A stretch of DNA of 61,116 bases from Alphaproteobacteria bacterium. GTDB taxonomy: Bacteria > Pseudomonadota > Alphaproteobacteria > Sphingomonadales > Sphingomonadaceae. Both the position numbers and the translations under genes were made by a program. Positions 1 through 61,116 of the stretch are shown here, piece by piece (within the stretch, counting starts at the first letter, position 1; each line of letters opens with the position of its first letter). Below the pieces are notes generated by a model, which saw nothing but the letters and a program-made list of their open reading frames with translations, did no database searches and was not told the DNA's origin. The stretch covers positions 1-61,116 of the forward strand of contig JAFAZW010000048.1 of the NCBI GenBank assembly GCA_019239415.1. The letters are read 5' to 3'.

Positions 1-78
1 GGCGACCAGACCGATTACGGGCTCAATTTCGGCGCCGAGCCGGTGCTGCTGCGGGTGCAGATGGGCGTGTGGCGCTGA
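1..78 (+). CDS. C-terminus of a putative outer-membrane protein (partial)
   Basis: An open frame enters from the left edge and stops with TGA at 76-78, leaving only the last 25 residues, which end in ...VLLRVQMGVWR. The alternation of hydrophobic and polar residues with a terminal aromatic region fits the final strand of an outer-membrane beta-barrel, but the fragment is too short to identify a family. A terminator-like hairpin follows directly at 82-124, which supports a real gene end here. Confidence 0.4.
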   Translation, partial: GDQTDYGLNFGAEPVLLRVQMGVWR

Positions 79-81
79 CCC

Positions 82-124
82 GGTCATACCGTGGCGATAC
101 GGTAATGACCATTCTGGTTTTATC
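82..124 (+). terminator. Hairpin with T-rich tail after the first gene
   Basis: GGTCATACCGT (82-92) pairs with ACGGTAATGACC (99-110), with one bulged base and a short loop, followed by a T-rich stretch near 113-122. It starts four bases after the stop of the partial gene, so it is a likely intrinsic terminator for the plus strand. Confidence 0.5.
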
Positions 125-290
125 TGCTCAAGGCGGCCGCGGCGGCCGTCGTCCGGATCCCCCACGAACGGGCGGCGGTCGCCACGCAAGCGCATACGGT
201 ATTCGCACGGTACATGGATTAAACGGGCGGAAACCGCAGCTTAGCTATCAGCCTAGGCGGGCGCTCCCCCCACGGGCGCCCACGGCTCCG

Positions 291-330
291 AAGGCCCGCC
301 CCGCTCCTGGTCGCGCGGCGGGCCTTCTTT
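291..330 (+). terminator. Strong GC hairpin with T-rich tail
   Basis: AAGGCCCGCC (291-300) and GGCGGGCCTT (317-326) are exact inverted repeats with a 16-base loop, followed by CTTT. It lies between the partial gene and the stop codon of the oppositely oriented GH43 gene. The T-tail favours termination of plus-strand transcription. Apart from the two hairpins, I see nothing in 79-343. Confidence 0.5.
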
Positions 331-343
331 CCATCGGCAGGGC

Positions 344-2017
344 TCAGCCCGGCGCATAGGCGTAAAGGCCGAAGACGGCGCCGACGAAGCCGCCCGCCAC
401 ATGGGTGCTGAGGATCCTGCCGTCCTGCGGACCGCCGACCGCGCGCCAGGCGCCGCCCGCCGCCGCGTAGGAGAAGGTGTAGGCGGCGCCGCGGGCCGCG
501 ATCCGCAACCGTACCGGCGTACCGCAGGTCCAAGGTGCCGTCGCCAGCACCGTGCCGCCGGCCGGATCGTGCGCGCCGGCGCGGCGCTTCAGCACCAGCC
601 GGGTCGCGCCGCCGCTCCGCTGGAGTGCCAGCAGGTACCAATATTCGTCGTTCTGGAGCGCGGCGATCCCCGCTTCCTCGCCGTCGGCGCGCGGGCAGCT
701 GCGCAGCTCGGTGGCGGCGGCGGCGTTCATGTGCTGCTGCCGGCGGGCGAGGAAGGACGGGTTGGCGTTGTCGCCGAGCCGCACCCGCCGCGGGTCGATC
801 CGCAGCGTGCCGCCGGCGAGCCGCCACCAGCGCTCGCGCGGGTTGCGCATCTGCAGCCAGGAGAGCGGCAGGCGCGTGCCGGCGAACCGATCGCGCACGG
901 TGAAGGCGCCTGCGGTCGGCGCCGGCGCCCGGCCTGCCGGGAGGCCCGGGGCGCGGCCTACGTAGGGGATCGCCTCGCCCGGCGCGGTGATCCGCGGCCA
1001 GCCGTCGGTCCAGGTCACCGGCAGCAGGAATGTCTCCCGGCCCGTATTGTAAAGATCCCCTTCGTACGGCCGGGTGGCGAGGAAGGTCGCCCACCAGCGG
1101 CCGTCCGGCGCCTCGACCAGCTGGGCGTGGCCCGCCGAGGTGACCGGCATCGGCCGCCCGCGGGGCAGGTCGCGCTGGGTGAGGATCGGGTTCCCCGCGT
1201 AGGGCGTGTAGGGCCCGTCGGGCCGGCGGCTGCGGAAGACGACCTGCGAATGGCGCTCGGCGGTGCCGCCCTCGGCGCAGGTCAGATAATACCAGCCGTC
1301 CTTCCTGAAGATGTGCGGACCCTCGATCCACGCCGGCTTCGTCGCGATGTCGACGCCGCCGTTCACCAACACCGTGCGCGGCCCGAACGTCCGCTTCGTC
1401 CTGGGATCGAAACGCTGCACCCAGATGGCGCGGTGGCCTTCGTAAAGCGAGGGCCCCGGGGGCGGGCCGTTATTGACCATCCAGGCGCTGCCGTCGTCGT
1501 CGAAGAAGAGTGCCGGGTCGATGCCGCCCTCGAGGTCCGGCAGCCACACGGGGTCGGACCAGGGGCCGGCGGGATCGGTGGCGGTGATCAGGAAATTGCC
1601 GCCGCAATCGACGCAGGTGTTGACGATGTAGAAGGTGCCGGCATGCCAGGAGATGGCCGGCGCGAACACGCCCCGGGAGAGGCCGAGGCGCTTGAAGTCG
1701 AGCTGGCCGGGCCGGTCGATCGCGTTCGCGATCTGGGTCCAGTGGACGAGGTCGCGGCTCCGCCACACCGGGATTCCGGGGAACCAGGCGAAGGTCGAGT
1801 TCACCAGGTAGAAGTCCCGCCCGACCCGCGTCACGCCGGGGTCGGGGTAGAAGCCGTGGAGGACAGGGTTGCGATAGTCGCCGCGTCGCGCGGGCACCGC
1901 GTCCGACGCGTCGCCGCCGCGATAGTCGAACCAGCCGAAGACGGCCGGCGCGCTCGCGGCCGGCGCGGCGGCCAGCAGCGCGGCGACGGCCGCGAGACGT
2001 GGCACCTTCCGACCCAA
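344..2017 (-). CDS. Secreted glycoside hydrolase family 43 (beta-xylosidase/arabinofuranosidase-like)
   Basis: A 557-residue exported enzyme expected to cleave beta-xylosides or alpha-arabinofuranosides from plant polysaccharide fragments. After a signal peptide (residues 1-23, ending in ASA) comes a five-blade propeller with the GH43 catalytic trio: Asp59 in YPDPG (base), Asp167 in GGIDPALFFDDDG (pKa modulator) and Glu232 in WIEGPH (acid). A C-terminal beta-sandwich of the GH43 C2 type follows (about residues 355-557). The start is TTG at 2017, seven bases after an AAAGGAG ribosome site. The frame is open upstream to 2113, but that extension is Arg-rich and sits before the signal peptide. 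Substrate specificity cannot be read from sequence. It has no obvious partners in the window. Confidence 0.85.
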   Translation of the reverse strand: MGRKVPRLAAVAALLAAAPAASAPAVFGWFDYRGGDASDAVPARRGDYRNPVLHGFYPDPGVTRVGRDFYLVNSTFAWFPGIPVWRSRDLVHWTQIANAIDRPGQLDFKRLGLSRGVFAPAISWHAGTFYIVNTCVDCGGNFLITATDPAGPWSDPVWLPDLEGGIDPALFFDDDGSAWMVNNGPPPGPSLYEGHRAIWVQRFDPRTKRTFGPRTVLVNGGVDIATKPAWIEGPHIFRKDGWYYLTCAEGGTAERHSQVVFRSRRPDGPYTPYAGNPILTQRDLPRGRPMPVTSAGHAQLVEAPDGRWWATFLATRPYEGDLYNTGRETFLLPVTWTDGWPRITAPGEAIPYVGRAPGLPAGRAPAPTAGAFTVRDRFAGTRLPLSWLQMRNPRERWWRLAGGTLRIDPRRVRLGDNANPSFLARRQQHMNAAAATELRSCPRADGEEAGIAALQNDEYWYLLALQRSGGATRLVLKRRAGAHDPAGGTVLATAPWTCGTPVRLRIAARGAAYTFSYAAAGGAWRAVGGPQDGRILSTHVAGGFVGAVFGLYAYAPG

Positions 2018-2171
2018 GTTCCGCTCCTTTCCCGGCTGCGTCCGCCTATCGGCCCGCCGTTCAGCCGACAAGGCGCACCGTTTCCCGCAGCCGGGCCGGC
2101 CGCCCGGAACCAATTAACTTCGATCAGCTTTGGCAGGGTGGCGGGGCCCTAGTCCCGCCAGGAGGGTTGTG

Positions 2172-2411
2172 ATGGGCGAGCAGGCGGTGAAGGCCGACGA
2201 CGGGGCCGAAAGCGCGATGGGCGATGCCGGAAAGGGCAGCTTCCAGCAGTCGCAGGACAAGGACCAGGCGGGCGCGGACGCATCGCGCGGCGGGCCGGCC
2301 GCGGACCGGGACGAGGATTGGCACGACAAGCTGAAGGATCAGCTTGCCGGCAGCGAGGGCGCGAAGGAGGGCAGGAAAGATGCCGCAGGGCCCGGCCGCG
2401 GACGCTTCTAG
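2172..2411 (+). CDS. Small hydrophilic hypothetical protein
   Basis: A 79-residue protein very rich in Asp, Glu, Lys, Gly and Ala, with no hydrophobic segment, so probably soluble and partly disordered. The ATG at 2172 follows a near-perfect AGGAGGG site (2160-2166). Its 3' end overlaps the next small gene by 32 bases and the set runs toward asd, which suggests one transcript. The composition resembles small stress-type proteins, but no family is recognised. Confidence 0.6.
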   Translation: MGEQAVKADDGAESAMGDAGKGSFQQSQDKDQAGADASRGGPAADRDEDWHDKLKDQLAGSEGAKEGRKDAAGPGRGRF

Positions 2412-2499
2412 CCTGCTGCGCGACGCCTTCCGCGAGCCGTGGCCGACCGCCGCGCTCGCGATCGCGTTGATCGTCCTCGTCGCCGCCTTGCTGGCCTGA
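2380..2499 (+). CDS. Single-pass 39-residue membrane protein
   Basis: The ATG at 2380 gives 39 residues: a short polar N-terminus, then a hydrophobic helix rich in Ala, Leu, Ile and Val (about residues 22-39) that ends the protein, with a tryptophan at its start. GGAGG at 2366-2370 and AGGA nearer the start provide ribosome sites. It overlaps the previous gene in another frame and ends four bases before the next ATG. The coupled spacing is the main evidence that it is real. Function unknown. Confidence 0.5.
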   Translation: MPQGPAADASSLLRDAFREPWPTAALAIALIVLVAALLA

Positions 2500-2503
2500 G
2501 CCG

Positions 2504-2716
2504 ATGCCGCTGATCCTCGCACCGCCGGAGGCCGCCGCCGCGCGCGACCGCGAGCGGGCGGCGCTCGCGACGCAGATCGAGCTGCTCGAGGATGAATGGC
2601 GCTCCGGCATGGAGCGCGACACGCTCATCCTCCTCGACCATGCCTGCGCCCGGCTCGCCGCCCTCGACGCGGAGGAGCGCGCCGCGATGGCCGCCGCGCC
2701 CAACGATGCGTTGTAA
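2504..2716 (+). CDS. Small hypothetical protein, helical
   Basis: A 70-residue, Ala-, Glu- and Arg-rich protein predicted to be mostly helical, with no membrane segment or recognised motif. It begins four bases after the stop of the tiny membrane protein and is followed 52 bases later by asd. Position and codon use like its neighbours support it as the third gene of a small operon. No function can be assigned. Confidence 0.5.
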   Translation: MPLILAPPEAAAARDRERAALATQIELLEDEWRSGMERDTLILLDHACARLAALDAEERAAMAAAPNDAL

Positions 2717-2768
2717 AGTCCGCGCCCGTCCCTAAGTGGGCGGCTCGGCAGCAAGGAAGACGAGGGCG

Positions 2769-3797
2769 ATGGGATATCGGGTGGTCGTGGTCGGCGCGAC
2801 CGGCAACGTCGGGCGGGAGATGCTCAACATCCTCGCCGAGCGCCAATTCCCGCTGGACGACATCGCCGCGGTCGCCTCGCCGCGCTCGACCGGCGACATC
2901 ATCGACTTCGGCGATTCGGGCCGCGAGCTCAAGGTCCGCAACATCGAGCATTTCGACTTCGCCGGCTGGGACATGGCCCTGTTCGCGGCGGGCTCGGCCG
3001 CATCGAAGGACTACGCGCCCAGGGCCGCCGCGGCCGGCTGCACCGTCATCGACAACAGCTCGCTGTTCCGGATGGACCCGGACGTGCCGCTGATCGTGCC
3101 GGAGGTGAACGCCGGCGCCATCGACGGCTACCGGCGCAGGAACATCATCGCCAACCCCAATTGCTCGACCGCGCAGATGGTGGTGGCGCTGAAGCCGCTC
3201 CACGACGCCGCCGGCATCCGCCGCGTCGTCGTCTCGACCTACCAGTCCGTCTCCGGCGCGGGGAAGGCCGGGATGGACGAATTGTTCGAGCAGAGCCGCA
3301 ACATCTTCGTCGGCGATGCGAACGAGCCCGCTTTCTTCACCAAGCAGATCGCCTTCAACGTCATCCCCCATATCGACGCCTTCCTCGACGACGGCTCGAC
3401 CAAGGAGGAGTGGAAGATGGTGGTCGAGACCAAGAAGATCCTCGATCCCAAGATCAAGGTGACGGCGACCTGCGTGCGCGTGCCCGTGTTCGTCGGCCAT
3501 TCCGAGTCGATCAATATCGAGTTCGAGCGCGAGATGTCCGCGCAGGAGGCGCAGGATATTCTCCGGGAGGCGCCGGGCGTGATGCTCGTCGACAAGCGCG
3601 AGGACGGCGGTTACGTGACGCCGGTCGAGGCGGTCGGCGAGTACGCGACCTACGTCAGCCGCGTCCGCGAGGACCCGACCGTCGAGAACGGCCTCAACCT
3701 CTGGTGCGTGTCGGACAACCTCAGGAAGGGCGCGGCATTGAACGCGGTGCAGATCGCCGAGCTGCTCGGCCGCAAGCACCTCCAGAAGGCGGCGTGA
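2769..3797 (+). CDS. asd: Aspartate-semialdehyde dehydrogenase
   Basis: A 342-residue cytosolic enzyme that reduces L-aspartyl-4-phosphate to aspartate semialdehyde with NADPH, the branch point to lysine/diaminopimelate, methionine and threonine. An N-terminal Rossmann fold shows GATGNVGREM. The catalytic cysteine is in NPNCSTAQ (near residue 130), and the downstream STYQSVSGAG and HIDAF segments are typical. Length is normal. ATG at 2769 is preceded by a GAGGG site; an upstream in-frame start at 2736 would add 11 atypical residues. It may be transcribed with the three small genes upstream. Confidence 0.93.
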   Translation: MGYRVVVVGATGNVGREMLNILAERQFPLDDIAAVASPRSTGDIIDFGDSGRELKVRNIEHFDFAGWDMALFAAGSAASKDYAPRAAAAGCTVIDNSSLFRMDPDVPLIVPEVNAGAIDGYRRRNIIANPNCSTAQMVVALKPLHDAAGIRRVVVSTYQSVSGAGKAGMDELFEQSRNIFVGDANEPAFFTKQIAFNVIPHIDAFLDDGSTKEEWKMVVETKKILDPKIKVTATCVRVPVFVGHSESINIEFEREMSAQEAQDILREAPGVMLVDKREDGGYVTPVEAVGEYATYVSRVREDPTVENGLNLWCVSDNLRKGAALNAVQIAELLGRKHLQKAA

Positions 3798-3863
3798 CTT
3801 ATGCCTCCCCGTCCGGAACGGACGGGGAAGGGGGCCACCCGGAGGGTGGTGGAGTGAGGGAAT

Positions 3864-3934
3864 GGGGACGCGTACCTTTTTCCTGAAGGAATGGGGACAC
3901 GTACCTTTTTGCACGCAAGAAGGTACGTGTCCCC
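3864..3934. repeat. GGGGACACGTACC palindrome, REP-like
   Basis: GGGGACGCGTACC (3864-3876) and GGGGACACGTACC (3893-3905) are two direct copies, each in the context GGAATGGGGAC..GTACCTTTTT. GGTACGTGTCCCC (3922-3934) is the exact inverse of the second. The arms of the hairpin are 13 bases with a 16-base loop. It sits in the 217-base gap between asd and nuoA, just after a half-element CTCCCCGTCCGGAACGGACGGGGA (about 3804-3830). Such GGGGAC..GTACC arms resemble REP elements mobilised by REP-associated tyrosine transposases; no such transposase is in the window. It could also end asd transcription. Confidence 0.7.
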
Positions 3935-4014
3935 GGTCGCCCGCCTAGCCTGTTGCGGCTCCGCGCCGGACGGCCTAAGAGCCGCGCCAAGTCACGTCCC
4001 CCCGGAGAGTCTCG

Positions 4015-4392
4015 ATGGCGTCCGCCGCCGCCGGTTACCTGCCCATCCTCCTGTTCCTCATCGTCGCGCTCGGCCTCTCGGCCGCCTTCGTCGTGCTGCC
4101 GATGCTGACCGCGAAGCTGACCGGCGCCAGCAATCCCTATCCCGACAAGCTTGCCGAATATGAGTGCGGGTTCCCGGCCTTCGAGGACAGCCGCGCCCAG
4201 TTCGACGTTCGCTTCTACCTGGTCGCGATCCTGTTCATCGTCTTCGACCTCGAGGCGGCGTTCCTGTTCCCCTGGGCGGTGTCCTTGAAGCATACCGGCC
4301 TCGCCGGCTGGGCCTCGATGATGCTGTTCCTCGTCGAGCTGGCGCTGGGCTTCGTCTATGCCTGGAAGAAGGGGGCGCTCGAATGGGAGTGA
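4015..4392 (+). CDS. nuoA: NADH-quinone oxidoreductase subunit A
   Basis: A 125-residue membrane subunit of complex I that helps link the peripheral arm to the proton-pumping arm. Three transmembrane helices are evident (about 8-30, 65-85, 93-115), with the conserved loop [20 protein letters not shown] between helices 1 and 2, which carries the cysteine near the quinone site, and [11 protein letters not shown] in helix 2. GGAGAG precedes the ATG. Its stop overlaps nuoB by ten bases. It is the first gene of the long operon. Confidence 0.95.
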
Positions 4393-4937
4393 TCCTCGAC
4401 CCCCGGCACGAGAATCTGCGCCCGGCGGACCTCGAGCAGCCGGACCCGAAATTCTTCCAGGAGCTGCAGAGCGAGGTCTCGGACAAGGGCTTCCTGGTCA
4501 CCTCGGCGGAGGATCTGTTCCAGTGGGCCCGGACCGGCTCCTTGTGGTGGATGACCTTCGGCCTCGCCTGCTGCGCGGTCGAGATGATCCACGCCAACAT
4601 GCCGCGCTACGATCTCGAGCGGTTCGGCGTCGCGCCCCGCGCGAGCCCGCGCCAGTCGGACGTGATGATCGTCGCCGGGACGCTCTGCAACAAGATGGCG
4701 CCGGCGCTGCGGCGGGTCTACGACCAGATGTCGGAGCCGCGCTACGTCATCTCGATGGGCAGCTGCGCCAATGGCGGCGGCTATTACCATTACAGCTATT
4801 CGGTGGTGCGCGGCTGCGACCGCATCGTCCCGGTCGACATCTACGTCCCCGGCTGTCCGCCGACCGCCGAGGCCCTGCTCTACGGCATCATGCAGCTGCA
4901 GCGGAAGATCCGCCGCGTCGGCACGATCGAGCGCTGA
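4383..4937 (+). CDS. nuoB: NADH-quinone oxidoreductase subunit B
   Basis: A 184-residue peripheral-arm subunit that holds iron-sulfur cluster N2, the last electron carrier before quinone. The tandem cysteines in [10 protein letters not shown], the cysteine in [10 protein letters not shown] and the cysteine of [14 protein letters not shown] are the expected N2 ligands. The ATG at 4383 lies inside the end of nuoA, which implies translational coupling. Length is normal for the family. Confidence 0.96.
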
Positions 4938-4952
4938 TGGGCTCGCGCTGAC

Positions 4953-5618
4953 ATGGCGAACAATTCGGCACCCGTCATTGCCCCGCGCGAGGGGCTGCTC
5001 GCGGAAGTGAAGGCGGCGCTCGGCGAGGCCGTGCTCGACGCGCGGCATGCGGTCGGCGAGGATACGATCACCGTCCGCCGCGACAGCCTGGTCGAGGCCT
5101 GCCGTATTCTGCGCGACCGCTTCGAATATCAGCAGCTGATGGAGATCGTCGGCATCGACTATCCAGAGCGTGCGGAGCGGTTCGAGATCGACTACCACCT
5201 GCTTTCCGTGACCAGGAACCACCGCGTCCGCGTCCGGGTCGGAACCGACGAGGACACGCCGGTGCCGTCCGTCACGGGGCTGTGGCCGGTCGCGGGCTGG
5301 CTCGAGCGCGAGGTGTTCGACCTCTACGGCGTGCTCTTCGACGGCAATGACGACCTGCGCCGCATCCTCACCGACTACGGCTTCCGGGGGCACCCGTTCC
5401 GCAAGGACTTCCCGCTCTCGGGCTATGTCGAACTGCGCTATTCCGAAGAGCAGAAGCGTGTCGTCTACGAGCCGGTCAGGCTGCCGCAGGACTTCCGCGC
5501 CTTCGATTTCCTGAGCCCGTGGGAAGGCGCGCAATACATCCTTCCCGGCGACGAGAAGGCCTCGCCGGAAGCGCCGGGGGCGCCGACGCCCTTGAAGGCC
5601 GAGGAGATCAAGAAGTGA
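4953..5618 (+). CDS. nuoC: NADH-quinone oxidoreductase subunit C
   Basis: A 221-residue subunit (30 kDa family) of the complex I peripheral arm. The family signature around LEREVFDLYGVLFDGNDDLRRILTDYGF-(R)GHPFRKDFPL is present near residues 125-155. An N-terminal extension of about 25 residues precedes the domain. It is separate from NuoD, unlike the NuoCD fusion of enterobacteria. It starts 15 bases after nuoB; a palindromic element follows its stop. Confidence 0.95.
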   Translation: MANNSAPVIAPREGLLAEVKAALGEAVLDARHAVGEDTITVRRDSLVEACRILRDRFEYQQLMEIVGIDYPERAERFEIDYHLLSVTRNHRVRVRVGTDEDTPVPSVTGLWPVAGWLEREVFDLYGVLFDGNDDLRRILTDYGFRGHPFRKDFPLSGYVELRYSEEQKRVVYEPVRLPQDFRAFDFLSPWEGAQYILPGDEKASPEAPGAPTPLKAEEIKK

Positions 5619-5628
5619 TGCGCCTCCT

Positions 5629-5716
5629 CGTCATCCCGGCGAAAGCCGGGATCTCAGCGGGTGAAAGGCACCTGCGACTCTTCCGCGCTGAGGCCCCGGC
5701 TTTCGCCGGGGCGACG
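5629..5716. repeat. CGTCATCCCGGC palindromic element, copy 1 (nuoC-nuoD)
   Basis: An 88-base element whose ends are inverted repeats: CGTCATCCCGGCGAAAGCCGGGATCTC on the left, and the reverse of it with GGGGCGACG on the right. It has a short variable centre and inner CCCGGCGAAAGCCGGG hairpins at each end. It fills the nuoC-nuoD gap and ends eight bases before the nuoD ATG. Confidence 0.9.
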
Positions 5717-5724
5717 GTGCGCGC

Positions 5725-6960
5725 ATGAGCGTCGACACCCCCACCGTCGGCACGGCCGACGAGGTCGCCCGCACCGGCGCCACCCAGTCCAAGATCGCCA
5801 ATTACACGATCAACTTCGGTCCCCAGCACCCGGCGGCGCACGGGGTGCTCAGGCTCGTGCTCGAGCTGGACGGCGAGATCGTCGAGCGGGTCGACCCGCA
5901 TGTCGGTCTGCTCCACCGCGGCACCGAGAAGCTCTGCGAATACAAGACCTACATCCAGTCCGTCCCCTACATGGACCGGCTCGATTACGTCTCGCCGATG
6001 TGCATGGAGCACAGCTACGTCCTCGCCATCGAGAAGCTCCTGGACCTCGAGGTGCCGGAGCGGGCGCGGTGGCTGAGGACCTTCTTCGCCGAGCTGACGC
6101 GGGTCTCCAATCACCTGCTCAACATCGGCAGCCACATCATGGACGTCGGCGCGATGACGCCGAACCTGTGGCTGTTCGAGCCGCGCGAAGACATCATGAA
6201 CTTCTACGAGCGCGCGTCCGGGGCGCGGATGCACGCCAATTATTTTCGCCCCGGCGGCGTCCACCAGGACGTGCCGCAGGCCCTGCTCGACGACATCGGC
6301 GTGTGGATGGACGGCAAGCTGCTGCCGATGTTCGAGGATTCGATCAGCCTCGTCGCCGACAACCGAATCTTCAAGCAGCGCAACGTCGACATCAGCATCG
6401 TCTCCAAGGCCGACGCGCTCGCCTGGGGCTTCTCAGGCCCGATGATCCGCGCCGCCGGCATCCCCTGGGACATCCGCAAGTCCCAGCCCTACGACATGTA
6501 TGCCGAGGTCGAGTTCGACGTGCCGGTGGGGACGAAGGGCGATTGCTACGACCGGATGATGGTCCGGATCGAAGAAGTCCGCCAGTCGGTGCGGATCATG
6601 AAGCAGTGCCTCGACAAGATGCGGCCCGGCCCCATCGCCAGCCTCGATCGCAAGGTGGTGCCGCCCAAGCGCGCCGAGATGAAGCAGTCGATGGAAGCGC
6701 TCATCCATCACTTCAAGCTCTACACCGAAGGCTTCCACGTGCCCGCCGGCGAGGTCTATGTCGCGACCGAGAGCCCGAAGGGCGAGTTCGGCTGCTACAT
6801 CGTCGCCGACGGCACCAACAAGCCGTACCGGGTGAAATTGAGGCCCACCGGCTTCTCGCACCTGCAGGCGATGGATTTCATGACCAGGGGCCACATGCTC
6901 GCCGACGTCACCGCGATCCTCGGCTCGCTCGACATCGTGTTCGGGGAGATCGACCGGTGA
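5725..6960 (+). CDS. nuoD: NADH-quinone oxidoreductase subunit D
   Basis: A 411-residue 49 kDa-family subunit that forms the quinone-binding cavity with NuoB. The N-terminal [14 protein letters not shown], then [12 protein letters not shown] and the downstream [14 protein letters not shown] segment are diagnostic. Residues 1-33 are a family-typical variable tail. The ATG lies just beyond a palindromic element, with little native leader left. Its TGA overlaps the GTG of the next small gene. Confidence 0.96.
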
Positions 6961-7193
6961 ACATCCTCCACGGCGCGCGGGCGGCGCTTCTCGTCTTCCT
7001 CGGCACCTATGTTCTCAGCCTCGCGGCGGCGCCGCTGACGAGCAACGCAGGGCTGCTCGACGCGGCCCTCGTGCTGGGGGCGCTGTCGTCGATCGGCCTC
7101 GGCGTCGCCTCGCTGATCGCGGTGACGGCGCAGCTTTGCATTCTCTTCGGCCGGGTCCTCCACCGCCGGGAAGGGACGAGCGTCCGTGGCTGA
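6957..7193 (+). CDS. Small two-helix membrane protein inside the nuo operon
   Basis: A 78-residue protein beginning at GTG 6957, overlapping the nuoD stop by four bases and overlapping nuoE by eight, so it is tightly coupled on both sides. Two hydrophobic segments (about residues 8-25 and 33-65) predict a small inner-membrane protein with a basic C-terminus (HRREG). No family is recognised. The position between nuoD and nuoE suggests an assembly or accessory role in complex I, but that is inference from context only. Confidence 0.65.
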
Positions 7194-7899
7194 CATCCTG
7201 CCCAACTCGATCCCGGACATCGACGAGGTCCGCGCCCGCTGGGGTTCGTTCGCCTGGACGAAGGAGAATGAGAAGCGGGCGAAGATGTACGTCTCTCGCT
7301 ACCCCGAGGGACGGCAGCACAGCGCGATCCTGCCCTTGCTGGACCTCGCCCAGCGGCAAGTCGGCACAGAGACGCAGACGCAGGGGTGGCTGCCGATCCC
7401 GGTGGTCGAATATGTCGCCGCCTATCTCGCGATGCCCTACATCCGCGCCTACGAGGTCGCGACCTTCTACACGATGTTCAACCTGCGCCCGGTCGGGCGT
7501 TTCCACGTCCAGGTCTGCGGCACGACGCCGTGCCTGCTGCGCGGCTCCGACGATGTCTTCGCCGCCTGCAAGGCGAAAGGGCTGAAGAAAGGGCAGACGA
7601 CGCCGGACGGGCTGTTCACGCTTTCGGAGGTCGAATGCCTCGGCGCCTGCGCCAACGCGCCGATGGTGCAGATCAACGACGACAATTACGAGGACCTGAC
7701 GTTCGCGACGACGACGGCCGTGCTCGAGGCCCTTGCCCGCGGCGAGACCCCGAAGCCGGGCCCGCAGGGCGTCAACCGCCGTACCAGCGACCCGGAGGGC
7801 GGGCCGACGACGCTCAAGGAGATGGTCGCGGAGAACCACGACTACCGGCCTCAGTGGAATTCCGCGGCGGCGGCCGGGGCAGGGGAGGCGTCGGCATGA
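7186..7899 (+). CDS. nuoE: NADH-quinone oxidoreductase subunit E
   Basis: A 237-residue thioredoxin-like 24 kDa-family subunit that binds the 2Fe-2S cluster N1a in the NADH-oxidising module. Ligands are the cysteines of VCGTTPCLLRG and VECLGACANAPMVQIND, in the right spacing. The C-terminal 60 residues (after NYEDLT) form a low-complexity tail with GPTTLKEM, common in alphaproteobacteria. The start is GTG 7186, overlapping the previous small gene. Confidence 0.95.
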   Translation: MADILPNSIPDIDEVRARWGSFAWTKENEKRAKMYVSRYPEGRQHSAILPLLDLAQRQVGTETQTQGWLPIPVVEYVAAYLAMPYIRAYEVATFYTMFNLRPVGRFHVQVCGTTPCLLRGSDDVFAACKAKGLKKGQTTPDGLFTLSEVECLGACANAPMVQINDDNYEDLTFATTTAVLEALARGETPKPGPQGVNRRTSDPEGGPTTLKEMVAENHDYRPQWNSAAAAGAGEASA

Positions 7900-7906
7900 T
7901 CTTCCT

Positions 7907-7988
7907 CGTCATCCCGGCGGAAGCCGGGATCTCCAATCGCAAGGTTAGGGCGGGTCTCGATGAGATCCCGGCTTCCGCCGGGATGACG
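7907..7988. repeat. CGTCATCCCGGC palindromic element, copy 2 (nuoE-next gene)
   Basis: An 82-base copy with ends CGTCATCCCGGCGGAAGCCGGGATCTC and GAGATCCCGGCTTCCGCCGGGATGACG. The inner hairpin has the compensating change GAA/GGAA and TTCC on the two sides, so pairing is kept. Confidence 0.9.
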
Positions 7989-8017
7989 GTGAACGCCGCT
8001 GAGCAGGAGGGACGCCG

Positions 8018-8187
8018 GTGAAGTCGCTCGGCTCGCTCGCCATCGCCATCCTCGTCGGCATCCTCGTGCTGTGGGTGCTGGTGAAGCTCGTCTTCCTGAC
8101 GTTCAAGCTGATCGGCCTCGCCATCGCCGTCGCCGTCGTCGCCGCCGTGTTCTTCGGCGTGCGCAAGTTGATCGAGGGGCCGCGCTG

Positions 8188-8188
<1 letters not shown>
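8018..8188 (+). CDS. Very hydrophobic 56-residue membrane protein between nuoE and nuoF
   Basis: GTG at 8018 follows a perfect AGGAGG (8005-8010) and gives 56 residues, almost wholly hydrophobic (about residues 5-48) with a basic C-terminal RKLIEGPR. This is one or two membrane helices. Its stop overlaps the nuoF ATG as TGATG. The strong ribosome site and start-stop coupling argue that it is real. Function unknown; perhaps a complex I accessory factor. Confidence 0.65.
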
Positions 8189-9474
<1,286 letters not shown>

Positions 9475-9478
<4 letters not shown>

Positions 9479-10098
9479 ACAAGGTCATCGCAGCCGCGCT
9501 GTCGCTCGTCGCTTCGGCCGCGATCGCGGCGCCGCCCGCGCGCGAGGCGCCCGTCTGGGGGACGCCGTCGACACCGGAGGATCTCCAGATCCTCCACGAA
9601 TTCTCAGTGTGCGTGGCCGAGCGGCACCCGCGCGAGGCGGAGGCCCTGCTCGCCAGCGATTTCACGACCGAGGAGTATAACGACCAGGCGCGGCGACTGG
9701 CGCAGGAGACCACCAAGTGCATCCCGGTGGGCCGGCTCCGCTTCAACCAGGTGCTGTTCGCGGGCGGCATGGCCGAGGCCCTGCTGCGTCGGGGGCATGG
9801 GCCGCTCGATCTCGCCGCGCGCACGGCCTACGATCCGAAGCGGCCCCCCATCCAGGCGCGGGGCGAGACGGAGATGATGGCGCTGTGCGCCGTCCGCGCC
9901 GCGCCGGCGGCGGTGGAAGCGTTGCTGGCCACCCCGGTGGCGAGCGCACGCGAGACCGAGGTCGAGGCCGCGCTCGGACCGGCCATCGGCGGCTGCCTCA
10001 AGGCGGGAATGACGCTCCGGCTCAACCGGCCGATGCTGCGCGCGGTGCTGGCGCTGGCGGCGCATCGGCTCGCGGCGGACCATGGGGCGGGGCGCTGA
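9475..10098 (+). CDS. Secreted protein with two C-x35-C modules, between nuoF and nuoG
   Basis: A 207-residue protein with a signal peptide (residues 1-19, ending AIA). The mature part holds two copies of a roughly 65-residue helical unit. Each copy has the pattern Cys-x3-4-ARG/ALA-rich-P-x3-E-A-L-L-A then a second Cys exactly 35 residues later, followed by an RLRFN/LRLNRP-type strand and a hydrophobic helix. The first copy starts at [15 protein letters not shown], the second at [15 protein letters not shown]. The ATG overlaps the nuoF stop (ATGA). The next gene encodes a paralogue. No known family is recognised; a periplasmic or lipoprotein-like location with disulfides is inferred. Confidence 0.75.
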
Positions 10099-10101
10099 GG
10101 C

Positions 10102-10755
10102 ATGATCCTGGCAGCCCTCCTCCTTGTGGCCGCGCCCGCACCTGACCGCGACGGCTGGGAGAGCGGTCCCCCGTCCGTCGCCCGACCGGCAGGGTTCGCT
10201 TATGCGGAATGCCTGTGGAGCGCCAACAAGCGGGCGATCCGCGCCGCCCTGGAGCGCCGCGTCGATGGCGGCGAGAACCCGTTCGCGGGCCTCAAGATGC
10301 CGGCCTGCTTCCAGGCGCCGCCCTTCGCGGCGCGCTTCCCCGTCTTCGTCCTGCGCGGCCTGTTCTTCGAACGCCTGTACCACCAGGATTTCGACCGCTC
10401 GCCGCCCGTCGAGTCCTTCGCGGCCGTGGCTCCGGTCGCCTATCCGATTGCCCCGCGCGCCGTGCAGACCGACGTCGCCAGGAATTACCGCGGCCTCGTC
10501 AGGATCGGGGACTGCGCCGTCCGCCGCGCGCCCGCGGCGGCGCGGGCCTTGCTGTCCACGCGCATTGCAACCGGCGGCGAAGCGAAGGCGATCGCGGCCA
10601 TGGAGCCGCATTTCGTCGCGTGCCAGGCGCCGCTTACGCCGGTTCCGTTCAGCGCCGAGATGATGCGCGGCACCGTCGCGGAGTCGCTGTATCGGCTCAG
10701 CACAGCCGCGGCGCCCGGGCGCGGCGTTGGGCTCGCCGGACGAGGTGACGAATAA
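10102..10755 (+). CDS. Secreted paralogue of the C-x35-C protein, upstream of nuoG
   Basis: A 217-residue protein starting three bases after the previous gene and overlapping the nuoG ATG by one base. A short hydrophobic N-terminus (MILAALLLVAAPAP) looks like a signal sequence. The second half contains DCAVRRAPAAARALLST and then a Cys 35 residues on, nearly the same as the second unit of its neighbour. The first half has a more diverged copy (AECLWSANKRAIRAAL, cysteines 31 apart). Both halves end in an FxxxxxRG...E.LY motif. The family is not recognised. Retention in tandem inside the complex I operon suggests a linked function. Confidence 0.75.
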   Translation: MILAALLLVAAPAPDRDGWESGPPSVARPAGFAYAECLWSANKRAIRAALERRVDGGENPFAGLKMPACFQAPPFAARFPVFVLRGLFFERLYHQDFDRSPPVESFAAVAPVAYPIAPRAVQTDVARNYRGLVRIGDCAVRRAPAAARALLSTRIATGGEAKAIAAMEPHFVACQAPLTPVPFSAEMMRGTVAESLYRLSTAAAPGRGVGLAGRGDE

Positions 10756-12764
10756 TGCCCAAGGTCAAAGTCGACGGCGTCGAGCTGGACGTGCCGCAGG
10801 GCGCCACGGTCCTCCAGGCCTGCGAGCTGGCGGGGAAGGAGATTCCGCGCTTCTGCTACCACGAGCGGCTGACGATCGCCGGCAATTGCCGGATGTGCCT
10901 GGTCGAGGTGAAGCCGGGGCCGCCCAAGCCGCAGGCCTCCTGCGCGCTGCCCGTTGCGGAAGGGCAGGAGATCTTCACCACCACCGAGACGGTGAAGAAG
11001 GCGCGCGAGGGGGTGATGGAGTTCCTCCTGATCAACCACCCGCTCGACTGCCCGATCTGCGACCAGGGCGGCGAGTGCGACCTTCAGGACCAGGCGATCG
11101 CCTATGGCCGCGGCCACTCCCGCTTCCACGAGAACAAGCGCGCGGTGACCGAGAAATATATGGGGCCGGTGGTCAAGACGATCATGACCCGGTGCATCCA
11201 GTGCACGCGCTGCGTCCGCTTCGCCGAGGAAGTGGCCGGCGTCGAAGAGATCGGGATGATCAACCGCGGCGAGAATGCGGAGATCACCTCCTACCTCGAA
11301 GGCGCGGTGACGTCGGAGCTTTCGGGCAACGTCGTCGACCTCTGCCCGGTCGGTGCGCTCGTCTCCAAGCCCTACAGCTTCGAGGCGCGGCCCTGGGAGT
11401 TGCGCAAGGTTCCCGGGATCGACGTGATGGACGCGGTCGGCACCAATATCCGCATCGACCATCGCTTCCGCGAAGTGATGCGGGTGCTTCCGCGGATCAA
11501 CGACGACGTCAACGAGGAATGGGCGCACGACAAGACCCGCCACGCCGTCGACGGGCTGTTGCGCAACCGCCTCGACCGGCCGTGGGTGCGGCGCGAAGGC
11601 ACGCTGCAGCCGGCGAGCTGGGAGGAGGCGTTCGCGGCGATCGCCGGGCGCCTCCGGGGAGCGGCGGGAGATGAGATCGCCGCGCTGGCGGGCGACCTGC
11701 AGGACCTGGAATCGCTCTACGCCGCCAAGGCGCTGCTGAACGGCCTCGGCTCCAGCCTGCTCGAGGCGCGGGTGGACGGCGCGACCTACGACGTCTCGCA
11801 CCCGCGGGCCTACCGCTTCAACGCGACGATTGCCGGCATCGAGACGGCGCCGGCGGTGCTGCTGGTCGGGACCAACCCGCGCTGGGAAGCGCCGCTCGTC
11901 AACACGCGGCTGCGCAAGGTGGTGAAGGCGGGCGGGCGCATCTTCCGCATCGGTCCCCCGGTCGACCTCACCTATCCGGTGACCGAGCTGGGAGCCGACC
12001 TCTCCATTCTCGCCGATCTTCCCCAGGACGTACGCGACGCCTTCGACGGCAAGGAGGATGCGGCCGTCATCGTCGGCATGGGCGCGCTGCAGCTGGCCGG
12101 CGCCTATCCGGCGGCGCGCGCGGCGGCCGCGGCGCTCGGCGCCACCTTCAACCTCCTCCACACCGCCGCGAGCCGGGTCGGCGCGCTCGACCTCGGCTTC
12201 TCGACCGACGGCGGTATCGAGGCGATCCGCGCCCGCGCCGGCAGCCTCAAGGCCTTGTTCCTGCTCGGCGTCGACGAGATCGACACGTCGGCCTTCGCCG
12301 ACACGTTCACCGTCTATGTCGGCACCCACGGCGACCGCGGCGTGCGCCACGCCGACGTCATTCTTCCGGCCGCGGCCTATACCGAGAAGCACGGCACCTA
12401 TGTGAACATGGAAGGCCGGGTGCAGGCTTCCGAGCTCGCCGTCCACCCGCCGGGCGAGGCGCGCGAGGACTGGACGATCTTCCGCGCCCTTTCCGACGTG
12501 GTCGGCAAGCCGCTGCCGTTCGACGATCTGGCGCAGGTTCGCGCGGCGCTGGCCGCGGACCATCCGCACCTCGCTGCGCTCGGGCTGGCCGAGCTCGACC
12601 CGCTCCCCGCCTTCAAGGGCAAGGCGCCGAAGGCGAAGGGCGAGATCGTCTACCCGATCGGGGATTTCTACCTGACCAACCCGATCGCCCGCTCCTCGCC
12701 GACGCTGCAGCGCTGCTCCGCCGAGATCCTCCACGGCCGAACCTTCCAGGAGGCCGCGGAATGA
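10755..12764 (+). CDS. nuoG: NADH-quinone oxidoreductase subunit G
   Basis: A 669-residue 75 kDa-family subunit carrying the electron wire of the peripheral arm. The N-terminal ferredoxin domain binds 2Fe-2S (FCYHERL, CRMCLVEV, ASCALPV). Next are the His-Cys3 cluster site HPLDCPICDQGGECDLQDQ and the 4Fe-4S site CIQCTRCVRF with a distal LCPVGAL. The remainder (about 225-669) is a molybdopterin-oxidoreductase-like domain without cofactor. The start overlaps the upstream gene. Length is typical for alphaproteobacteria. Confidence 0.95.
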   Translation: MPKVKVDGVELDVPQGATVLQACELAGKEIPRFCYHERLTIAGNCRMCLVEVKPGPPKPQASCALPVAEGQEIFTTTETVKKAREGVMEFLLINHPLDCPICDQGGECDLQDQAIAYGRGHSRFHENKRAVTEKYMGPVVKTIMTRCIQCTRCVRFAEEVAGVEEIGMINRGENAEITSYLEGAVTSELSGNVVDLCPVGALVSKPYSFEARPWELRKVPGIDVMDAVGTNIRIDHRFREVMRVLPRINDDVNEEWAHDKTRHAVDGLLRNRLDRPWVRREGTLQPASWEEAFAAIAGRLRGAAGDEIAALAGDLQDLESLYAAKALLNGLGSSLLEARVDGATYDVSHPRAYRFNATIAGIETAPAVLLVGTNPRWEAPLVNTRLRKVVKAGGRIFRIGPPVDLTYPVTELGADLSILADLPQDVRDAFDGKEDAAVIVGMGALQLAGAYPAARAAAAALGATFNLLHTAASRVGALDLGFSTDGGIEAIRARAGSLKALFLLGVDEIDTSAFADTFTVYVGTHGDRGVRHADVILPAAAYTEKHGTYVNMEGRVQASELAVHPPGEAREDWTIFRALSDVVGKPLPFDDLAQVRAALAADHPHLAALGLAELDPLPAFKGKAPKAKGEIVYPIGDFYLTNPIARSSPTLQRCSAEILHGRTFQEAAE

Positions 12765-12786
12765 GCGTCGTCATGCGCAGAGGATT

Positions 12787-12914
12787 CGTTCGTCCCGAGC
12801 CCTTCGACGCCGCCTGTCGGCGTCGCTCAGGACAGGCTACGGGCTTCGGCGGTAGTCGAGGGGCGCTGGCACAGACTCATCACACGCGCCCCTCGACTTC
12901 CCTCGGGACGAACG
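12787..12914. repeat. CGTTCGTCCCGAGC palindromic element (nuoG-nuoH)
   Basis: A 128-base element with inverted ends CGTTCGTCCCGAGC / CCTCGGGACGAACG and an internal pair AGTCGAGGGGCG / CGCCCCTCGACT around a short loop. It is a different family from the CGTCATCCCGGC elements and accounts for most of the 181-base nuoG-nuoH gap. Confidence 0.85.
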
Positions 12915-12945
12915 CGCTTCGGGTTCGGCATCGGGGCGCCTCCAC

Positions 12946-13989
12946 ATGACCCAGTGGTTCCAATCCTGGGCGGGCTACGGCGTCGGCTGGTTCCTCGCGA
13001 CTCTGATTCTCGTCCTGATGATCGCGCTGCCGCTGATGCTGGCGGTGGCGATGATCATCTATGCGGACCGCAAGATCTGGGCGGCGATGGCGCTCCGGCG
13101 CGGGCCCAACGTGGTGGGGCCGTTCGGCCTCCTCCAGAGCTTCGCCGACGGGCTCAAGGTCTATCTCAAAGAGACGATCATCCCGTCGGCGGCCAACCGC
13201 GGGCTGTTCCTGATCGCGCCGGTCCTCACCTTCACGGTCGCGCTGATCGGCTGGGCGGTGGTGCCGTTCGGGCCGAACATGGTGCTCGCCGACATCAACG
13301 TCGGCATGCTCTACCTGCTCGCGATCAGCTCCCTGGGCGTCTACGGCGTGATCATCGCCGGCTGGGCGTCCAACTCCAAATATCCCTTCTACTCGGCGCT
13401 CAGGGCGGCGGCGCAGATGGTGAGCTACGAAGTCTCGGTCGGCTTCGTCATCATCACCGTCATCCTCTACGCCGACACGTTCAACCTCTCCGGAATCATC
13501 GCGGCGCAGCGCCACCACATCTGGATCCTGAACGGCTTCGGCTTCAATCCCCTGCTCTTCCCGATGTCGGTGATCTTTCTGATCTCCGCGATGGCCGAGA
13601 CGGCGCGCGCGCCGTTCGATCTCACCGAGGCGGAGTCGGAGCTCGTCGCCGGCTACCAGACCGAATACAGCTCGATGAGCTTCGCCCTCTTCTGGCTCGG
13701 CGAGTACGGCAACGTGCTGCTGATGTGCGGCATGACCGCCGTGCTGTTCTGGGGCGGATGGCTGCCGCCGGTCGACTGGGCGCCGCTCTACTGGGTGCCG
13801 GGCATCCTCTGGTTCTTCCTCAAGATCTTCATCTTCTTCTTCGTGTTCAGCTGGGTGAAGGCGACGGTGCCGCGCTTCCGCTACGACCAGCTGATGCGGC
13901 TCGGCTGGAAGATCTTCCTGCCCTTCTCGATCCTCTGGGTGTTCGTCGTCAGCGGCTGGCTGATGCTCACCCGCTACGGAGCCTTCTGA
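12946..13989 (+). CDS. nuoH: NADH-quinone oxidoreductase subunit H
   Basis: A 347-residue membrane subunit at the quinone-channel end of complex I. About eight transmembrane helices are visible. Conserved signatures include [17 protein letters not shown], the GFGFNPL loop, [22 protein letters not shown] (facing the quinone tunnel) and the terminal [13 protein letters not shown]. Its TGA overlaps the nuoI ATG. The leader just upstream derives from the palindromic insertion. Confidence 0.96.
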
Positions 13990-14471
13990 TGCTCGCCCAT
14001 TTCATCAAGTCCTTCACCCTCTGGGAATTCGTGAAGGCGCACTGGCTGACGCTGAAATACTTCTTCAAGCCCAAGGCGACGATCAACTACCCGTTCGAGA
14101 AGAACCCGCTCTCGCCCCGCTTCCGCGGCGAGCATGCGCTGAGGCGCTATCCGAACGGCGAGGAGCGCTGCATCGCGTGCAAGCTGTGCGAGGCGGTGTG
14201 TCCGGCGCTGGCCATCACCATCGAGGCGGAGCCGCGCGAGGACGGCAGCCGCCGCACCACCCGCTACGACATCGACATGGTGAAATGCATCTATTGCGGC
14301 CTCTGCCAGGAGGCGTGCCCGGTGGATGCCATCGTCGAGGGCCCGAACTTCGAATATGCCACAGAAACGCGCGAGGAGCTGCTCTACGACAAGGCGAAGC
14401 TGCTCGAGAACGGCGACAAATGGGAACGCGCGCTCGCCGCGAACCTTGCCGCCGATGCGCCGTATCGCTAG
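13989..14471 (+). CDS. nuoI: NADH-quinone oxidoreductase subunit I
   Basis: A 160-residue 23 kDa-family subunit with two 4Fe-4S clusters (N6a, N6b) between NuoG and NuoB. Both 2[4Fe-4S] ferredoxin motifs are intact: [16 protein letters not shown] and [16 protein letters not shown]. An N-terminal amphipathic segment (residues 1-40) attaches it to the membrane arm. The ATG overlaps the nuoH stop. A palindromic element follows. Confidence 0.97.
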
Positions 14472-14510
14472 GCGCGGGGCCGTTCCGATGCACAGCCGAT
14501 TCACTCCTAG

Positions 14511-14595
14511 CGTCATCCCGGCGAAAGCCGGGATCTCCCCGCGGAAACGCGCTGAGCCCTTCCGAATGGAGGTCCCGGCTTTCGCCGGGACGACG
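14511..14595. repeat. CGTCATCCCGGC palindromic element, copy 3 (nuoI-nuoJ)
   Basis: An 85-base copy with left arm CGTCATCCCGGCGAAAGCCGGGATCTC and right arm GTCCCGGCTTTCGCCGGGACGACG. It ends five bases before the TTG start of nuoJ, so the whole leader of nuoJ is element sequence. Confidence 0.9.
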
Positions 14596-14600
14596 GGCCG

Positions 14601-15209
14601 TTGATCGCCGCCTTCGCCTTCTACCTCTTCGCCATCATCGTCATCGCCTCGGGGGTGATGACGATCGCGTCGCGCAACCCGGTGCACAGCGTGCTGTGGC
14701 TGATCCTCGCCTTCTTCAACGCGGCGGGGCTGTTCGTGACGTTGGGGGCGGAGTTCATCGCGATGCTCCTCGTCATCGTCTACGTCGGCGCGGTCGCCGT
14801 CCTGTTCCTGTTCGTGGTGATGATGCTCGACATCGATTTCGCCGAGCTGCGCGCCGGTTTCGCGCGCTACTGGCCCGCCGCGATGGTGCTGGCGCTGGGC
14901 CTGCTGGCGGAGCTGTTCTTCACCGTCGCCGCGTGGAAGTCGGGCGGGCTGGTGCCGGTGCGCGCCGCCGCCGCCCCCAAGGCGATGCCGAACATCGAGG
15001 CGCTGGGGACCGTCCTCTATTCGAGATACTTGTTCATCTTCGAAGGCGCGGGCCTGGTGCTCCTCGTGGCGATGATCGGCGCGATCGTGCTCACCCACCG
15101 CAGGCGCGGCGACGTGCGGCCGCAGAACGTCTCCGCCCAAAACCGCCGGCGGCCCCAGGATGCGGTGGTGAATATGAACCCCGGCGTGGGGCAGGGGGTG
15201 TCGCTGTGA
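14601..15209 (+). CDS. nuoJ: NADH-quinone oxidoreductase subunit J
   Basis: A 202-residue membrane subunit with five predicted helices. Family features include the conserved [13 protein letters not shown] after helix 1 and the [16 protein letters not shown] helix that contains the pi-bulge. The only plausible start is TTG at 14601, right after a palindromic element and with a poor ribosome site, so translation may depend on coupling or on the hairpin. The C-terminal 35 residues (DVRPQN...) are polar, as in alphaproteobacterial homologues. Confidence 0.94.
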
Positions 15210-15222
15210 CGTTCGTTGTTTC

Positions 15223-15360
15223 TTGCTCCTCCCCGGGACGGGGAGGGGGACCATGCGCAGCATGGTGGAGGGGGCCCGCCTCTCCGCCGCACGGCGCGCG
15301 GGGCCCCCTCCACCACCGCCTTGCGGCGGCGGTCCCCCTCCCCGTTCCGGGGAGGAGCAA
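15223..15360. repeat. TTGCTCCTCCCC palindromic element (nuoJ-nuoK)
   Basis: A 138-base element. Outer arms TTGCTCCTCCCCGGGACGGGGAGGGGGACC and GGTCCCCCTCCCCGTTCCGGGGAGGAGCAA are almost perfect inverses. Inner arms GGAGGGGGCCC / GGGCCCCCTCC surround a short loop. The right end contributes GGGGAGGAGCAACGC directly before the nuoK ATG, including its Shine-Dalgarno sequence. Confidence 0.9.
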
Positions 15361-15363
15361 CGC

Positions 15364-15669
15364 ATGATCGGTCTCGGCCACTATCTCGCCGTCGGCGCGG
15401 TGCTGTTCGTGCTCGGCGTGCTGGGCATCTTCTTGAACCGGAAGAACATCATCGTCATCCTGATGGCGATCGAGCTCATCCTGCTCGCGGTGAACATCAA
15501 CCTCGTCGCTTTCTCCGCCTTCCTCGGCGACCTGGTCGGCCAGGTGTTCGCGATGTTCGTGCTGACCGTGGCGGCCGGCGAGGCGGCGATCGGCCTCGCC
15601 ATCCTCGTCATCTACTTCCGCGGCCGCGGCACGATCGCCGTGGACGACGTCCACCAGATGAAGGGGTGA
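15364..15669 (+). CDS. nuoK: NADH-quinone oxidoreductase subunit K
   Basis: A 101-residue three-helix antiporter-like subunit (Mnh/Mrp C relative) of the proton-pumping arm. The two membrane glutamates are present: [15 protein letters not shown] in helix 2 and the [11 protein letters not shown] segment in helix 3. Length is standard. The ribosome site GGAGGAG lies in the right arm of the preceding palindromic element. Confidence 0.96.
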
Positions 15670-15688
15670 GGGAAGTGTTTGCCTCCAC

Positions 15689-15773
15689 CGTCATCCCGGC
15701 GAAAGCCGGGATCTCATCTCGCAAAGGCGCCGCGTCTAACTTCGTGGAGGTCCCGGCTTTCGCCGGGACGACG
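15689..15773. repeat. CGTCATCCCGGC palindromic element, copy 4 (nuoK-nuoL)
   Basis: An 85-base copy with the same left arm as copies 1 and 3 and right arm GTCCCGGCTTTCGCCGGGACGACG. It begins 19 bases after the nuoK stop and ends 26 bases before the nuoL ATG. Confidence 0.9.
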
Positions 15774-15799
15774 CGACCTCGCTTCTCCACGGTGAGCGC

Positions 15800-17869
15800 A
15801 TGAACGTCGTCCTCATCGTCTTCCTGCCGCTGCTCGCCGCGATCGTCGCGGGGCTCGGCAACCGGATGCTCGGCAACACGGCCGCGAAGCTGGTCACCAC
15901 CGGCGCGCTGTTCGCGTCGCTCGCGCTCTCCTGGCCGATCTTCCTCGGCTTCCTCGCCGGAACGCAGCACAGCCAGCTCTACCCGGTCCTCCACTGGATC
16001 CACTCCGGCGACCTCGACGTCGACTGGGCGCTGCGCGTCGACTCGCTGACGGCGGTGATGCTGGTGGTGGTGACGACCGTCTCGGCGCTCGTCCACCTCT
16101 ACTCCTGGGGCTACATGGCCGAGGACGACAGCCAGCCCCGCTTCTTCGCCTACCTGTCGCTCTTCACCTTCGCGATGCTGATGCTGGTGACGGCCGACAA
16201 CCTCGTCCAGATGTTCTTCGGCTGGGAAGGGGTCGGCCTCGCTTCCTACCTCCTCATCGGCTTCTGGTACCACAAGCCCTCCGCCAACGCCGCGGCGATG
16301 AAGGCGTTCATCGTCAACCGCGTCGGCGATTTCGGCTTCAGCCTCGGCATCTTCGGCACCTTCCTGGTGTTCGGCACCGTCTCGATTCCCGCCATCCTTC
16401 ACGCCGCGCCCGGCATGGCGGGATCGACGATCGGCTTCCTCGGCCACCGCGTCGACACGATGACCCTGCTGTGCATCCTCCTGTTCATCGGCGCCTGCGG
16501 CAAGTCCGCGCAGCTCGGCCTCCACACCTGGCTCCCGGACGCCATGGAAGGCCCGACGCCGGTCTCCGCGCTTATCCACGCCGCGACGATGGTGACGGCG
16601 GGCGTGTTCATGGTCTGCCGCCTGTCGCCGATGTTCGAGACGAGCGCGACGGCGACCGCGGTGGTGACCTTCGTCGGCGCCGCCACGGCGCTCTTCGCCG
16701 CCACCGTCGGCACGGTGCAGAACGATATCAAGCGGGTGATCGCCTATTCGACCTGTTCCCAATTGGGCTACATGTTCTTCGCGGCGGGCGTCGGCGCCTA
16801 TGGCGCGGCGATGTTTCACCTCTTCACCCATGCCTTCTTCAAGGCCCTGCTGTTCCTCGGCGCGGGCTCGGTGATCCACGCGATGCACCACGAGCAGGAC
16901 ATGCGCTTCTACGGCGGCCTCCGGAAGGAGATCCCGCTCACCTTCTGGGCGATGATGGCCGGCACCCTCGCCATCACCGGCGTCGGCGTCGAAGGGGTGT
17001 TCGGCTTCGCCGGCTTCTATTCGAAGGACGCGATCATCGAGGCGGCCTACGCGAAGGGGACGACGCTCGGCGGCTTCGCCTTCGCGGTCGGCGTGTTCGC
17101 GGCGCTGCTGACCAGCTTCTACTCCTGGCGCCTGATGTTCCTGACCTTCTGGGGCAAGCCGCGCTGGGCGGCGTCCGAGCATATCCAGCATGCGCTCCAC
17201 GAGGCGCATCACGGCCACGGCCATGACGACCACCCGGATGCCGAGGATGCAGGCCATGACACGCGTCCGCACGAGGCCGGGGCGGAGCAGGTGCCGGCCG
17301 GCACCGGCGGCTATCATCCGCACGAAAGCCCGTGGACGATGCTGGTGCCGCTCGGCCTGCTGTCGGTCGGCGCGGTGCTCGCCGGCATGGCCTTCGCGCG
17401 CTGGTTCATCCACCCCGAGGGCGCGCTGCATTTCTGGGCCGGCAGCGTCGCCTTCAGCGCGCATCTCGCCGAGCGGATGGAGGAGCTGCCGCTGATCGTG
17501 AAGCTGGCGCCCGGGATCGTGATGGTGATCGGCTTCCTGATCGCGCTCCAGGCGTATATCCGCCGCACCGACTGGCCGAAGCGTTTCGTCGACCAGTACG
17601 GCCTGCTCTACGCCTTCCTCTTGAACAAATGGTATTTCGACGAGCTCTACGACGCGGTGTTCGTGCGGCCGGCGGTGCGGCTCGGCCGCTTCTTCTGGAA
17701 GAGAGGCGACGAAGGCACGATCGACCGCTTCGGCCCCGACGGCGCCGCCGCCGCGGTGCAGGTCGGCAACGTCCTCACCGCCCGGCTCCAGTCCGGTTAC
17801 CTCTACACTTATGCGCTGGTGATGCTCCTCGGCCTCGCCGCCGCCGCCACCTGGGCGATGGCGCGATGA
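15800..17869 (+). CDS. nuoL: NADH-quinone oxidoreductase subunit L
   Basis: A 689-residue proton-pumping antiporter-like subunit at the distal end of complex I. The core signature [19 protein letters not shown], the lysine-bearing [27 protein letters not shown] and the [19 protein letters not shown] helix are intact. The lateral helix and C-terminal helix occupy residues after about 540. An unusual His/Asp-rich soluble loop (about residues 460-500, with [11 protein letters not shown]) lies between the pump domain and the lateral helix. Confidence 0.96.
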
Positions 17870-17900
17870 CGGGGGGTGTGGTTCAGACTCCGGCCCCGTC

Positions 17901-17985
17901 CGTCATCCCGGCGAAAGCCGGGATCTCGCTGCGGAAAGGCGCCGCGGCTAACCACCACGAGATCCCGGCTTTCGCCGGGATGGCG
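17901..17985. repeat. CGTCATCCCGGC palindromic element, copy 5 (nuoL-nuoM)
   Basis: An 85-base copy filling the nuoL-nuoM gap and ending eight bases before the nuoM ATG. The right arm GAGATCCCGGCTTTCGCCGGGATGGCG differs from consensus by one base near the end. Confidence 0.9.
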
Positions 17986-17993
17986 GTGCAGGC

Positions 17994-19526
17994 ATGACCG
18001 GCTTCCCGATCCTCTCGATCCTCCTCGCGGTTCCCGTAATCGGCGCGATCGCCTGCCTGTTCGCCTCGGCGAACGGCGCCCGCTGGATCGCGCTCGCCGC
18101 CACCCTTCTCGACCTCGCGCTCGGCATTCTGCTCTGGAGCCAGTACCAGGTCGGCGGCCCGCAATGGCAGTTCCAGGAGCTGTGGCGCCCGGATTACGCG
18201 CCCTTCGCCTGGGCGCTCGGCATCGACGGCATCGCGCTGATGCTGACCATGTTGTCGTTGTTCCTGATGCCGATCTGCATCCTCGCCAGCTGGACGGCGA
18301 TCGAGAAGCGCGTGCCCGAATATATGGCCGCCTTCCTCGCCATGGAGACGATGATGATCGGCGTCTTCATGGCGCAGGACCTCTTCCTCTTCTACATCTT
18401 CTTCGAGGCCGGCCTGATCCCGATGTTCCTGATCATCGGCATCTGGGGCGGCGCCGAGCGGATCTACGCCAGCTACAAATTCTTCCTCTACACCCTGCTC
18501 GGCTCGGTGCTGATGCTGGTCGCGATGCTGTGGATGACCGGCTTCACCCACGGCGACACGTACATCCCGAAGCTGCTCGCCACCGACTTCCCCAAACAGG
18601 CGCAGACCTGGCTGTGGCTCGCCTTCTTCGCCTCGTTCGCGGTGAAGATGCCGATGTGGCCGGTCCATACCTGGCTGCCGGACGCGCACGTCCAGGCGCC
18701 GACCGCCGGCTCCGTCATCCTCGCCGGCGTGCTGCTGAAGCTCGGCGGCTACGGCTTCGTCCGCTTCTCGCTGCCGATGTTCCCGGATGCCTCCGCCCAG
18801 CTCGCCTGGCTGATCTACGGCCTGTCGCTCGTCGCGATCGTCTACACCTCGCTGGTGGCGCTGGTGCAGCGCGATATGAAGAAGCTGATCGCCTACTCGT
18901 CGGTCGCCCACATGGCGTTCGTCACCATCGGCATCTTCGCCTTCAACCGCCAGGGCCTCGACGGCGCGCTGATCGTGATGCTCAGCCACGGCCTCGTCTC
19001 CGGCGCGCTCTTCCTGTGCGTCGGCGTCATCTACGACCGGCTGCACACGCGCGAGATCGACCGCTATGGCGGCCTTTCCAACAACATGCCGGCTTATGCC
19101 TTGCTGTTCATGCTGTTCACCATGGCGTCGGTTGGCCTTCCGGGCACGGCCGGCTTCGTCGGCGAGTTCCTGAGCCTCACCGGCGCCTATCGGGCCTCGA
19201 CCTGGCTTGCGTTCGGCGCGACCACCGGGATCATCCTCGGCGCCGCCTACATGCTGTGGCTCTACTGGCGCGTCGCCTTCGGGACCAGCCGCAACGCCGA
19301 CGCCGCCGCCATGCCCGATTTGAACGGCCGCGAGCTGGTCTCGCTCGGCGCCATCGCGGCGGCGGTGTTGTGGATGGGCATCTATCCGGAGAGCTTCCTC
19401 GCGCCGATGCGCAAGGATGTCGGCGCCCTGCTCGCGCGGGTGACGCCGTCGGCACCGCCGAGCGATTCGCGCCCGACGCCCGGCCACGCGCCGGCCCCGC
19501 ATGCCGCCGCGGAAGGGGCGCACTGA
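17994..19526 (+). CDS. nuoM: NADH-quinone oxidoreductase subunit M
   Basis: A 510-residue proton-pumping antiporter-like subunit with about 14 membrane helices. Visible hallmarks are the [18 protein letters not shown] helix with the key glutamate, [37 protein letters not shown] with pump lysines, and the [20 protein letters not shown] segment. A polar, Pro- and Ala-rich C-terminal tail of about 40 residues follows the last helix. The stop overlaps the nuoN ATG. Confidence 0.96.
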
Positions 19527-20977
19527 TGCTCGCCTCGATCCTCCTCACGCTTCCCGAGCTGATCCTGTCGACCGCGGCGCTGCTGCTGATGCTGGTCGTC
19601 GCGTGGTTCGAAGACGGGTCCGCCCGCGTCGTCACCTGGCTCGCCATCCTGTCGCTCGCCGCCGCGGCCGCGTTCGTGCCCGGCTATGACGGCAGCAGTC
19701 GATTGGGCTTCGGCGGCCTCGTCGTCGCGGACGGCTTCGCCGCCTTCTCGAAAGCGGTCATCTATGCCGGCGCCGCCGCGGCGCTGGTCGCGGCCAGCGG
19801 CTGGTTCGGCCGCGACGGCGACTATCGCGCCGAATATCCCTTGCTCATCCTGCTCTCGTCGGTCGGCATGGGGATGATGGTCTCCGCGTCGGACCTGCTG
19901 ACGCTCTATGTCGGCCTCGAGCTGCAGAGCCTCGCCGCCTACGTCCTCGCGTCCTTCCAGCGCAGCGACACGCGCTCGGCCGAGGCGGGGCTCAAATATT
20001 TCGTTCTCGGCGCGCTCGCCTCCGGCATCCTCCTCTACGGCATCTCGCTCCTCTACGGCTTCACCGGCACGACGAGCTTCCACGACATCGCCACCGCGAT
20101 CCAGACGCAGAAGCACGGCGCCGACGGGCTTTCGCACGGCATCCTGTTCGGGCTCGTCTTCGTGCTCGCCGGAATCGCCTTCAAGGTCTCGGCCGTGCCC
20201 TTCCACATGTGGACGCCGGACGTCTACGAAGGCGCGCCGAGTCCGGTCACCGCCTTCTTCGCCTCGGCGCCCAAGGTGGCGGCGATGGCCCTGCTCACCC
20301 GTCTCGCCGTGCAGGGCCTCGGCGGCGCCACGTTCGAGTGGCGGCAGATCGTCATCTTCATGGCGCTGGCCTCGACCATCCTCGGCGGCGTCGCCGCGAT
20401 CGGACAGCCCAACGTCAAGCGCCTGCTCGCCTACAGCTCGATCAACAATGTCGGCTTCGCGCTGATCGGCCTTGCCGCCGCCGGCGAGGCGGGGGTCGCC
20501 TCGGTGCTCTTCTACATGGCCGTCTACATGGTGATGACGCTGGGCTCCTTCTTCATCGTCCTGAGGATGCGCGACGGCGAGGGGCGGCCGGTCGAGAGCA
20601 TCGCCTCGCTCTCCGGCCTGTCGAAGACGCGGCCCTGGCTCGCGCTGGCGATGGCCATGTTCATGTTCAGCCTCGCGGGGGTGCCGCCGCTGATGGGCTT
20701 CTGGCCCAAATTCTTCGTCTTCCAGGCGGCGGTCGACGCGAAGCTCACCTGGCTCGCGGCGATCGGCATCGCCACTTCGGTGATCAGCGCCTTCTATTAT
20801 CTCAAGATCGTCAAGACGATGTATTTCGACGAAGCGGCGCCGGCCTATGCCGGGACGCGCGACCTCGCCCAGACCGTCCTGCTGATCGCCGCCTCGCTCT
20901 TCGTCTCCCCGCTCGGCTACCTTCTCGTCGGCCCGCTGGCGCAAGCGTCGCGCAACGCCGCGAGCGCGCTGTTCTGA
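19526..20977 (+). CDS. nuoN: NADH-quinone oxidoreductase subunit N
   Basis: A 483-residue third antiporter-like proton-pump subunit. Diagnostic segments are LYVGLELQSLAAYVLASF, the lysine-containing GLKYFVLGALASGILLYG and FKVSAVPFHMWTPDVYEGAPSPVTAFFA, and AYSSINNVGFALIGLA. It ends the complex I gene set. Its TGA overlaps the start of birA, so the biotin ligase is translationally coupled. Confidence 0.96.
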   Translation: MLASILLTLPELILSTAALLLMLVVAWFEDGSARVVTWLAILSLAAAAAFVPGYDGSSRLGFGGLVVADGFAAFSKAVIYAGAAAALVAASGWFGRDGDYRAEYPLLILLSSVGMGMMVSASDLLTLYVGLELQSLAAYVLASFQRSDTRSAEAGLKYFVLGALASGILLYGISLLYGFTGTTSFHDIATAIQTQKHGADGLSHGILFGLVFVLAGIAFKVSAVPFHMWTPDVYEGAPSPVTAFFASAPKVAAMALLTRLAVQGLGGATFEWRQIVIFMALASTILGGVAAIGQPNVKRLLAYSSINNVGFALIGLAAAGEAGVASVLFYMAVYMVMTLGSFFIVLRMRDGEGRPVESIASLSGLSKTRPWLALAMAMFMFSLAGVPPLMGFWPKFFVFQAAVDAKLTWLAAIGIATSVISAFYYLKIVKTMYFDEAAPAYAGTRDLAQTVLLIAASLFVSPLGYLLVGPLAQASRNAASALF

Positions 20978-21663
20978 TCCGCACCGTCGCCGCGACGACC
21001 TCCACCAACGACGATCTCGCCGCGCTCGCCCGCGCCGGCGCGCCCGAAGGGACTTGGCTGCGCGCCGAGCGGCAGAGCGCCGGCAAGGGACGACAGGGGC
21101 GGGCCTGGGTATCGCCGCCCGGGAACCTCCATGCCAGCACCCTTGTCCGGCTGCGTCCCTCCGACCCGCCGGCCCCGACTCTCGCTCTCGCCGCGGCTGT
21201 CGCCCTGCACCAGACCGCGGCCTTGTTCGCGCCCCACGCGACGATCCGTATCAAGTGGCCGAACGACCTCCTGGCGAGCGGCGCGAAGCTCGCCGGCATC
21301 CTCCTCGAGCGGGAAGGGGAGGCGGTCATCGCCGGCTTCGGGGTGAACCTCGCCCATCGTCCCCAAGGGCTGGAGCGGCCGGCGACGAGCCTCGCCGCGC
21401 TGAGCGGGAGCGCGCCCCATCCGGCCACCTTTCTCGGCGCCCTCGCGGAGGCCTTCGCCATGTGGCTGGCACGCTGGCGGAGCGGCGGCGTCGGCGCGGT
21501 GCGGGCCGCGTGGCTCGCGGCGGCACATCCGATTGGCGCGGCCCTGGCGACGAGCGCGGGTGAAGGCCTGTTCGCCGGCCTCGACGAGTCCGGCGCGCTC
21601 CGCCTGCGCTTGGCGGACGGCACGACCCGCGTCATACACGCCGGCGATGTGTTCCTCATTTAG
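20974..21663 (+). CDS. birA: Biotin--[acetyl-CoA-carboxylase] ligase, catalytic domain only
   Basis: A protein of about 229 residues that makes biotinyl-AMP and biotinylates the carboxyl carrier protein of acetyl-CoA carboxylase. The biotin-binding TSTNDDL, the AMP loop [20 protein letters not shown] and IKWPNDLL are intact. There is no N-terminal DNA-binding domain, so it is not a bio repressor. No ATG, GTG or TTG exists near the expected N-terminus. CTG at 20974, overlapping the nuoN stop (CTGA), is the best start, with ATC 20977 as the alternative. birA after nuoN is a common alphaproteobacterial order. Confidence 0.9.
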
Positions 21664-21673
21664 AGGGGAAGAG

Positions 21674-22462
21674 ATGCTGCTCGCCGTCGATGCCGGGAAC
21701 ACGAACGTCGTCTTCGCCTTGCTCGAGGAGGGGGTGATCCGCGCGCGCTGGCGGATCGCCACCGATCCCCGGCGGACGGCGGACGAATATGCCGTGTGGC
21801 TCCACCAGCTGCTCGCGCTCGAAGGATATGGCCGCGACGCGGTCGATGCGGTGATCGTCGGCACCGTCGTGCCGCGCGCGCTCCACAATCTCGAGGTGCT
21901 GGCGCGGAAATATTTCGGCGTCGAGGCAATGGTTGCCGGTCAGGGCGCCGCGGCCTGGGGCATCGATCTGGACGTCGCCGAGCCGCGCAGCGTCGGCGCG
22001 GACCGGGTGCTGAACGCGATCGCCGCGCACGCCTTGCACGAGGGCGACCTCATCGTCATCGACTTCGGCACCGCCACCACGTTCGACGTGGTCGATTATG
22101 CCGGCGCCTACAAAGGCGGCATCATCGCGCCCGGCCTCAACCTGTCGCTCGATGCGCTCGTGTCCGCCGCCGCCAAGCTGCCGCGCATCGCGATCGAGGC
22201 GCCGGCGGAGACGGGCGTGGTCGGCCGCACCACCGAGGATCAGATGCTGATCGGCATCTATTGGGGCTATGTGGCGATGATCGAGGGGCTGGTCGCCCGG
22301 CTCAAGGCGGAGATCGGCCGGCCGGTGACGGTGATCGCCACCGGCGGCCTCGCGCCCCTGTTCGACGAGCACAGCGCCGTTTTCGACGCTATCGAGCCGG
22401 ACCTCACCATCCAGGGGCTGGCGCTGCTGCACGGACGGAGCATTTCTGCCTCCCCATCGTAG
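21674..22462 (+). CDS. coaX: Type III pantothenate kinase
   Basis: A 262-residue kinase that phosphorylates pantothenate in the first step of coenzyme A synthesis, of the ASKHA fold. Motifs are the phosphate loop [13 protein letters not shown], the [12 protein letters not shown] region with the catalytic Asp, [11 protein letters not shown], and [19 protein letters not shown] precedes the ATG. The final six residues and the TAG stop fall inside the palindromic element that begins near 22447, so the native C-terminus was probably altered by the insertion. Confidence 0.93.
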
Positions 22463-22579
22463 ATGGGGAGGGGAACCGCCGAAGGCGGTGGAGGGGTGAC
22501 CTTGCGCCGTCGTCGAGGTCGGTTACCCCTCCACCAGCTTCGCTGGTCCCCCTCCCCACCGCTACGCGGCAGGGAGGCA
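22447..22579. repeat. TGCCTCCCC palindromic element (coaX-RNase J)
   Basis: A 133-base element with outer arms TGCCTCCCCATCGTAGATGGGGAGGGGAACC and GGTCCCCCTCCCCACCGCTACGCGGCAGGGAGGCA and inner arms GGTGGAGGGGTGACC / GGTTACCCCTCCACC. Same general class as the nuoJ-nuoK element. It overlaps the 3' end of coaX and supplies its TAG. Confidence 0.85.
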
Positions 22580-22593
22580 ATTGAAGGAACCTC

Positions 22594-24231
22594 ATGACCC
22601 CCAAGAACGAACTCCTCTTCCTCGCCCTCGGCGGCTCCGGCGAGATCGGCATGAACGTCAATCTCTACGGCTGCGACGGCAAGTGGCTCATGGTCGATCT
22701 CGGCATGACCTTCGCCGACCCGGCCTATCCGGGCATCGACCTCGTCCTTCCCGATCTCGAATTCATCGAGAAACGGCGCGACGACCTCCTCGCCATCGTC
22801 CTCACCCACGGCCACGAGGACCATATCGGCGCGATCCCCTATCTCGCCGCCGACCTCGGCGTGCCGCTTTATGCGACGCCGTTCACCGCCGGCCTCATTG
22901 CGGAGAAGCTGAGGGAGGAAGGGCTCGAACGGGAGGTCGAGGTCCGGCTCATCGACATCGGCGGGACGGCCCGGATCGGTCCCTTCGGCGTGCGGTTCGT
23001 GCCGCTGGCGCATTCGATCCCGGAAGGAAACGCCCTCCTCATCGACACGCCCTACGGCAGGGTCTTCCACACCGGCGACTGGAAGCTCGACGAATTCCCG
23101 CAGCTCGGCGATCCCGCCGACGCGGCGGCGCTGACGCGGGTCGGGGATGCGGGCATCCTCGCCCTCGTCTGCGATTCGACCAACGTCTTCCAGGAGGAGG
23201 CGTCGGGGTCGGAGCAGGAAGTGCGTGAGGGGCTCGACCGGGTGATCGGCGAGGCGGAGGGGCGGGTGCTCGTCACCACCTTCGCCTCGAACGCGGCACG
23301 TCTCCAGACGCTCGGCCGCGTCGCCGAGGATACCGGCCGCCGCGTCTGCGTCGCCGGGCGCTCGCTCGATCGCATCCTGCGCGTCGCGAAGAGCGTCGGC
23401 TATCTCACCGATTTTCCCGAGACGGTGGATTGGGAGACGGCGATGCAGCTGCCGCGGCGCGAGCTGATGATCGTCGCCACCGGCGGCCAGGGGGAGGCGC
23501 GCGCCGCGCTCGGCCGCATCGCCTTCGGCCAGCACAAGCTGAGCCTGACCGAAGGGGACCTGGTCGTCTTCTCGTCGAAGCAGATCCCGGGGAACGAGAT
23601 CGCGATCGGCCGCATCCAGAACGAGCTCGCCGCCAACGGCATTCGCATGATCACCGAGCGGCAGGCCAACGTCCACGTGTCGGGCCATCCGGGCCGGCCG
23701 GAGCTCGCCGCCATGTACGGCTGGATCCGGCCGGAGATCATCGTCCCCGTCCACGGCGAGATGCGGCACATGGTCGAGCACAGGCGCTTCGCGATGGCGC
23801 GCGGCGTCCCGCGCGGCATCGTCCAGAAGAATGGCGACCTCATCCGCCTCGCGCCCGACGGCCCCGCCAAGATCGGGGAGGAGAAGGTCGGCCGGCTGAT
23901 CCTCGACGGCGACGTCATCCTCGCCGCCGACGGCACGACGATGAACGACCGCCGCAAGCTCTCCTGGCAGGGTATCGTGACCGTCGCCGTACCCGTCGAC
24001 GCCGCGAACCGCCTCGCCGGCGAGGTCGAGATCAACCTCCACGGCGTGCCGGTCGAGGAGGACCGGTCCGCCTTCGTCGCCGAAGCGTGCGAGGCGGCGG
24101 CGGACGCGGCGCGAGGCGCCGGCGGCCGCGAGGACAAGCTGCGCGAGGACGTCCGCCTCGCCGTCCGCCGCTGCGCGACCGACTGGACCGGCAAGAAGCC
24201 GGTGGTCGACGTGCTGCTCGCGCGGGTGTGA
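22594..24231 (+). CDS. rnj: Ribonuclease J
   Basis: A 545-residue metallo-beta-lactamase/beta-CASP ribonuclease that matures and degrades RNA from 5' ends. The metal motif HGHEDH is in LTHGHEDHIGAIPYL (about residues 70-84). Further His/Asp ligands lie in PLAHSIPEG, FHTGDWKLD and VHGEMRHMVEH. The beta-CASP insert spans roughly residues 210-340. The C-terminal domain of about 100 residues is present. GGAGG and AAGGAAC precede the ATG. It follows coaX in many Sphingomonadales. Confidence 0.93.
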   Translation: MTPKNELLFLALGGSGEIGMNVNLYGCDGKWLMVDLGMTFADPAYPGIDLVLPDLEFIEKRRDDLLAIVLTHGHEDHIGAIPYLAADLGVPLYATPFTAGLIAEKLREEGLEREVEVRLIDIGGTARIGPFGVRFVPLAHSIPEGNALLIDTPYGRVFHTGDWKLDEFPQLGDPADAAALTRVGDAGILALVCDSTNVFQEEASGSEQEVREGLDRVIGEAEGRVLVTTFASNAARLQTLGRVAEDTGRRVCVAGRSLDRILRVAKSVGYLTDFPETVDWETAMQLPRRELMIVATGGQGEARAALGRIAFGQHKLSLTEGDLVVFSSKQIPGNEIAIGRIQNELAANGIRMITERQANVHVSGHPGRPELAAMYGWIRPEIIVPVHGEMRHMVEHRRFAMARGVPRGIVQKNGDLIRLAPDGPAKIGEEKVGRLILDGDVILAADGTTMNDRRKLSWQGIVTVAVPVDAANRLAGEVEINLHGVPVEEDRSAFVAEACEAAADAARGAGGREDKLREDVRLAVRRCATDWTGKKPVVDVLLARV

Positions 24232-24238
24232 CGGCGCG

Positions 24239-24499
24239 GTGAAGTTCCAGTCGATCCTCGCCATCTACGTCCTGTTCTGGACGCTGAGCCTGTTCGTCGT
24301 CCTGCCGTTCGGCGTCCGCACCGCCGAAGAAGCCGGCGAGGCGCTGCCGCCCGGCCACGCCCCCAGCGCCCCCCACAGTTTCAGCTTCGGCAAGGCGGCG
24401 CTGCGGGCGACGATCGTTTCCGCCGTCGCGTTCGCGATCTTCTACGCCAATTACCGCTTCGGCTGGGTGACGATCGCCATGCTCGATTGGACCAGGTAA
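24239..24499 (+). CDS. DUF1467 family small membrane protein
   Basis: An 86-residue inner-membrane protein with two helices (about 5-24 and 57-78) and the DUF1467 hallmark WTLSLFVVLPFGVRTAEEAG near the N-terminus. The function of this family is unknown; it is commonly encoded just after RNase J in alphaproteobacteria. The start is GTG 24239, eight bases after the RNase J stop. It ends seven bases before the stop of the convergent coiled-coil gene. Confidence 0.85.
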   Translation: MKFQSILAIYVLFWTLSLFVVLPFGVRTAEEAGEALPPGHAPSAPHSFSFGKAALRATIVSAVAFAIFYANYRFGWVTIAMLDWTR

Positions 24500-24506
24500 A
24501 GCCCGC

Positions 24507-27218
24507 TCAGCGCAGCCGTTCGATCGCCTGGGCGAGGGCGACGTAGAGCTTGCCCATGTCGCTCGACAGGATGGTGACGCCGAGCGGCGAGCCGTCGCGG
24601 TCGGCGAGGATGCGGCGCAGCATCGCCTCGAAATCGTGGACGTAGCGGTTCACCTGCTCGCGGAATTCGGGCTCCTCCTCGTAGTGGCGGGCGATCTCGC
24701 GCGCCTCGCTCGTCTCGAGGAGCCGCACCGCGCGGCGGGTGAAGACGCCGCGATCGCCCTTGAGGTAGGCGGCCCAGGCGCTGTCGGTCACTTCGTTCGA
24801 CAGGATCTTGGTCACGTCGATCGCCGTCGAGTTCAGGGACTCGATCAGCAAGGCGACCCGCCGCGACATCTGCTCGCTGTCCTGTGCGTCGCGCCGCTGC
24901 TTCTCCTCCGCGATCCGCGCCTCGATGGCGGCCGTCGTCTCGCCGAGGGAAAGCATCTGCCGGGTGAGCCGCTCCGACGCGCGCCGGGCGGTCTCGACCG
25001 ACGCCTCCGCCACGGCGGCGAGCTCGGCCACCTCGCGCGCCACCGCCTCCTCGACCGCGCGTGACAGCGCGTCGCGCGCGGCGTCGCCGAGGGCATCCGC
25101 GCCGGCCGGGATCACGGCGGCGATCGCGTCGCGCGCATGAAGGGCGGCCTGGTTCGCGGCTTCGCGGACGCGCAGCAGCGCATCGATCAGCTCCGGCCCG
25201 GTGTCGGCGGCGATCTTCGCCGCGGCCTCCTGGGCCTCCGTCGCGGCAGTGCCCAACGCGCGCAGCCTGTCCTCCGCGCCGGCGGCGCCTTCGTCGATCC
25301 GGGCAAGCAGGGCGTCGAGCGACTCGCGCTGCCGCGCGACGGCGTCGCCGCTTTCCGAAACCCGGGCCAGGGCTGCCGTCGCCGCCGCCTCGGTCGCTTC
25401 GATCAAGGGCGCCAGCGCCACCGCCGCGTCGCGGGTGCGCGCCGACCGTTCTTCGACCCGGGCGAGAGCGGGCGCGAGCTCCTCGTCCAGCCGGAGCGCC
25501 GTCTCGCGCATCGCGCCGGCAATGTCGCTGCTTCGCGCGCCGAGCGAAGCGGCGCGCCCGCTGCCGGCCTCCAGCTCCGTTGCCAGCGCCGTCGCCGCCT
25601 CGCGCAGGTCGGCGATGGCGGAACCGAGAACGTGCGCATGCGCGGCCCCGGAGGCATGCGTCGCGGCGAAGCTCTCCTCGAGCCCCGCCAGGTCGCGCGT
25701 GAGCTCCTCGACGAGCGAACGCGTGGAGCGATCGTGGGCGGAGAGCCCGGCGGCGGTCTCGCCGACGCGGGCGGCGAGCGCGCCGACCCGCTCCTCGATC
25801 GCCCGCGACGCGGCTCCGGCGGCGTCCGCCGCGTCGCTCAGGGTCGCCAGCCGTTCCGCGGCGCGGCCGGCATCCGCTTCCGTTGCGGCGAGGGCGGGGC
25901 CGACACGACCTTCGATGTCGCCGGCAACCTCGCCGAGCGCCGCGCGCAGCGCCTCGGTCCGCGCCAGCAGCGCGTCGGCCTCGCCCCGTCCGCCGGCGAG
26001 CGCCTCGAGGGCGGCAAGGCTGCCGCTGCGGGCGGCGTCCACTGCCCGGGCGAGGCTCTCGCCGGTCTCGCCGCCGGTGCGGGCGAGGGTCACGAACGCT
26101 TCGTCCAGTCCCGCCACCTCCGCGGCGAGACCGGTGACGAGTTCCCGGCTCGCGGCGTCCTGCGCGGCGAGCGTGGCGGCAAGCGTGTCGATGGTCGCGC
26201 CAACGCCGTCGAGGCGCGCCGCCAGGCTCGCGGCCGCCGCTTCGCCGGCGCGGTCGAGCTCGGCGCCACCCCGCTCGATCGCCGCCAGCGTCGCCGCCGC
26301 CTGCGCTTCGAGCGCGGCCCGCGCCGCATCGAGCGCGTCCGCGGCGCGCGCCATCGCGCCGTCGACGGCCGCCGTCATCCCCGCGGAGGCCTGGTCCATC
26401 GCCGTCGCCGCGGTCTCGGCGCTGCTCTCGATCCGGGCGACGTGCGCGGCCATTTTCTGCGCGGCGCTGCCGAGCACCTCGTCGGCCTCGCGGCCGCGCG
26501 CCGCCAGCGCGGCGAGCTGCGCCTCGAGCGCACCGGCCTGGCCGTGGGCGGTGAGCCCGGCGTCCTTCATCGCCTCGGCGACGGCCCGCGCCTGTTCCTC
26601 GGCGCGCGGCAGGTCGTGCATCAGCACGCCGATATCGACCTTGGCCGCGGCGGCGGCGCCTTCGAGCTCCGCGGCGCGGCGGTCCAGCGCCGCCGACTCC
26701 TTGGAGAGATAGTAGGTCACCCGCCCGAGACGGTCGGCAGCCTCGTCGCCGAGCGACATCAGCTTCTCCGCCTCGCCGCGCAGCCGCGCGTGATTCTCCT
26801 CGAGCTTCTCGGCGACGATGCCGAGCACCGTCTCCAGCGCGACGCTTTCGCTGCGCATCGCCTCGACCGCCTGAGTGAAGCGCTCCGTCTCGCGGCGCGA
26901 AGAGCGGCCGAACAGCAGCCAGAGGAGGCCGAGCAAGGCGAGCGGCGCGCTGAGGAACGCCGCGAACGGCACGAGCCGCGCCGGCGTCTGCGCGACGCGC
27001 GAGTCCCAGCCGTACCAGAGGGCGGCTCCCGTCCACCCGAGCGCGAGGAGCAGCAGGATGGCCGCGTAGGCACGCGTCCCGACCGAAGCCTTGGCCGCGG
27101 CCGGCGGCGGCGCGTCCGCCTCTTCCGCCGCCTCGGCGCTGCCGAGCCAATCGCTCGCCTGCGTCCCGGTTTCGACCCAGCCGGCCCGCGGCTCCGCCCG
27201 TTCTGCCCCCATGCTCAT
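24507..27218 (-). CDS. Large membrane-anchored coiled-coil protein (TipN-like architecture)
   Basis: A 903-residue protein. A cytosolic N-terminal stretch of about 45 residues is followed by two membrane helices (about 48-69 and 83-105), then some 650 residues of Ala/Glu/Arg-rich heptad-type coiled coil. The C-terminal domain of about 120 residues (from STAIDVTKILSNEV to the end) is much less biased and looks conserved. Two N-terminal helices plus a long coiled coil match the architecture of the Caulobacter polarity factor TipN, but only the layout, not the sequence, supports this. It is a single gene, with start codons around 27218, convergent with DUF1467. Confidence 0.75.
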   Translation of the reverse strand: MSMGAERAEPRAGWVETGTQASDWLGSAEAAEEADAPPPAAAKASVGTRAYAAILLLLALGWTGAALWYGWDSRVAQTPARLVPFAAFLSAPLALLGLLWLLFGRSSRRETERFTQAVEAMRSESVALETVLGIVAEKLEENHARLRGEAEKLMSLGDEAADRLGRVTYYLSKESAALDRRAAELEGAAAAAKVDIGVLMHDLPRAEEQARAVAEAMKDAGLTAHGQAGALEAQLAALAARGREADEVLGSAAQKMAAHVARIESSAETAATAMDQASAGMTAAVDGAMARAADALDAARAALEAQAAATLAAIERGGAELDRAGEAAAASLAARLDGVGATIDTLAATLAAQDAASRELVTGLAAEVAGLDEAFVTLARTGGETGESLARAVDAARSGSLAALEALAGGRGEADALLARTEALRAALGEVAGDIEGRVGPALAATEADAGRAAERLATLSDAADAAGAASRAIEERVGALAARVGETAAGLSAHDRSTRSLVEELTRDLAGLEESFAATHASGAAHAHVLGSAIADLREAATALATELEAGSGRAASLGARSSDIAGAMRETALRLDEELAPALARVEERSARTRDAAVALAPLIEATEAAATAALARVSESGDAVARQRESLDALLARIDEGAAGAEDRLRALGTAATEAQEAAAKIAADTGPELIDALLRVREAANQAALHARDAIAAVIPAGADALGDAARDALSRAVEEAVAREVAELAAVAEASVETARRASERLTRQMLSLGETTAAIEARIAEEKQRRDAQDSEQMSRRVALLIESLNSTAIDVTKILSNEVTDSAWAAYLKGDRGVFTRRAVRLLETSEAREIARHYEEEPEFREQVNRYVHDFEAMLRRILADRDGSPLGVTILSSDMGKLYVALAQAIERLR

Positions 27219-27302
27219 GCCGTCTGTTTACCATGATTGAGCATGCGTGAAAGATCGCAAGGATACGGTGCGTTAACGACCTGTGGATTATCGCCCGGCG
27301 TC

Positions 27303-27605
27303 ATGGCTTACGATCCCGGCGCCCTCAATGCCTCGCTCGCCGCCGCCGTCGGCGCCGACGCGGGGCTGATGGCGGAGCTGCGCACCGCCTTTCTCGACAG
27401 CGCGTCGCGCCAGGCCGACCTGATGGGCCGCGCGCGCTGCGATGCCAATTGGCGGTTCGCCGCGGCGCGCCTCAAGAGCCTCGCCGCCAGCTTCGGCGCG
27501 ACCGGGCTGGTCGCGCTCGCCGACGAGGCGCTCGACGGGGCGCCGGGCGACCCGGTCGTGCTGAGGAAGCTGCTCGCCGCGATCGAGGATTTCGCCGACG
27601 CCTGA
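27303..27605 (+). CDS. Degenerate Hpt-like (histidine phosphotransfer-type) protein
   Basis: A 100-residue helical protein. The core WRFAAARLKSLAASFGATGLVALADE matches the Hpt four-helix pattern (AAHxLKGxAxxxGA..L). At the place of the phosphorylated histidine, two residues before the Leu-Lys pair, there is alanine. It would therefore not accept phosphate if aligned correctly. ATG 27303 is chosen because the Hpt-like region begins soon after; an in-frame start at 27237 would add 22 residues. It heads a run of signalling genes. Confidence 0.6.
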   Translation: MAYDPGALNASLAAAVGADAGLMAELRTAFLDSASRQADLMGRARCDANWRFAAARLKSLAASFGATGLVALADEALDGAPGDPVVLRKLLAAIEDFADA

Positions 27606-27660
27606 AATTGCGCGCCGCGCGTCCAGCGCCTAATCCCGGGGCGAACGGGAGGGACTGGAC

Positions 27661-28872
27661 CTGGGCTTCGCCGCGCTGATCGCCGCCTATCACGAGGCCG
27701 ACGAGCCTGGCGGTCGCCTGCGCGCGACGCTGCCGCTCGGCGGCCGCACCCTCATCGAACGCCAGGTCCGCCTCGCCGCCGCCGCGGGGGCCGATCCGAT
27801 CGTCGTCGCGGTCGAGCGGGTGCCCGCCGATCTCCTCGCCGCGATCGACCGCGTGCGCGGGCAGGGGTTCGACGTGGTGATCGCGCGCACCGCCGCCGAT
27901 GCCGCCGATGCCGTCGCCGTGGACGACAGGCTGCTGCTCGTCGCCGACGGCCTGCTGGCGAGCATTGCGCATGTCGAGCGGCTGCTCGGCCTCGACGGCG
28001 TCGCCCTGCTCACCGTCCCCGACGTCCGGGTCGACGATCGCTTCGAGCGGATCGACGCGCACAGCCGCTGGGCCGGCCTCGCGCTGGTCGACGGCGCGCT
28101 CCTCCACCGCACCGCCGCCGCGCTCGGCGATTGGGACCTCCAGTCGACGCTGCTGCGGCGGGCGGTGCAGGGCGGCGCCCGGCAGATTGCCGTCCGCGGC
28201 GAGGAAGTCGACGACCAGATCACGGTGGCCGAGCGCGCCGACGACCTCGAAGGCGCGGAGGAGCGTCTGGTCCGCGGCGCCGCCGCACGCCGCAAGGATT
28301 GGGTTTCGGCCTATCTGCTCGCGCCGGCGGAGGCGGCGGCGTCCGCGGCGCTGATGCCGCAACCGGTATCGCCGGGGAGCATCCGCCTCGGCGCGGCCCT
28401 GTTCGCGCTGCTCGGCTTGCTGTCTTTTGCCGAGCATTCGCTCGGTCTGGGGATGGCGATGCTCCTGTTCGCGGCCTTCGGCGAAGGCGTCGGCGACCGG
28501 CTCGCCTCGCTGCGCCTGCAGGACGAGGAGGAAGCGAGCTGGTGGGGCTATGTGCTGCCGAGCCTCTCCGCCGCCGCGCTCGTCGCTCTGGCCTACACCC
28601 TCTCCCCCGCCCGCGGCTGGGGATGCGTCGCGCTCGCCGCGACGACGATCGCCTTCGTCGTCGCGCGCCGCATCGAGACGGCGCGGCGGCGGCCGCCGGG
28701 CGCGCGCTGGCTCGCCGAGCATAAGGGCCTTGCCTGGCTGCTGCTGCCGTTCGCGCTGTTCGGCCTGTGGGGAAGCGGGCTGACCCTGCTCGCAATCTAT
28801 GCCGGCGCGAGCTTCTTCTGGGCCCAGCATCACGCCCATGCGACGGCCCCGGCCGCGGCCCCACAGGATTAG
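27661..28872 (+). CDS. Membrane protein with nucleotidyltransferase-like N-terminal domain
   Basis: About 403 residues. The N-terminal 110 residues resemble a Rossmann-type nucleotidyltransferase/glycosyltransferase A fold (LPLGGRTLIERQVRLAAAAGADPIVVAV, then LLLVADGLLAS). The C-terminal part (from about residue 240) contains five or so hydrophobic helices. No ATG, GTG or TTG occurs between the in-frame stop at 27631 and GTG 27820, which would delete the conserved start of the domain. CTG 27661, seven bases after GGGAGGGA, is therefore proposed. No specific substrate or family can be named. Confidence 0.6.
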   Translation: MGFAALIAAYHEADEPGGRLRATLPLGGRTLIERQVRLAAAAGADPIVVAVERVPADLLAAIDRVRGQGFDVVIARTAADAADAVAVDDRLLLVADGLLASIAHVERLLGLDGVALLTVPDVRVDDRFERIDAHSRWAGLALVDGALLHRTAAALGDWDLQSTLLRRAVQGGARQIAVRGEEVDDQITVAERADDLEGAEERLVRGAAARRKDWVSAYLLAPAEAAASAALMPQPVSPGSIRLGAALFALLGLLSFAEHSLGLGMAMLLFAAFGEGVGDRLASLRLQDEEEASWWGYVLPSLSAAALVALAYTLSPARGWGCVALAATTIAFVVARRIETARRRPPGARWLAEHKGLAWLLLPFALFGLWGSGLTLLAIYAGASFFWAQHHAHATAPAAAPQD

Positions 28873-28907
28873 CGGCGCCTTAACCTCGCGCGCGCTAAGA
28901 GCGGGCG

Positions 28908-29942
28908 ATGTCCGATCTGCGGCCGAGCGGGGGGTATGAAGACGGCGCGGCGCGCCTGCTCGCGTCCGCGCGCGCGCGCGCCGCGGCGATCGCCGCCGAT
29001 CTCGCCGTGCCGCCGCGGCTCCGGCTCACCGAGCGGCAGCGCCGCGCCGTCGCCGCCCTGTTCGCCGCGCTTGTCCGCGAGGTCGAGGATGCGCTGCGGG
29101 CGGCTTTCCTCGAGCGGCTCCCCGCCGACGCGCCGGAGACGCTCCGCGCCGCGCTCGGCTCGGCGGCCCTGCCGATTGCGCTGCCGCTGCTCGAGGTGAG
29201 TGCCTTTTTCGCCGACGCGCAGCTGTTGCCGCTGCTGCTGCGGCGCGCCGAGGAGCATCGCCTCGCCGCCGCCGGGAGCGACCACGGGCTGCCGGCGGCC
29301 CTCGCCGGCGACGAGGATGCCGCGGTCGCCGCCGAGGCGATGGGCCTGCTGATCGGGCTCAACAGCCGGTTCGACTCCTTCCAGGAGCCCCTCATCGGTC
29401 GCTCGGACCTTCCCGCCGACCTGCGCCACCGCCTGGTGTGGACGGTGGCGGCGGCGCTGCGCACCTACGTCGTCGCCCATCACCGCCTGGATCCCGCCGC
29501 CGTCGATGCGGCGATCGCGGCCGCGGCCGCCGCGACGACGCGCGGCTATGACGAGGCCGAGGGCGTGGAAGCGCGGGCGATGCGGCTCGCCGGCCTGCTC
29601 GCGGCGCGGGGCCGTCTCGACGATCAGGTGGCGGCGCAGGCGGTGGAGGAGGGAAATCTCGCCCTTCTGCTCGCCGCGCTCGCCGTGCGCAGCGGCTTCG
29701 GCTTCGAAGCGGCCTGGGATCTCCTCGGCGACCCCGTCGGCGCGCCGCTGCTGCTCCGCGCCGCCGGCATCGAACGCGCTGCCGCGGCTGCGATCCTGTT
29801 GCGGCTCGGTCCCGACGATGCCGAAGCGGCCGCCCGTATCGATCGCTTCGATACGCTGAACCCGCACGAGGTCGCGCGGCTCCTCGCGCCGTGGCGCGCC
29901 GACCCGGCCTATCGCGCCGCCATCGCCGAGCTGGCGGCATGA
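28908..29942 (+). CDS. DUF2336 domain-containing protein
   Basis: A 344-residue all-helical, Ala- and Arg-rich soluble protein with no membrane segment. The body is built of short helical pairs of the HEAT-like kind seen in DUF2336 proteins, including the AAWDLLGDPVGAPLLLRAAGIER and RIDRFDTLNPHEVARLL segments near the C-terminus. Its stop overlaps the start of the histidine kinase gene (ATGA), so the two are coupled. DUF2336 proteins are of unknown function and often sit beside sensor kinases in alphaproteobacteria. Confidence 0.75.
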   Translation: MSDLRPSGGYEDGAARLLASARARAAAIAADLAVPPRLRLTERQRRAVAALFAALVREVEDALRAAFLERLPADAPETLRAALGSAALPIALPLLEVSAFFADAQLLPLLLRRAEEHRLAAAGSDHGLPAALAGDEDAAVAAEAMGLLIGLNSRFDSFQEPLIGRSDLPADLRHRLVWTVAAALRTYVVAHHRLDPAAVDAAIAAAAAATTRGYDEAEGVEARAMRLAGLLAARGRLDDQVAAQAVEEGNLALLLAALAVRSGFGFEAAWDLLGDPVGAPLLLRAAGIERAAAAAILLRLGPDDAEAAARIDRFDTLNPHEVARLLAPWRADPAYRAAIAELAA

Positions 29943-31318
29943 ACGGGCTCGACCCGATCCGCGGCCGCGTCGACGCCCAGGGCCGGCTCGTCGAGGCCGA
30001 GCCCCGCCTCGCCGCGCTGCAGCGTGCCGCGGGCGGCGAAGAGGGCGGCCCACTCGCCATTCCGCAGGTGGCGGCGCTGGCGCGTCTCGCGGGGCGGCTG
30101 GGCATCGCCATATCCCGTCCCGCCGTCGCCGCGGAGGGCGAGGCGGATCTCGATCTGTGGGTTCGCGCCGAGCCGGAGGCCGGACCGGAGGCGGGCGGGG
30201 TGAAGCTCACCGTCTCGGGCTGGCGGCGGCGGCCGGCGCGCGGCCCGGCGCCGGCCCCCGATCCGGCCCGCGAGGCCGACTTCCTGCGCGCCTCCGCCGA
30301 CTGGATGTGGGAGACCGACGCGAGCCTGCGCATCACGGCGCTGTCGCCGGCCGCCGCCGCCGCCGCGGGGCAGGCGCCCAATGCGCTGCTCGGCAATCCG
30401 CTCACCCAGCTCTTCCGGCTGGCCGAGGCGGGGGAGGGGGAGCTTCCCTTGCTGTCGGCGCTTGCCGAGCAGCGCCGCTTCGACGGTCAGCCGGCCGAGC
30501 TGCGCGGCGGTCGCGGCGGCCGCTACCGGCTCGCCGGCATTCCGCTGATCGGCGCCGACGGACGCTTCGCCGGCTTCCGCGGCTCGGCGACGGCCCTCGC
30601 CGATTCCCGAGCCTCCGTCTCCCCTGCGCCGGACGCTCACGCCGCCGAGGCTTCCGCTTTCGGCGCAAGGCTCGACAGCGCCCTGCGCGCGCCCCTCGCC
30701 CGGATCGTCTCCCGCGCGGAGGCGATTGCCAGCCGCGGTGAGGGCGCCCTCCGGCGCGATTATGCCGGCTATGCCGACGACATCGCCAGCGCCGGGCGCC
30801 ATCTGCTCGCCCTGGTCGACGATCTCGTCGACCTGCAGGCGATCGAGCGGCCGGATTTCGCCCCCGAGAAGGAGGAGATCGACCTCGCCGACGTCGCCCG
30901 CCGCGCCGCCGGCCTGCTCGCCGTCCGCGCGGCCGACCGGCGCGTCCGGATCGACGCGCCCGCCGCCGGCGAGGCGCTGCCCGCGTCGGGAGCTTTCCGC
31001 CGCGCCCTGCAGATCGTCGTCAACCTCCTCGCCAATGCCATCCGCTACTCGCCGGAAGGGGGCATGATCTGGATCCGCACCGACCGCGAGGGCGATCTCG
31101 CGGCTCTCGTCATCGCCGACCAGGGCAAGGGCATCGCGGCGGAGGACCAGGCGAGGATCTTCGACAAGTTCGAGCGGGTCGACCCGGCCGAGCCCGGCGG
31201 GACGGGTCTCGGCCTCTACATCGCGCGGCGGCTGGCGCGGGCGATGGGAGGCGACCTCACCGTCGACAGCGCCCCGGGCCAGGGCGCGCGCTTCACCTTC
31301 ACCCTGCCGGCGCGCTGA
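29939..31318 (+). CDS. PAS-type sensor kinase lacking the phosphoacceptor histidine
   Basis: A 459-residue cytosolic kinase-like protein. A PAS-like domain (about residues 115-225) precedes a dimerisation helix whose H-box reads LDSALRAPLARI where active kinases have SHELRTPL, so Ser replaces His. The ATPase domain is intact: N-box NLLANAIRYSPEG, G1 ADQGKGI, F-box FDKFERV, G2 GTGLGLYIARRLA. It may bind ATP without autophosphorylating, or act as a partner or allosteric regulator. The ATG at 29939 is coupled to the DUF2336 gene. Confidence 0.8.
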   Translation: MNGLDPIRGRVDAQGRLVEAEPRLAALQRAAGGEEGGPLAIPQVAALARLAGRLGIAISRPAVAAEGEADLDLWVRAEPEAGPEAGGVKLTVSGWRRRPARGPAPAPDPAREADFLRASADWMWETDASLRITALSPAAAAAAGQAPNALLGNPLTQLFRLAEAGEGELPLLSALAEQRRFDGQPAELRGGRGGRYRLAGIPLIGADGRFAGFRGSATALADSRASVSPAPDAHAAEASAFGARLDSALRAPLARIVSRAEAIASRGEGALRRDYAGYADDIASAGRHLLALVDDLVDLQAIERPDFAPEKEEIDLADVARRAAGLLAVRAADRRVRIDAPAAGEALPASGAFRRALQIVVNLLANAIRYSPEGGMIWIRTDREGDLAALVIADQGKGIAAEDQARIFDKFERVDPAEPGGTGLGLYIARRLARAMGGDLTVDSAPGQGARFTFTLPAR

Positions 31319-31331
31319 GCCCCAAGGGCGG

Positions 31332-31691
31332 TCAAGCGGAGGCGAGCATCTCGGCGAGCAGCGCCCGGAGCTGCGGCTCGCGATAGGGTTTCTGGAGCAC
31401 CCGGTCGCTCCTGCCCGGCCGTCCGCTATGGCCGTAGCCGGTCACGAAGGCGATCGGCACCCCCCGCGCGTCGAGCAGATCGGCGATCGGATAGCTGCGC
31501 TCGCCGCCGAGGTTGATGTCGAGCACGGCGGCATCGAGGCCGTTCAGCCGCGCCAGTGCGAGTCCTTCGTCGAGCCGCATCGCCGGCCCCACCACCTCGC
31601 AGCCGAGGTCGGCAAGCAAATCCTCCAGCATCATCGCCACGAGGGCTTCGTCCTCCACCACGAGGATGCGCTTGCCGGCGAGGTCCGTCAT
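31332..31691 (-). CDS. Stand-alone response-regulator receiver protein
   Basis: A 119-residue CheY-like receiver with no output domain. It contains the acidic pair in VVEDEAL, the phosphoacceptor Asp in AVLDINLGG (about residue 55), a Thr in FVTGYGH and the conserved Lys in LQKPYR. The ATG at 31691 overlaps the end of the HWE kinase (ATGA), so the two form a two-component pair. Because of the kinase frameshift, an uninterrupted frame also runs from the kinase N-terminus into this gene. Confidence 0.88.
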   Translation of the reverse strand: MTDLAGKRILVVEDEALVAMMLEDLLADLGCEVVGPAMRLDEGLALARLNGLDAAVLDINLGGERSYPIADLLDARGVPIAFVTGYGHSGRPGRSDRVLQKPYREPQLRALLAEMLASA

Positions 31692-33059
31692 GGGACGGCC
31701 GGCCCCGCCGGCGGGAAGGTGAGGGTCCAGGCGAAGCCCTCGGCGGAGTACTCCAGCGTCATCGTCCCGCCGAGCTCCCGCGCCGTCACGCGGAGCAGGC
31801 GCGAGCCGAAGCCCTCGCGGCCCGGTCGGTCGGCCGACGGGCCGCCGCGCTCGCGCCACGCCATCGTCACCGCGGCAGGGGCGGGGCTGCCTTCGACCCT
31901 CCAGACGAGATCGACGCGGCCGCCGGGGACCGACAGGGCCCCATGCTTGGCGGCGTTGGTCCCCAGTTCGTGCAGGGCGAGGCTCAGCGACAGGCTGGCG
32001 CGCGGCGACAGGTGCACGTCGGGTTCCCTCGGCATGCAGCGTCCGCCCCGGCGCGGCGTGCGCGGCGAGCTCCTCCTCGGCGATCGCCCGGAGGCTCGCG
32101 CCCTCCCACTGGTTGCGGGTGAGGCGGTCGTGGGCGGCGGAGAGGGCGAGCAGGCGCGGCTCGAAGCGGGCGCGAAATTCGCCGACGCTGTCGCAGCCGC
32201 GGGCGGTCTGGGCGGCGAGCGACTGAACGGTGGCGAGCGTGTTCTTCACGCGGTGGTTCAACTCGTCGAGCAGCAGCCGCTGGCGGCTTTCCGCCTCCTT
32301 TCGCTCGGTGACGTCGTGGAGCATCTTGACCCCGTAGGCGAAGCGCCCGTCGGCGCCGCGCACGGCGGAATTCATCACTTCGACCCAGATGATACGGCCG
32401 TCGCGGCGGACGTAGCGCTTCTCGATGGTGAAGCGCTCGACCTCCCCCGCCACCAGCGCCCGCCACCGTTCCCGCTCGTCCGCGAGGTCGGCGGGGTGGG
32501 TGAAGTCGAAGAAGCTGCGCGCCGTCATTTCCTCGCGGCTGTGGCCGGTGAGCGCGCAGAAAGCCTCGTTCACCCGCAGGAAGCCGCCCTGCGCATCGAC
32601 CTCGGCGATGCTCGCCACGGCGCTTTCGAAGGTCGCGGCGAGCTTCTCCTCCGCCGCCCGGAGCGCGGCCTCGACCCGCCGCTGGTCGGTGACGTCGACG
32701 GTGAAGCAGCGCGTGTTGACGAACTCGCCGTCCTCGAAGCGGACGCTCGAGCTGATCTCGACGTCGCGGATCGATCCGTCCTTGGCCTTCAGGCGCGCCG
32801 GATAGCGTTCCAGCCGCTCGCCCCGCGTCAGCCGGGCGAGGATGTCGTCGATCACGTCGCGGTCGGCATGGAAGTCGGCGATGTTGCGCCCGACATATTC
32901 GTCCGCCGCATAGCCGAGCGGCACGTAATCGGCGGGGTTGGCCTTCAGGATCGTGCCGTCCCGGCCGACGAGGTGCAGCCCGACATTGCCGTTGTCGAAA
33001 AAGTCCTCGAGGTCCGGTTCCGGCTGGATCGCTGCTGCCCTCCCGGCACTGGTCGCCAC
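31688..33059 (-). pseudogene. HWE-family PAS sensor histidine kinase, frameshifted
   Basis: Two PAS domains (about residues 20-130 and 145-260) are followed by the HWE H-box LLLDELNHRVKNTLATVQSL. A single extra base at about 32024-32025 (TT where T is expected) breaks the frame between HAEG and PDVHLSPRASL. The C-terminal ATPase part then continues in a second frame with the HELGTNAAKHGAL N-box and the WRERGGP motif that names the family. Removing one base gives 456 residues. GTG 33059, six bases after GGAG, is the preferred start; ATG 33098 lacks a ribosome site. A sequencing error or a young mutation is equally possible. Confidence 0.82.
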
Positions 33060-33379
33060 GACCCTCTCCGCCGTGCCCCTACGGAAACCGCCGCGCATAG
33101 ACGAGCCGGCGCGAGTCGGGAAGAGGCGTCGGCCGGAAGAGATGGTCACCGATCCGTGGGCGGAAGGGAAGGTCACCGATGCGCAGGCGTGACCGAGTTC
33201 GACGGTGGATCGGCGACTGACGGGGCTAAGCTGGTCGAATGCCGGCGTCAGGCCGGTACCGCGCCGGTCCAGGGTTCACATCGGCCGATCGGACGCCCGG
33301 CTCCGGGGCGGCCGGGTGTCGGATCGTTGGGTGTCTTGCAGGAAGAACGTGCCTCTCTCCCTCCTGCCGTCTGAGCGCT
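33060..33379. other. Gap upstream of the HWE kinase with direct repeats
   Basis: A 320-base gap. It holds two direct copies of a GGCGGAAGGGAAGGTCACCGAT-type sequence (33131-33154 and 33159-33181). A third copy lies on the far side of the neighbouring gene at 34409-34433. A GC hairpin CCCGGCTCCGGGGCGGCCGGG (about 33297-33317) may end transcription of the minus-strand gene to its right. I see no coding capacity. Confidence 0.5.
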
Positions 33380-34246
33380 TCAACCTCCGGCAGCCTTCAG
33401 ACCCAACCGCAATAGCAGCAACGCTAGCAGGAGCGCCGCGACCAGCTTGATGGTCTCCGTTACGGCGTCGCCGAGAAGCTTCCCGGAGACCGTTTCCCAC
33501 CAGCTCGGCTTGATCCCCCTGGTGAGGAAGAGATCATATCCCAACTTGCGGCAGATTCCCGCCGGCGACAGCGCATTCTGCGATTCACCCAGCCAAGTCT
33601 TCCCGAGGAGGAGCAGGAGATCCTTGTAAGCCTGGTCACCGCGTCCTGCGCTCAGGACACGGCGGCAATCGGCGCAGATGAAGCTATTGAGCACCTTGAA
33701 CCGGACCGTATCCAAACTCTGATTGAAGTCCATGAGGCAACCGAGGGTGCCGAGATGGCGCTCGCTCTCAAGGGCGGGAACCGCACTCGATGCGGCCAGT
33801 CGTAGGGTAATCGTCAGCGCGTATTCTGCGAGGGAAGGCGGTGCGAAGGCGCGTTCCCACCCCCCGAGAGCGATGATCTCCGTCTCATTGCGGCCCCAGG
33901 CATAAAAACCGTTGGTGAACCGCGCGAGAGATATGATGACATAGCTTGGATGCGAACACGGCTTGAGATCGAAGGCGTCCGCTAGTCTCGACTCAAATGC
34001 TTTCTGCCGCCCGGCAAATCCCTCGACTAGACTGTTGAATTTTGCATCAGCCGTAATCGCGCGGGGAGCTTTCAACTGTTGGACGAGCGGATCGCCCGGG
34101 TTGAGAGGGATGAGTTCGAACTCGAAAGAACGCTGAAGCTCGTTGCAGTGGGTAATCAGGAACCGCAGGGCGTCAGAGGTCGCGCTTTCGATACCGACCA
34201 AGCAGATGCCGGTTCTGTACGGTTCGATGACTTGAGCATCGTCCAT
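33380..34246 (-). CDS. Unrecognised tail-anchored protein with a CxxC motif
   Basis: A 288-residue protein with a soluble N-terminal region of about 255 residues and one C-terminal membrane helix (about 263-284), so it is probably tail-anchored with the bulk in the cytosol. Notable segments are ALGGWERAFAPPSLAEYALT, TLGCLMDFNQSLDTVRF and FICADCRRVL, a possible zinc knuckle. I do not recognise the family. Base and codon use are visibly less GC-rich than the neighbours, and the gene lies between copies of a short direct repeat. Horizontal acquisition is likely. Confidence 0.7.
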   Translation of the reverse strand: MDDAQVIEPYRTGICLVGIESATSDALRFLITHCNELQRSFEFELIPLNPGDPLVQQLKAPRAITADAKFNSLVEGFAGRQKAFESRLADAFDLKPCSHPSYVIISLARFTNGFYAWGRNETEIIALGGWERAFAPPSLAEYALTITLRLAASSAVPALESERHLGTLGCLMDFNQSLDTVRFKVLNSFICADCRRVLSAGRGDQAYKDLLLLLGKTWLGESQNALSPAGICRKLGYDLFLTRGIKPSWWETVSGKLLGDAVTETIKLVAALLLALLLLRLGLKAAGG

Positions 34247-34621
34247 GCCGACTCTCCGTCGGAGCTGAGCCCAGCTTATTTATCCCCCTCGGCGCGGTCA
34301 ATCCGATTGCCGTTCGGTCGGGCGACGGGCGAATTCCGTCTCAGCCCATGTCGGTCGGCCTTGCCTTTCCAAAGGAATGGGGGGCTTGGACACGTTCGAC
34401 CGGTGACCGGCGGAAGAGGGGAGGGTCACCGATTTACAGCGGCTGCGGCTCTGCGACCCGGCTCGCGGATCGGTGACAGCCCGTGCGTGTACATGGCGAA
34501 CGACTTGAGGACGGGCACGGCGCGCTTCGCCGCTCGCACAGTCGCGGGCGAGGTGGCACAGGGGTTCGCGGCCCGGGTGCGCTCGATGATCCCGGCGCGC
34601 GCGAAGTGAGGATGTGACGGA
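34247..34621. other. Gap with direct repeat, no confident gene
   Basis: A 375-base gap. It contains the third copy of the repeat (34409-34433, GGCGGAAGAGGGGAGGGTCACCGAT) and an inverted pair ATCGGTGAC / GTCACCGAT (about 34425 and 34469). A 38-codon ATG frame (34493-34609, MANDLRTGTARFAA...) has no ribosome site and is not convincing. Confidence 0.4.
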
Positions 34622-35986
34622 GTGAGATATTGTCTTGTCGCCACGGCCGCGGTTCTTGCCGTGGCGGCTTGGGTGCCGGCGGCGGCCCAGCATGGGACGA
34701 CGGAGCATCCAACGGGGGACGCGCCGCCGCCGGCCCATCAGCCAATGCCGGGCATGGATCATCCGGCCGCCGGCGAGGCGCCCATGGCTGGGATGGATCA
34801 TCGCGGCGCGCACGCCATGGAGCACGCGATGACCGGCGCGCTCGGACCCTATCCCATGGCGCGCGAAGCCTCGGGTACGGCCTGGCAGCCGGACGCGTCG
34901 CGGCACGGGGGCGTCGCGACGATGGCCGGCGGCTGGATGCTCATGGGCCATGTCCAGCTGACCGGCGCCTACGACTGGCAGGAAGGTCCGCGCGGCGGCG
35001 AGAAGGCGTTGGTCTCGGGCATGCTGATGGGCATGGCGCGGCACGACTTCGCGAACGGGAGCGTCCTGCAGCTCAAGGCGATGCTGAGCCCCGACCCGCT
35101 GATGGGCGCGCGCGGCTATCCGCTGCACCTGGCGAGCGGCGAGACGGCGAACGGCGTCGATCCGCTGGTGGACCGGCAGCATCCGCACGATCTCTTCATG
35201 GAGCTATCGGCGAGCTACAGCGTCAGGCTGTCCGACCGCGCCAGCCTGTTCGTCTATGGCGGCCTGCCGGGCGAGCCGGCCTTCGGGCCGCCGGCCTTCA
35301 TGCATCGCCAGTCGATCCTCGATTCGCCCGAGGCGCCGATCACGCACCATTGGCTCGACTCGACCCACATCGCCTTCGGCGTGGCGACGGCCGGGCTCGT
35401 GGTCGGCCGGGTGAAGATCGAGGCGTCGCGCTTCAACGGCCGCGAGCCCGACCAGCATCGCTTCGATATCGAGACGGGGCCGCTGGACTCCACCGCCGTG
35501 CGCGTCTCGTACAACCCCACGCCGGCGCTCGCGCTGCAGGCGAGCTGGGCGCATCTGACGCGCCCCGAGCAGCTCGAGCCCGGGGTGAACCAGACCCGCT
35601 GGTCGGCAAGCGCCATCTACACGCGACCGCTCGGACGCGACCGCTGGTGGTCGACGACTCTGGCCTGGGGGCGCCGCCGCAGCGAAGGCCGGAGCTTCGT
35701 CGCGGCGGCCGTCGAGAGCGCGGTCGGGCTCGGGGCCTGGACGCTGTTCGGCCGCGCCGAGTCCACGCAGAATGACGAACTGCTGTTCGTCGGCGGGCAC
35801 CACGGACCGGCGTTCGACGTGGCGAAGGTGTCGGCCGGCGCGGTACGCGACTTCGCCCTGGCGCCCCACCTCACGCTCGGGATCGGCGCGCTGGCGGCGC
35901 TGAACTTCGTACCGCGCGCGCTCAAGGCCTCGTACGGCGGCGACCCGAGGGGCGCGATGGCCTTCGTGCGGCTGAAGATCGACTAG
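34622..35986 (+). CDS. Met/His-rich outer-membrane protein, copper-resistance type
   Basis: A 454-residue exported protein. A signal peptide (residues 1-22, ending AAA) is followed by about 70 residues rich in Met, His and Pro (PMPGMDHPA, MAGMDHRGAHAMEHAM), typical of copper-binding segments. The rest has beta-barrel-like alternation and ends in a phenylalanine-containing strand (AFVRLKID). Similar proteins occur next to copper oxidase or CopB genes in proteobacteria, but no such partners are in this window, so the copper role is inferred from composition. The start is GTG 34622, after GAGGATGTGACGGA. Confidence 0.7.
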   Translation: MRYCLVATAAVLAVAAWVPAAAQHGTTEHPTGDAPPPAHQPMPGMDHPAAGEAPMAGMDHRGAHAMEHAMTGALGPYPMAREASGTAWQPDASRHGGVATMAGGWMLMGHVQLTGAYDWQEGPRGGEKALVSGMLMGMARHDFANGSVLQLKAMLSPDPLMGARGYPLHLASGETANGVDPLVDRQHPHDLFMELSASYSVRLSDRASLFVYGGLPGEPAFGPPAFMHRQSILDSPEAPITHHWLDSTHIAFGVATAGLVVGRVKIEASRFNGREPDQHRFDIETGPLDSTAVRVSYNPTPALALQASWAHLTRPEQLEPGVNQTRWSASAIYTRPLGRDRWWSTTLAWGRRRSEGRSFVAAAVESAVGLGAWTLFGRAESTQNDELLFVGGHHGPAFDVAKVSAGAVRDFALAPHLTLGIGALAALNFVPRALKASYGGDPRGAMAFVRLKID

Positions 35987-35999
35987 GGCCGGGCCGGCT

Positions 36000-37031
36000 T
36001 CACGCCACCGCGGGCTCGAGGATGCGGATCGTGCCGGCGTCCGCGTCGATCTCGGCGCGGGCGCCTTCGGGGAGGCTGAACTGGTTGGGGACGTGGCCGA
36101 ACAGGGCGCCCTGGAAGGCGGGGACGCCCAAGGGGCCGAAATGCTGCTGAAGGACCTCCGACAGGGTGAAGCCGCCATAGGAGACGCCGTCGGCGACGCA
36201 GTCGGTGCATTGCCCGAACGCGACGCCCGCGACGCGGCCGAGGATGCCGGCGAGGGTCAGCTGGGTGAGCATCCGGTCGATCCGATATTCGGCTTCGTTG
36301 GTGTCCTCGATGAACAGGATCGCGCCGCTGAAGTCGGGAAGGTAGGCCGTGCCGACGAGGGCGGAGAGGACGGTGAGGTTGCCGCCGAGCAGCCGCCCCG
36401 TCGCCTTGCCGGAGCGGAAGGTGCGGGTGCGGCCGGCGCGCGGGGCCAAGCGGTCCTCGGGCAGCTCGGGCGGCCGGTAGGTCGGCGCGGCGCCTTCGAA
36501 GGCGAGGGCGCGGAAGGAGTCCCACGACAGCTTGCCCCAGGCGCTGGCGGCGACGGGCCCGTGGATGGTGGTGAAGCCCGCCTTGGCGGCGATCGCCATG
36601 TGCAGCGCGGTGATGTCGCTGAAGCCGACGAGCAGCTTGGGGTGGGCGCGGATCAGGGTCCAGTCGAGCAGCGGCAGGATGCGCGCGCAGCCCCAGCCGC
36701 CGCGGATCGCGAAGATCGCCTTGACGCCGTCGTCGGCGAACATGGCGTTGACGTCGGCCGCGCGCTCGGCGTCGGTGCCGGCCAGATAGCCGTAGCGCGC
36801 GGCGACGTGCGGCGCGACCTTGGGGACGAGCCCCATGCCGGCGATCGTCGCCTTGACGTCGCCGAGGTCGTAGGCATCGTGAGTGAAGCCGGCCGGTTCG
36901 ATCAGGCCGACCGTGTCGCCGGGATGGAGGCGGCGGGGCTTGCGAGGCGGGAGCGGCGCTGCGGCCCCGGCGGGGAGGGCGGCCATCGCGCCGGCGGCGG
37001 TAATCGACTGGAGGAAGTGTCTACGGTGCAC
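36000..37031 (-). CDS. LD-carboxypeptidase (murein tetrapeptide carboxypeptidase), Tat-exported
   Basis: A 343-residue member of peptidase family S66, which removes the terminal D-Ala from murein tetrapeptides during peptidoglycan recycling. The nucleophile serine is in LVGFSDITALH. The conserved GGWGCARILPLLDW and GGNLTVLSALVGT segments match, and Glu and His of the triad are in FIEDTNEAEYR and FGHVPNQ. The N-terminus RRHFLQSITAAGAMAAL is a twin-arginine-like signal, so export or periplasmic action is suggested, unlike cytosolic LdcA. GTG 37031 follows GGAGGGAAG and is preferred over GTG 37055. Confidence 0.87.
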   Translation of the reverse strand: MHRRHFLQSITAAGAMAALPAGAAAPLPPRKPRRLHPGDTVGLIEPAGFTHDAYDLGDVKATIAGMGLVPKVAPHVAARYGYLAGTDAERAADVNAMFADDGVKAIFAIRGGWGCARILPLLDWTLIRAHPKLLVGFSDITALHMAIAAKAGFTTIHGPVAASAWGKLSWDSFRALAFEGAAPTYRPPELPEDRLAPRAGRTRTFRSGKATGRLLGGNLTVLSALVGTAYLPDFSGAILFIEDTNEAEYRIDRMLTQLTLAGILGRVAGVAFGQCTDCVADGVSYGGFTLSEVLQQHFGPLGVPAFQGALFGHVPNQFSLPEGARAEIDADAGTIRILEPAVA

Positions 37032-37110
37032 CTGTCGTCTTCCCTCCAGCCTCACGGGAGCAGCGGGGATAACGGAGAGACAAAGAGGGGGAAAGGGTAC
37101 AGCGCCACCC

Positions 37111-37265
37111 CGTCATCCCGGCGAAAGCCGGGATCTCGTGGAGGAGGGGCACTGGAAACGCCGCGGTGGCTCTTCATCGAGGAGATCCCGGCTTTCGCCC
37201 GGATGACGGGCGGGGCCACGGGAGATCCCGGCTTTCGCCGGGATGACGGGATCTGCCGGGACGAC
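37111..37265. repeat. CGTCATCCCGGC palindromic element, copy 6, with extra half-arms
   Basis: A full copy (37111-37209) with left arm CGTCATCCCGGCGAAAGCCGGGATCTC and right arm GATCCCGGCTTTCGCCCGGATGACG. The right arm is repeated at 37221-37250 and partially again (GATCTGCCGGGACGACG, about 37249-37265). It separates the LD-carboxypeptidase start from the GIY-YIG stop. Confidence 0.9.
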
Positions 37266-37266
37266 G

Positions 37267-37560
37267 TCAAACGCCGATGACGTGGCGCCAGAGGTCCGCC
37301 CATTCGGGGTTCGCGCTCTCGATCAGCTCGACCTTCCACGCGCGGTGCCATTCCTTCATCGCCTTTTCGCGGGCGATGGCTTCTTCGATCGTGTCGTGGG
37401 GCTCGGCATAGACGAGGTGGGTGAGGTTGTACTTGCGGCAATATTTGGAGCCGGTGCGAGCGCGGTGCTGCGCGACGCGGGCGGCGAGATCGGCGGCGAC
37501 GCCGATGTACAGCGTGCCGTTGGGCCGATTGGTCATCATGTAGACCCATCCTCCTCGCAT
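37267..37560 (-). CDS. GIY-YIG domain protein
   Basis: A 97-residue single-domain protein of the UvrC/endonuclease GIY-YIG fold. GGWVYMMTNRPNGTLYIGVAADLAARVAQHR contains the GIY-type and YIG-type strands and the catalytic Arg, and the conserved Glu is in AIAREKAMKEWHR. ATG 37560 starts the domain; the frame is open upstream to 37656 but that runs through a palindromic element. Such small proteins are widespread with unknown targets. It is flanked on both sides by copies of the same repeat. Confidence 0.85.
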   Translation of the reverse strand: MRGGWVYMMTNRPNGTLYIGVAADLAARVAQHRARTGSKYCRKYNLTHLVYAEPHDTIEEAIAREKAMKEWHRAWKVELIESANPEWADLWRHVIGV

Positions 37561-37605
37561 TGCGTGACGTTGCAGCGGGAGATTGGCGGTTTCCAGTGAA
37601 TATGA

Positions 37606-37703
37606 CGTCATCCCGGCGAAAGCCGGGATCCCCATGCGGAAGGGCGCTGGAAACACCTCCTCGACTCTTCCTCGGGGAGATCCCGGCTTTCGCCGGGATG
37701 ACG
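37606..37703. repeat. CGTCATCCCGGC palindromic element, copy 7 (GIY-YIG/gltA)
   Basis: A 98-base copy with perfect arms CGTCATCCCGGCGAAAGCCGGGATC and GATCCCGGCTTTCGCCGGGATGACG around a 40-base centre. It lies 30 bases before the gltA stop (both read from the minus strand) and just upstream of the GIY-YIG start. Confidence 0.92.
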
Positions 37704-37732
37704 GGTTCCGCCGCGATCCTTCCGAATTCCTC

Positions 37733-39034
37733 TTACCGCTCCCCCACCGGCACGTAGTCGCGCTGGGTGTGGCCGGTGTAGAGCTGGCGGGGGCGGCCGA
37801 TCTTCTGCTCGGGGTCGGAGATCATCTCGTTCCACTGGGCGACCCACCCCACGGTGCGGGCGAGGGCGAAGAGGGCGGTGAACATCGAGGTCGGGAAGCC
37901 GATCGCCGACAGCACGACGCCCGAGTAGAAATCGACGTTCGGATAGAGCTTCTTCTCGATGAAATATTCGTCGTGCAGCGCGATCTGCTCGAGCTCGCGG
38001 GCGACGTCGAACACGGGGTCGGTGACGCCCATCTCCTTCAAGACCTCGGCGGCGGTCGCCTGCATGACCTTCGCGCGCGGGTCGTAATTCTTGTACACCC
38101 GGTGGCCGAAGCCCATCAGCCGGAACGGATCGTCCTTGTCCTTGGCGCGGGCGATATATTCCGGGATCCGCTCCGGCCGGCCGATCTCGCGCAGCATGTT
38201 CAGGGCCGCCTCGTTGGCACCGCCGTGCGCGGGCCCCCACAGGCAGGCGATGCCGGCGGCGATGCAGGCGAACGGGTTGGCGCCCGACGAGCCGGCGAGG
38301 CGGACGGTCGAGGTCGAGGCGTTCTGCTCGTGGTCGGCGTGGAGGATGAAGATGCGGCGCATCGCCCGCTCGATGACCGGGTTCACCTCATAGGGCTCGG
38401 CCGGGACGCCGAACGTCATCCTGAGGAAGTTGCCGGTGTAGGAGAGGCTGTTCTGCGGATACATGAACGGCTGGCCGACCGTGTACTTGTAGGCCATCGC
38501 CGCGATCGTCGGCATCTTGGCGATCAGCCGGTGCGACGCGATCATCCGCTGCTGCGGATCGGTGATGTCGGTCGAATCGTGGTAGAAGGCCGAGAGCGCG
38601 CCGACGATGCCGCACATCACCGCCATCGGGTGCGCGTCGCGCCGGAAGCCGCGCAGGAAGGTCGCGAGCTGCTCGTGCACCATGGTGTGGCGGGTGATCG
38701 TATGGGTGAAGCGCTCCAGCTCCTCCTGCTTCGGCAGCTCGCCGTTCAGCAGCAGGTAGGCGACCTCCATGAAGGTCGACTTCTCGGCGAGCTGGTCGAT
38801 CGGATAGCCGCGGTGGAGGAGGATGCCCGCATCGCCGTCGATATAGGTGATCGCGCTCTCGCACGCCGCGGTCGAGGTGAAGCCGGGGTCGTAGGTGAAG
38901 GCGCCGGTCTGGCCGTAGAGCTTGCGGATGTCGATGACCTCGGGGCCCACCGAGCCCTGGCGGACCGGGAAGGCGGTGTCCTTGCCCCCCAGTGCCAAGG
39001 TGGCCTGCGAGAATGTGGCCTGATCGTCCGCCAT
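37733..39034 (-). CDS. gltA: Citrate synthase
   Basis: A 433-residue type II citrate synthase that condenses acetyl-CoA and oxaloacetate to open the TCA cycle. Catalytic His residues lie in [21 protein letters not shown] and in [12 protein letters not shown], with [17 protein letters not shown] (active-site His and Arg) and the Asp in [12 protein letters not shown]. Length is standard for the hexameric bacterial enzyme. ATG 39034 follows AAGGACAGGACG. It is transcribed in the same direction as gltX, 11 bases downstream of it. Confidence 0.97.
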
Positions 39035-39045
39035 CGTCCTGTCCT

Positions 39046-40461
39046 TCACGCTTCCATCCGGTCCGCGATGCGGGCGAGGCTTTCCTCGCGCCCGAGCAGG
39101 ACCAGAACGTCGAAAATCCCCGGGGAGGTTCCCCGGCCGGTCAGCGCCGCGCGGAGCGGCTGGGCGACCTGGCCCAGCTTCACCGCCGCGGTCTCGGCGA
39201 CGCCGCGCACCGCCGCCTCTGTCGCCGCCGCGCTCCATTCGTCAAGCGCCGTCAGGGCCGCATGGGCGCGGGCGAGCAGGCGCGGCGCGTCGCCGGCGAG
39301 CAGGCCCTCGGCCTTGTCGTCGAAATCGAGCGGCCGCGCCTTGAAAAAAAAGGCCGCGCCTTCCGCGATTTCGTTCAATGTCTTCGCACGCGGCTTGAGC
39401 TCGCCCATCGCCCGGGCGAGGGTGACGATCTCGTCCTCCGCCAGCGCGCGGCCGAGCAGCGGCGCGAGGCGCGGCGCGACCAGGCCGGCGAGGCGGCCGT
39501 CCTCGGCCTCGCGTATGTAATGGCCGTTCAGATTCTCGAGCTTCTTCGTGTCGAATCGCGAAGGCGAGCGGCCGACTTGGGGCAGGTCGAACCAGCGGAC
39601 CGCGTCCGCGCGCGCGATGATCTCTTCGTCGCCATGGCCCCAGCCGAGGCGCAGCAGGTAGTTCGCGACCGCTTCGGGGAGGAAGCCCAGCCGGTCATAG
39701 TCCATGACGCCGGTGGCGCCGTGGCGCTTCGACATCTTGGCGCCGTCCTGGCCGTGGATGAGCGGCACGTGCGCGTAGACCGGCTCGGGCCAGCCCATCG
39801 CCTTGACGATGCCGAGCTGCCGGAAGGCGTTGTTCAGATGGTCGTCGCCGCGGATGACGTGGGTCACCCCCATGTCGTGGTCGTCGACCACGACGGCGAG
39901 CATGTAGGTGGGCGTGCCGTCCGAGCGGAGGAGGACCATGTCGTCGAGCTCGGCATTCCTGACCGTCACCCGGCCCTGCACCTTATCGTCGATGACCGTC
40001 TCGCCCTCGCGCGGCGCCTTGAGGCGGACGACGAAGGGTCGGTCCGGCGCGCCCTCGCCGCCGTCGCGCCACGGGCTCTCGACCCGGTACGGCCGCCGCT
40101 CGGCCTGCGCCCGCTCGCGCTGCCGTGCCAGCTCCTCGCTCGTCATGTAGCAGCGATAGGCGTGGCCGCGCGCGAGCAGCTCGTGCGCGACTTCGGCGTG
40201 GCGGGCCCAGAATTGCGACTGGTAATATTCGTGCCCGTCCCAGTCGAGGTCGAGCCAGCGCATGCCTTCGAGGATCGCGTCGATCGCCTGGCTGGTCGAG
40301 CGGGCCCGGTCGGTATCCTCGATGCGCAGCAGGAACCTGCCGCCGTGGTGGCGGGCGAACAGCCAGTTGAACAGCGCCGTGCGCGCGCCGCCGATATGGA
40401 GGAATCCGGTCGGCGAAGGCGCGAAGCGGGTGACGACCGGCGTGGCGGCGGTTGCGCTCAA
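39046..40461 (-). CDS. gltX: Glutamyl-tRNA synthetase
   Basis: A 471-residue class I aminoacyl-tRNA synthetase. The HIGH motif is in [22 protein letters not shown], and the KMSKS-like motif is [14 protein letters not shown]. The anticodon-binding helical domain occupies about residues 330-471. No ATG fits. TTG 40461, nine bases after GGAG, is chosen; TTG 40476 would add five residues. The 5' end is partly repeated about 950 bases away upstream of comEC. It probably forms an operon with gltA. Confidence 0.95.
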
Positions 40462-40511
40462 GCGCGCTTTCTCCAAGGGTAAGGCCGGTGACGGCCGTGG
40501 ACGCCAGCGCC
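40452..40511. repeat. Direct repeat A (gltX/comEC 5' end), left copy
   Basis: A 60-base sequence from TTGCGCTCAAGCGCGCTTTC to GGACGCCAGCGCC, about 90 per cent identical by eye to 41400-41458. It holds the gltX start and ribosome site in one direction and a GTGACGGCCGTGGACGCC comEC-like start in the other. The comEC-like frame continues for 47 codons and ends at 40634. The similarity to comEC fades beyond 40511 but is still partly visible. Confidence 0.8.
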
Positions 40512-40619
40512 CCTAGCATAGCGGAGGAGCCCACACCAAGGGCCCCCGATGCCGCACTGCGTCATTTTTGTGCACCCGCGAATGCAGGGATGGAAAGCGG
40601 CGCCGCCGGGCAAGAGGGC

Positions 40620-40635
40620 GTCAATTATAATTGAC
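40620..40635. promoter_or_regulatory. Perfect 16-bp palindrome, probable antitoxin operator
   Basis: GTCAATTATAATTGAC is a perfect palindrome that abuts and overlaps the -35 element of the toxin-antitoxin promoter. Autorepression by the antitoxin binding such a site is the rule for this type of module; here it is inference from position. Confidence 0.6.
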
Positions 40636-40659
40636 ACGCGTTACATTGTCATTTATAAG
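40631..40659 (+). promoter_or_regulatory. Sigma70-type promoter of the toxin-antitoxin module
   Basis: TTGACA (40631-40636), a 17-base spacer and TATAAG (40654-40659) make a near-consensus promoter seven bases before the toxin ATG, so the leader would be very short. This is the clearest promoter in the window and is AT-rich compared with the chromosome around it. Confidence 0.7.
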
Positions 40660-40665
40660 CGACAG

Positions 40666-40950
40666 ATGATGATCTACAAGACGGACGGGTTCATCAGGTG
40701 GCAGCGGAAGCTCTCAGACCGCCGTGCGCAGGAGCGGATCGCGACCGCGATCACCCGGCTGGGCTTCGGTCTCGGTGACGTAAAGAGCGTCGGTGGGCAG
40801 GTGAGCGAGCTCAGGATCGATTACGGCCCCGGCTATCGCGTCTACTTCACCCGCAGGGGTGACGAAATCATCATCCTGCTCTGCGGCGGCGACAAATCGA
40901 CGCAGGACTGGGACATCAGGAAAGCGAAGGAGATTGCCGCCGTCCTCTGA
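40666..40950 (+). CDS. RelE/ParE-superfamily toxin (HI1419 type)
   Basis: A 94-residue toxin of the family found upstream of HI1420-type antidotes. The C-terminal block YRVYFTRRGDEIIILLCGGDKSTQDWDIRKAKEIA is the family signature. Expected action is inhibition of translation by mRNA cleavage at ribosomes, known for RelE relatives and inferred here. ATG 40666 is followed at once by another ATG (40669). The antitoxin gene begins 46 bases downstream, an order (toxin first) typical of this subgroup. Confidence 0.88.
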   Translation: MMIYKTDGFIRWQRKLSDRRAQERIATAITRLGFGLGDVKSVGGQVSELRIDYGPGYRVYFTRRGDEIIILLCGGDKSTQDWDIRKAKEIAAVL

Positions 40951-40996
40951 AATCGCGGCTTGACCCAATGTAACGCCAAGGAAGGCAAATCTAATC

Positions 40997-41332
40997 ATGG
41001 TAACTTCCGTTCCCGGAATCACCCCTTACGACGCGTCCGAGTTTCTCGGCAGCGCCGAAGGACAGGCCGAGCTGCTCAACGACGCGCTCCGCTCCGGCAA
41101 TCCCGCCTATGTCGCGCATGCGCTCGGCATCATCGCGAAGGCCATCGGCATGAGCGAGATCGCGCGCCGCACGGGCATCAAGCGACAGAGCCTCTATGCC
41201 GCGCTCGACGATCAGGGAAATCCGACCATCGGGACCTTCTTCTCGGTTCTCGAGGCCTTGGGGCTCGTCCTGAAGGCCGAGGCGGCGGCAAAGGAAGCGG
41301 CACAGGAGGTTGGTGAGCTGGCCCAAGCCTGA
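40997..41332 (+). CDS. HTH antitoxin (HI1420 type)
   Basis: A 111-residue antidote protein. The helix-turn-helix is MSEIARRTGIKRQSLYAALDDQGNPTIGTFFSVLEALG (about residues 51-88), matching the addiction-module antidote family next to HI1419-like toxins. The N-terminal part (TPYDASEFLGSAEGQAELLNDAL) is the usual toxin-binding region. It would neutralise the toxin and repress the shared promoter near 40631. The module is bounded by imperfect direct repeats. Confidence 0.88.
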   Translation: MVTSVPGITPYDASEFLGSAEGQAELLNDALRSGNPAYVAHALGIIAKAIGMSEIARRTGIKRQSLYAALDDQGNPTIGTFFSVLEALGLVLKAEAAAKEAAQEVGELAQA

Positions 41333-41399
41333 CCTGCCGCGCGTGTGATCATAGCGGATCCGCCGCGCGGGCGTGAGGATTGAGCAACGGCGACCCGTA

Positions 41400-41458
41400 T
41401 TGCGCTCGGGCGCGCTTTCTCCAAGGATGGGGCGGTGACGGCCGTGGACGCCAGCGCC
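41400..41458. repeat. Direct repeat A (gltX/comEC 5' end), right copy
   Basis: A 59-base copy of 40452-40511. It contains the true comEC start (GTG 41435). In the other direction it keeps the gltX ribosome-site sequence GGAGAAAGCGCGC, which here has no gltX gene behind it. Confidence 0.8.
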
Positions 41459-43672
41459 GCCAGCCTTGGGTGTGAGCCTCCGCCAACGGGGCTCCGCCGC
41501 CGACTGCGTGCCGGTTTTCCGTCCGCGACTGCGTGGATCGAAACGCGCCTCGACGCGGAGCGGGACCAGCTGCCCTTGTGGGTCCCCGTCGCGGTGGGGC
41601 TCGGCATCGCCGCCTGGTTCCGGCTGCCCGGGAGCCGGCTGTGGATCGCCTTCCTGCTCCTCGCCGCCGCGCTGGCGCTGCTGCCGCAGGCGCTGGTGCC
41701 GGGGACGCGGACGGCGCGGGCGCTCTCCCTCTTCGCCTTGTTCGCGATGCTGGGGTGCGGCGACATCTGGTGGGAGGCGCAGCGGGTGGCGGCGCCGCGG
41801 CTGGAGCGGGAGCGGGCGGCCACCTTCACCGCCGACGTCGAGCAGGTGCAGGCGCTCGCGGCGAGCGATGCGATCCGCCTCGTCCTGGCGCCGGGCGATG
41901 CGCCGGACCTGCCGCCGCGTCTGCGCGTCAACGTGCCGCGCGACAAGGCGCCCAGGCTTGCGCCCGGCGACCGGGTGCGGCTGCGCGCCTGGCTGATGCC
42001 GCCGGCACCGGCGGCGGTGCCGGGCGCCTACGATTTCTCCCGCGCCGCGTACTTCCAGGGGATCGGCGGCACCGGGCGCGCGCTCTACATTGCGGTCGTG
42101 CCCGGCAAGGCGGCCGGCGGCTGGAGCGCCTTCGTGGCGCGGGCGCGGCAGGCGCTGGGGCAGCACATCCTCGCCCATCTCGGCGGCAGCGAGGGGGCGA
42201 TCGCGGTGGCGCTGGCGAACGGCGACCAGGCGGGTATCCCGCAGGCGGACAATGACGCGATGCGGCGCTCGGGCCTCGCGCACCTCCTGTCGGTGAGCGG
42301 CCTCCACCTCACCGCCCTGGTCGGCGCCGTGATGCTGCTGACGCTGAAGCTGCTGGCGCTGAGCCCGCGGCTGGCGCTGCGCTTCCGGCTGACGCTCGTT
42401 GCGGCCGCGGCGGGCGCGCTGGCGGGAATCGCCTACACGATCCTCACCGGCGCCGAGGTGCCGACGGTGCGCTCCTGCATCGCCTCCCTCCTCGTGCTCG
42501 GCGGCATCGCGCTGGGGCGCGAGGCGCTGACGCTGAGGCTGGTGGCGACCGGCGCGCTCCTCGTCATGCTGCTCTGGCCCGACTCCCTGGTGGGGCCGAG
42601 CTTCCAGCTGAGCTTCGCCGCCATCACCGCCCTCGTCGCCTTCCACGACCATCCGCGGGTCCGCGCCTTCCTCGCCGCGCGCGACGAGACGCTGCCGCTC
42701 AAGCTCGGGCGGGCGGTGCTCGGCCTCGTCCTCACCGGGCTCGCGGTGGAGCTCGCGCTGGCGCCGATCGGCCTCTACCACTTCCACAAGTCGGGCCTCT
42801 ACGGCGCTCTCGCCAATATCGTCGCCATCCCGCTGACGACCTTCGTGATCATGCCCGCGGAGGCGCTCGCTCTGCTGCTCGACACGGCGGGGCTGGGCGG
42901 CCCGGCCTGGTGGGTGGCAGGGCAGGGGCTGCACCTGCTCCTCGTCCTCGCGCGCAGAACCGCGGCCATGCCGGGCGCGGTGGCGATGCTGCCGACGATT
43001 CCGGATGCGGCCTATGCGCTGATGGTCGGCGGCGGCCTCTGGCTCTGCCTGTGGCGGACGCGCTGGCGCTGGTGGGGCGTCGCGCCGTTCGCCGCCGGCG
43101 CGCTGTGGGCGCTGGCGAGTCCGCCCCCGGACCTGCTCGTCACCGGCGACGGCCGGCACCTCGCCATCCGGTCCGGGGACGGCCGCATCGGCGTGCTGCG
43201 CGAGCGGACCGGCGACTATGTCCGCTCGACCATGGCGGAATCGTCGGGGCTGGCCGGCGACGTCCCGGATCTCGACGACGTCCCGGGCGCGGCGTGCAAC
43301 GACGACGCCTGCGCCTTCACCCTTCGCAACGGAGAACGCGCCTGGCACGTGCTGGGCCTGAGGACCCGCGCGCGGTTCGCCACCGCCGAGCTGGCGCGGG
43401 TCTGCGCGGAGGCCGACGTGGTCGTCTCGGACCGGCGGCTGCCGCGCGGCTGCGCGCCGCGGCTGCTCAAGGCGGACGCGCGGTACCTCGCCGGTACCGG
43501 TGGCATCGCCGTGCGCCTCGCGGAGCCGCCGCATGTCGAGAGCGTTGCCGAGCGTACCGGCGCCCATCCGTGGGCGCCGCCGCCGCCCGAACCCCGGCGC
43601 CGTCGCAGAGGAGGAATGCCATGGCCACCGCCGCAATCGCCGCCGCCGCCGCCGCCGCCCAGCGGCGGGTGA
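41435..43672 (+). CDS. comEC: ComEC/Rec2 family DNA-uptake channel protein
   Basis: A 745-residue inner-membrane protein. The N-terminal DUF4131-type region and oligonucleotide-binding fold (about residues 60-225) are followed by the competence domain with AYDFSRAAYFQGIGGTG, then LRRSGLAHLLSVSGLHLTALVGAVMLL and about eight helices. In competent bacteria it passes single-stranded DNA into the cytosol. The metallo-beta-lactamase domain is absent or replaced by a short soluble domain after residue 570. The final 35 residues are Pro- and Arg-rich and overlap, in another frame, the duplicated gene start at 43621, so the true C-terminus may have been lost. Confidence 0.88.
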   Translation: MTAVDASAASLGCEPPPTGLRRRLRAGFPSATAWIETRLDAERDQLPLWVPVAVGLGIAAWFRLPGSRLWIAFLLLAAALALLPQALVPGTRTARALSLFALFAMLGCGDIWWEAQRVAAPRLERERAATFTADVEQVQALAASDAIRLVLAPGDAPDLPPRLRVNVPRDKAPRLAPGDRVRLRAWLMPPAPAAVPGAYDFSRAAYFQGIGGTGRALYIAVVPGKAAGGWSAFVARARQALGQHILAHLGGSEGAIAVALANGDQAGIPQADNDAMRRSGLAHLLSVSGLHLTALVGAVMLLTLKLLALSPRLALRFRLTLVAAAAGALAGIAYTILTGAEVPTVRSCIASLLVLGGIALGREALTLRLVATGALLVMLLWPDSLVGPSFQLSFAAITALVAFHDHPRVRAFLAARDETLPLKLGRAVLGLVLTGLAVELALAPIGLYHFHKSGLYGALANIVAIPLTTFVIMPAEALALLLDTAGLGGPAWWVAGQGLHLLLVLARRTAAMPGAVAMLPTIPDAAYALMVGGGLWLCLWRTRWRWWGVAPFAAGALWALASPPPDLLVTGDGRHLAIRSGDGRIGVLRERTGDYVRSTMAESSGLAGDVPDLDDVPGAACNDDACAFTLRNGERAWHVLGLRTRARFATAELARVCAEADVVVSDRRLPRGCAPRLLKADARYLAGTGGIAVRLAEPPHVESVAERTGAHPWAPPPPEPRRRRRGGMPWPPPQSPPPPPPPSGG

Positions 43673-43696
43673 TCGAGACGTTCCGGATCTCCGGCG
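43609..43696. repeat. Direct repeat B, left copy (gene start AGGAGGAATGCCATGGCCACC)
   Basis: An 88-base sequence comprising AGGAGGAA, ATGGCCACCGCCGCAATCGCC, a GCC run, and CGGGTGATCGAGACGTTCCGGATCTCCGGC. It is repeated at 44168-44247 with about 90 per cent identity apart from a shorter GCC run. Confidence 0.8.
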
Positions 43697-43794
43697 CGAC
43701 CTCGCCGAGCTTACTGCTTAGCGGCAATCTCCGCTTGATTTTTTCAAACCTCGATGACATCTTTGTCATGCCCTCGCCGCGTGGGCTTGCATAA
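43621..43794 (+). pseudogene. Truncated gene beginning, 57 codons
   Basis: A perfect ribosome site (AGGAGGA) precedes ATG 43621, which opens with MATAAIAAAAAAAQRRVIETFRISGATSP. Then the sequence abruptly changes at about 43709 to AT-richer DNA, and the frame stops at 43794. The first 29 residues therefore look like the start of a conserved gene cut by an insertion. The second copy of the same start (44168-44247) has CTG instead of ATG and a frameshift. The intact gene is not in the window; its function is unknown. Confidence 0.55.
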
Positions 43795-43805
43795 ACGGCG
43801 AGGGC
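43770..43805 (+). terminator. Hairpin inside the second insertion
   Basis: GCCCTCGCCG (43770-43779) and CGGCGAGGGC (43796-43805) are perfect inverted repeats separated by 16 bases. No clear T-run follows, so this is either a weak terminator or a structured end of the inserted segment. Confidence 0.35.
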
Positions 43806-43933
43806 AGGTCGGATTGCTGTCCGGTCCTTCATAGGGGGAACTTGCGGAAGGCCGCTTGGTGCATTTGCACCGTGCGGTCAGCCGGCTCGGAGCGTCGCTC
43901 CGACTGGTGGTCTCGTTCGCTCGGGGAAGGCCG

Positions 43934-44110
43934 ATGGAGTATCTGACCTTAGCCGCGGATGCGGTTACACTGATCGCCGCAGGAGCAGGCCTCCTCCGGG
44001 TTTACAGAAGCTACAAAATCAAACGTCGACAGCGGCGCGAAGCGGAACTCGCCGATCAAGTGGCGGCAGCCGTGCGCTTGCTCGAGGAGCGCGGGCATCT
44101 CAGACGATGA
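43934..44110 (+). CDS. 58-residue membrane-anchored hypothetical protein in insertion B
   Basis: ATG 43934 gives one hydrophobic N-terminal helix (about 3-22), then a strongly basic, helical tail (YRSYKIKRRQRREAELADQ) that ends in EERGHLRR. The ribosome site is AGGCCG-like and weak; the frame is open further upstream to 43856. The gene is the only plausible coding content between the two copies of direct repeat B. No family is recognised. Confidence 0.4.
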   Translation: MEYLTLAADAVTLIAAGAGLLRVYRSYKIKRRQRREAELADQVAAAVRLLEERGHLRR

Positions 44111-44167
44111 GCGTCTATCTCGCTTTCGTCACGGTGCTTACTATCTCTCGCACGCCCATGGAAAGTT

Positions 44168-44247
44168 AGGAGGAAATCCCTGGCCACCGCCGCAATCGCC
44201 GCCGCGCCGCCCAGCGACGGGTGATCGAGACGTTTCGGATCTCCGGC
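44168..44247. repeat. Direct repeat B, right copy
   Basis: An 80-base copy of 43609-43696. The start codon position reads CTG, and the shorter GCC run shifts the frame to a TGA within 15 codons, so this copy is a non-coding remnant. Confidence 0.8.
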
Positions 44248-44356
44248 CCGCGCGCCGTCGAATCGCGGCGCCGGGCCTGCGGGTGCAGCACCGGGTGATC
44301 GTCAAAATCGATCAGTCGAGCCGGATTGATCGAAGAAACTTTAAATTTGAACGAAA

Positions 44357-44372
44357 GTTCGAAACTTCGAAC
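44357..44372. promoter_or_regulatory. Palindrome GTTCGAA-AC-TTCGAAC downstream of rodA
   Basis: Perfect 7-base arms around two bases, in an AT-rich patch (44330-44372) between the end of insertion B and the rodA stop at 44400. It may be a regulator binding site or a small stem at the end of the rodA transcript. The rest of the 44248-44399 gap shows nothing else. Confidence 0.3.
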
Positions 44373-44399
44373 CTTCCGACGCCGCGGCGCAGCCCCGGG

Positions 44400-45515
44400 T
44401 CAGGGCCGGAGGGCGCCGCCGCGGCGGTTCTGGCGGTCGACGGCCATCAGCATGCCCAGGCACAGCATCACCGTCAGCATCGCCGAGCCGCCGTAGGAGA
44501 CGAGCGGCAGCGGGATGCCGACGACGGGGGCGAGGCCCATCACCATCATCAGGTTGATCGCGACGTAGAAGAAGATGGTGGTGATCAGGCCGGCGGCGGC
44601 GAGGCGGGAGAAGCGGTCCTTGCCCTCCAGGGCGACGCCGATCCCCCATTTGATGACGAAGGCATAAGCGACGATGATGAGGAGGCCGCCGATCAGGCCC
44701 CATTCCTCGGCCATGGTCGCGAAGATGAAGTCGGTATGCCCCTCCGGCAGGTATTGGAGGTGGCTCTGGGTACCTTTCAGGAAACCCTTGCCGAAGATGC
44801 CGCCCGAGCCGATCGCGATCTGCGACTGGGCGATATGGTAGCCGGCGCCGCGCGGGTCGCTCTCCGGGTTCATGAAGATGAGCACGCGCTGGCGCTGGTA
44901 TTCGTGCAGGAAGCTGAAGGCGGTGCGGCCCGCCACGCCGGCGAAGACGATGCCGCCGACGAACAGGCGCAGCGGCAGGCCGGCGAGGAACATCATGACG
45001 ATGCCGCCCATCACCACCATCATCGCCGTGCCGAGATCGGGCTGGACGAGGATCAGGGCGGCGGGGACGCCGAGCATCGCCGCGGCGGGCCAAATCGCGT
45101 TCCACTTGCGCAGCTCGGCCACCGGGAGGAGGTCGAAGAAGCGGGCCATCGCCAGGATGATCACCGGCTTCATCAGCTCGGACGGTTGCAGGTTCATGAA
45201 GCCGAGGCTCAGCCAGCGCTGCGCGCCCTTGCCGACGAAGCCCAGGGCCTCGACCAGGACGAGGAGGAAGAGGACGATGCCGTAAGCGGGGAAGGCGATC
45301 GCCTTCAGCCGGTCGACCTTCACCCGCGAGATCGCGATGGCGAGGCCGAGGAAGATGGCGAAGCGCACGGCCTGCGGCAGCGCCCAGGGCATCAGCTTGC
45401 CGCCGGCGGCCGAGTAGAGGACCACCAGGCCGAAGCCGGTGATGAAGATCACGAAGGCGAGCATGCGCCACGGCAGCTCCGCGATCGCCGCCGGGACGAG
45501 CGAATGGCTTCTCAT
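44400..45515 (-). CDS. rodA: Rod shape-determining protein RodA (SEDS glycosyltransferase)
   Basis: A 371-residue integral membrane peptidoglycan polymerase that works with PBP2 in side-wall growth. Ten or so helices are visible. SEDS signatures include LQPSELMKPVIILAMARFF, ILVQPDLGTAMMVVMGG (with the essential Asp), GFLKGTQSHLQYLPEGHTDFIFA and PLPLVSYGGSAML. The ATG at 45515 overlaps the mrdA stop (ATGA), consistent with stoichiometric translation of the polymerase pair. Confidence 0.96.
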   Translation of the reverse strand: MRSHSLVPAAIAELPWRMLAFVIFITGFGLVVLYSAAGGKLMPWALPQAVRFAIFLGLAIAISRVKVDRLKAIAFPAYGIVLFLLVLVEALGFVGKGAQRWLSLGFMNLQPSELMKPVIILAMARFFDLLPVAELRKWNAIWPAAAMLGVPAALILVQPDLGTAMMVVMGGIVMMFLAGLPLRLFVGGIVFAGVAGRTAFSFLHEYQRQRVLIFMNPESDPRGAGYHIAQSQIAIGSGGIFGKGFLKGTQSHLQYLPEGHTDFIFATMAEEWGLIGGLLIIVAYAFVIKWGIGVALEGKDRFSRLAAAGLITTIFFYVAINLMMVMGLAPVVGIPLPLVSYGGSAMLTVMLCLGMLMAVDRQNRRGGALRP

Positions 45516-47533
45516 ATCGTCTTGGTCGGCGGCCTGCGCGGATTGTTCGCCTTGCCCTCGGCGGCCGCGTTGTCGGACTGCTTCGGCTCCGCGGGCCGGG
45601 AGGGCTTCTCGGGCGGCACCCATTTCTCCGCGCGCCGCGCCATGCGCTCGGAAATGGTCCCGCCCCATTGCTCCTCGAGGGCGGCGAGCGCCGCCATCGC
45701 CTTGCCCTTGTCGAACAGGTACGTCAGCACGTCGCGGCAGGCCGGGGCCGCGACGCTGGCGCCCCAGCCGCCATGCTCGACGATCACCGCGCAGGCATAT
45801 CGCGGCTTGTCGGCCGGCGCGAAGCCGACGAACAGCGAATGGTCGCGCATCTTCCAGGCCAGGCTCTCGTTCGAGCGGACGCCGCCCGAATTGCGCTCCG
45901 CCATGGTGATCCGGCGGACCTGGGCGGTGCCGGTCTTGCCGGCGAGCAGCACGCCGTCGACCGGCAGCTTGGCGACGCCGGCGGTGCCGGCACGGTTGAC
46001 GACGTCGCGCATCGCCGCGCGGACGAGGTCGAGATGCTCGGGCGTCACCGGCAGCGCCGCCGGTTCGGGGATGGTCTTCGTCCGCACGATCCGCGGGCTC
46101 ACCGCCCTGCCGCTGGCGATCCGCGCCGCCATCGTCGCCAGCTGCAGCGGGTTCACCAGCACGTTCCCCTGGCCGATCGACATGTTGATCGTGTCGTACA
46201 TCTCCCACTTGCGATGGTATTTCGCCTGCATCCACTGCGGGTCGGGAACGGTGCCGTACCGCTGCGTCGGCACCGGCAGGTCGAACTTCTCGCCGAAGCC
46301 CATGCGGTGCGCCATCGAGGCGATCACCTCCGGCCCGGCCTGCAGGCTGGTATGGTAGAAATAGGTGTCGCAGCTCTTCTCGATCGCCTCGTGCATCGCC
46401 AGCGTGCCGTGATGCTTGTCGCAGTGGAAGATGGCGTTGCCGACGCGGTAGGCGCCGGTGCAGGTGACGGTCGCCTTGGGGTTGATGCCCTTTTCGAGAA
46501 AGGCGAGCGACATCAAGGGCTTGATGGTCGAGCCCGACGGGTAGAGGCCCTGCATCACCTTGTTGATCATCGGATGGCGCTCATCGGCGGCCATCATGTC
46601 CCAGGTGCGGTGGCTGATCCCCGCGGAGAATTCGTTCGGGTCGTAAGCCGGCATCGACGCCATGGCGAGGATCTCGCCCGTGTTGCAGTCGAGCACGACG
46701 ATCGAGCCGGATTCGTCGCCGAGCCGCCGCGCCGCATAGCTGTGCAGGCCGATGTCGATGGTGAGCGGCAGGATGCCGCCCGGCTGGTCGGACAAGGTCG
46801 AGAGCTCCTTGACGAGCTTGCCGCGTGCCGTGACCTCGATCCGCTGCTGCCCCGGCGTGCCGCGCAGCCGATGCTCCATCGTCTTCTCGATCTCGTCCTT
46901 GCCGATCTTGAAGCCCGGCGCGATCAGCAGCGGGTTCTTCTGCTCCGCCTCATAGTCGGTCTTGTTGGGCGTCCCCACATAGCCGGTAAGGTGCGCGACG
47001 GCGGCGCCCTCGGGGTAGAAGCGCGAGAAGGAGCGAAGCGGCGAGACGCCGGGCAGCTCCGGCAGGCGGATGGTGAGCGCGGCGTACTTCTCGAACGACA
47101 GGTTCTCCGCGACCGGCACCGGCTGGTAGCCGGCGGCGTCCTGGAGCTGCTCCTTGATCCGCTCGACCTGGTCGGGGGTCAGCTCGAGCAGCTCGGTCAG
47201 CGCGCCGAGGATGCGGTCCGGCTCCTTCAGGCGATCCGGGATGAGGTCGACGCGGAAGTCGGAGCGGTTGATGGCGATCGGCTGGTTGTCGCGGTCGACG
47301 ATCCAGCCGCGCCGCGGCGGGATCAGCCGCGCCTGGACGCGGTTGGATTCCGAGAGGAGCTTGTACTTCTCGTTCTGCTCGATCGAGAGATAGGCCATGC
47401 GCGCGCCGAGCGCCGTCGCCATCAGGCCCTGCGCGCCGCCCAGCACCAGCGCGCGGCGGGTGAAGGTGAAGACCTGGCTGTTCTCCGTGAGGAGCGGCTT
47501 CCTGACCTTCGATCTCATCGGGCGAGTCGCCAT
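45512..47533 (-). CDS. mrdA: Penicillin-binding protein 2 (peptidoglycan DD-transpeptidase)
   Basis: A 673-residue elongasome transpeptidase. An N-terminal membrane anchor (about residues 24-46) is followed by the pedestal domain and the transpeptidase domain. Catalytic motifs are the SxxK box in YPSGSTIKPLMS, SxN-type SCDTYFYHTS and KTGTAQ. A Pro/Lys/Asn-rich tail follows. ATG 47533 is annotated. ATG 47518, which overlaps the mreD stop, is an equally possible start and would be 668 residues. Neighbours mreBCD and rodA confirm the role. Confidence 0.95.
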   Translation of the reverse strand: MATRPMRSKVRKPLLTENSQVFTFTRRALVLGGAQGLMATALGARMAYLSIEQNEKYKLLSESNRVQARLIPPRRGWIVDRDNQPIAINRSDFRVDLIPDRLKEPDRILGALTELLELTPDQVERIKEQLQDAAGYQPVPVAENLSFEKYAALTIRLPELPGVSPLRSFSRFYPEGAAVAHLTGYVGTPNKTDYEAEQKNPLLIAPGFKIGKDEIEKTMEHRLRGTPGQQRIEVTARGKLVKELSTLSDQPGGILPLTIDIGLHSYAARRLGDESGSIVVLDCNTGEILAMASMPAYDPNEFSAGISHRTWDMMAADERHPMINKVMQGLYPSGSTIKPLMSLAFLEKGINPKATVTCTGAYRVGNAIFHCDKHHGTLAMHEAIEKSCDTYFYHTSLQAGPEVIASMAHRMGFGEKFDLPVPTQRYGTVPDPQWMQAKYHRKWEMYDTINMSIGQGNVLVNPLQLATMAARIASGRAVSPRIVRTKTIPEPAALPVTPEHLDLVRAAMRDVVNRAGTAGVAKLPVDGVLLAGKTGTAQVRRITMAERNSGGVRSNESLAWKMRDHSLFVGFAPADKPRYACAVIVEHGGWGASVAAPACRDVLTYLFDKGKAMAALAALEEQWGGTISERMARRAEKWVPPEKPSRPAEPKQSDNAAAEGKANNPRRPPTKTI

Positions 47534-48030
47534 CTGTCGAGCCCTACGACGACGAGGGCTACCAGTGGGTAAGCGAGGATCGAGAGGATCAGTTGCGGCA
47601 ACGCGACGACGATCGGCGCCTGGCTGCCCATCATATGCGCCACGTACCAGGCGCCGGCGGTGTAGAGGGCGATCGCCACCGAGGCGAACAGCCAGTCGGT
47701 CCAATAATCCCGCCAGCCCGAGCGGCTGTCGACGAAATCGAAGGCGAGGAAGGTGAGGGTCCACAGCGCCATCGACTGGCCGAGCGGGTGCCCGGCCATC
47801 AGGTCGTCGAACAGGCCAAGCGGCAGCGCGACGTGGGCGGCCCAGATTTCCGGCCGGAGCAGCCGCCAGGCGAGGAGCACGAGATAGGCGAAGTCGGGGA
47901 CGAGCGGCGTCGTGACGACGAAGGGGAGGGCGTTGAGCAGCGAGGCGAACAAAGTCGTCAGGAGCGGCACCCAGCGCTGGCGGAAGCCGAGCATGGCGAG
48001 GTCGCGGCGGGAGCCGGCGATGCGGCTCAT
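47515..48030 (-). CDS. mreD: Rod shape-determining protein MreD
   Basis: A 171-residue integral membrane protein with five or six hydrophobic helices. It is short, poorly conserved and recognised chiefly from its place between mreC and mrdA and from the GLFDDLMAGHPLGQSMALWTLTFLAFD segment, a typical MreD motif. It overlaps both mreC (start) and mrdA (stop) by a few bases, so the whole set is coupled. Confidence 0.9.
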   Translation of the reverse strand: MSRIAGSRRDLAMLGFRQRWVPLLTTLFASLLNALPFVVTTPLVPDFAYLVLLAWRLLRPEIWAAHVALPLGLFDDLMAGHPLGQSMALWTLTFLAFDFVDSRSGWRDYWTDWLFASVAIALYTAGAWYVAHMMGSQAPIVVALPQLILSILAYPLVALVVVGLDRWRLAR

Positions 48031-48926
48031 TGCTGCGCCGCCTCCACCGCCTGCTGGGTCTGCGGGCTCAAGGGCTTGTCGGCGAGGGGCTGGGCGATGG
48101 GCAGCACCATGGCGAAGTCGATCCGCGACGGGTCGGCGAGCGGCTTGGCGATCGTCCGGTCCTTCTGCACCGCCGCGATGACGGCGACGGGTATGCCGGG
48201 CGGATAGACGCCGCCGATGCCGGATGTGACCAGCACGTCGCCGCGCCGGAACGGGTTCTGGCCGACTTCGAGCGTCTTCAAGTCGATCGTGCCGTCGCCA
48301 TGGCCGACCGCGAGCGCCGGCGTGCCATCGCGGACGAGGCGGACGGGGACGCTGCTCGCCGGATCGCTGACGAGGAGGGCGCGGCTGGCGAAGTGCCCGG
48401 TCTCGATGACGCGGCCGATCAGCCCTTCGGCGGCCCGCACCGGCTCGCCGACGCGGATGCCGGCGCCGCTGCCGGCCGAGAGGGTGGCGAGCCGGCGGAT
48501 CGAGGTAAAGGAGGAGCCGACGATGCGGGTGACGGCGACCGTCCCCGGATTGTCCTGGTCGAGCTTCAGGAGGGCGCGCAGGTGCCGGTTCTCGCCTTCG
48601 ACGACCCGCGCCTGGATGAGGCGCTGGCGCTCGGCGGCGAGCTGCTTCCTCAAGTCGGCATTCTGCGACCCCGCCTGGAAATAGTCGCGGACGCTGCCGC
48701 CGATGCCGCCGAAGAAGTTGACGACGCCGCGCCCGCCGGCGGTGATCGGCCTGGTGACGTCGAGCGAGGCGCCCTTCAGCGCCGCGAAGCCGGTCGGGTC
48801 GACGACCGCGACGAGCAGCAGCAGCACCGCGAACATGACTCCGGCGACGGCGATGACGTAGCCGAAGAACAGACCATATTGCGCCCGCCTGGAGAAGCCG
48901 GGGCGCCGGGTGGAGGGCGGCGCCAT
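48027..48926 (-). CDS. mreC: Rod shape-determining protein MreC
   Basis: A 299-residue inner-membrane protein with a single N-terminal helix (about residues 18-42), a periplasmic coiled coil (about 80-115, LRKQLAAERQRLIQARVVEGENRHL) and the beta-barrel domain with the conserved GLIGRVIETG and GDVLVTSGIGGVYPPGIPVA motifs. It scaffolds PBP2 and RodA to MreB. It ends in a short Pro/Gln-rich tail. It starts 20 bases after the mreB stop. Confidence 0.94.
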   Translation of the reverse strand: MAPPSTRRPGFSRRAQYGLFFGYVIAVAGVMFAVLLLLVAVVDPTGFAALKGASLDVTRPITAGGRGVVNFFGGIGGSVRDYFQAGSQNADLRKQLAAERQRLIQARVVEGENRHLRALLKLDQDNPGTVAVTRIVGSSFTSIRRLATLSAGSGAGIRVGEPVRAAEGLIGRVIETGHFASRALLVSDPASSVPVRLVRDGTPALAVGHGDGTIDLKTLEVGQNPFRRGDVLVTSGIGGVYPPGIPVAVIAAVQKDRTIAKPLADPSRIDFAMVLPIAQPLADKPLSPQTQQAVEAAQQ

Positions 48927-48946
48927 CGCCTAAAGCCCCTTTCGCC

Positions 48947-50086
<1,140 letters not shown>

Positions 50087-50133
50087 TTAACAAGGCTCGC
50101 GGGATAGAGCTGGTTGGGCTAGACCGAGGCGCC

Positions 50134-51948
50134 ATGTCAATACGCCGCCTGCCCGAACATGTCGTCAACCGGATCGCCGCGGGTGAAGTGGTGGAAAGAC
50201 CGGCCAGCGCGTTGAAGGAGCTGGTCGAAAACGCGATCGACGCGGGCGCCACGCGGATCGCCGTGCGTCTCGCCGCCGGCGGGATCGAGCGGATCGAAGT
50301 GGTCGACGACGGCTGCGGCATGACGCCCGCGGACATGGCGCTGGCGCTGGAGCGGCACGCGACGTCGAAGCTGCCGGACGATGCGATCGAGGCGGTGGCG
50401 ACCCTGGGCTTCCGCGGCGAGGCCCTGCCTTCCATCGCCAGCGTGGCCCGGCTGACGGTGGAGAGCCGGGTGCGCGGCGCCGACGGCTGGAGCCGCATCG
50501 TCGACAACGGCAAGCTGGCAGGGGAGGGGCCGGCCGCGCTGCCGCCGGGCACCCGCATCCTGGTGGAGGATCTGTTCGCCCGGGTGCCGGCGCGGCGCAA
50601 GTTCCTGCGCTCGAACCGTTCGGAATATGCCGCCTGCGTCGACGTGCTGAAGCGGCTGGCGATGGCGCGGCCGGACGTCGGCTTCACGCTCGAGCATGAC
50701 GGACGGCGCACCCTCTCGGTCCAGCCGCGGGAGGATCGGCCGGCGCGGGTCGCGGCGCTGACCGACCGTGCGCTGCACGAGAGCAGCGTCGCCGTCGATT
50801 ACGACCGCGGCCCAGTGCGGCTCGGCGGCGTCGCCGGCCTCCCGACCTTCAACCGCGGCGTCGCCGACCATCAATTCCTGTTCGTCAACGGCCGGCCGGT
50901 GAAGGACCGGCTGCTGATCGGCTCGGTGCGGGCGGCCTATCAGGACCTGCTGGCGCGGGACCGGCACCCGGTGGTGGCCCTGTTCGTCGAGGTGCCGCCC
51001 GGCGAGGTGGACGTGAACGTCCACCCGGCCAAGACCGAAGTGCGCTTCCGCGAGCCGAGCCTGATCCGGGGCCTGATCGTCGGCGGCCTGCGCCATGCTT
51101 TGGATTCGGCCGGGTTTCGGAGCGCGCAGCCGGCGGCCGTGAACGTCGGTTGGCAAGCCCCCTCTCCCCAGGAGGGGGAGCGCTGGGGTGAGGGCGTTCG
51201 GCCTCTTCAGGAGAGGCTCTACGACCAGAGCCCGTCCTCGTATGTGGGAACCCCCTCACCCTATCCCTCTCCCCGCTGGGGAGAGGGGACTTTGCGGGAA
51301 GGGCGCAGCGACTTCCTTCCCGCCGCCCGCGCCGAGGCGGCGCATGCGCCGCCGCCCGGGGCGGCGCGCTTCCCGCTCGGCGTCGCGCGGGGACAGGTCG
51401 CCGCCACCTATATCGTCGCCGAGGCGGAGGACGGGCTCGTCCTCGTCGACCAGCATGCCGCCCACGAGCGGCTGGTGCTGGAGCGGATGCGCCGCGCCAT
51501 GGCCAATGGCGGCGTGGCGCGCCAGGCGCTGCTGCTCCCCGAGGTGGTCGAGCTGGACGAGACCGCCTGCGACCGGCTGGAGGGGCGGCTGGCGGAGCTG
51601 GCCGAGATGGGTCTCGAGCTCGAGCGGTTCGGCCCGCGCGCGATGCTGGTACGCGCGACGCCGGCCCTGCTCGGCAGCGGCGACGTCCAGGGCCTCGTCA
51701 CCGACCTCGCCGACGAGCTTGCCGCCTATGACGAGGCGCTCTCGTTGAAGGAGCGGCTCGACCATGTCGCCGCGACCATGGCCTGCCACGGGTCGGTCCG
51801 CGCCGGCCGCATCCTCTCGGTCGCCGAGATGAACGCGCTGCTCCGCGAGATGGAGGTCACCCCCCATAGCGGCCAGTGCAACCACGGCCGCCCGACCTGG
51901 GTGAAGCTCGCCCACGGCGACATCGAGAAGCTGTTCGGGCGGAAATGA
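50134..51948 (+). CDS. mutL: DNA mismatch repair protein MutL (with in-frame palindromic insert)
   Basis: A 604-residue mismatch-repair ATPase/endonuclease. GHKL ATPase motifs are VENAIDAGAT, DDGCGM and LGFRGEALPSIASVA. The C-terminal endonuclease motif DQHAAHERLVLE and the QCNHGRPT zinc-site segment are present, so it is a nicking-type MutL as in bacteria lacking MutH. Residues 342-385, in the variable linker, are encoded by a palindromic element (51158-51290) and are Pro/Gly/Glu-rich (ERWGEGVRPL, SPRWGEGTLREG). ATG 50134 fits the conserved N-terminus MSIRRLPEHVVNRIAAGEV. Confidence 0.95.
   Translation: MSIRRLPEHVVNRIAAGEVVERPASALKELVENAIDAGATRIAVRLAAGGIERIEVVDDGCGMTPADMALALERHATSKLPDDAIEAVATLGFRGEALPSIASVARLTVESRVRGADGWSRIVDNGKLAGEGPAALPPGTRILVEDLFARVPARRKFLRSNRSEYAACVDVLKRLAMARPDVGFTLEHDGRRTLSVQPREDRPARVAALTDRALHESSVAVDYDRGPVRLGGVAGLPTFNRGVADHQFLFVNGRPVKDRLLIGSVRAAYQDLLARDRHPVVALFVEVPPGEVDVNVHPAKTEVRFREPSLIRGLIVGGLRHALDSAGFRSAQPAAVNVGWQAPSPQEGERWGEGVRPLQERLYDQSPSSYVGTPSPYPSPRWGEGTLREGRSDFLPAARAEAAHAPPPGAARFPLGVARGQVAATYIVAEAEDGLVLVDQHAAHERLVLERMRRAMANGGVARQALLLPEVVELDETACDRLEGRLAELAEMGLELERFGPRAMLVRATPALLGSGDVQGLVTDLADELAAYDEALSLKERLDHVAATMACHGSVRAGRILSVAEMNALLREMEVTPHSGQCNHGRPTWVKLAHGDIEKLFGRK
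51158..51290. repeat. CCCCTCTCCCC palindromic element inside mutL
   Basis: A 133-base element with outer arms CCCCTCTCCCCAGGAGGGGGAGCGCTGGGGTGAGGG and CCCTCACCCTATCCCTCTCCCCGCTGGGGAGAGGGG, read through in frame without a stop. Length and arm layout resemble the CTCCCC elements at 15223-15360 and 22447-22579. Confidence 0.85.
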
Positions 51949-52004
51949 TGCTTGGGCAAAGGGAGGCGCAGCCGGTACAGCGGCGTCCAGCCACAGGAGG
52001 CCGA

Positions 52005-52337
52005 ATGTCCGCTTACCTCACGCTGGCCGTTGCAATTGTGGCCGAGGTCATAGCGACCTCAGCGCTTAAGGCTTCCGAGGGCTTCACCCGTCCATGGCCC
52101 GCCGCAATCGTGGTGCTGGGATATGTTTCCGCCTTTTATGCATTGTCGCTGACTTTGAAGTCGATGCCGATCGGAATCGCTTACGGTCTTTGGTCGGCCG
52201 TCGGCATTGTCCTCATCTCGGCGGTCGGGTGGATCGCTTTTCGTCAGAAGCTCGATCTGGCAGCGATGACCGGTCTCCTCCTGATCATAGCCGGCGTGCT
52301 GGTGGTGAACCTCTTATCGAAAACCACGCATCTTTGA
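52005..52337 (+). CDS. Small multidrug resistance (SMR) family transporter
   Basis: A 110-residue four-helix inner-membrane exporter of the EmrE type, working as a dimer and exchanging protons for cationic toxic compounds. The essential Glu14 is in place (MSAYLTLAVAIVAEV), followed by ALKASEGF and the helix 3 motif GIAYGLWSAVGIVLI. AGGAGG (51996-52000) precedes ATG 52005. Its base composition is less GC-rich than mutL upstream, so it may be part of a transferred segment with the next gene. Substrates cannot be predicted. Confidence 0.9.
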   Translation: MSAYLTLAVAIVAEVIATSALKASEGFTRPWPAAIVVLGYVSAFYALSLTLKSMPIGIAYGLWSAVGIVLISAVGWIAFRQKLDLAAMTGLLLIIAGVLVVNLLSKTTHL

Positions 52338-52437
52338 ACATCCAAGGACGATCATGGTATCGGCTGGTGCCACGGTCTATGGTGTAGCCTAACGCGCAGC
52401 GACTCGGGTCCGAGGCGCAGGGCGAGGAGGGAGGCCG

Positions 52438-53067
52438 GTGCACATCCGCTTGGATGCGAACTGGGTGGAGGCGATCGCTGCGACAGCGACATTTCTCGTG
52501 GCGCTGCTTGTCTTTCTCGAGGCCCGAAAAATCCGGCGCACGGAGGGCATCCTCAGGCAGAACCAGGCGTGGAACGACTTCGGGAATGCCGTGGCAACTC
52601 TCGAAGACCAGGCGATGGAGAGGATATTGCTCGGTCGGGAACCCGCCGACCCACCGCGTACTGCGCGGGAGTCGTTCCTGCTCATGTCTTTTTTCAATGT
52701 CGTCAGCAGCGATTACAGCGCCTTTAGGGTCGGAGCGATCGATCCGCGATATGTGGTTCACTCGCTAACCTTCGCGGCAGAGGTCGTCATCCGAAATCAG
52801 GCCTGGGTTTTCGGCTTTCTCAACCGCCATGGCTACGACGCCGGGTTCGTTCGGATGTTGGCGATCATCGCCGTCACCGGACTTGACGTCGACCGCCGTA
52901 ACCGCGCGTTGCGACACGAACTGCGGGCGCTCTCGTGGCTGGCACGAACCTGCGGGCCGAAGGTCCAGGCTTGGCTTCGCAAAGGTTTCGAGGCGCCACA
53001 AATCGCGCAGCTCTGTCAGCAGAAGCATTCTGCGCCTGCCGCAGGCGATACCCGGATGGAAGCCTGA
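52438..53067 (+). CDS. Hypothetical protein with N-terminal membrane helix
   Basis: A 209-residue protein starting at GTG 52438 after GAGGAGGGAGG. One hydrophobic segment (about residues 10-27, AIAATATFLVALLVFLEA) is followed by charged helical sequence with KIRRTEGILRQNQAWNDFGNAV and a central VVSSDYSAFRVG. It resembles membrane-anchored helical proteins of the DUF4760 kind in layout only; the family is not assigned. Codon use is less GC-biased than the chromosomal average, suggesting acquisition. It is bounded by mutL/SMR on one side and the tricorn gene on the other. Confidence 0.65.
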   Translation: MHIRLDANWVEAIAATATFLVALLVFLEARKIRRTEGILRQNQAWNDFGNAVATLEDQAMERILLGREPADPPRTARESFLLMSFFNVVSSDYSAFRVGAIDPRYVVHSLTFAAEVVIRNQAWVFGFLNRHGYDAGFVRMLAIIAVTGLDVDRRNRALRHELRALSWLARTCGPKVQAWLRKGFEAPQIAQLCQQKHSAPAAGDTRMEA

Positions 53068-53192
53068 TCGCACCGTCCGCACCTGAAGTGAGACCGGCCG
53101 TGCGAAAAGGCGGGACAAATCCCGGCCGTTGACGCCGAGTCGACAAGTGGCCACCAATGCGCCCGCCCGTCCCAGCCCTGTCGGAGGTTTCC

Positions 53193-56100
53193 TTGCGCGC
53201 AGCCCTTCTCGCCACGTCCGCCTTCCTCGCCGTCGTGGCAGCTTCTCCCGCGGAGGCGGCGCCGCGCATCCTCCAGCAGCCGGCGCTGAGCCGCGACCTC
53301 GTCGCCTTCGTCAACGGCGGCGACATCTGGACGGCGCCGCGCGGCGGCGGCCGCGCCGTGCGTATCACCACCGGCGTCGGCGTCGAGAGCGGCCCGCTCT
53401 TCTCGCCGGATGGGCAGACCATCGCCTTCACCGGCGAATATGACGGCAATGTCGACGTCTACACGGTGCCGGCGACCGGCGGGGTGCCGCGGCGGCTGAC
53501 GTGGCATCCGGGCGCGGACGCCGCCGTCGGCTGGTCGCCGGACGGCCGCAGGATCCTGTTCCGCTCCGGCCGCAGCGCGGCGAGCCGCTACACGCAGATT
53601 TTCGAGATCGATGCGAACGGCGGCGTCCCCAAGGCGCTGCCGCTGCCGATGGCCTTTGCCGGCAGCCTCGCCCCGGACGGGCGCAGCATCGCCTACAGCC
53701 CGCTCGCGCCGGCCTTCTCGTTCGACTTCACCAACTACACCGCCTGGGGCAATTATCGCGGCGGCCGCGCGGGGACGATCGCGGTGACCGATCTCGCCAG
53801 CCTCGATACCGTCCAGGTCCCGCACCAGACCGGTTCCGACTTCTCGCCGGTCTGGGCGGGCGGCAAGCTCTACTTCCTGTCGGGGCGGAGCGGCCCGGTC
53901 GGCATCTTCGCCTACGATCCTGCCAGCCGCGCGGTGAGCGAAGTCTATCACAACACCGGGCCCGACATCCGCTCGCTGTCGAGCGACGGCGCCACCCTCG
54001 CCTTCGACCGGCTCGGCGAGCTCTATACCCTCACGCCGGGAGGCGCGCCGCAGCGGATGGCGCTCGAGGTGGACGGCGACATGCCCGACGTCCGGCCGCG
54101 CATCCTGCCCGTCGCGGACCAGGTCGAGAATGTCCGCATCTCGCCGACCGGCCTGCGCGCCGTCGTCGAGGCGCATGGCGAGATCCTGACGCTGCCGGCC
54201 AAGGAAGGCGTGGTGCGCAACCTCACCAACTCGGCCGGCGCCGCCGAGCGCGAGCCGGCGTGGAGCCCGGACGGTCAGTCGATCGCCTATTTCTCCGACG
54301 CGGACGGACTCTACGCGCTCCACGTCGCGTCGCAGAAGAATGGCGGCGAAGGCGAAGGTGCCACCGTGCGGACCTACAGGCTCGCCGCCGAGCCGACTTA
54401 TTACTTCCACCCGGTCTGGTCGCCGGATTCCAGGAAGATCGCCTTCCGCGACAATCATCTGCGCACCTGGGTGCTCGACACCGTCACCGGCCAGCTGCAC
54501 AGCGCCGGCGAGGCCGATGCCTTTGGCGGGTTCGTCGCCAGCGCCGGCGGCCTCGCCTGGTCGCCGGATTCGGAGTGGCTCGTCTATCCGCGGGTCGGGG
54601 CGAACCACATGGCGGTGCTGATGCTCCACTCGCTGGCGACGGGCGCGACGACCCAGATCACCGACCCGATGGCCTTCGCCACCGAACCGGCGTTCGATCG
54701 CGCCGGCAAGTATCTCTACTTCCTCGCCAGCAACAATGCCGGCGCCACCACCCACGGCCTCGACATGACCAGCGACCTCTACCGGCCGAACTGGTCCGTC
54801 TACGCCGTGGCACTGGCGGAGGGGACCCGCTCCCCGGTCGCGCCCGAGCTCAACGACGAGAAGAACCCCGCCGAAGCGGCGGCGGCCGCGCGCGACGCCG
54901 CGGACAAGACGCCGGCCGGCAGGAAGAAGGACGCGAAGCCCGCGCCGGTGCCGGCACCGAAGCCGGTGACCCGCATCGACCTTGCCGGCCTCGGCCCCGA
55001 GGCGATCGCGCGGCGCACCGTCGCGCTGCCGCTGCCGGCGGCGAACTACCAGTCGTTGCAGAGCGGGAAACCGGGCACGCTCTATCTGCTGCGGGCCTCC
55101 GAGACCCCGGACGCGGAGGGCGACGGCGGCGGAACTCTCATTCGATGGACCGCGGAGGACAAGAAGAGCGAGACGCTCGCCGAGCGGGTTGTCGAATTCG
55201 AGCTCAGCGCCGACGGGCAGAAGCTGCTCCTCGCCTTCGCGCCGTCGGGTGGGGGGGCGGGCGCCGCGCCCGGGGGCCCGCGCCCCCGGCCGACCTACAT
55301 GATCACCGCCGCCGACAAGCCGGTGAAGCCGGGCGATCCCGAAGGCCGGCTGAAGCTCGAGACGCTTCAGGTCCGCGTCGACCCGCAGGCGGAGTGGGCG
55401 CAGATGTACCGCGAGGTGTGGCGGATCGAGCGCGCCTATTTCTACGACCCCGCCTTCCACGGCTACGACACCAGGGCCGCCGAGCAGCGCCTCGCCGCCT
55501 ATCTGCCCGCCCTGCAGTCGCGCTCGGACCTCAATTACCTGTTCCAGGAGATGCTGACCGGCTTCTCGGTCGGGCATCTGCGCGGCTCGGGCGGAGCGAT
55601 CCCGTCGGCGCGGCGCGTGCCGGGCGGGCTGCTCGGCGCCGACTACGCGGTCCGCGGGGGGCGGACCTGCATCGCCAAGATCTACGACGGCGGCAGCTGG
55701 TCGCCGGACGCCAAGGCGCCGCTGGCCCAGCCGGGCCTCGGCATTCGGGTCGGCGATTGCATCCTGGCGGTGAACGGCACGCCCGTCACCGGGGACGCGG
55801 ACATCCAGCAGCCGCTCGAGGGCCTGGCGGGCCAGGCGGTGGTGCTGCGCATCGCTCCCGCCTCCGGCGCGCCGGCGCGCGAGGTAACGGTGGTGCCGGT
55901 GGCGAGCGAGGCGCGGCTCCGCAACCTCGACTGGATCGACGCCAACCGGCGCCGCGTCGCCGAGCTGTCGGGCGGGAAGCTCGCCTACGTCTACCTGCCG
56001 GACACGGGCAGTGGCGGCTTCACCAGCTTCAACCGTTATTATTTCGCGCAGACCGACAAGCAGGGCGCGATCGTCGACGAGCGCTTCAACGCCGGCGGCC

Positions 56101-56582
56101 AGGCGGCCGACTATATCGTCGAGGTGCTGGGGCGGCAGCTCGCCTCCTGGTGGCAGCCGCGCTCCGGCGCGCCCGACCGCACGCCCGGCAGCGCCATCCT
56201 CGGCCCCAAGGTGATGATCGCCAACGAGGTGTCCGGCTCGGGCGGCGATTTCCTGCCATGGCTGTTCAAGTATCGCGGCGTCGGGCCGGTGGTCGGCAAG
56301 CGGACCTGGGGCGGCCTCGTCGGCATCAGCGCCATCCCGGTGCTGATGGACGGGGGTCAGGTGACCTCGCCCAGCGTCGGCTTCTTCAGTCCGCAGGGCC
56401 AGTGGGACGTGGAGAATCACGGCGTCGAGCCCGACTATGCGGTCGAGCAGGACCCGAAGGCGGTTGCCGCCGGCCACGATCCGCAGCTCGAGGCGGCGGT
56501 CGCGATCGCGATGAAGGCGCTGGCGGCCGCGCCGCCGCCGCAGCCGCAGCGCCCCGCCTTCCCGAGCTACAAGCGCGACTGA
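53193..56582 (+). CDS. Tricorn-type protease (S41 family), exported
   Basis: A 1129-residue exported peptidase. A signal peptide (residues 1-23, ending EAA) is followed by TolB/WD-like six- and seven-bladed propellers (about 25-520: repeated WSPDG and SPDGQ motifs) and a Pro/Lys-rich linker (about 560-600). Then come the tricorn C1 domain with EVWRIERAYFYDPAFHGYD, a PDZ-like domain (about 830-910) and the S41 core with the nucleophile in MIANEVSGSGGDFLPWLF. Processive degradation of oligopeptides is inferred from the family. TTG 53193, five bases after GGAGG, is preferred over ATG 53157, which would prefix the signal peptide. Confidence 0.9.
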   Translation: MRAALLATSAFLAVVAASPAEAAPRILQQPALSRDLVAFVNGGDIWTAPRGGGRAVRITTGVGVESGPLFSPDGQTIAFTGEYDGNVDVYTVPATGGVPRRLTWHPGADAAVGWSPDGRRILFRSGRSAASRYTQIFEIDANGGVPKALPLPMAFAGSLAPDGRSIAYSPLAPAFSFDFTNYTAWGNYRGGRAGTIAVTDLASLDTVQVPHQTGSDFSPVWAGGKLYFLSGRSGPVGIFAYDPASRAVSEVYHNTGPDIRSLSSDGATLAFDRLGELYTLTPGGAPQRMALEVDGDMPDVRPRILPVADQVENVRISPTGLRAVVEAHGEILTLPAKEGVVRNLTNSAGAAEREPAWSPDGQSIAYFSDADGLYALHVASQKNGGEGEGATVRTYRLAAEPTYYFHPVWSPDSRKIAFRDNHLRTWVLDTVTGQLHSAGEADAFGGFVASAGGLAWSPDSEWLVYPRVGANHMAVLMLHSLATGATTQITDPMAFATEPAFDRAGKYLYFLASNNAGATTHGLDMTSDLYRPNWSVYAVALAEGTRSPVAPELNDEKNPAEAAAAARDAADKTPAGRKKDAKPAPVPAPKPVTRIDLAGLGPEAIARRTVALPLPAANYQSLQSGKPGTLYLLRASETPDAEGDGGGTLIRWTAEDKKSETLAERVVEFELSADGQKLLLAFAPSGGGAGAAPGGPRPRPTYMITAADKPVKPGDPEGRLKLETLQVRVDPQAEWAQMYREVWRIERAYFYDPAFHGYDTRAAEQRLAAYLPALQSRSDLNYLFQEMLTGFSVGHLRGSGGAIPSARRVPGGLLGADYAVRGGRTCIAKIYDGGSWSPDAKAPLAQPGLGIRVGDCILAVNGTPVTGDADIQQPLEGLAGQAVVLRIAPASGAPAREVTVVPVASEARLRNLDWIDANRRRVAELSGGKLAYVYLPDTGSGGFTSFNRYYFAQTDKQGAIVDERFNAGGQAADYIVEVLGRQLASWWQPRSGAPDRTPGSAILGPKVMIANEVSGSGGDFLPWLFKYRGVGPVVGKRTWGGLVGISAIPVLMDGGQVTSPSVGFFSPQGQWDVENHGVEPDYAVEQDPKAVAAGHDPQLEAAVAIAMKALAAAPPPQPQRPAFPSYKRD

Positions 56583-56619
56583 CCCGGCTCCGCCGAACGG
56601 ATACGGGTCTCGCGGCGGG

Positions 56620-58635
56620 TCAGGCCGGCTCCAGCACGTGCTGGACGATTTCCTCCGCCGCCTTGCCGTTCAGCTCGGCGAGGTGGTCGAACTCGGCCTC
56701 GTAGGTGGCGAGGCCCTGGCTCAGCGAGCGGAGCTCCGCCTCGAGGCCCTGGAGCTCGGCCTCGGGCACCAAAGCCTCGACCGTGTCCCAGCGCGACCAG
56801 CCCTCGCGGCTGTCCATGCCGAGCATCTGGCCGCGGCGGCTGGCGATCGCCGAGGTGACACGCGACGTGGCGTAGCTCGGCGTCGTCACTGTCACCTTGT
56901 GGATCGGCTCCAACAGGTGCGGCGAGGCGGCGGCGAGCGCTTCCGACATGGCGATGCGGCCGGCGGTGCGGAAGGCGAGCTCCGAGCTGTCGACGCTGTG
57001 GTAGCTGCCGTCGGTCAGCGTCACCGCGACGTCGACGACCGGGAAGCCGAGCGGGCCCTTCTCGGTCGCGTCCTTCACCCCCGCCTCGATCGCCGGGAAA
57101 TATTGCTTCGGCACCGCGCCGCCGTGGATCTTCTCGTCGAACTGGAAGCCGGCGCCGCGTGGGAGCGGCCTCAGCTCGATGACGACGTCGCCGAACTGGC
57201 CGTGCCCGCCCGATTGCTTCTTGTGGCGGCCGCGCTGGGTAACGGGCTTGCGAATCGACTCCTTGAAGCCGACGATCGGCGGCTTCGCGCTCACGCCGAC
57301 GCCATAGCGGCGCTTGAGCTTGGCGAGAGTGACCTTGAGGTGCTCGTCGCTCACCCCCCGGAGGCGCGTCTCGTGCAGCAGCTCGTCCTGCTCCCAGGAG
57401 AGCGACGGGTCCTCCTCGACCAGCTTGTGCAGCGCGGTCGACAGGCGGACGTCGTCCTTGCGGTCGGTGGTGGCGATCGCGAGGGCGTAATTCGAGGCGA
57501 GGCGGCGGATGGTGGGGACGGTGCCCGAGGCGCCGAGCCACTGCCCTGCGCCGACTCCTTCGGCCTTGGCGATGGCGACGACGTCGCCGGTCTCCGCCTT
57601 GGTGAGCTTCGCCGTCTTGTCGCCCTGCACCGAAAAGAGCGTGCCGACGCGAACATGCCCGCTCGGGCTCTTGAGCTCGGTGCCTTCGGTCAGGGTGCCG
57701 CCGAACACGCGCGCGAGGGCGAGCCGGCCCATCGTGCCGCCATGGCTGACCTTGAACACGAAGGCGCAGCCGGTCTTGGCGCCGAGCCGGGTCGCGGCCG
57801 CCTCGGGGGCGGGGGCGTCATGGCGCAGCGCCTTCATCAGGCGGCGGACGCCGAAGCCGTTGATCGCCGAGCCGAACAGCACCGGGACGACGAGGTTCTC
57901 GCGCGTCTCGCGGGCGATGTCGGCGAAGATGGTGGCCTTGTCGGGGGTCTCGTCCATGAGCAGCTGCTCGAGCAGGGCATCGTCATGGTCGGCGAGCTGC
58001 TCGAGCATGTGGAAGCGGTCGAGCTTCTCGCGGTCGGCGAGGTCGTCGGGGATGGCGATCTGCTCCGAGGGCTTGCCCGGCACGTATTTGAACGCGCGCT
58101 CGAGGCCGAGATCGACGAAGCCGGTGATCTTCTCGCCCTGCCGAATCGGGATCTGGCGCGCGACCAGCGGCGAGGCGCTCATCGGCTGCAGCGCCTCGAG
58201 CAGGCCCTGAATCGAGCCGCGGGCCTGGTCGATCTTGTTGACGAAGATGAGATGCGGGATGCCGAGCGCCTCGAGCTGGCGCAGCGCCGGCTCGGCGAGG
58301 ATGGCGCGGTCCGTGTCGGGATCGACGACGACGATGGCGAGGTCCGCCGCGGCGACCGCGAAGGCGCCGTCGGCGGAGAAGCCGACCGAGCCCGGCGTGT
58401 CGACGATCGCGAAGCGGTCGCCCATGAAATCGAAGTGCATCAGGTTGAGCTCGGTCGAGCCGCCGCGCGAGCGCGCCTCGGGGCTCGAATCGCCGACGCT
58501 GGTGCCGGCGTCGACGCTGCCCTGCCGGTCGATCGCGCCCGCGGCGAAGAGGAGGGCCTCGGCAAGGCTGGTCTTGCCGGCGCCGCCGGGGCCGACGAGC
58601 GCGATCGTCCTGGTGCCAACCGATCTTTCGGGCAT
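56620..58635 (-). CDS. Elongation factor G-like protein (EF-G2 type GTPase)
   Basis: A 671-residue translational GTPase paralogue. The P-loop is ALVGPGGAGKTSLAEAL, G3 is VDTPGS and G4 is VNKID. Domains II-V are present, with QSGGHGQFGDVVIEL (domain IV start) and the C-terminal EF-G IV/V fold. The switch I region (EARSRGGSTELNL) departs from true EF-G, which argues against a standard translocase. ATG 58635 follows GAGGGAGAGACTC. These EF-G-like proteins are of uncertain role, perhaps in ribosome rescue or stress. Confidence 0.9.
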   Translation of the reverse strand: MPERSVGTRTIALVGPGGAGKTSLAEALLFAAGAIDRQGSVDAGTSVGDSSPEARSRGGSTELNLMHFDFMGDRFAIVDTPGSVGFSADGAFAVAAADLAIVVVDPDTDRAILAEPALRQLEALGIPHLIFVNKIDQARGSIQGLLEALQPMSASPLVARQIPIRQGEKITGFVDLGLERAFKYVPGKPSEQIAIPDDLADREKLDRFHMLEQLADHDDALLEQLLMDETPDKATIFADIARETRENLVVPVLFGSAINGFGVRRLMKALRHDAPAPEAAATRLGAKTGCAFVFKVSHGGTMGRLALARVFGGTLTEGTELKSPSGHVRVGTLFSVQGDKTAKLTKAETGDVVAIAKAEGVGAGQWLGASGTVPTIRRLASNYALAIATTDRKDDVRLSTALHKLVEEDPSLSWEQDELLHETRLRGVSDEHLKVTLAKLKRRYGVGVSAKPPIVGFKESIRKPVTQRGRHKKQSGGHGQFGDVVIELRPLPRGAGFQFDEKIHGGAVPKQYFPAIEAGVKDATEKGPLGFPVVDVAVTLTDGSYHSVDSSELAFRTAGRIAMSEALAAASPHLLEPIHKVTVTTPSYATSRVTSAIASRRGQMLGMDSREGWSRWDTVEALVPEAELQGLEAELRSLSQGLATYEAEFDHLAELNGKAAEEIVQHVLEPA

Positions 58636-58810
58636 GAGTCTCTCCCTCGTTCGCTGCCGCGCGATCCGCCGGAAGAGCGCATGCGCGCCGAACCTCCTCA
58701 ATTCCTCCTCTTGCGGCCGGAGTGCAAGGGGGAACGGTCGCGGCCCCTGGGCCGTTGAGCGCAGCGGCGGCCGTTGTGAGGCCGGTCCTGTTGCTTAGGA
58801 GGTGCGCCCG

Positions 58811-59317
58811 ATGCCGCATAGCCTGACCCTGCCGCTCGTCGCCGCGGCCTCGCTGGTCGGCGCGACCGCGGGCGGCATTGCGCTCGGCCATTCGACGATC
58901 GCCGAGATCAACCCCAAGCATTTCGCCGCCGGCGAGGACAGCCAGTTCTACGCCGACCTCGCGCCCAACCGCCGCGCCGACTGGGGCCAGGTGGCGGCGA
59001 CCGAGCTGCAGCAGGCGGCGAGCGCGCCGCCGCCCGTCACCGACCCGGCCGCGACCTGGCCGGTCGCGCCAATTCCGGTGCACGATCCCGCGGTCGACCG
59101 CGCTCTCGCCCAGGCCTGGCGGGAAGTCCGCGCGCCGGCCCCCGCGCCGGCGCCGCGCTACGTCGAACCGGTCGCCTACGAAGCGGCGGCCCGCCCCGAT
59201 CCGATCCCGGCGCGGGTGCGCCGTTACGCGAGCTACCCCGTCTCTCGCGACGAGCCGCCGCCCCCGCCGCCCCCGGAGGAGGATGACGGCCCCGCGGGGG
59301 ATGCTGCAACGCAATAA
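58811..59317 (+). CDS. Exported proline-rich hypothetical protein
   Basis: A 168-residue protein with a hydrophobic N-terminal segment (about residues 3-25) as signal or anchor, a conserved-looking core (FYADLAPNRRADWGQVAATELQQAA) and a low-complexity Pro/Ala/Arg region ending in PPPPPPPEEDD. AGGAGG (58797-58802) precedes ATG 58811. It lies between a divergent EF-G-like gene and alaS; the 36-base spacing suggests co-transcription with alaS. No function is recognised. Confidence 0.65.
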   Translation: MPHSLTLPLVAAASLVGATAGGIALGHSTIAEINPKHFAAGEDSQFYADLAPNRRADWGQVAATELQQAASAPPPVTDPAATWPVAPIPVHDPAVDRALAQAWREVRAPAPAPAPRYVEPVAYEAAARPDPIPARVRRYASYPVSRDEPPPPPPPEEDDGPAGDAATQ

Positions 59318-59353
59318 CTTGCCCGCCTCCCCCCCGCAGCCTAGATCGGGGGC

Positions 59354-61116
59354 ATGACTTCGACCAACGACATCCGGCGCGGCTTTCTCGATTATTTCGG
59401 CGCGCACCAGCACCAGGTCGTGCCCTCGGCGCCGCTCGTGCCGCAGAACGACCCCACCTTGATGTTCGTCAACGCCGGGATGGTGCCGTTCAAGAACGTG
59501 TTCACGGGCCTGGAGACGCGGCCCTACCGGACGGCCGCCTCCTCGCAGAAGTGCGTGCGCGCCGGCGGCAAGCATAACGACCTCGACAATGTCGGCTACA
59601 CCGCGCGGCACCTCACCTTCTTCGAAATGCTCGGCAACTTCTCGTTCGGCGACTATTTCAAGGAGCGGGCGATCGACCTCGCCTGGAACCTGCTGACGCG
59701 CGAATGGGGGCTGCCGAAGGACAGGCTGACCGTCACCGTCTACCACACCGACGACGAGGCCTGGACGCTGTGGAAGCGGATCGCCGGCCTCCCCGACGAG
59801 CGCATCATCCGCATCGCCACCAAGGACAATTTCTGGGCGATGGGCGACAACGGTCCGTGCGGCCCCTGCTCCGAGATCTTCTACGACCACGGCGAGAGCA
59901 TCCCCGGCGGGCCGCCCGGCTCGCCCGACGAGGATGGCGACCGGTTCGTCGAGATCTGGAACCTCGTGTTCATGCAGTATGAGCAGGAGAATAATGAGAT
60001 CGTCCGCGACCTGCCGCGCCCGTCGATCGACACCGGCATGGGGCTGGAGCGCGTCTCGACCGTGCTGCAGGGCGTCCACAACGTCTTCGACACCACGACG
60101 CTCGCGGAGCTGATCCGCGCCTCCGCCGAGCTGACCGGCACGGCAAGCGAGAGCGCCAGCCACCGCGTCATCGCCGATCACCTGCGCTCGACCAGCTTCC
60201 TCGTCGCGGATGGCGTCCTCCCGGCGAACGAGGGCCGCGGGTACGTGGTGCGGCGGATCATGCGGCGCGCGATGCGCCACGCCCACCTGCTCGGCGCGAA
60301 GGAGCCGCTGATGCACCGGCTGGTGCCGGCTTTGGTCGCCGAGATGGGCGCCGCCTATCCCGATCTGGTGCGCGCCCAGCCGCTCATCGAGGAGACGCTC
60401 AAGCTCGAGGAGACGCGCTTCCGCCAGACGCTCGACAAGGGCCTCAAGCTGCTGGACGAGGCGACCGGATTGATGAAACCGGGCGAGACCCTGTCGGGCG
60501 ACGTCGCGTTCAGGCTCTACGACACGTACGGATTCCCTTACGACCTCACCGAGGACGCGCTGCGCGCCCAGGGCTTCGGCGTCGACCGGGCCGGCTTCGA
60601 CGCCGCCATGGCGGAGCAGAAGGCCGCCGCCCGCGCGGCGTGGAAAGGGTCCGGCGAGAAGGCGTCCGAGGAAGTGTGGTTCGACCTCGCCGAGGAGCTC
60701 GGCTCCACCGAGTTCACCGGCTATGCCGGCCATGTCGGCGAGGGGCAGGTGCTGGCTCTCGTCAAGGACGGCAAGCGGGTCGAGCAAGCGGGGGAGGGCG
60801 ACAAGGTGGTCATCCTCACCAACCAGACTCCCTTCTACGCCGAGAGCGGCGGTCAGATGGGCGACACCGGCGCCATCGCCGGCGAGAAGGGCTTGCAGGC
60901 CGATGTGGAGGACACTTCGAAGCCGCTGGGCCGCCTCCACGCCCATCACGCGGTGATCCGCGCGGGCAGCGTGGCGGTCGGTGACGCCGTCCACCTGGCG
61001 GTCGACGTCGAGCGTCGGTCGAAGGTGCGCGCCAACCACTCGGCCACGCACCTGCTCCACGCCGCGCTCCGCCACCGGCTGGGCGGGCATGTCACGCAGA
61101 AGGGCAGCCTCGTCGC
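59354..61116 (+). CDS. alaS: Alanyl-tRNA synthetase (5' part, runs off the window)
   Basis: The first 587 residues of a class II synthetase. Motif 1 is around [15 protein letters not shown], with the alanine-specific [20 protein letters not shown] and [15 protein letters not shown]. Motif 3 is near [17 protein letters not shown]. The editing domain has begun (the zinc-binding [14 protein letters not shown] at the right edge carries the HxxxH of the editing site). The coupling domain and C-terminus lie beyond 61116. ATG 59354 is used, following a GGGGG-type weak leader. Confidence 0.97.

What the first reader, a model, noticed from the sequence alone, without database searches (positions are those of the whole stretch)
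9475..10755. Twin secreted proteins built from a two-cysteine C-x35-C module, embedded between nuoF and nuoG
The two genes at 9475-10098 and 10102-10755 encode secreted paralogues. Each contains two copies of a ~65-residue unit with two cysteines. By direct count the spacing between cysteines is exactly 35 residues in three of four units and 31 in the most diverged one. Units share Cys-x-VxxxPxxAxALL at the front and a (F/L)xxx(M/L)RxxLxxxLx helix at the end. Both genes are start-stop coupled to nuoF and nuoG, so they are made with complex I. I know no family with this layout. A periplasmic or membrane-surface factor for complex I assembly or stability, perhaps with disulfide-bonded helical repeats, is inference.
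Basis: partly seen in the sequence, partly recalled or inferred. Interest (0 to 1): 0.72.

Follow-up and report, generated by a model that had tools for sequence, protein, structure and literature searches.

The report
Four-cysteine secreted proteins in nuo operon
Two neighbouring genes wedged into the respiratory complex I operon of a sphingomonad belong to an unnamed family of small, probably exported helical proteins with four almost always conserved cysteines, and many related bacteria carry one to four such genes at the same spot, which hints at an unrecognised helper on the outer face of complex I but does not prove it.

Summary
P0001 (9475-10098) and P0002 (10102-10755) are exported-looking, two-unit, four-cysteine paralogues, start-stop coupled to nuoF and nuoG. 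They belong to a family without a credible match in Pfam, NCBIfam, PHROGs, PADLOC or PDB, found in 111 of 249 genomes of the window's family, 56 of 91 genera; all 3 matching genomes of a 241-genome class sample are in that family. Of 150 listed profile matches, 117 lie at nuoF/nuoG, 11 elsewhere, 22 lack a listed anchor. All four cysteines occur in 181 of 188 aligned segments, with one substitution. Both models are all-helical (pLDDT 90.6, 82.6), without PDB fold match. In two genomes the family sits between nuoG and nuoH instead. Against a complex I role: patchy presence, about 22% identity, 13 of 162 members away from nuo, unrelated genes at the same junction. Cysteine distances could not be measured. 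Most likely: a periplasmic, disulfide-stapled accessory or assembly factor of complex I (0.45); close rival: an envelope guest gene riding nuo expression (0.38).

The parts
8188..9478 (+). nuoF, in two reading frames (frame change between about 8520 and 8570); its stop overlaps the start of P0001
   Evidence: translations, start; C-terminal part matches PF10589 and SLBB_2
9475..10098 (+). P0001, 207 aa, signal-peptide-like N-terminus, two units, Cys 46/82 and 138/174
   Evidence: family members; AF2 pLDDT 90.6
9610..9720 (+). P0001 unit 1 cysteine span (C46 to C82, 35 residues between)
   Evidence: unit profile
9886..9996 (+). P0001 unit 2 cysteine span (C138 to C174, 35 residues between)
   Evidence: second-unit spacing is 35 in 156 and 36 in 4 of 160 segments
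10102..10755 (+). P0002, 217 aa, signal-peptide-like N-terminus, two units, Cys 37/69 and 138/174
   Evidence: AF2 pLDDT 82.6; first unit diverged
10210..10308 (+). P0002 unit 1 cysteine span (C37 to C69, 31 residues between)
10513..10623 (+). P0002 unit 2 cysteine span (C138 to C174, 35 residues between)
10755..12764 (+). nuoG; start codon overlaps the P0002 stop (TAATG)
   Evidence: Pfam Molybdopterin, Fer4_Nqo3, NADH_dhqG_C

Best explanation
P0001 and P0002 are two members of a protein family of sphingomonads: exported, two-unit, all-helical proteins. In each unit two near-invariant cysteines probably form a disulfide that staples helices A and C (inferred). The genes are probably transcribed with nuo and are arranged for translational coupling to it (overlapping codons are shown; RNA is not). 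After export they most likely bind the periplasmic face of the complex I membrane arm, or its assembly intermediates, and stabilise or protect it (inferred). Copies turn over by birth and death, so different species use different, partly redundant members.
For: Position: 117 of 128 anchored matches (of 150 listed) lie within 4.5 kb of nuoF/nuoG after a position-blind whole-genome search; 143 of 162 collected members lie between nuoF and nuoG, all on the nuo strand, and in 68 of 97 loci the last stop overlaps or lies within 20 nt of the nuoG start. In two genomes of one genus the family sits between nuoG and nuoH, its last stop overlapping the nuoH start, so it stays in nuo while the junction changes. 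Cysteines: all four in 181 of 188 segments, one substitution, six gapped or partial; 158 of 160 segments have exactly four Cys from just before C1 onward; a natural one-unit, exported-looking member has just one pair. Helical models. Real genes: dN/dS 0.05-0.24 in the 10 close pairs that I chose. Precedent: mitochondrial complex I carries disulfide-stapled helical CX9C subunits on the equivalent face (PMC8762328, passages).
Against: Patchy: 138 of 249 genomes show no match, and 16 of 43 named Sphingomonadales-type loci have at most 60 nt between nuoF and nuoG. 13 of 162 members lie away from nuo on the stretch read, with no common neighbour in the gene lists of 15 loci and the 10 neighbours scanned. 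Family identity averages 22% whatever the nuoF identity (Spearman -0.04, 1653 pairs), unlike a tightly fitted subunit. The junction also carries unrelated genes. One member has Tyr at Cys1, and one ORF as called lacks a signal-like start (L068). Cys distances were not measured. The Paracoccus complex I structure paper names no such exported extra subunit (PMC11522691, abstract and passages); whether that bacterium has this family was not tested.
Confidence: 0.45

Rival explanations
1. Operon guest: an exported envelope protein unrelated to complex I whose genes ride nuo expression at a junction that tolerates insertions.
For: In the named Sphingomonadales-type loci nuoF-nuoG is the insertion-prone junction: more than 500 nt in 17 of 43, against 0 of 40 for nuoE-nuoF and 0 of 47 for nuoG-nuoH. 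Other occupants are unrelated: aspartyl-protease-like and DUF2158-like proteins (both below Pfam's cut-off), small membrane proteins, other exported-looking proteins. 13 of 162 members live away from nuo.
Against: The family fills 15 of the 27 named Sphingomonadales-type junctions with more than 60 nt, keeps to nuo in two genomes where the junction differs, and some unrelated occupants of the same junction are also exported-looking cysteine proteins (by eye).
Confidence: 0.38
2. A diversifying recognition repertoire in the periplasm (immunity, inhibitor or scavenger proteins), kept as a varying set of old paralogues at one locus.
For: One to four copies per locus; for 72 of 79 members of multi-copy loci the nearest relative is in another locus, so paralogues are old and differentially kept.
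Against: The close pairs computed are under purifying selection; no PADLOC or PHROGs match in 37 members; no match to P0001 in plasmid or phage records; no defence, toxin or mobile-element family among the 10 neighbours scanned.
Confidence: 0.1

Closest known systems
CX9C (CHCH) accessory subunits of mitochondrial complex I: NDUFA8, NDUFS5, NDUFB7, NDUFB10
   Same: Small helical proteins with disulfide-stapled helix pairs on the outer (IMS) face of complex I; NDUFA8 has two stapled units (PMC8762328, passages). A works-like comparison only.
   Different: CX9C spacing against 31-42 and 35-36 residues between the Cys here; no Pfam match; imported by the MIA pathway, not by a signal peptide.
DUF5333 (PF17267) at the same nuoF-nuoG junction in family f18
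   Same: Exported-looking, one invariant Cys pair; beside nuoG in 26 of 26 loci examined, with nuoF also on the fetched piece in 18 of 26.
   Different: One unit with 65 residues between the Cys; profile-profile probability 0.3% with this family, so no detectable homology.
Helicobacter cysteine-rich proteins / Sel1-like repeats (recalled)
   Same: Exported helical repeats with a disulfide per repeat (recalled, from no call).
   Different: No Sel1 hit in 37 of 37 members scanned; no PDB fold match at E <= 0.001.

Membership tests
CHCH / twin CX9C complex I subunits | Two CX9C motifs | tested here: not met
   31-42 and 35-36 residues between the Cys in 160 segments
CHCH / twin CX9C complex I subunits | Sequence match to a Pfam model of the family | tested here: not met
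   0 Pfam families at E <= 0.01 for 37 of 37 members
CHCH / twin CX9C complex I subunits | Bound to the outer face of complex I | not testable with these tools
   needs co-purification or a structure of the complex
DUF5333 (PF17267) | Match to the Pfam model | tested here: not met
   own genome has no match; 37 of 37 members no Pfam match
DUF5333 (PF17267) | Profile-profile homology | tested here: not met
   hhalign probability 0.3%
DUF5333 (PF17267) | Location between nuoF and nuoG | tested here: met
   shared position only
Sel1-like repeat / Hcp proteins | Sel1 repeats | tested here: not met
   fold searches
The unnamed four-cysteine family described here | Two units, two Cys pairs, exported-looking start, profile match | tested here: met
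   P0001 and P0002 score 219.0 and 139.5 bits with the iterated profile, of which they are themselves members; Cys

The most novel reading that the evidence does not exclude
Sphingomonads evolved their own periplasmic, disulfide-stapled helical subunits of complex I, convergent with the CX9C subunits under mitochondrial complex I, encoded inside the nuo operon and renewed by birth and death; unrelated exported Cys proteins at the same junction in other alphaproteobacteria would be further inventions of the same kind.
Probability: 0.25. Interest if true: 0.78.

Novelty: new variant of a known kind. Interest (0 to 1): 0.52.

Why it matters
Bacterial complex I is usually described as 14 core subunits plus few extras (recalled; the Paracoccus paper adds four, none of them described there as exported). 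If this family sits on the periplasmic face, it gives a bacterial, genetically simple counterpart to the mitochondrial outer-face subunits. Even if it does not, it marks an unnamed, widespread sphingomonad protein family and a nuo junction that repeatedly collects genes.

Tried and rejected
Known families: none in Pfam, PADLOC or PHROGs for 37 of 37 members; in NCBIfam one member had one hit (RlmH, E 0.0012), taken as chance. PDB by sequence: best E 1.1. Folds: no PDB match at E <= 0.001 for either model, none in BFVD for P0001.

Chance ORFs rejected: dN/dS 0.05-0.24 in 10 pairs that I chose among near relatives of 76-100% identity, and four conserved Cys against a median column identity of 27%.

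Recent local duplication rejected as the general origin: 7 of 79 multi-copy members have their nearest relative in the same locus. Homology with DUF5333 rejected. Common neighbours of dispersed copies: none seen in the gene lists of 15 loci or the 10 neighbours scanned.

Named genomes with P0001 as query: nothing; with A1: no stretch conserved enough to search with. Literature: (nuoF/nuoG or nuo operon with Sphingomonas, Sphingobium or Alphaproteobacteria, sphingomonad complex I, DUF5333) listed no paper that I recognised as describing this family; one search listed no paper with DUF5333 among its five.

The nuoF and nuoG listings were capped at 150 rows each. Of the 107 genomes, 16 were not fetched, and the 162 members come mostly from pieces fetched because they held matches. 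The 80 named loci are the best of 589 by similarity to this nuoG. Some named loci are the same genomes as G handles (L208 has the contig length of G160, L227 that of G220), so the 188 segments are not all independent; L080 (one gene) and L247 each count as two partial segments.

Full report
WHAT IS THERE. The two genes are placed as described. P0001 (9475-10098, 207 aa) and P0002 (10102-10755, 217 aa) begin with a hydrophobic, signal-peptide-like stretch. P0001 overlaps the nuoF stop (ATGA), 3 nt separate the two genes, and the P0002 stop overlaps the nuoG start (TAATG). Spacing between the cysteines of the four units is 35, 35, 31, 35. No Pfam family reaches E 1 for either protein.

A FAMILY. 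Single-sequence searches found relatives in 13 of 26 (P0002) and 15 of 26 (P0001) genomes of the genus, the window's own included. A profile iterated on the fetched contexts collected 38 ORFs; 37 of these, a fragment left out, form alignment A1. A1 matched 111 of 249 genomes of the family, 56 of 91 genera. In an order sample it matched 46 of 147 genomes, each of the 46 in the same family. In a class sample it matched 3 of 241, the window's genome and two others of its family. Named nuoG loci show the family in records titled Sphingomonas, Sphingobium, Novosphingobium, Aurantiacibacter and Erythrobacter; the nearest named locus is Sphingomonas deserti (83% nuoG identity).

CYSTEINES AND REPEAT. 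In 162 ORFs from 123 pieces, 160 of 164 aligned segments carry all four Cys and none has a substitution; the other four have gaps. With named loci and two further genomes it is 181 of 188, one substitution (Tyr at Cys1 in L286) and six gapped or partial segments. The second pair has 35 residues between in 156 and 36 in 4 of 160; the first pair 31 to 42. 158 of 160 segments have exactly four Cys from just before C1 to the stop (for the fusion L130, to the end of each match); L151 has five, and L150 has four more in a C-terminal extension. L130 is two members fused in one frame. Median identity of the 179 well-filled columns is 27%; after the four Cys the best are a Glu at 94% and an Arg at 90%. 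The two units are homologous. L088 holds a natural one-unit, exported-looking member of 142 residues with a single Cys pair, which favours pairing within a unit. Pairing itself is inferred.

STRUCTURE. AlphaFold2 with A1 gives an all-helical P0001 (mean pLDDT 90.6, pTM 0.85). Each unit has four helices; the first Cys lies four residues before the end of helix A in both units, the second lies at the end of helix C (unit 2) or four residues after it (unit 1). P0002 scores 82.6 and lacks helix C in unit 1. Neither model has a PDB match at E <= 0.001, nor has P0001 one in BFVD. Atomic distances were not available.

POSITION. Of the 150 A1 matches listed, 117 lie within 4.5 kb of nuoF or nuoG, 11 lie elsewhere, and 22 are in genomes whose nuoF and nuoG rows were not listed. 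In the 91 genomes with both anchors listed on one contig, a listed family match lies at the junction in 0 of 50 with gaps up to 500 nt and in 35 of 41 with larger gaps; two of the other six proved to hold members on reading, four did not. Of 162 collected members, 143 lie between nuoF and nuoG on the same strand, in 97 loci (64 with one, 25 with two, 3 with three, 5 with four; one of the threes includes a fragment); 3 have one anchor on the piece; 16 are other. Of these 16, one is at nuoG-nuoH, two are on short pieces (3.0 and 5.5 kb), and 13 lie away from nuo on the stretch read. In 68 of 97 loci the last stop overlaps or lies within 20 nt of the nuoG start.

A SECOND JUNCTION. In genus g64, G088 has one and G242 two members between nuoG and nuoH, the last stop overlapping the nuoH start; the other two sampled genomes of that genus are not among the 111 that matched. 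The nuoF-nuoG gap of these two holds other ORFs, in G242 an exported-looking one.

THE JUNCTION IS A GUEST SITE. A sample chosen by nuoG, not by the family (80 loci), holds 47 loci that I took as Sphingomonadales-type (46 by title, L250 titled only Alphaproteobacteria), 43 of them with nuoF: 16 with gaps up to 60 nt and 27 larger, of which 15 hold the family. Other occupants include an aspartyl-protease-like and a DUF2158-like protein (both below Pfam's cut-off), small membrane proteins and other exported-looking Cys proteins. Gaps above 500 nt occur in 17 of 43 nuoF-nuoG, 0 of 40 nuoE-nuoF and 0 of 47 nuoG-nuoH junctions of these loci. In the other 33 alphaproteobacterial loci nuoF-nuoG exceeds 500 nt in 5 of 32. 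It is not detectably related.

EVOLUTION. Among 58 single-copy loci, family identity averages 22-23% for nuoF identities from 75 to 95% and 38% in the 5 pairs above that; overall it is uncorrelated (Spearman -0.04). In multi-copy loci 72 of 79 members have their nearest relative in another locus. Ten close pairs show dN/dS 0.05-0.24, against 0.013-0.074 for nuoF and nuoG of four of the locus pairs. This reads as old paralogues under purifying selection with birth, death and differential retention.

READING. The repeat, near-invariant Cys, family and operon position are shown. Export, one transcript, disulfides and periplasmic location are inferred. A role at the outer face of complex I is the most likely single reading (0.45), because the family keeps to nuo even where the junction differs and because the equivalent mitochondrial face carries disulfide-stapled helical subunits (PMC8762328, passages). 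The guest reading (0.38) is nearly as good, because the junction takes unrelated genes and many sphingomonads lack the family. The Paracoccus structure paper (PMC11522691; abstract and passages) reports NDUFS4, NDUFS6, NDUFA12 and a methyltransferase as extras; this neither supports nor excludes the reading for sphingomonads.

LITERATURE. Ten searches were made. None listed a paper that I recognised as describing this family; most subscription papers are not held. Passages were seen from PMC11522691, PMC8115037, PMC9696053, PMC4013037 and PMC8762328; the rest were seen as listings only.

Noticed in passing
window 8188-9478: nuoF is split over two reading frames, the change lying between about 8520 and 8570; an assembly error in this 103-contig draft and a real lesion cannot be told apart here.
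   Followed up: partly
window 8018-8188: Small hydrophobic ORF (GTG start, 56 codons) between nuoE and nuoF, its stop overlapping the nuoF start.
   Followed up: no
L080 1095-1802 (G000 contig C37): Third family member in the window's own genome, on another contig, downstream of genes matching GFO_IDH_MocA, KDPG/KHG aldolase and DGOK.
   Followed up: partly
L227 3457-4005 and L286 6594-7151: Another exported-looking Cys-containing protein at nuoF-nuoG, the two ending alike (KCQF..DGS..DA), no Pfam match.
   Followed up: partly
L180 1495-2338, L181 1495-2403: Lipoprotein-like ORF followed by DUF5333 upstream of nuoG in family f18; nuoF lies on the L180 piece, not on the L181 piece.
   Followed up: partly
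L267, L274, L279, L281, L283 nuoF-nuoG gap: Loci titled Phyllobacterium, Rhizobium, Rhizobiaceae, Notoacmeibacter and Aminobacter carry a 199-267 aa protein with a G(I/V)GPK(L/V)E stretch at the same junction; the one scanned (L283) resembles the C-terminal part of a NuoE model in NCBIfam, below its cut-off.
   Followed up: partly
L130 526-2139: Two family members fused in one reading frame (four units).
   Followed up: no
L089 5689-7420: A dispersed member lies 34 nt upstream of a UbiA prenyltransferase gene, same strand.
   Followed up: no
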